Shown here: positions 1 to 13,342 of the stretch, one piece after another
Layout: each line of letters starts with the position of its first letter
How positions within the stretch are numbered: the stretch's first letter is position 1
Origin: Candidatus Stramentimicrobium fermentans
Lineage (GTDB): Bacteria; Atribacterota; Phoenicimicrobiia; Phoenicimicrobiales; Stramentimicrobiaceae
DNA length: 13,342 nt
Direction: 5' to 3'
Assembly (NCBI GenBank): GCA_012520575.1
Contig: JAAYOB010000037.1
Location: forward strand, 1 to 13,342
The notes under the pieces: generated by a model
Seen by the model: only the letters and a program-made list of their open reading frames with translations
What the model was told of the DNA's origin: nothing
The model's database searches: none
Translations under genes and position numbers: made by a program

Positions 1-87
1 AACAGGATACGTTGACAATCTCATAATGTATAATAATAAAGAATGTTAATATATTTTCCTAAATTAAATTAGTGTAAGGAGCGGTTT

Positions 88-504
88 ATGAATAAAATTA
101 ACACTGACCCGATATTTGAGAAGGGTCATAAAGCGGAAGGCAAATATGGTAAAAATTTTACAGGTCAGGTATGGCTTAAAACCCTGGTAGAGCAAAATGG
201 TGAATGGAATTGCACCATTGGCAATGTTACCTTTGAACCAGGATGCCGAAATAATTGGCATAAACATCCCGGCGGGCAGATACTTTTAGTGACTGGTGGT
301 CGAGGATGGTTTCAAGAGTGGAGCAAGGAGGCAAGAGAAATTTATCCCGGCGACGTAGTAAAAATTCCGGCCGATACAAAACATTGGCATGGTGCTGTAA
401 AAAATTGTTGTCTTACACATCTCTATGTTACCACAAATGTTAATAAGGGACCTACTGAATGGATGGAGCCCGTATCAGAAGAAACCTATAATAAACTCAA
501 ATAA
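88..504 (+). CDS. Small cupin protein, hydroxynitrile-lyase-like Mn-cupin family
   Basis: A 138-residue single-domain cupin, the normal size for this family. Metal ligands are visible: H58-x-H60 and Q64 in the first cupin motif (glutamine replaces the usual glutamate) and H99 in the second, after a PGD at 87-89. H101 and H111 sit where the active-site histidines lie in the manganese cupins typified by Granulicella hydroxynitrile lyase, and the C-terminal WMEPV segment is also family-like. No signal peptide, so cytoplasmic. Start ATG at 88 has AAGGAG at 76-81, six bases upstream. It lies 239 bases before ttdA in the same orientation. Fold and metal site are well supported; most relatives have no known reaction, so substrate and any link to dicarboxylate metabolism are inference. 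Confidence 0.85.
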   Translation: MNKINTDPIFEKGHKAEGKYGKNFTGQVWLKTLVEQNGEWNCTIGNVTFEPGCRNNWHKHPGGQILLVTGGRGWFQEWSKEAREIYPGDVVKIPADTKHWHGAVKNCCLTHLYVTTNVNKGPTEWMEPVSEETYNKLK

Positions 505-743
505 TCACTTAAAAATATATAAAATATCTATTTTAAAGTATTGTTCTTTGAAAAAGCTTTGTAGTTTTTAAGACACTATATGAAAAATTTTAAAAAACTA
601 TTGATAGGTTGTTAGTATAGTAAAAATATAGAGCCTTTTCCATTACGGCAATAAAATAAATATCAACAGCTTTGAAAAGACTGAAAATTTAAAAATAAAA
701 TAATAATTATTTTAATGATATTAAAAATTAGAAAGGAGTAACA
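505..743. other. AT-rich intergenic region upstream of ttdA
   Basis: No credible gene. It carries two boxes also seen upstream of dctP (601-620 and 686-721). A weak promoter-like pair, TTGAAA at 672-677 and TAAAAT at 696-701 with an 18-base gap, lies just before the ttdA ribosome binding site; in DNA this AT-rich such matches arise easily. Confidence 0.4.
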
Positions 744-1643
744 GTGGATAATAAACAAAGTATCTCTATTATCACAGGAATAATGGCAAAGTTTATTAAT
801 TACACGGGTAAGCACCTGCCGGATGATGTTCTGGTAAAATTAAAAGAATTAAGAGATAGTGAGGACCAGAAATTAGCAAGATTAGTTTATGAAACAATGT
901 TTGATAATCTCGAAAAAGCAATACAACTTGATAGGCCGATTTGTCAGGATACCGGAGTGCTTAATTTCTTTATCCGGGTAGGTTCTAATTTCCCCTATTT
1001 AGCTCAATTGGGAGATATTCTTAAGGAAGCTGTTAAGATTGCGACAATAGAATCTCCACTGAGACATAATGCGGTTCAAATATTTGACGAGGTTAATACC
1101 GGTGACAATACTGGAGAAAGAACACCGTTTATTCATTGGGATATTGTTGATGATAATGATTATGTTGAAATTGAATCTTACATGGCAGGAGGGGGCTGCA
1201 GCTTACCGGGGAGAGCAATCACGCTGATGCCTTCACAGGGGTATGAAGCCATCGTAGAGTATGTTTTTGATACAATGGTCGATTGGGGGATTAACGCCTG
1301 TCCTCCATTACTAATTGGGATTGGTATTGCCGGTTCGGTTGAAAATGCTGCCCTGCTTTCTAAAAAGGCTATTTTGAGACCAATCGGAACCCATCATCCC
1401 AACCCCAAAGGAGCAAAAATGGAGGAAATGCTTGAAAAAGGCCTTAATGAAGTTGGGATAGGGCCCCAAGGGATTTCTGGAAATTCTTCAGTAATGGGTG
1501 TTCATATTGAATCTGCAGCGAGACACCCTTCCACTATTTCAGTTGCTATTAATGTTGGATGCTGGGCACATCGCAGAGGTTTTATTCGAATTAAAAGTGA
1601 TCTTTCATATGAAATATTGTCACATAAGGGAGTAACATTATGA
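744..1643 (+). CDS. ttdA: L(+)-tartrate dehydratase alpha subunit
   Basis: 299 residues, close to the roughly 303 of E. coli TtdA. With TtdB it dehydrates L-tartrate to oxaloacetate using an oxygen-sensitive 4Fe-4S cluster in the cytoplasm. It belongs to the class I fumarase/tartrate dehydratase superfamily; the three cluster-ligand cysteines are present as C67 (in CQDTG), C186 (in NACPP) and C273 (in GCWAHRRG). The [11 protein letters not shown] stretch (148-158) and [10 protein letters not shown] (255-264) are in the form I recall for TtdA rather than for fumarase A. GTG start at 744 is fixed by GAAAGGAG at 731-738. It overlaps ttdB by the four bases ATGA, implying translational coupling. 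Fumarase, or a related hydratase such as mesaconase, remains an alternative because single sequences in this family are hard to assign. Confidence 0.9.
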
Positions 1644-2245
1644 AAAAAATATTGACAACACCTATTAAGAATAAAGATATAGCTGATATTAAAATTGGAG
1701 ATATTATATATATAGAAGGACACCTTATTACTTGTCGTGACGTTGCTCACCGAAGACTTATCGAGCTTGGTATAAAGCTCCCGGTTAATTTAGAGGGTCT
1801 TACTATATTTCATGCAGGGCCTATTGTTAAGAAAGAAAATGGTCACTACTCCATGGTATCGATAGGGCCCACAACTAGCATGAGAATGGAACGGTTTGAA
1901 AAAGATTTTATAGAACAGACCGGCGTGAAAATAATTGTTGGTAAAGGTGGCATGGGTGACAGAACCGCCCGGGCTTGCAAAGAAAATAAAGCCTTACACT
2001 GTGTGTATCCTGCCGGGTGTGCTGTGTTGGCAGCAACTCAAATTGAAGAAATTGAAGATGCGGAATGGACCGATCTTGGGATGCCGGAAACACTGTGGAT
2101 TTGCCGAGTAAAAGAATTTGGGCCATTAATTGTATCAATTGACAGCAAGGGAGAGAATCTTTTTGAGAATAATAAATCCCTGTATAATCAACGAAAAGAT
2201 ATTGCCGTTGAAGAGATTTCTAAGAAAGTTAAATTCATAAGATAG
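1640..2245 (+). CDS. ttdB: L(+)-tartrate dehydratase beta subunit
   Basis: 201 residues, the same length as I recall for E. coli TtdB. This is the swivelling beta domain that completes the active site formed with TtdA; in fumarases the equivalent is the C-terminal half of one chain. Recognisable segments are [12 protein letters not shown] (31-42), FHAGPIVKK (57-65), GPTTSMRME (76-84), the glycine-rich GKGGMG (101-106), PAGCAVLAA (124-132) and the C-terminal [12 protein letters not shown] (157-168). No signal peptide. The ATG overlaps the ttdA stop, so the subunits should be made in equal amounts. A weak A/T-only hairpin (ATAGC at 2242-2246 with GCTAT at 2268-2272, inner GTAAAAA/TTTTTAC) overlaps the stop codon; it is not a standard terminator. 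Confidence 0.9.
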
Positions 2246-2309
2246 CTTGTAAAAATTTTTTACGATTGCTATACTACATATATAGGACAAGGGGAAAACA
2301 GAATAAATA

Positions 2310-2365
2310 AAACAAGGAATTATTTTAATCTACCTGAATATATTCATAAGTTCAGGTCCTTGTTT
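2310..2365 (+). promoter_or_regulatory. Two-part stem-loop in the ttdB-dctP gap
   Basis: The outer arm AAACAAGGA (2310-2318) is complementary to TCCTTGTTT (2357-2365), and the inner arm ACCTGAA (2332-2338) to TTCAGGT (2351-2357), with a 12-base loop. The left strand carries a bulge of about 13 bases. No T-run follows, so it is not a standard intrinsic terminator. It could be an mRNA processing or stability element, or a leader structure. Confidence 0.4.
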
Positions 2366-2678
2366 CGGCATGCATATTTAACGATATTTTGAAAGGAGGG
2401 ATTAATTTTAAACAAAAATAGTTTAAGGAAGGGGTATATTCACCCTAAAGGAACATCTTTTGAAAAATTATTATCAAGATAGAAGTAAATTGTTTATAGG
2501 TTGCTTTGTATAGAGAATCAATAATTTTAAAATAAAGATAATAATTATATTTAATGTCATCACCACGAAGTCAGATCAAATTAAATCAGATGATACTATG
2601 CTGTGTATATTCCTAAGAGGGAAGTAAGAGAAAAGATTGTTATATAACCTTGATCTTTTTATATGTTTTCCAGAAAAC

Positions 2679-2714
2679 TATAATGAATTATTTATCGATA
2701 TATTGAACGATAAA
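2679..2714 (+). promoter_or_regulatory. Putative dctP promoter -10 with operator-like inverted repeat
   Basis: TATAAT at 2679-2684 matches the -10 consensus exactly; the -35 region is poor (T-rich at 2656-2661 for a 17-base gap). Six bases downstream TTTATCG (2691-2697) and CGATAAA (2708-2714) form a perfect 7-bp inverted repeat around a 10-base spacer, where the transcription start would lie. This layout fits a repressor site over the start. It lies 74 bases before dctP. Inferred from position only. Confidence 0.4.
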
Positions 2715-2788
2715 TGGATTGGTAATATGAGTAGTTTTTTAAGATTTAATTGCATAAATAAATATTTTTATAAAGGAGAAAAAACAAA

Positions 2789-3775
2789 ATGTTAAAAAAG
2801 TTGTTAATATTGTTATTGGCGGCATTCACACTTGTCGGTATATTGATAGGCGCAGCTAGCGCTGCTGAATATGCCATAAGAGTTGGCCATACTGGTGCTC
2901 CCGACCATCATTATCAATATGGCTGTGAATTTTTTGCTGAAAAAGTTGCTGAAAAGACAAATGGCCGGGTAGAGATATTAATATTTCCGGCTGACCAATT
3001 AGGCGGACAACGGCAGGAAACCGAAGGTTGTCAAATAGGAACTCATGATATGGTATTAACATCAACTATGATTTTATCTAATTTTGAACCTTCTATCGGT
3101 GTTTTTGATATGCCTTTCCTTTTTACTTCCCCTGAACATGCTTATGCAGTAGGAGATAGTGAAATTACGGAAGAAGTATCTGCAAAATTTGAAAAAATTG
3201 GTTTAAAAATTCTCGCCTACTGGGAAAACGGCTTTAGATACATAACAAATTCAAAACGACCTATCACAAAACCGGAGGATTTAAAAGGATTAAAAATAAG
3301 AGTTCCGGAAAGTCCGGTTTTTTTGGAAACATTTAAAGCCCTGGGAGCTGCTCCAACACCAATGGCTTTTGGAGAAGTTTTCTCTGCTCTACAGCTGGGT
3401 ACGGTAGACGGACAGGAAAATCCTGCTGCTCATGTTATCCACAATGCTTTTCATGAAGTTCAGGATTATATTTCTTTGACCGGTCATTTCTATACATTCG
3501 AACCATTAGTAATGAGTAAAAATCTTTATGATAGTCTGCCGGCTGACATTCAACAGGCCATTGTTGAGGCAGCTATTGAGGCAGCAGCTTACGAACGTCA
3601 ACTTTCTCAAGACTTTGATAAAGAATGTTTAGAAAAAATTGCTGAATTAGGAATGGAAATCTCAGAAGTTGATAAAGCTGCATTCCAAAAAGCAGTAGAA
3701 CCAGTATATGATAAGTATAAAGATAAATTTGGGGAAGTAATAGAAAAAATAAAAGCAATGGATCCATCTTTGTAA
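2789..3775 (+). CDS. dctP: TRAP transporter periplasmic solute-binding protein
   Basis: 328 residues, typical for DctP. It captures a carboxylate outside the membrane and delivers it to DctQM. A signal peptide spans about 1-25 (KK, hydrophobic core, likely cut after ASA at 23-25). Mature-domain hallmarks are NGFRYITNSKRP (147-158), the LKGLKIRVPES segment (165-175) whose R171 should form the salt bridge to the substrate carboxylate, and FGEVFSALQLGTVDGQENP (194-212). The ATG at 2789 has AAAGGAG ten bases upstream. The neighbours argue for a C4 hydroxy-dicarboxylate such as tartrate or malate as ligand, but the sequence alone does not show this. The hairpin that follows (3897-3926) may keep this message more abundant than those of the membrane subunits. 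Confidence 0.95.
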   Translation: MLKKLLILLLAAFTLVGILIGAASAAEYAIRVGHTGAPDHHYQYGCEFFAEKVAEKTNGRVEILIFPADQLGGQRQETEGCQIGTHDMVLTSTMILSNFEPSIGVFDMPFLFTSPEHAYAVGDSEITEEVSAKFEKIGLKILAYWENGFRYITNSKRPITKPEDLKGLKIRVPESPVFLETFKALGAAPTPMAFGEVFSALQLGTVDGQENPAAHVIHNAFHEVQDYISLTGHFYTFEPLVMSKNLYDSLPADIQQAIVEAAIEAAAYERQLSQDFDKECLEKIAELGMEISEVDKAAFQKAVEPVYDKYKDKFGEVIEKIKAMDPSL

Positions 3776-3896
3776 GATTAAAAGCTTTTTTCAATACAAG
3801 ATAACAATTTAGATCATTGCAATTGCTGCCAATTTTATACTAAATAGATGTTTAATTTGGAAAAAATAAATAACGCATCAAGATTACACACAATAC

Positions 3897-3926
3897 GATC
3901 AGGGGAATTTTATAATTCCCCTGATC
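3897..3926 (+). promoter_or_regulatory. Perfect 13-bp stem-loop between dctP and dctQ
   Basis: GATCAGGGGAATT (3897-3909) and AATTCCCCTGATC (3914-3926) are perfect reverse complements around a TTAT loop. The next bases are CAAATAAA, not a T-run, so full termination is unlikely. It ends 10 bases before the dctQ Shine-Dalgarno AAGGAGG (3937-3943). Similar hairpins after binding-protein genes in transport operons are known to stabilise the upstream message or cause partial termination; that role is inferred here. Confidence 0.75.
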
Positions 3927-3953
3927 CAAATAAAGCAAGGAGGTTAATAAGAA

Positions 3954-4493
3954 TTGTCAGCTGTATTAGAGAAAATATTAGAGCCATTCAATAAATTGAT
4001 AAGATGGTCAATGATTTTGAGTTTTTCCCTTATGGTTATTTTTATACTTATGCAAATATTATACAGATATGTATTGATAAGACCTATACCCTGGGCCGAA
4101 GAGGCTGCCAGATTTTTATTCGTTTGGGCAACTTTTCTTGGAGCAAATGTTGCCGTCAGAACAAATCAGCATACCAATGTTTCTTTTCTCATAGACCGAG
4201 TTCCGGAAAAATACAGAAAAATAATGTTGTTGGCGAGTTATGCTTTGTCAATGGCTTTCATGATTTACATCTTGATATACGGATTGAGGATTTCTTTTTT
4301 GGTTACCAGACAAACTTCGCCTGCACTTCAACTTTCTATGTTTTACCCGTATATAGTTCTACCTGTTGGAGCTCTTATTATGTTGTTAAACTTCCTTCTC
4401 CTTTTTCTTAAAGAGACTGAAAAATCTAAACCAGTATTTTCCGGAAAGATAGAGGTTAAAAATGATAAAGAAAATAGCAAGGGGGTAAAGTAA
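3954..4493 (+). CDS. dctQ: TRAP transporter small membrane subunit
   Basis: 179 residues, normal for DctQ. The small integral membrane subunit associates with DctM in sodium-coupled carboxylate uptake. About four hydrophobic helices are visible (roughly 17-40, 52-70, 90-112, 130-152). The family signature is the stretch around 34-58, with QILYRYV followed by PWAEEAARFLFVW, then the charged RTNQHTNV. A TTG start at 3954 is chosen because AAGGAGG (3937-3943) sits 10 bases upstream and no ATG lies nearby in frame. The C-terminal tail is short and lysine-rich. It ends one base before the dctM start, so the two are almost certainly co-translated. Confidence 0.92.
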   Translation: MSAVLEKILEPFNKLIRWSMILSFSLMVIFILMQILYRYVLIRPIPWAEEAARFLFVWATFLGANVAVRTNQHTNVSFLIDRVPEKYRKIMLLASYALSMAFMIYILIYGLRISFLVTRQTSPALQLSMFYPYIVLPVGALIMLLNFLLLFLKETEKSKPVFSGKIEVKNDKENSKGVK

Positions 4494-4494
4494 A

Positions 4495-5772
4495 TTGGTG
4501 GCATTTTTATTTGGTCTTTTCGTTTTATTTCTACTTTTAGGAATGCCAATTGCTGTTGCTTTGGGAATTGCATCAGTATGGACTATTCAAAAGTATACAA
4601 CTGTAAATTTATCAATTGCTCCTCAGGTAATGTTTAAAGCAGTTGACAGCTTTCCTCTTATGGCAATTCCTTTCTTCATACTGGCTGGAAATGTTATGTC
4701 GCGGGGAGGGATTTCCCGGAGACTGGTTAATTTTGCAAGTTCTTTAGTGGGCACTGTTACTGGCGGACTTGCCCATGTATCAATATTTGCTTCCATGTTT
4801 TTTGCCGCTATTTCGGGATCTTCGCCGGCAACAACCGCAGCAATAGGTGCCGTAATGGTTCCCGAGATGGAAAAGAAAGGATATGACAAGGAGTTTTCTG
4901 CTGCAGTTGTTGCAGCTGCAGGCACTGTTGGTGTTATTATTCCGCCCAGTATTCCTATGGTATTATATGCAGTGTTAGCAGGAGTTTCGGTAGGAAGATT
5001 ATTCCTTACCGGATTTGGTCCAGGCATCTTAATGGGGGTGCTCATGATGATAGTGGCATATTTTATTTCAAAAAAAAATGGATACGCAGGAACAGAAAAA
5101 GCAACTTTTTCTCAAGGTCTAATCGCTTTTAAAGATAGTTTCTTTGCATTATTGATGCCATTTATTATCTTGGGAGGCATTTATGGAGGTATTTTTACTC
5201 CTACAGAGGCAGCGGCAGTTGCAGTTTTATATGGTATTTTAGTAGGATTATTTGTTTACCGCGAGCTTAAATTAAAGGAGATACCTGAGATAATTTTTTC
5301 TTCAGCAGTAGGTTCTGCTGTTATAATGTTCCTTATTTCAACAGCAAACTTATTTGGATGGTTTTTAGTTCGTGAAATGATACCTCAACGCTTAGCAGAA
5401 GCAGTGGTTTCTTTAACAACCAACCCTTATATCGTACTTCTTTTGATAAATTTGTTTCTTTTGGTTGTTGGTACTTTTATTAATACAACAGCGGCAATTA
5501 TATTAGTTACCCCTATTCTACTTCCTATCTTAGTAAAGGTGGGCATTGATCCTTTATTTATGGGCATAGTTATGATTGTTAATTTGGCAGTTGGAATGAT
5601 TACACCACCGGTAGGATTGTGCCTATTTGTTGCATGCAACCTTGCCAAAATATCACTAGACAGGCTGACAGTTGCAATACTTCCTTTTTTAGTGATTCTT
5701 ATAGTTGCAATATTTTTAGTTACCTATGTACCGGCTATTTCAATGTTTTTACCGAACCTGCTAATGCCGTAG
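4495..5772 (+). CDS. dctM: TRAP transporter large permease subunit
   Basis: 425 residues, the usual DctM length. This is the ion-coupled transport channel of the TRAP system (ion transporter superfamily) with about 12 membrane helices. Clear signatures are AIPFFILAGNVM (57-68), SGSSPATTAAIG (107-118), GVIIPPSIPMVLY (146-158) and the second-half GIFTPTEAAAVA, followed near the C-terminus by VGMITPPVGL. Two adjacent starts are possible, TTG 4495 and GTG 4498; GGGGG at 4481-4485 fits TTG slightly better, and the choice changes only one residue. It follows dctQ with a one-base gap. 101 bases separate it from the dehydrogenase gene, without a terminator-like hairpin. Confidence 0.95.
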   Translation: MVAFLFGLFVLFLLLGMPIAVALGIASVWTIQKYTTVNLSIAPQVMFKAVDSFPLMAIPFFILAGNVMSRGGISRRLVNFASSLVGTVTGGLAHVSIFASMFFAAISGSSPATTAAIGAVMVPEMEKKGYDKEFSAAVVAAAGTVGVIIPPSIPMVLYAVLAGVSVGRLFLTGFGPGILMGVLMMIVAYFISKKNGYAGTEKATFSQGLIAFKDSFFALLMPFIILGGIYGGIFTPTEAAAVAVLYGILVGLFVYRELKLKEIPEIIFSSAVGSAVIMFLISTANLFGWFLVREMIPQRLAEAVVSLTTNPYIVLLLINLFLLVVGTFINTTAAIILVTPILLPILVKVGIDPLFMGIVMIVNLAVGMITPPVGLCLFVACNLAKISLDRLTVAILPFLVILIVAIFLVTYVPAISMFLPNLLMP

Positions 5773-5873
5773 ACTGTTAATAGTTTGATTAAAATTTGTG
5801 CTAGTTCAATACTTTAACAAAGGTAAAAAATATCTTTCAATTGAAAATATTATCAAAGGAGAGACGAGATAAG

Positions 5874-6980
5874 ATGGGCGGCAAATACAATATAGCCGTT
5901 ATTCCAGGAGATGGTGTAGGTCCGGAAATTATCAAGGAATGTAAAAAAGTGCTAAAATGTGTCTCTGACATTAATGGTATTGTATTTCATACCAAAGACT
6001 TTCCATGGGGCTGCGATTATTATTTGCAAAACGGAAGAATGCTTGACAAAAATGCCTATTCAATACTAAAAGATTTTGATGCGATACTAATGGGCGCTGT
6101 AGGAGATCCGCGAGTTCCCGACCACATATCAGTGAGGCTGGTTATCGATATCCGTTTTACTTTTGATCAGTATATTAATCTGCGGCCCATTCTCAGGTTT
6201 AAGGAAGCCCCGGTGTTCATTAAAGGGCTTGAATCTCAAGAACTGAACTTTTTTGTAGTTCGAGAAAATACCGAAGGTGAATATGTGAATGCCGGCGGTA
6301 GATTCAAGCGGGGAACACCGGATGAGGTAGCTATCCAAACCTCAATATTTACCCGAAAAGGTACTGAAAGGGTAATACATTATTCTTTTGAACTAGCTGA
6401 AAAAATAAAAAGGTTAGGAAAGAAAGAACAAGTTTCCGTTACCAATTGCACTAAATCAAATGCATTGGCCTATTCTATGGTATTTTGGGATGAGGTTTTT
6501 GATAAAGTAGCTAGTAAATTTCCAGATATAGTTACTAAAAAAACATTGGTGGATGCGTTAACCATGTGGCTAATTAAAAATCCTTTTGATTTCGATGTTA
6601 TCGTGGCATCAAATTTATTTGGCGATATTATTACAGACTTGGCTTCCGTTCTTCAGGGAGGAATGGGTTTTGCGGCAGGTGGAAACATAAATCCGGAAAA
6701 AGAATTCCCCTCCATGTTCGAATCAATTCATGGCTCTGCCCCAAAATATGCCGGTAAAGGAATCATAAATCCAATTGCTTCAATCTTAGCCGTTAAAATG
6801 ATGTTGGAACATCTGGGAGAATTTGCTTCAGCTGAACTCATCGAAAAAGGAGTTGCCTCCATAATAAATAATGGCAAAGTAAAAACTCATGACATGGGTG
6901 GAAATACAACGACTTCACAAGTTGGAGATATTCTTTGTAAAGAAATGCATACAATGTCTCAGAATAATAAAATTTCCTGA
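5874..6980 (+). CDS. Tartrate/D-malate-type decarboxylating dehydrogenase
   Basis: 368 residues from the ATG at 5874. It belongs to the NAD-dependent beta-decarboxylating dehydrogenases (isocitrate, isopropylmalate, tartrate, D-malate). Visible are the N-terminal IPGDGVGPEI (10-19), substrate arginines R94, R104 and R130, the catalytic tyrosine in RENTEGEY (Y137), the catalytic lysine in TKSN (K194), metal-ligand aspartates D227, D251 and D255, and HGSAP (286-290) at the NAD site. WGCDYYLQNGRM (45-56), GAVGDPRVPDH (74-84) and FPSMFESIHGSAP point to the tartrate dehydrogenase/DmlA branch. Expected reactions are D-malate to pyruvate plus CO2, or tartrate oxidation. A TTG at 5841 would add 11 residues, but AAAGGAG (5855-5861) lies inside that extension and serves the ATG. 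An isopropylmalate-like substrate cannot be excluded. Confidence 0.88.
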   Translation: MGGKYNIAVIPGDGVGPEIIKECKKVLKCVSDINGIVFHTKDFPWGCDYYLQNGRMLDKNAYSILKDFDAILMGAVGDPRVPDHISVRLVIDIRFTFDQYINLRPILRFKEAPVFIKGLESQELNFFVVRENTEGEYVNAGGRFKRGTPDEVAIQTSIFTRKGTERVIHYSFELAEKIKRLGKKEQVSVTNCTKSNALAYSMVFWDEVFDKVASKFPDIVTKKTLVDALTMWLIKNPFDFDVIVASNLFGDIITDLASVLQGGMGFAAGGNINPEKEFPSMFESIHGSAPKYAGKGIINPIASILAVKMMLEHLGEFASAELIEKGVASIINNGKVKTHDMGGNTTTSQVGDILCKEMHTMSQNNKIS

Positions 6981-7029
6981 GAATAGAAAACTTGATTAAT
7001 AAAGATATTTAATGAAAGAGGGTATCTAT

Positions 7030-7899
7030 ATGAAAATGTCTAAAAAGCTACGAAATTTATTTAAAGAAAAAAGAACAATTGTTGCTCCCGGCGCCCATGA
7101 TGTGTTAACAGCGAGAATTATTGAACAAACCGGATTCGATGCAGTTTATATGACCGGATATGGCACTTCCGCCAGTGTGCTGGGAAGGCCGGATGTCGGA
7201 TTATTAACTATGACCGAGATGGTAGAAAGAGCAAGGAATATAGCCGATATTATTAATGTTCCCTTGATTGCGGATGCTGACACCGGGTATGGAGATGTAA
7301 TAAATGTCATTAGAACAGTAAGAGAGTATGAAAAAGTTGGAGTTGCCTGCATACAATTAGAAGACCAGGTGGCACCAAAAAAGTGCGGGCACATGTTGGG
7401 AAGAGAGATTATTCCGGCAGAAGAAATGGTGAGGAAGATTAAGGCTGCCCTGGATGCACGTACTGACCCGGATTTTATGATAATGGCTAGGACCGATGCC
7501 AGAACTAATTATGGTTATGAAGAAGCAATCAGAAGGTGCAAACTTTATAAAGAAGCAGGAGCAGATATTATTTTCTTTGAATCACCTGAAAGTAAAGAAG
7601 AAATGGAAAAACTAAATAAAGAACTCGGCGATACTCTGACATTAGCAAATATGTTAGAGAAAGGCAGGACTCCTCTTCTTAATGTTGCCGAATTAGAACA
7701 ATTAGGTTACAATTTAGTAATTTTTTGTGTTTCATCTGTCTACGTTACTACCAGGGCAGTTAAGGAACTTATGGAATATCTTAAAGAGAATGGAACTACA
7801 AAAGACTTGATTCAAGACAAAATGATATCATTTGAAGAATTTAATACCATGATTGGGCTGGATGACATTAGAGCAATAGAAGAAAAGTATAAGATTTGA
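7030..7899 (+). CDS. Isocitrate lyase/PEP mutase superfamily C-C lyase
   Basis: 289 residues from the ATG at 7030, a TIM-barrel family of this size. Motifs in order: APGAHDVLTA (19-28), TGYGTSAS (42-49), the metal-binding DADTGYGD (82-89), LED (110-112), the gating loop KKCGH with presumed catalytic C119 (117-121), MARTDA (152-157), FFESP (182-186) and NMLEKGRTP (207-215). An intact cysteine loop is the mark of true lyases (methylisocitrate lyase, 2,3-dimethylmalate lyase, oxaloacetate hydrolase) rather than PEP mutase. In this operon it may cleave a 2-hydroxy-dicarboxylate or act on oxaloacetate; the exact substrate is unknown. An ATG at 7012 lies upstream, but AGAGGG (7017-7022) sits between it and 7030, favouring the latter. 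It begins 49 bases after the dehydrogenase. Confidence 0.85.
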   Translation: MKMSKKLRNLFKEKRTIVAPGAHDVLTARIIEQTGFDAVYMTGYGTSASVLGRPDVGLLTMTEMVERARNIADIINVPLIADADTGYGDVINVIRTVREYEKVGVACIQLEDQVAPKKCGHMLGREIIPAEEMVRKIKAALDARTDPDFMIMARTDARTNYGYEEAIRRCKLYKEAGADIIFFESPESKEEMEKLNKELGDTLTLANMLEKGRTPLLNVAELEQLGYNLVIFCVSSVYVTTRAVKELMEYLKENGTTKDLIQDKMISFEEFNTMIGLDDIRAIEEKYKI

Positions 7900-7912
7900 T
7901 AATAGATAACAT

Positions 7913-8039
7913 TACTATAGCCATGTCTTTTATTGTTTAGAATAACCATGGTAGGTCAATTGAGAACAAATACTATAGCCAAAGCCTTAGATGCAGGGTA
8001 ATTAAAAGAAGTTAATGCAATGGCTTTGGCTTGGCTATA
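7913..8039 (+). promoter_or_regulatory. Nested inverted repeats upstream of larA
   Basis: AGCCAAAGCC (7977-7986) is the reverse complement of GGCTTTGGCT (8022-8031). GGCTATA (8033-8039) can pair with TATAGCC in either of two copies, 7916-7922 or 7974-7980; each copy sits in a 10-base direct repeat, TACTATAGCC (7913-7922, 7971-7980). A further pairing, CCATG (7921-7925) with CATGG (7947-7951), competes with part of this. No T-run follows. The mutually exclusive pairings would suit a leader or attenuator, but no known riboswitch class was recognised. Confidence 0.45.
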
Positions 8040-8118
8040 TTGGAAAGCATTACATTGTATAGAGCAAAATTTTAACTGACTTTTAAAGTTTTTAAATACG
8101 AATACTTTGGGGGATTAT

Positions 8119-9390
8119 ATGCTTAAAGAAAACAATATTGCATTAAAGTATGGAGATCGGAAGATCGAATTTCAGATAGCAGAAAAAAATATTATAGATA
8201 CTCTTCATGCAAATCAGATAGAACCATTAAAAGAACCCTCTAATAGGCTAGAACAACTTTTAGAAAAACCGATAAACAGCCCATCTTTGGAACAATTAAT
8301 TCGGGAGAAGAAAGCCCAAAAGATTTCAATTATTGTCAATGATGTCACTAGGCCCACGCCCTATCAGGTTCTTCTGCCCCCACTGCTTAAGAAACTCGAG
8401 GCATCCGGAGTTAAAAAAGAAAATATCATATTTTTGATTGCTACCGGAGCTCATCGTGGAAATACTAGGGAAGAAAATATTAAAACTTTTGGAGAGGAAC
8501 TCGTATCTTCCTATCAATTTGTTAATCATAGCTGTGATGATGAGGGATTGATTGATTTAGGTGAATTAAAAAGTGGAAACCGTTTGCTTGTCAATCCAAT
8601 TGTAGAGCAAATTGATTTTATTATTACTACAGGTGTTATCGTACCCCATTATATCGCAGGATTCTCCGGTGGAAGAAAATCAATCCTCCCGGGGATATGT
8701 GGCAGGGAAACCATTGAAAAAAACCATGCCTTTATGGTTCATCCTAAGGCTGCAACCGGTAATTTAGAAGGTAACCCCGTTCAAGAAGAGATGACAGAAG
8801 CGATAGGAAAGGTTAAAGTAGATTTTAATATTAATGTAGTTACCGATGAAGATGGTAATATTGTAGATATTGTAGCCGGAGAGTTGATAGCCTCCTGGCT
8901 GCAGGGAGTAGAAGTTTGTAAGAATACCTATCTTTGTCCTATAAAAGAGAAGGCCGATGCAGTCTTTACCAGTGCCGGTGGATATCCTAAAGACATTAAT
9001 ATCTATCAAGCCCAAAAAGCATTAGATAACGCCTATCAGGCAGTGAAGCCCGGCGGGACCATAGCTTTATTAGCTGAGTGTCGTGAAGGTATCGGGAATT
9101 CTATTTGCCAACAATGGATTGAGGAAGCACGTTCTATCGAAGATATAGAGGCACGTCTAAAGAAACGGTTTGTTTTGGGAGGACATAAGGCCTATGCTAT
9201 AGCCAAAGTGGCTAAAGAAGTAGAAATTATCTTAATATCCTCACTACACAAAAAACTAGTGCAAAAAATGTTTATGATTCCGGCTAATGGCATACAGGAT
9301 GCCCTTACCCTGGTTCAGAAAAAACATGGCTCTAATTTTAATTGCTATATAATACCCAACGGAAGTGTTGTCCTGCCACAAATAAAATAA
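8119..9390 (+). CDS. larA: LarA-family nickel-dependent 2-hydroxyacid racemase/epimerase
   Basis: 423 residues, the LarA size (lactate racemase catalytic subunit, DUF2088 family). Active-site residues of Lactiplantibacillus LarA are all present at nearly constant offset: D75 and R78 in NDVTRPTP, H112 in ATGAHRG, H177 in VPHYIAGFSGGRK, K187 (the lysine that bears the nickel-pincer nucleotide), H203 in KNHAFM, Y296 and K300 in YQAQK. The enzyme moves a hydride at C2 of a 2-hydroxyacid. Relatives act on lactate, malate, other hydroxyacids or aldonates; the operon suggests malate or tartrate. Start ATG 8119 is preceded by GGGGGA (8109-8114); the in-frame TTG at 8107 overlaps that site and is rejected. 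The cofactor genes larB, larC and larE are not in the window. Confidence 0.88.
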   Translation: MLKENNIALKYGDRKIEFQIAEKNIIDTLHANQIEPLKEPSNRLEQLLEKPINSPSLEQLIREKKAQKISIIVNDVTRPTPYQVLLPPLLKKLEASGVKKENIIFLIATGAHRGNTREENIKTFGEELVSSYQFVNHSCDDEGLIDLGELKSGNRLLVNPIVEQIDFIITTGVIVPHYIAGFSGGRKSILPGICGRETIEKNHAFMVHPKAATGNLEGNPVQEEMTEAIGKVKVDFNINVVTDEDGNIVDIVAGELIASWLQGVEVCKNTYLCPIKEKADAVFTSAGGYPKDINIYQAQKALDNAYQAVKPGGTIALLAECREGIGNSICQQWIEEARSIEDIEARLKKRFVLGGHKAYAIAKVAKEVEIILISSLHKKLVQKMFMIPANGIQDALTLVQKKHGSNFNCYIIPNGSVVLPQIK

Positions 9391-9573
9391 GAAATGAAAT
9401 CATTATATATAGAACTGCCATTCAACCCGCTCATCTCTCTCTTTCAATATAATTTTCTAAATTTCATTAATATTGCCGACTTTGAATGGCGCCCAGACAT
9501 GTTACTGTGAAATTTTCAGTAGGGTAGTGAAGAAATCAATAATATGGTATTGGAACGCGCTTTTTAATAGTAA

Positions 9574-9702
9574 ATAGGTGTAGACTTACCTAAAAATACT
9601 CAATCGGAGTATCCTTTAATCCACTATGAACCCCCGCCTGTAAGGATGTGGGGTGTCTGTGAAGTAAGGAATTTTAAGAAACATTTGGCGATAGAAAATT
9701 AA
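9574..9702 (+). pseudogene. Orphan open frame without start, possible gene remnant
   Basis: 42 stop-free codons end at TAA 9700-9702 and are bounded upstream by an in-frame TAA at 9571-9573. There is no credible start codon near a ribosome site. The predicted tail contains a YEPPP segment and a WGVCEV segment. I recognise no family. It overlaps three small hairpins, so it may be a gene tail, a mobile-element end, or chance. Confidence 0.2.
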
Positions 9703-9721
9703 AGTAAATAAGGAGCAAATG

Positions 9722-9851
9722 ATGTTAAAAAAGATAATATACCTAATCGTTTTGATGGCAATATTATTTTTAATGTCCGGCTGCAGCTGAGGCTAAAAAA
9801 TATATTTTACCGGTCGGTAGAATTGATAATATTTTGTTGATAATTACATAA
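9722..9851 (+). pseudogene. Broken lipoprotein gene (5' remnant, frameshifted)
   Basis: A ribosome site AGGAG (9711-9715) leads into ATG 9722 and a 22-residue peptide that is a complete lipoprotein signal: KK near the N-terminus, a hydrophobic core, then the lipobox LMSGC, stopping at TGA 9788-9790. Shifting frame by one base at about 9783 gives a plausible continuation (AAEAKKYILPVGRI and a few more residues) up to TAA 9849-9851, similar in style to the start of a mature substrate-binding protein. Most likely a binding-protein lipoprotein gene truncated after a frameshift. A short real lipopeptide is a less likely alternative. Confidence 0.5.
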
Positions 9852-9863
9852 TGCCAGATTGTT

Positions 9864-10595
9864 TTATTGGGTTGATGAATTATCTATAGTTCCCGTAATT
9901 CGCAAGAAAAGCATATTATTCTGAGGATCGTTAGTCATAATGCGAACTGCCTTACGAAAATCCCCCTCTTTTAACCGGCTGACATCTAAATAAACTTCTG
10001 CCAGTTGTTGTCCTTCCGAAGGTATAGTAAGCGGCAATAATAGATTATGGCTGAATAATTCTTCTGCCACTATATCTTCAATTATTAGGTCGGCATCACC
10101 TGTATTTGTGATGCAAAATTGTGAAATAGCCTGTTCCTTACAATTAATAGTTCCCAGATCAAAGGTCTGCTGTGATAACTCTATAACAGGATGAGGAACC
10201 CTTAAAACGGTTATAGATAACTCGATTTTCTTTTCAGGGGCTTTGGGGTCATTTGATTTAATGGTAAAATTCTTTGAAACATATCCCTCATATCCATAAG
10301 GGTCAAAGATAGTACCAAGCATCGTTTTTCCTCCAGCCGGAATAGTTTTTTCGGCTAATTCCAAGCTGACACATGCACAGGAGGAATAGATTGATTCAAT
10401 TTTCAGATCAGCCTCGCCTTCATTTTTTAAGGTAAATTGATGTGCTGCAATCTCATCGGGTTTAACTTCACCGTAATACCATTCCTCTTCAGATAATACT
10501 AACTTAGGCTCCTTAGGATTACCGCAACCAGTTAAGCAGAGAAGGGTAATAAAGAAAATAAGAACAATGATTGATTGTTTTTTTGAACATACCAT
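9864..10595 (-). CDS. DUF1573 lipoprotein with two repeats
   Basis: 243 residues. The N-terminus is a lipoprotein signal ending in the lipobox LTGC (C24), so the protein should be membrane-anchored outside the cytoplasm. Two immunoglobulin-like DUF1573 repeats follow, about 33-130 and 137-236. The first carries the characteristic SSCACV (C73 and C75) after an FTLKNEGEADL segment; the second has the matching ITNTGDADL but no paired cysteines. Both end in an SNDP/TNDP strand. Function of DUF1573 is unknown; CxC pairs often accompany redox proteins. The ribosome site GAGAGG lies 11 bases before the ATG. It is 27 bases downstream of the redoxin-like gene on the same strand, so the two form an operon. 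Confidence 0.88.
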   Translation of the reverse strand: MVCSKKQSIIVLIFFITLLCLTGCGNPKEPKLVLSEEEWYYGEVKPDEIAAHQFTLKNEGEADLKIESIYSSCACVSLELAEKTIPAGGKTMLGTIFDPYGYEGYVSKNFTIKSNDPKAPEKKIELSITVLRVPHPVIELSQQTFDLGTINCKEQAISQFCITNTGDADLIIEDIVAEELFSHNLLLPLTIPSEGQQLAEVYLDVSRLKEGDFRKAVRIMTNDPQNNMLFLRITGTIDNSSTQ

Positions 10596-10622
10596 TATAA
10601 CTAATACCTCTCAAAACAATTA

Positions 10623-11243
10623 TTACCAATCAGGCGGGGGACTGCATCCGTCATCACATCCGCTGCTGCTACTTTCCTTAGCTTTACGAGAGGAGAAGGT
10701 AAAGCTCAGATACTGATAAAAGCTCGTTTCATGTCGTTTAGTAAAGAGGTCATAGGCCTTTCTAATATAAAGGTCAGACCTTAACATAAGAATGGTAGGG
10801 TAGCCTTCTATTCCGTATTCAGCATTTACCTTACCCTGTTCGTCCCATAGCATGATGAAGGGAACGCCGGTTTCCTCTGTTAGATTAGTGAAATTTTCTA
10901 ATATTACATCTGTGTCCTCATTTTTCTCAAAAATTGCCACAATCTGATAACTTTCCTGTGGCTGATAATCATAAAAGAAGGCAATTAAGTCTTCTAATTT
11001 CCCGACAGAAGTCTCATCTCCAATATCTATAAAACAGAGCATCAGATGCTGTTGTTTATTGAGAAATTGATTTAGCTGATAGGCTTTACCATCTAAAGTA
11101 TTTAGACTAAAATCAGGTGCAGGGGAACCGACCTTATATTGAGCTAATGATGAACTGAAAGTAAGGAAGAATATGCCTACAACGGCAACTATTATAAATA
11201 TAATCGTATTAATACTAAAATTTTTAGTTCTTTTTTTAAACAT
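10623..11243 (-). CDS. Exported redoxin-like protein lacking the CxxC active site
   Basis: 206 residues. An N-terminal hydrophobic segment (about 12-34) is a signal peptide or anchor. The thioredoxin-fold redoxin (AhpC/TlpA type) begins at VGSPAPDFSLNTLDGK (38-53) and includes the cis-proline loop GYPTILML (147-154). Where TlpA proteins have WCxxC after the first strand, this one has LCFIDIGDETS (69-79): both catalytic cysteines are missing and only C70 is nearby. The C-terminal tail is unusual: four serines, then CDDGC (C196, C200), then prolines. The domain may be a catalytically degenerate binding module, or the tail may supply the thiols. Ribosome site AAGGAG at 11256-11261, 12 bases from the ATG; an in-frame stop lies just upstream, so the start is secure. 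Confidence 0.82.
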   Translation of the reverse strand: MFKKRTKNFSINTIIFIIVAVVGIFFLTFSSSLAQYKVGSPAPDFSLNTLDGKAYQLNQFLNKQQHLMLCFIDIGDETSVGKLEDLIAFFYDYQPQESYQIVAIFEKNEDTDVILENFTNLTEETGVPFIMLWDEQGKVNAEYGIEGYPTILMLRSDLYIRKAYDLFTKRHETSFYQYLSFTFSSRKAKESSSSGCDDGCSPPPDW

Positions 11244-11291
11244 AGTAAACTATAACTCCTTATTGATGCAATATATTATTGTATCATTTTT

Positions 11292-11297
11292 ATTATA
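11292..11297 (-). promoter_or_regulatory. Putative -10 box for the redoxin-DUF1573 operon
   Basis: TATAAT read on the minus strand, about 50 bases before the ATG at 11243. No good TTGACA-like -35 is found at 16-18 bases, so this is a tentative call based on the perfect -10 and its position. Confidence 0.35.
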
Positions 11298-11488
11298 TAA
11301 CATTTTACGGAAAACTTCATTAAAATATAGCTATTTAACCTAAATATTATTATCGCCTTATAAATAGATAGTATTAGAAATACAATTAAGTAGTTATCAG
11401 GTTTCTATCCTGTAGATATAGTTTTAAATTCATAATGAAGTAAAAACCACTGCTAAGACTGTCGATTTCGTCCAAATCTCAAAAAATT

Positions 11489-11517
11489 TTGATGTTCTAA
11501 AATAGAATAGGTATAAT
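11489..11517 (+). promoter_or_regulatory. Sigma-70-type promoter for the thioredoxin/CcdA fusion gene
   Basis: TTGATG (11489-11494, 4 of 6 to consensus) and TATAAT (11512-11517, 6 of 6) are separated by exactly 17 bases. The predicted start is near 11524, giving a leader of about 45 bases before the ATG at 11569. Confidence 0.65.
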
Positions 11518-11568
11518 GAAAAATATATTATCAGATAGAATGCCATAAGAATAATAGCGGAGTTTTAA

Positions 11569-12813
11569 ATGAATAGAATTTATCAAAAACGAATAGGTTT
11601 TAACCTTAAGAATAGCGGTGGCATGATTACCACCATTTTTTTATTATTGCTTTTATTGTTTCACAATTGCAATACAGGAGATTCCTCTTGCTGGGCTCAA
11701 GAAGTCACTGCCGGCAATTCAGTTGAACCGGTATCTGTCTATATTGCTGATTTTTTTGAACCAGGCTGCCATGATTGCGAAAAAGTAGATAGACTTTTGG
11801 AGCAAATTACATTTTTACATCCAAATGTAGAGATAAGAAAGTTTGATATCTCCGCTCCGGAAGGTGTAACATTCGCAGAAAAATTGGGTGAGATATACGG
11901 TGTCTCGGAATATGACCGTTTAGTAGTTCCCCTAATCTATATCGGTGACAACTATCTCTTAAGAGACCAGATTAACTATGACAGCATTCTGGACTTAGTA
12001 GAGCGGGCCGGGGCAGAGGACATTCCTCCCTGGGAAAGAGCAGAAGAAGATGATAGTTCTGTCCAGCAACGGCTTATAGAGCGTTTCCAATCCTTTGGCA
12101 TCGGGGCAATTGCCATAAGCGGACTTATTGACGGGATTAACCCCTGTGCCTTTGCTACCATAATCTTTTTTATCTCTTATCTTGCTTTGATTAAGAGGAC
12201 CGGAAAAGAATTGCTCCTGGTGGGCAGTATGTTTACCCTGGCAATATTTTTGACCTATTTTCTAATCGGTGCCGGTGCCTTAAGGGTAGTAACAACGCTT
12301 TCTTTCTTACCGCTCGCCAGGCAGATATTCATCTATGTTACCGCCGGAATAGGTCTTATTTTGGGAATACTGAGTCTTTCGGATTATTTTAAGTACAAAA
12401 AGACGGGAGAAACCTCTGAGGCAACTCTACAGTTACCGCCTCGCATTAAACAGATGATCCATTCCACTATTCGGAAGAATGTCAAAACCCATAATTTTGT
12501 CATAATGGCTGCGGTAACCGGCTTTATGGTTTCTATCTTAGAGTTAGCCTGCACCGGACAAATATATTTACCTACTTTAATCTTTATCAGCCATGTACCG
12601 GAATTGAGAGGACATGGATTATCTTATCTTTTACTATATAATTTTATGTTTGTGGTGCCTTTAATTTTGGTCTTCTTATTTACCTACTGGGGAACCAGCT
12701 CGCAGAGATGGGCTGAATTGACCAAACAGCACTTTGGTGCTACGAAATTGATTATGGCTGCTCTATTCTTTGGGCTGGCTATCATGCTTATTCTTACCGG
12801 AGTGCTCTTTTAG
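11569..12813 (+). CDS. Thioredoxin-like domain fused to CcdA/DsbD-type membrane protein
   Basis: 414 residues. After a hydrophobic N-terminal segment (about 19-33), an extracytoplasmic thioredoxin/glutaredoxin-like domain carries CHDC (C67, C70) and a cis-proline at VVP (P121). A linker at about 150-170 leads to a membrane domain with roughly six helices. This domain has the two cysteines expected for CcdA/DsbD electron transfer, C193 in GINPCAFATI and C328 in LELACTGQIYLP. The expected role is to move electrons from cytoplasmic thioredoxin across the membrane to thiols outside. The start is fixed by GCGGAG (11557-11562) six bases before the ATG and by a good promoter. It diverges from the redoxin-DUF1573 operon, whose products are likely partners. 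Family and topology are well supported; the specific partner is inference. Confidence 0.88.
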   Translation: MNRIYQKRIGFNLKNSGGMITTIFLLLLLLFHNCNTGDSSCWAQEVTAGNSVEPVSVYIADFFEPGCHDCEKVDRLLEQITFLHPNVEIRKFDISAPEGVTFAEKLGEIYGVSEYDRLVVPLIYIGDNYLLRDQINYDSILDLVERAGAEDIPPWERAEEDDSSVQQRLIERFQSFGIGAIAISGLIDGINPCAFATIIFFISYLALIKRTGKELLLVGSMFTLAIFLTYFLIGAGALRVVTTLSFLPLARQIFIYVTAGIGLILGILSLSDYFKYKKTGETSEATLQLPPRIKQMIHSTIRKNVKTHNFVIMAAVTGFMVSILELACTGQIYLPTLIFISHVPELRGHGLSYLLLYNFMFVVPLILVFLFTYWGTSSQRWAELTKQHFGATKLIMAALFFGLAIMLILTGVLF

Positions 12814-12863
12814 GTCAAAGCAGATATATTAACACAACTATTAAAAAATAGAAGAGGTTTGAC

Positions 12864-13342
12864 TTGGATAAAAAAACTACCCATAACAGTATTTTCTGTT
12901 ATGAATGCGGTTTAAAGATTAATGGAAACGGTTATTTTATTATTGATGAACTACCGGTCTGTTATCGCTGTCTGTTTGGAGAGGTAGAACCTATTTCTAT
13001 CTACCCTATAGGTAGAGTAATCGAGAAAGATGATGAGGGAATATCCAGAGTCGACCTCTTTCCTTATCAACAAAAATTTATGTATAAACTCGAAGAAGAG
13101 GAGCGAATTACTATCATCTATTATCTGCATAAGACTGATTCTATAATAACTATCTTTAATAGAGGGAAAGATAGGAAAGGTAAAAAGGTTGGCGTCTTTG
13201 CTTCTCGAACTCCCAAAAGAACCTCTCGAATTGCAGTAAGTGAAGTATCCCTGGTCCGCATTTCCGGTAATAGCATTTATGTCAGAGGATTAGATGCTTT
13301 TATCGATAGTCCCGTTCTGGATATTAAAGCGAGCAAAAGTTA
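12864..13342 (+). CDS. TrmO/TsaA-like protein with N-terminal zinc ribbon (partial)
   Basis: Open to the window end (159 complete codons). The TTG start at 12864 is supported by AGAAGAGG at 12850-12857 and an in-frame stop at 12849-12851. The N-terminal 40 residues have two CxxC pairs (C12/C15 and C33/C36) about 17 residues apart, a zinc-ribbon-like arrangement. The remainder resembles the TrmO (YaeB/TsaA) beta-barrel that methylates N6 of threonylcarbamoyl-adenosine in tRNA: YPIGRV, then GVFASRTPKR, GNSIYVRGLDAF and SPVLDIKA in the family order. The normally conserved RPNPIG stretch reads RTSRIA, so catalysis may differ. It follows the thioredoxin/CcdA gene by 50 bases, probably in the same transcript. 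The C-terminus lies outside the window. Confidence 0.75.
   Translation, partial: MDKKTTHNSIFCYECGLKINGNGYFIIDELPVCYRCLFGEVEPISIYPIGRVIEKDDEGISRVDLFPYQQKFMYKLEEEERITIIYYLHKTDSIITIFNRGKDRKGKKVGVFASRTPKRTSRIAVSEVSLVRISGNSIYVRGLDAFIDSPVLDIKASKS

Follow-up and report, generated by a model that had tools for sequence, protein, structure and literature searches.

Described LarA-type enzymes

The lactate racemase LarA of L. plantarum (PDB 5huq) is served by larB, larC and larE, the known synthesis genes of the nickel-pincer nucleotide (NPN) cofactor. Mar2 (LarAH6) of Thermoanaerobacterium thermosaccharolyticum is a malate racemase (PDB 6d6z and 7s91; PMC7583248), in which the lysine of a GHK motif (K351) probably holds the second carboxylate (PMC7583248). 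LarAH62 of Sporomusa termitida is likewise a malate racemase, with a side activity on tartrate; its kcat/KM is 6.3 x 10^5 for malate and 1.1 x 10^4 and 3.5 x 10^3 for two tartrate reactions, that is, tartrate is epimerised about 57-180 times less efficiently than malate is racemised (PMC11770544).

The operon and its conservation

The window, namely the whole stretch of DNA analysed (13,342 nucleotides; positions 1-13342 of contig C20), belongs to a draft genome of 1.58 Mb in 50 contigs, which is 98% complete and has a GC content of 36%. It carries an operon of eight genes, all on the + strand, of which the larA homologue is the last:

744..1643, + strand: ttdA, L(+)-tartrate dehydratase alpha subunit (NF006084, 498 bits; cut-off 365)
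1640..2245, + strand: ttdB, L(+)-tartrate dehydratase beta subunit (NF006082, 360 bits; cut-off 264)
2789..3775, + strand: dctP, TRAP transporter solute-binding protein (PF03480, 327 bits; TIGR00787, 277 bits, cut-off 175)
3954..4493, + strand: dctQ, TRAP small permease (PF04290, 117 bits)
4495..5772, + strand: dctM, TRAP large permease (TIGR00786, 464 bits; cut-off 268)
5841..6980, + strand: tartrate/D-malate dehydrogenase-like gene (tdh), isocitrate/isopropylmalate dehydrogenase family (TIGR02089, 419 bits, below the cut-off of 470)
7012..7899, + strand: lyase of the PEP-mutase/isocitrate-lyase superfamily with a KKCGH motif (PF13714, 179 bits)
8119..9390, + strand: larA homologue, LarAH6/Mar2 malate racemase group (NF052593, 535.7 bits; cut-off 500)

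The initial annotation had placed larA in a tartrate/malate neighbourhood devoid of lactate genes, and both parts of this description are borne out: the profiles identify ttdA, ttdB, the TRAP transporter, the tartrate/D-malate dehydrogenase-like gene and the lyase, and the window proteins scanned include no member of a lactate permease or lactate dehydrogenase family. The nearest solved structure to the dehydrogenase-like protein (5841..6980) is tartrate dehydrogenase/decarboxylase (3flk), and the best solved match of the lyase (7012..7899) is the petal death protein (1zlp, 258 bits). The order ttdA-ttdB-dctP-dctQ-dctM-tdh-lyase-larA is repeated in a second genome of the same genus (G002, locus L043), with genes 54-88% identical; thus, the arrangement is not due to chance. 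In other relatives, the larA orthologue adjoins fumarase alpha/beta and a malic-enzyme-like gene (G003 and G010), adjoins fumarase (G011), or lies directly after dctPQM (G019). All of these contexts, including that of G002, fit a C4-dicarboxylate substrate.

The start of larA is given as the ATG at 8119, but its frame is open back to a TTG at 8107. No nickel riboswitch or other known RNA was found near larA, and promoter and terminator scans produced no more matches than in shuffled sequences. A structured leader at 7898-8118 was considered and rejected (fold z-score -1.6; no alignment possible to G002). Upstream of ttdA, a cupin at window positions 88-504 scores 136.7 bits against the (R)-mandelonitrile lyase model, just under the cut-off of 140. 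Beyond larA and outside the operon, the region 9864-12813 contains two - strand DUF1573/Ig-like and thioredoxin-like genes and a + strand membrane protein that, by eye, looks like DsbD/CcdA.

Family and active site of the larA product

The larA product is a complete LarA homologue (Pfam Lar_N, 223 bits; LarA_C, 79.5 bits). Besides passing the curated LarAH6/Mar2 malate racemase model listed above, it fails the models for lactate racemase (NF033504, 367 bits; cut-off 460), LarAH5 (377 bits; cut-off 462) and LarAH10 (402 bits; cut-off 540). Among solved structures Mar2 matches it best, which is enough to settle its fold, and in a tree of 22 sequences it groups in the Mar2 clade with support of 100/98, away from two lactate racemases that fall outside. 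The residues D72, R75, H108, H174, K184, H200, Q295 and K298 (L. plantarum LarA numbering), which we take to be the NPN and catalytic sites of LarA, are all present, which upholds the conservation of catalytic residues claimed in the initial annotation. This choice of positions is partly backed by earlier studies (PMC7583248; PMC11770544).

The protein carries GGHK at the aligned place of the GHK malate motif and thus has in common with Mar2 the family model, the NPN residues, this motif and the clade. Judged from sequence, it is an added member of the characterised malate racemase group and fairly ordinary as an enzyme. It differs from Mar2 in its loop, which reads Tyr-Ile where Mar2 has Tyr-Lys and relatives have Tyr-Phe, in having GGRK rather than GGHK at the NPN lysine, and in its setting, a tartrate dehydratase operon in a genome without larB, larC and larE. 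Because identity to Mar2 is only 37.5% and the loop is Tyr-Ile, the pocket is expected to differ from that of Mar2. Members of the window's genus have Ile as second loop residue and Ala just before H108, where relatives have Phe and Ile, respectively; these replacements could widen the pocket.

The domains and all eight residues are also common to L. plantarum LarA, and together with the score against the lactate racemase model (367 bits) they might suggest a true lactate racemase that came to lie in this operon by chance. However, identity to L. plantarum LarA is 33%, the substrate pocket is a different one, the lactate model cut-off of 460 is missed, and the tree sets the protein apart from the lactate racemases; it has YI and GGHK in place of their FF loop and DQW motif. 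Score, tree and motif thus lead us to reject identity as a lactate racemase, and a chance placement of such an enzyme is extremely improbable.

Malate or tartrate as the predicted substrate

Family and gene context make malate (or tartrate) the predicted substrate, and the sequence supports assignment of the protein as a malate racemase, perhaps also a tartrate epimerase. LarAH62, likened here by published activity alone, shows that one such enzyme can act chiefly on malate and secondarily on tartrate. It is possible, although unlikely, that tartrate is the main substrate, in which case meso- or D-tartrate would be epimerised to L(+)-tartrate and then dehydrated by TtdAB to oxaloacetate. This proposal draws on the scores of ttdA and ttdB above the L(+)-tartrate dehydratase cut-offs, on the resemblance of the dehydrogenase to tartrate dehydrogenase, on the gene order kept in G002, and on two replacements, Phe by Ile in the loop and Ile by Ala before H108, which could fit a second hydroxyl. 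However, G003 has the same two residues, yet its larA adjoins fumarase and a malic-enzyme-like gene; therefore, Ile and Ala are no marker of a tartrate enzyme. Moreover, given the 57-180 fold preference for malate of LarAH62, a characterised relative (PMC11770544), tartrate is not favoured over malate as the main substrate. The idea of the initial annotation, in which a tartrate epimerase or malate racemase acts as a stereochemical gateway to isomer-specific enzymes, therefore survives in part: by sequence the enzyme falls outside the lactate racemases, and its family and gene context indicate malate or tartrate, but tartrate is not preferred to malate as the main substrate and the supply of the cofactor is missing from so simple an account.

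Absence of the cofactor synthesis genes

The initial annotation had tied its proposal to pincer-cofactor genes elsewhere in the genome; none was found over cut-off, and by that measure the proposal would fail. Profile searches of this 98% complete genome gave no larC match, and larB and larE matched only below curated cut-offs. The LarB match proved to be PurE (TIGR01162, 202 bits), and the LarE matches were TilS, GuaA and one PP-loop protein; PP-loop counterparts also occur in lar-bearing relatives. The comparison was extended to 50 genomes of the phylum, including ten drafts of the window's family (completeness 68-100%) and 14 genomes of its sister family. None of the ten genomes of the window's family contains larC, or larB or larE over cut-off; LarA-type matches are present in nine of them, and LarAH6 is over cut-off in five. 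In the sister family, all three genes are present in nine of the 14 genomes and none of them in the other five. Across the phylum, larB, larC and larE are mostly present or absent together, although G033, G043 and G045 have larC without one or both of larB and larE over cut-off. Since lar genes also occur in the phylum's other families, their loss is the more likely history for the window's family.

The sister family has a conserved order of genes, to which short names were assigned by reading of the sequences: metallopeptidase-like, comB-like, apgM-like, recD2-like, yjbQ, larC, larB, larE, cobO-like and btuFCD-like. In the window's family, yjbQ is present in nine of the ten genomes, where it adjoins recD2 in eight and a contig end in the ninth. 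On its far side, the site of larC in the sister family, the contig goes on in eight of the nine genomes, and in all eight the flank consists of an opposite-strand ORF of 242-245 amino acids (with a TPR match in the window's own genome) followed by other genes; no lar genes lie at this site on any of the eight contigs. The cobO-like and btuFCD-like genes that follow larCBE in the sister family (L062 and relatives) are also missing at the locus in the window's family (L089 and relatives).

These comparisons show that the absence of lar genes holds at the yjbQ locus and, as far as profiles detect, genome-wide, a pathway without sequence resemblance being invisible to profiles. The family might nevertheless make NPN, its larB, larC and larE having been missed in incomplete drafts, having diverged too far, or having been replaced by analogues. 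All of its genomes are indeed drafts, profiles are blind to analogues, and one PP-loop protein of the window's own genome matches LarE weakly. On the other hand, the chance that incompleteness alone removed the locus from all ten genomes is about 3 x 10^-11, eight contigs cross the expected site, most of the sister family and of the phylum gives 280-535 bits with these profiles, and the PP-loop protein has its counterpart in lar-bearing relatives. This alternative is accordingly very unlikely, although its analogue variant overlaps with the explanation preferred below.

Selection on larA and a probable horizontal transfer

Within the genus, dN/dS is about 0.06-0.10 for larA, similar to the 0.02-0.09 of its operon neighbours and the 0.09-0.14 of larA in lar-bearing relatives; all these values are rough because dS is near saturation. 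The LarAs of the lar-less family are therefore under purifying selection. The ratio of larA dN to that of recD2 or apgM is 1.2-2.0 in the genus, compared with about 1.2 in one lar-bearing pair; larA is thus somewhat faster than these genes, and a mild relaxation may have occurred. Because the protein retains its NPN-binding residues and remains under purifying selection, the absence of cofactor genes is not taken to refute the proposed chemistry.

That the known NPN synthesis genes are missing from the whole family, yet larA is kept under selection, could also mean that the enzyme gave up NPN and now either has a different nucleotide bound or works as an apo-protein whose function has changed. 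However, all eight residues, among them the tethering Lys184 and the nickel ligand His200, are identical to those of lar-bearing relatives, and the protein nests with LarAs of larBCE-bearing genomes rather than on a separate branch. Abandonment of NPN is thus quite unlikely.

The LarA of G009, a member of the window's family without larBCE, is 91% identical to that of G016, a member of the sister family also without larBCE, and only 60-62% identical to those of the window's genus, although recD2 of G009 is 80-83% identical to that genus. The larA contig of G009 also carries a purE with 73-81% identity to its own family and 59-65% identity to the sister family, which makes it unlikely that the contig as a whole was misbinned. 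In both genomes (G009:C69, L045; G016:C15, L048 and L074), the gene after larA is aldehyde-ferredoxin-oxidoreductase-like and nearly identical at its start, and the larA pair has a dN/dS of 0.18 at a dS of 0.34. It is probable from these sequences that the two genes were transferred between the families and that G009 gained larA horizontally. Uptake and retention of larA by a lar-less lineage argue that the enzyme works there.

A model for racemisation and cofactor supply

From the family, the residues, the conserved operon, the absence of lar genes and the selection observed, we infer a substrate, an activity, a cofactor use and a cofactor source as follows. The protein is, somewhat more probably than not, an NPN-dependent racemase of C4 2-hydroxydicarboxylates, which most likely interconverts L- and D-malate with side epimerisation of tartrate at C2, and its NPN would be scavenged or obtained by an unrecognised route. 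The racemase would serve a TRAP-fed C4-dicarboxylate operon and link the L-specific steps (L-tartrate dehydratase, L-malate) with the D-specific tartrate/D-malate dehydrogenase. If the reaction resembles that of LarA, the C2 hydride would pass to the lysine-tethered nickel-pincer nucleotide, giving a brief keto acid, and two histidines, acting on opposite faces, would remove and return the proton. As LarB, LarC and LarE are missing from the genome, the cofactor should come from outside, presumably by scavenging from neighbouring NPN producers, or be made by an unrecognised pathway; no candidate emerged for an NPN transporter or an alternative synthase.

At the level of the enzyme, this proposal adds a tartrate operon to the settings of the known malate racemase group. 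The main interest lies outside the window, in the keeping of NPN enzymes by cells without a known NPN synthesis route: a LarA with intact residues and under continued selection, without synthesis genes, suggests that cells import NPN as they would a vitamin or produce it in another way.

Other NPN-type enzymes and LarA without larC in other bacteria

The window's own genome encodes three NPN-type enzymes without larB, larC and larE, and the retention of two of them beside the larA product likewise favours the NPN-based model. A second LarA type on contig C44 (L059:9090-10454) has loop FM, a DQW motif and all eight residues; its gene adjoins a sugar-acid-dehydratase-like gene (enolase superfamily), with TRAP genes upstream. 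This type also occurs in four other genomes of the family, with all eight residues and 67-72% identity to the C44 copy. The third enzyme is an intact group-22 NPN isomerase on contig C11 (L060:9036-10289; 510.8 bits, cut-off 400), encoded directly after an aminotransferase-like gene. In addition, a decayed larA copy with stop codons lies at C27:3268-3908 (L058), with pieces that match window positions 8125-8421 (81%) and 9142-9500 (93%); since the two pieces are side by side, the middle of the copy was deleted. A conserved cluster of the sister family (L054, L055, L056 and L057) contains another LarA type, with loop RY, an SGxI motif and all eight NPN residues.

In a wider sample of 389 bacterial genomes at least 90% complete, for which larC alone was checked and lists were transcribed by hand, strong LarA matches (E at most 1e-40) were present in 111, of which 23 (about one in five) are without larC. 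Outside the phylum, larC is absent from 18 of the 97 genomes with strong LarA; the probability of 18 or more arising through missed genes is 6 x 10^-8 at a miss chance of 4% per genome and 0.007 at 10%. One larC-less genome with LarA, G341, is a single contig of 2.17 Mb, and 17 of the 18 LarAs from larC-less genomes outside the phylum keep all eight residues. The phenomenon is thus not special to the window's family. It is tempting to speculate, with the balance about even, that NPN racemases are used without the known synthesis route, by import or an undiscovered pathway, throughout the family and perhaps in a good part of the bacteria with LarA. The occurrence of LarA without NPN synthesis genes may already be partly known. 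The reverse case, larBCE without larA, has been noted, for example, in many cyanobacteria (PMC11796402); NPN synthesis is likewise uncoupled from LarA in those organisms, which are the mirror image of the window's family.
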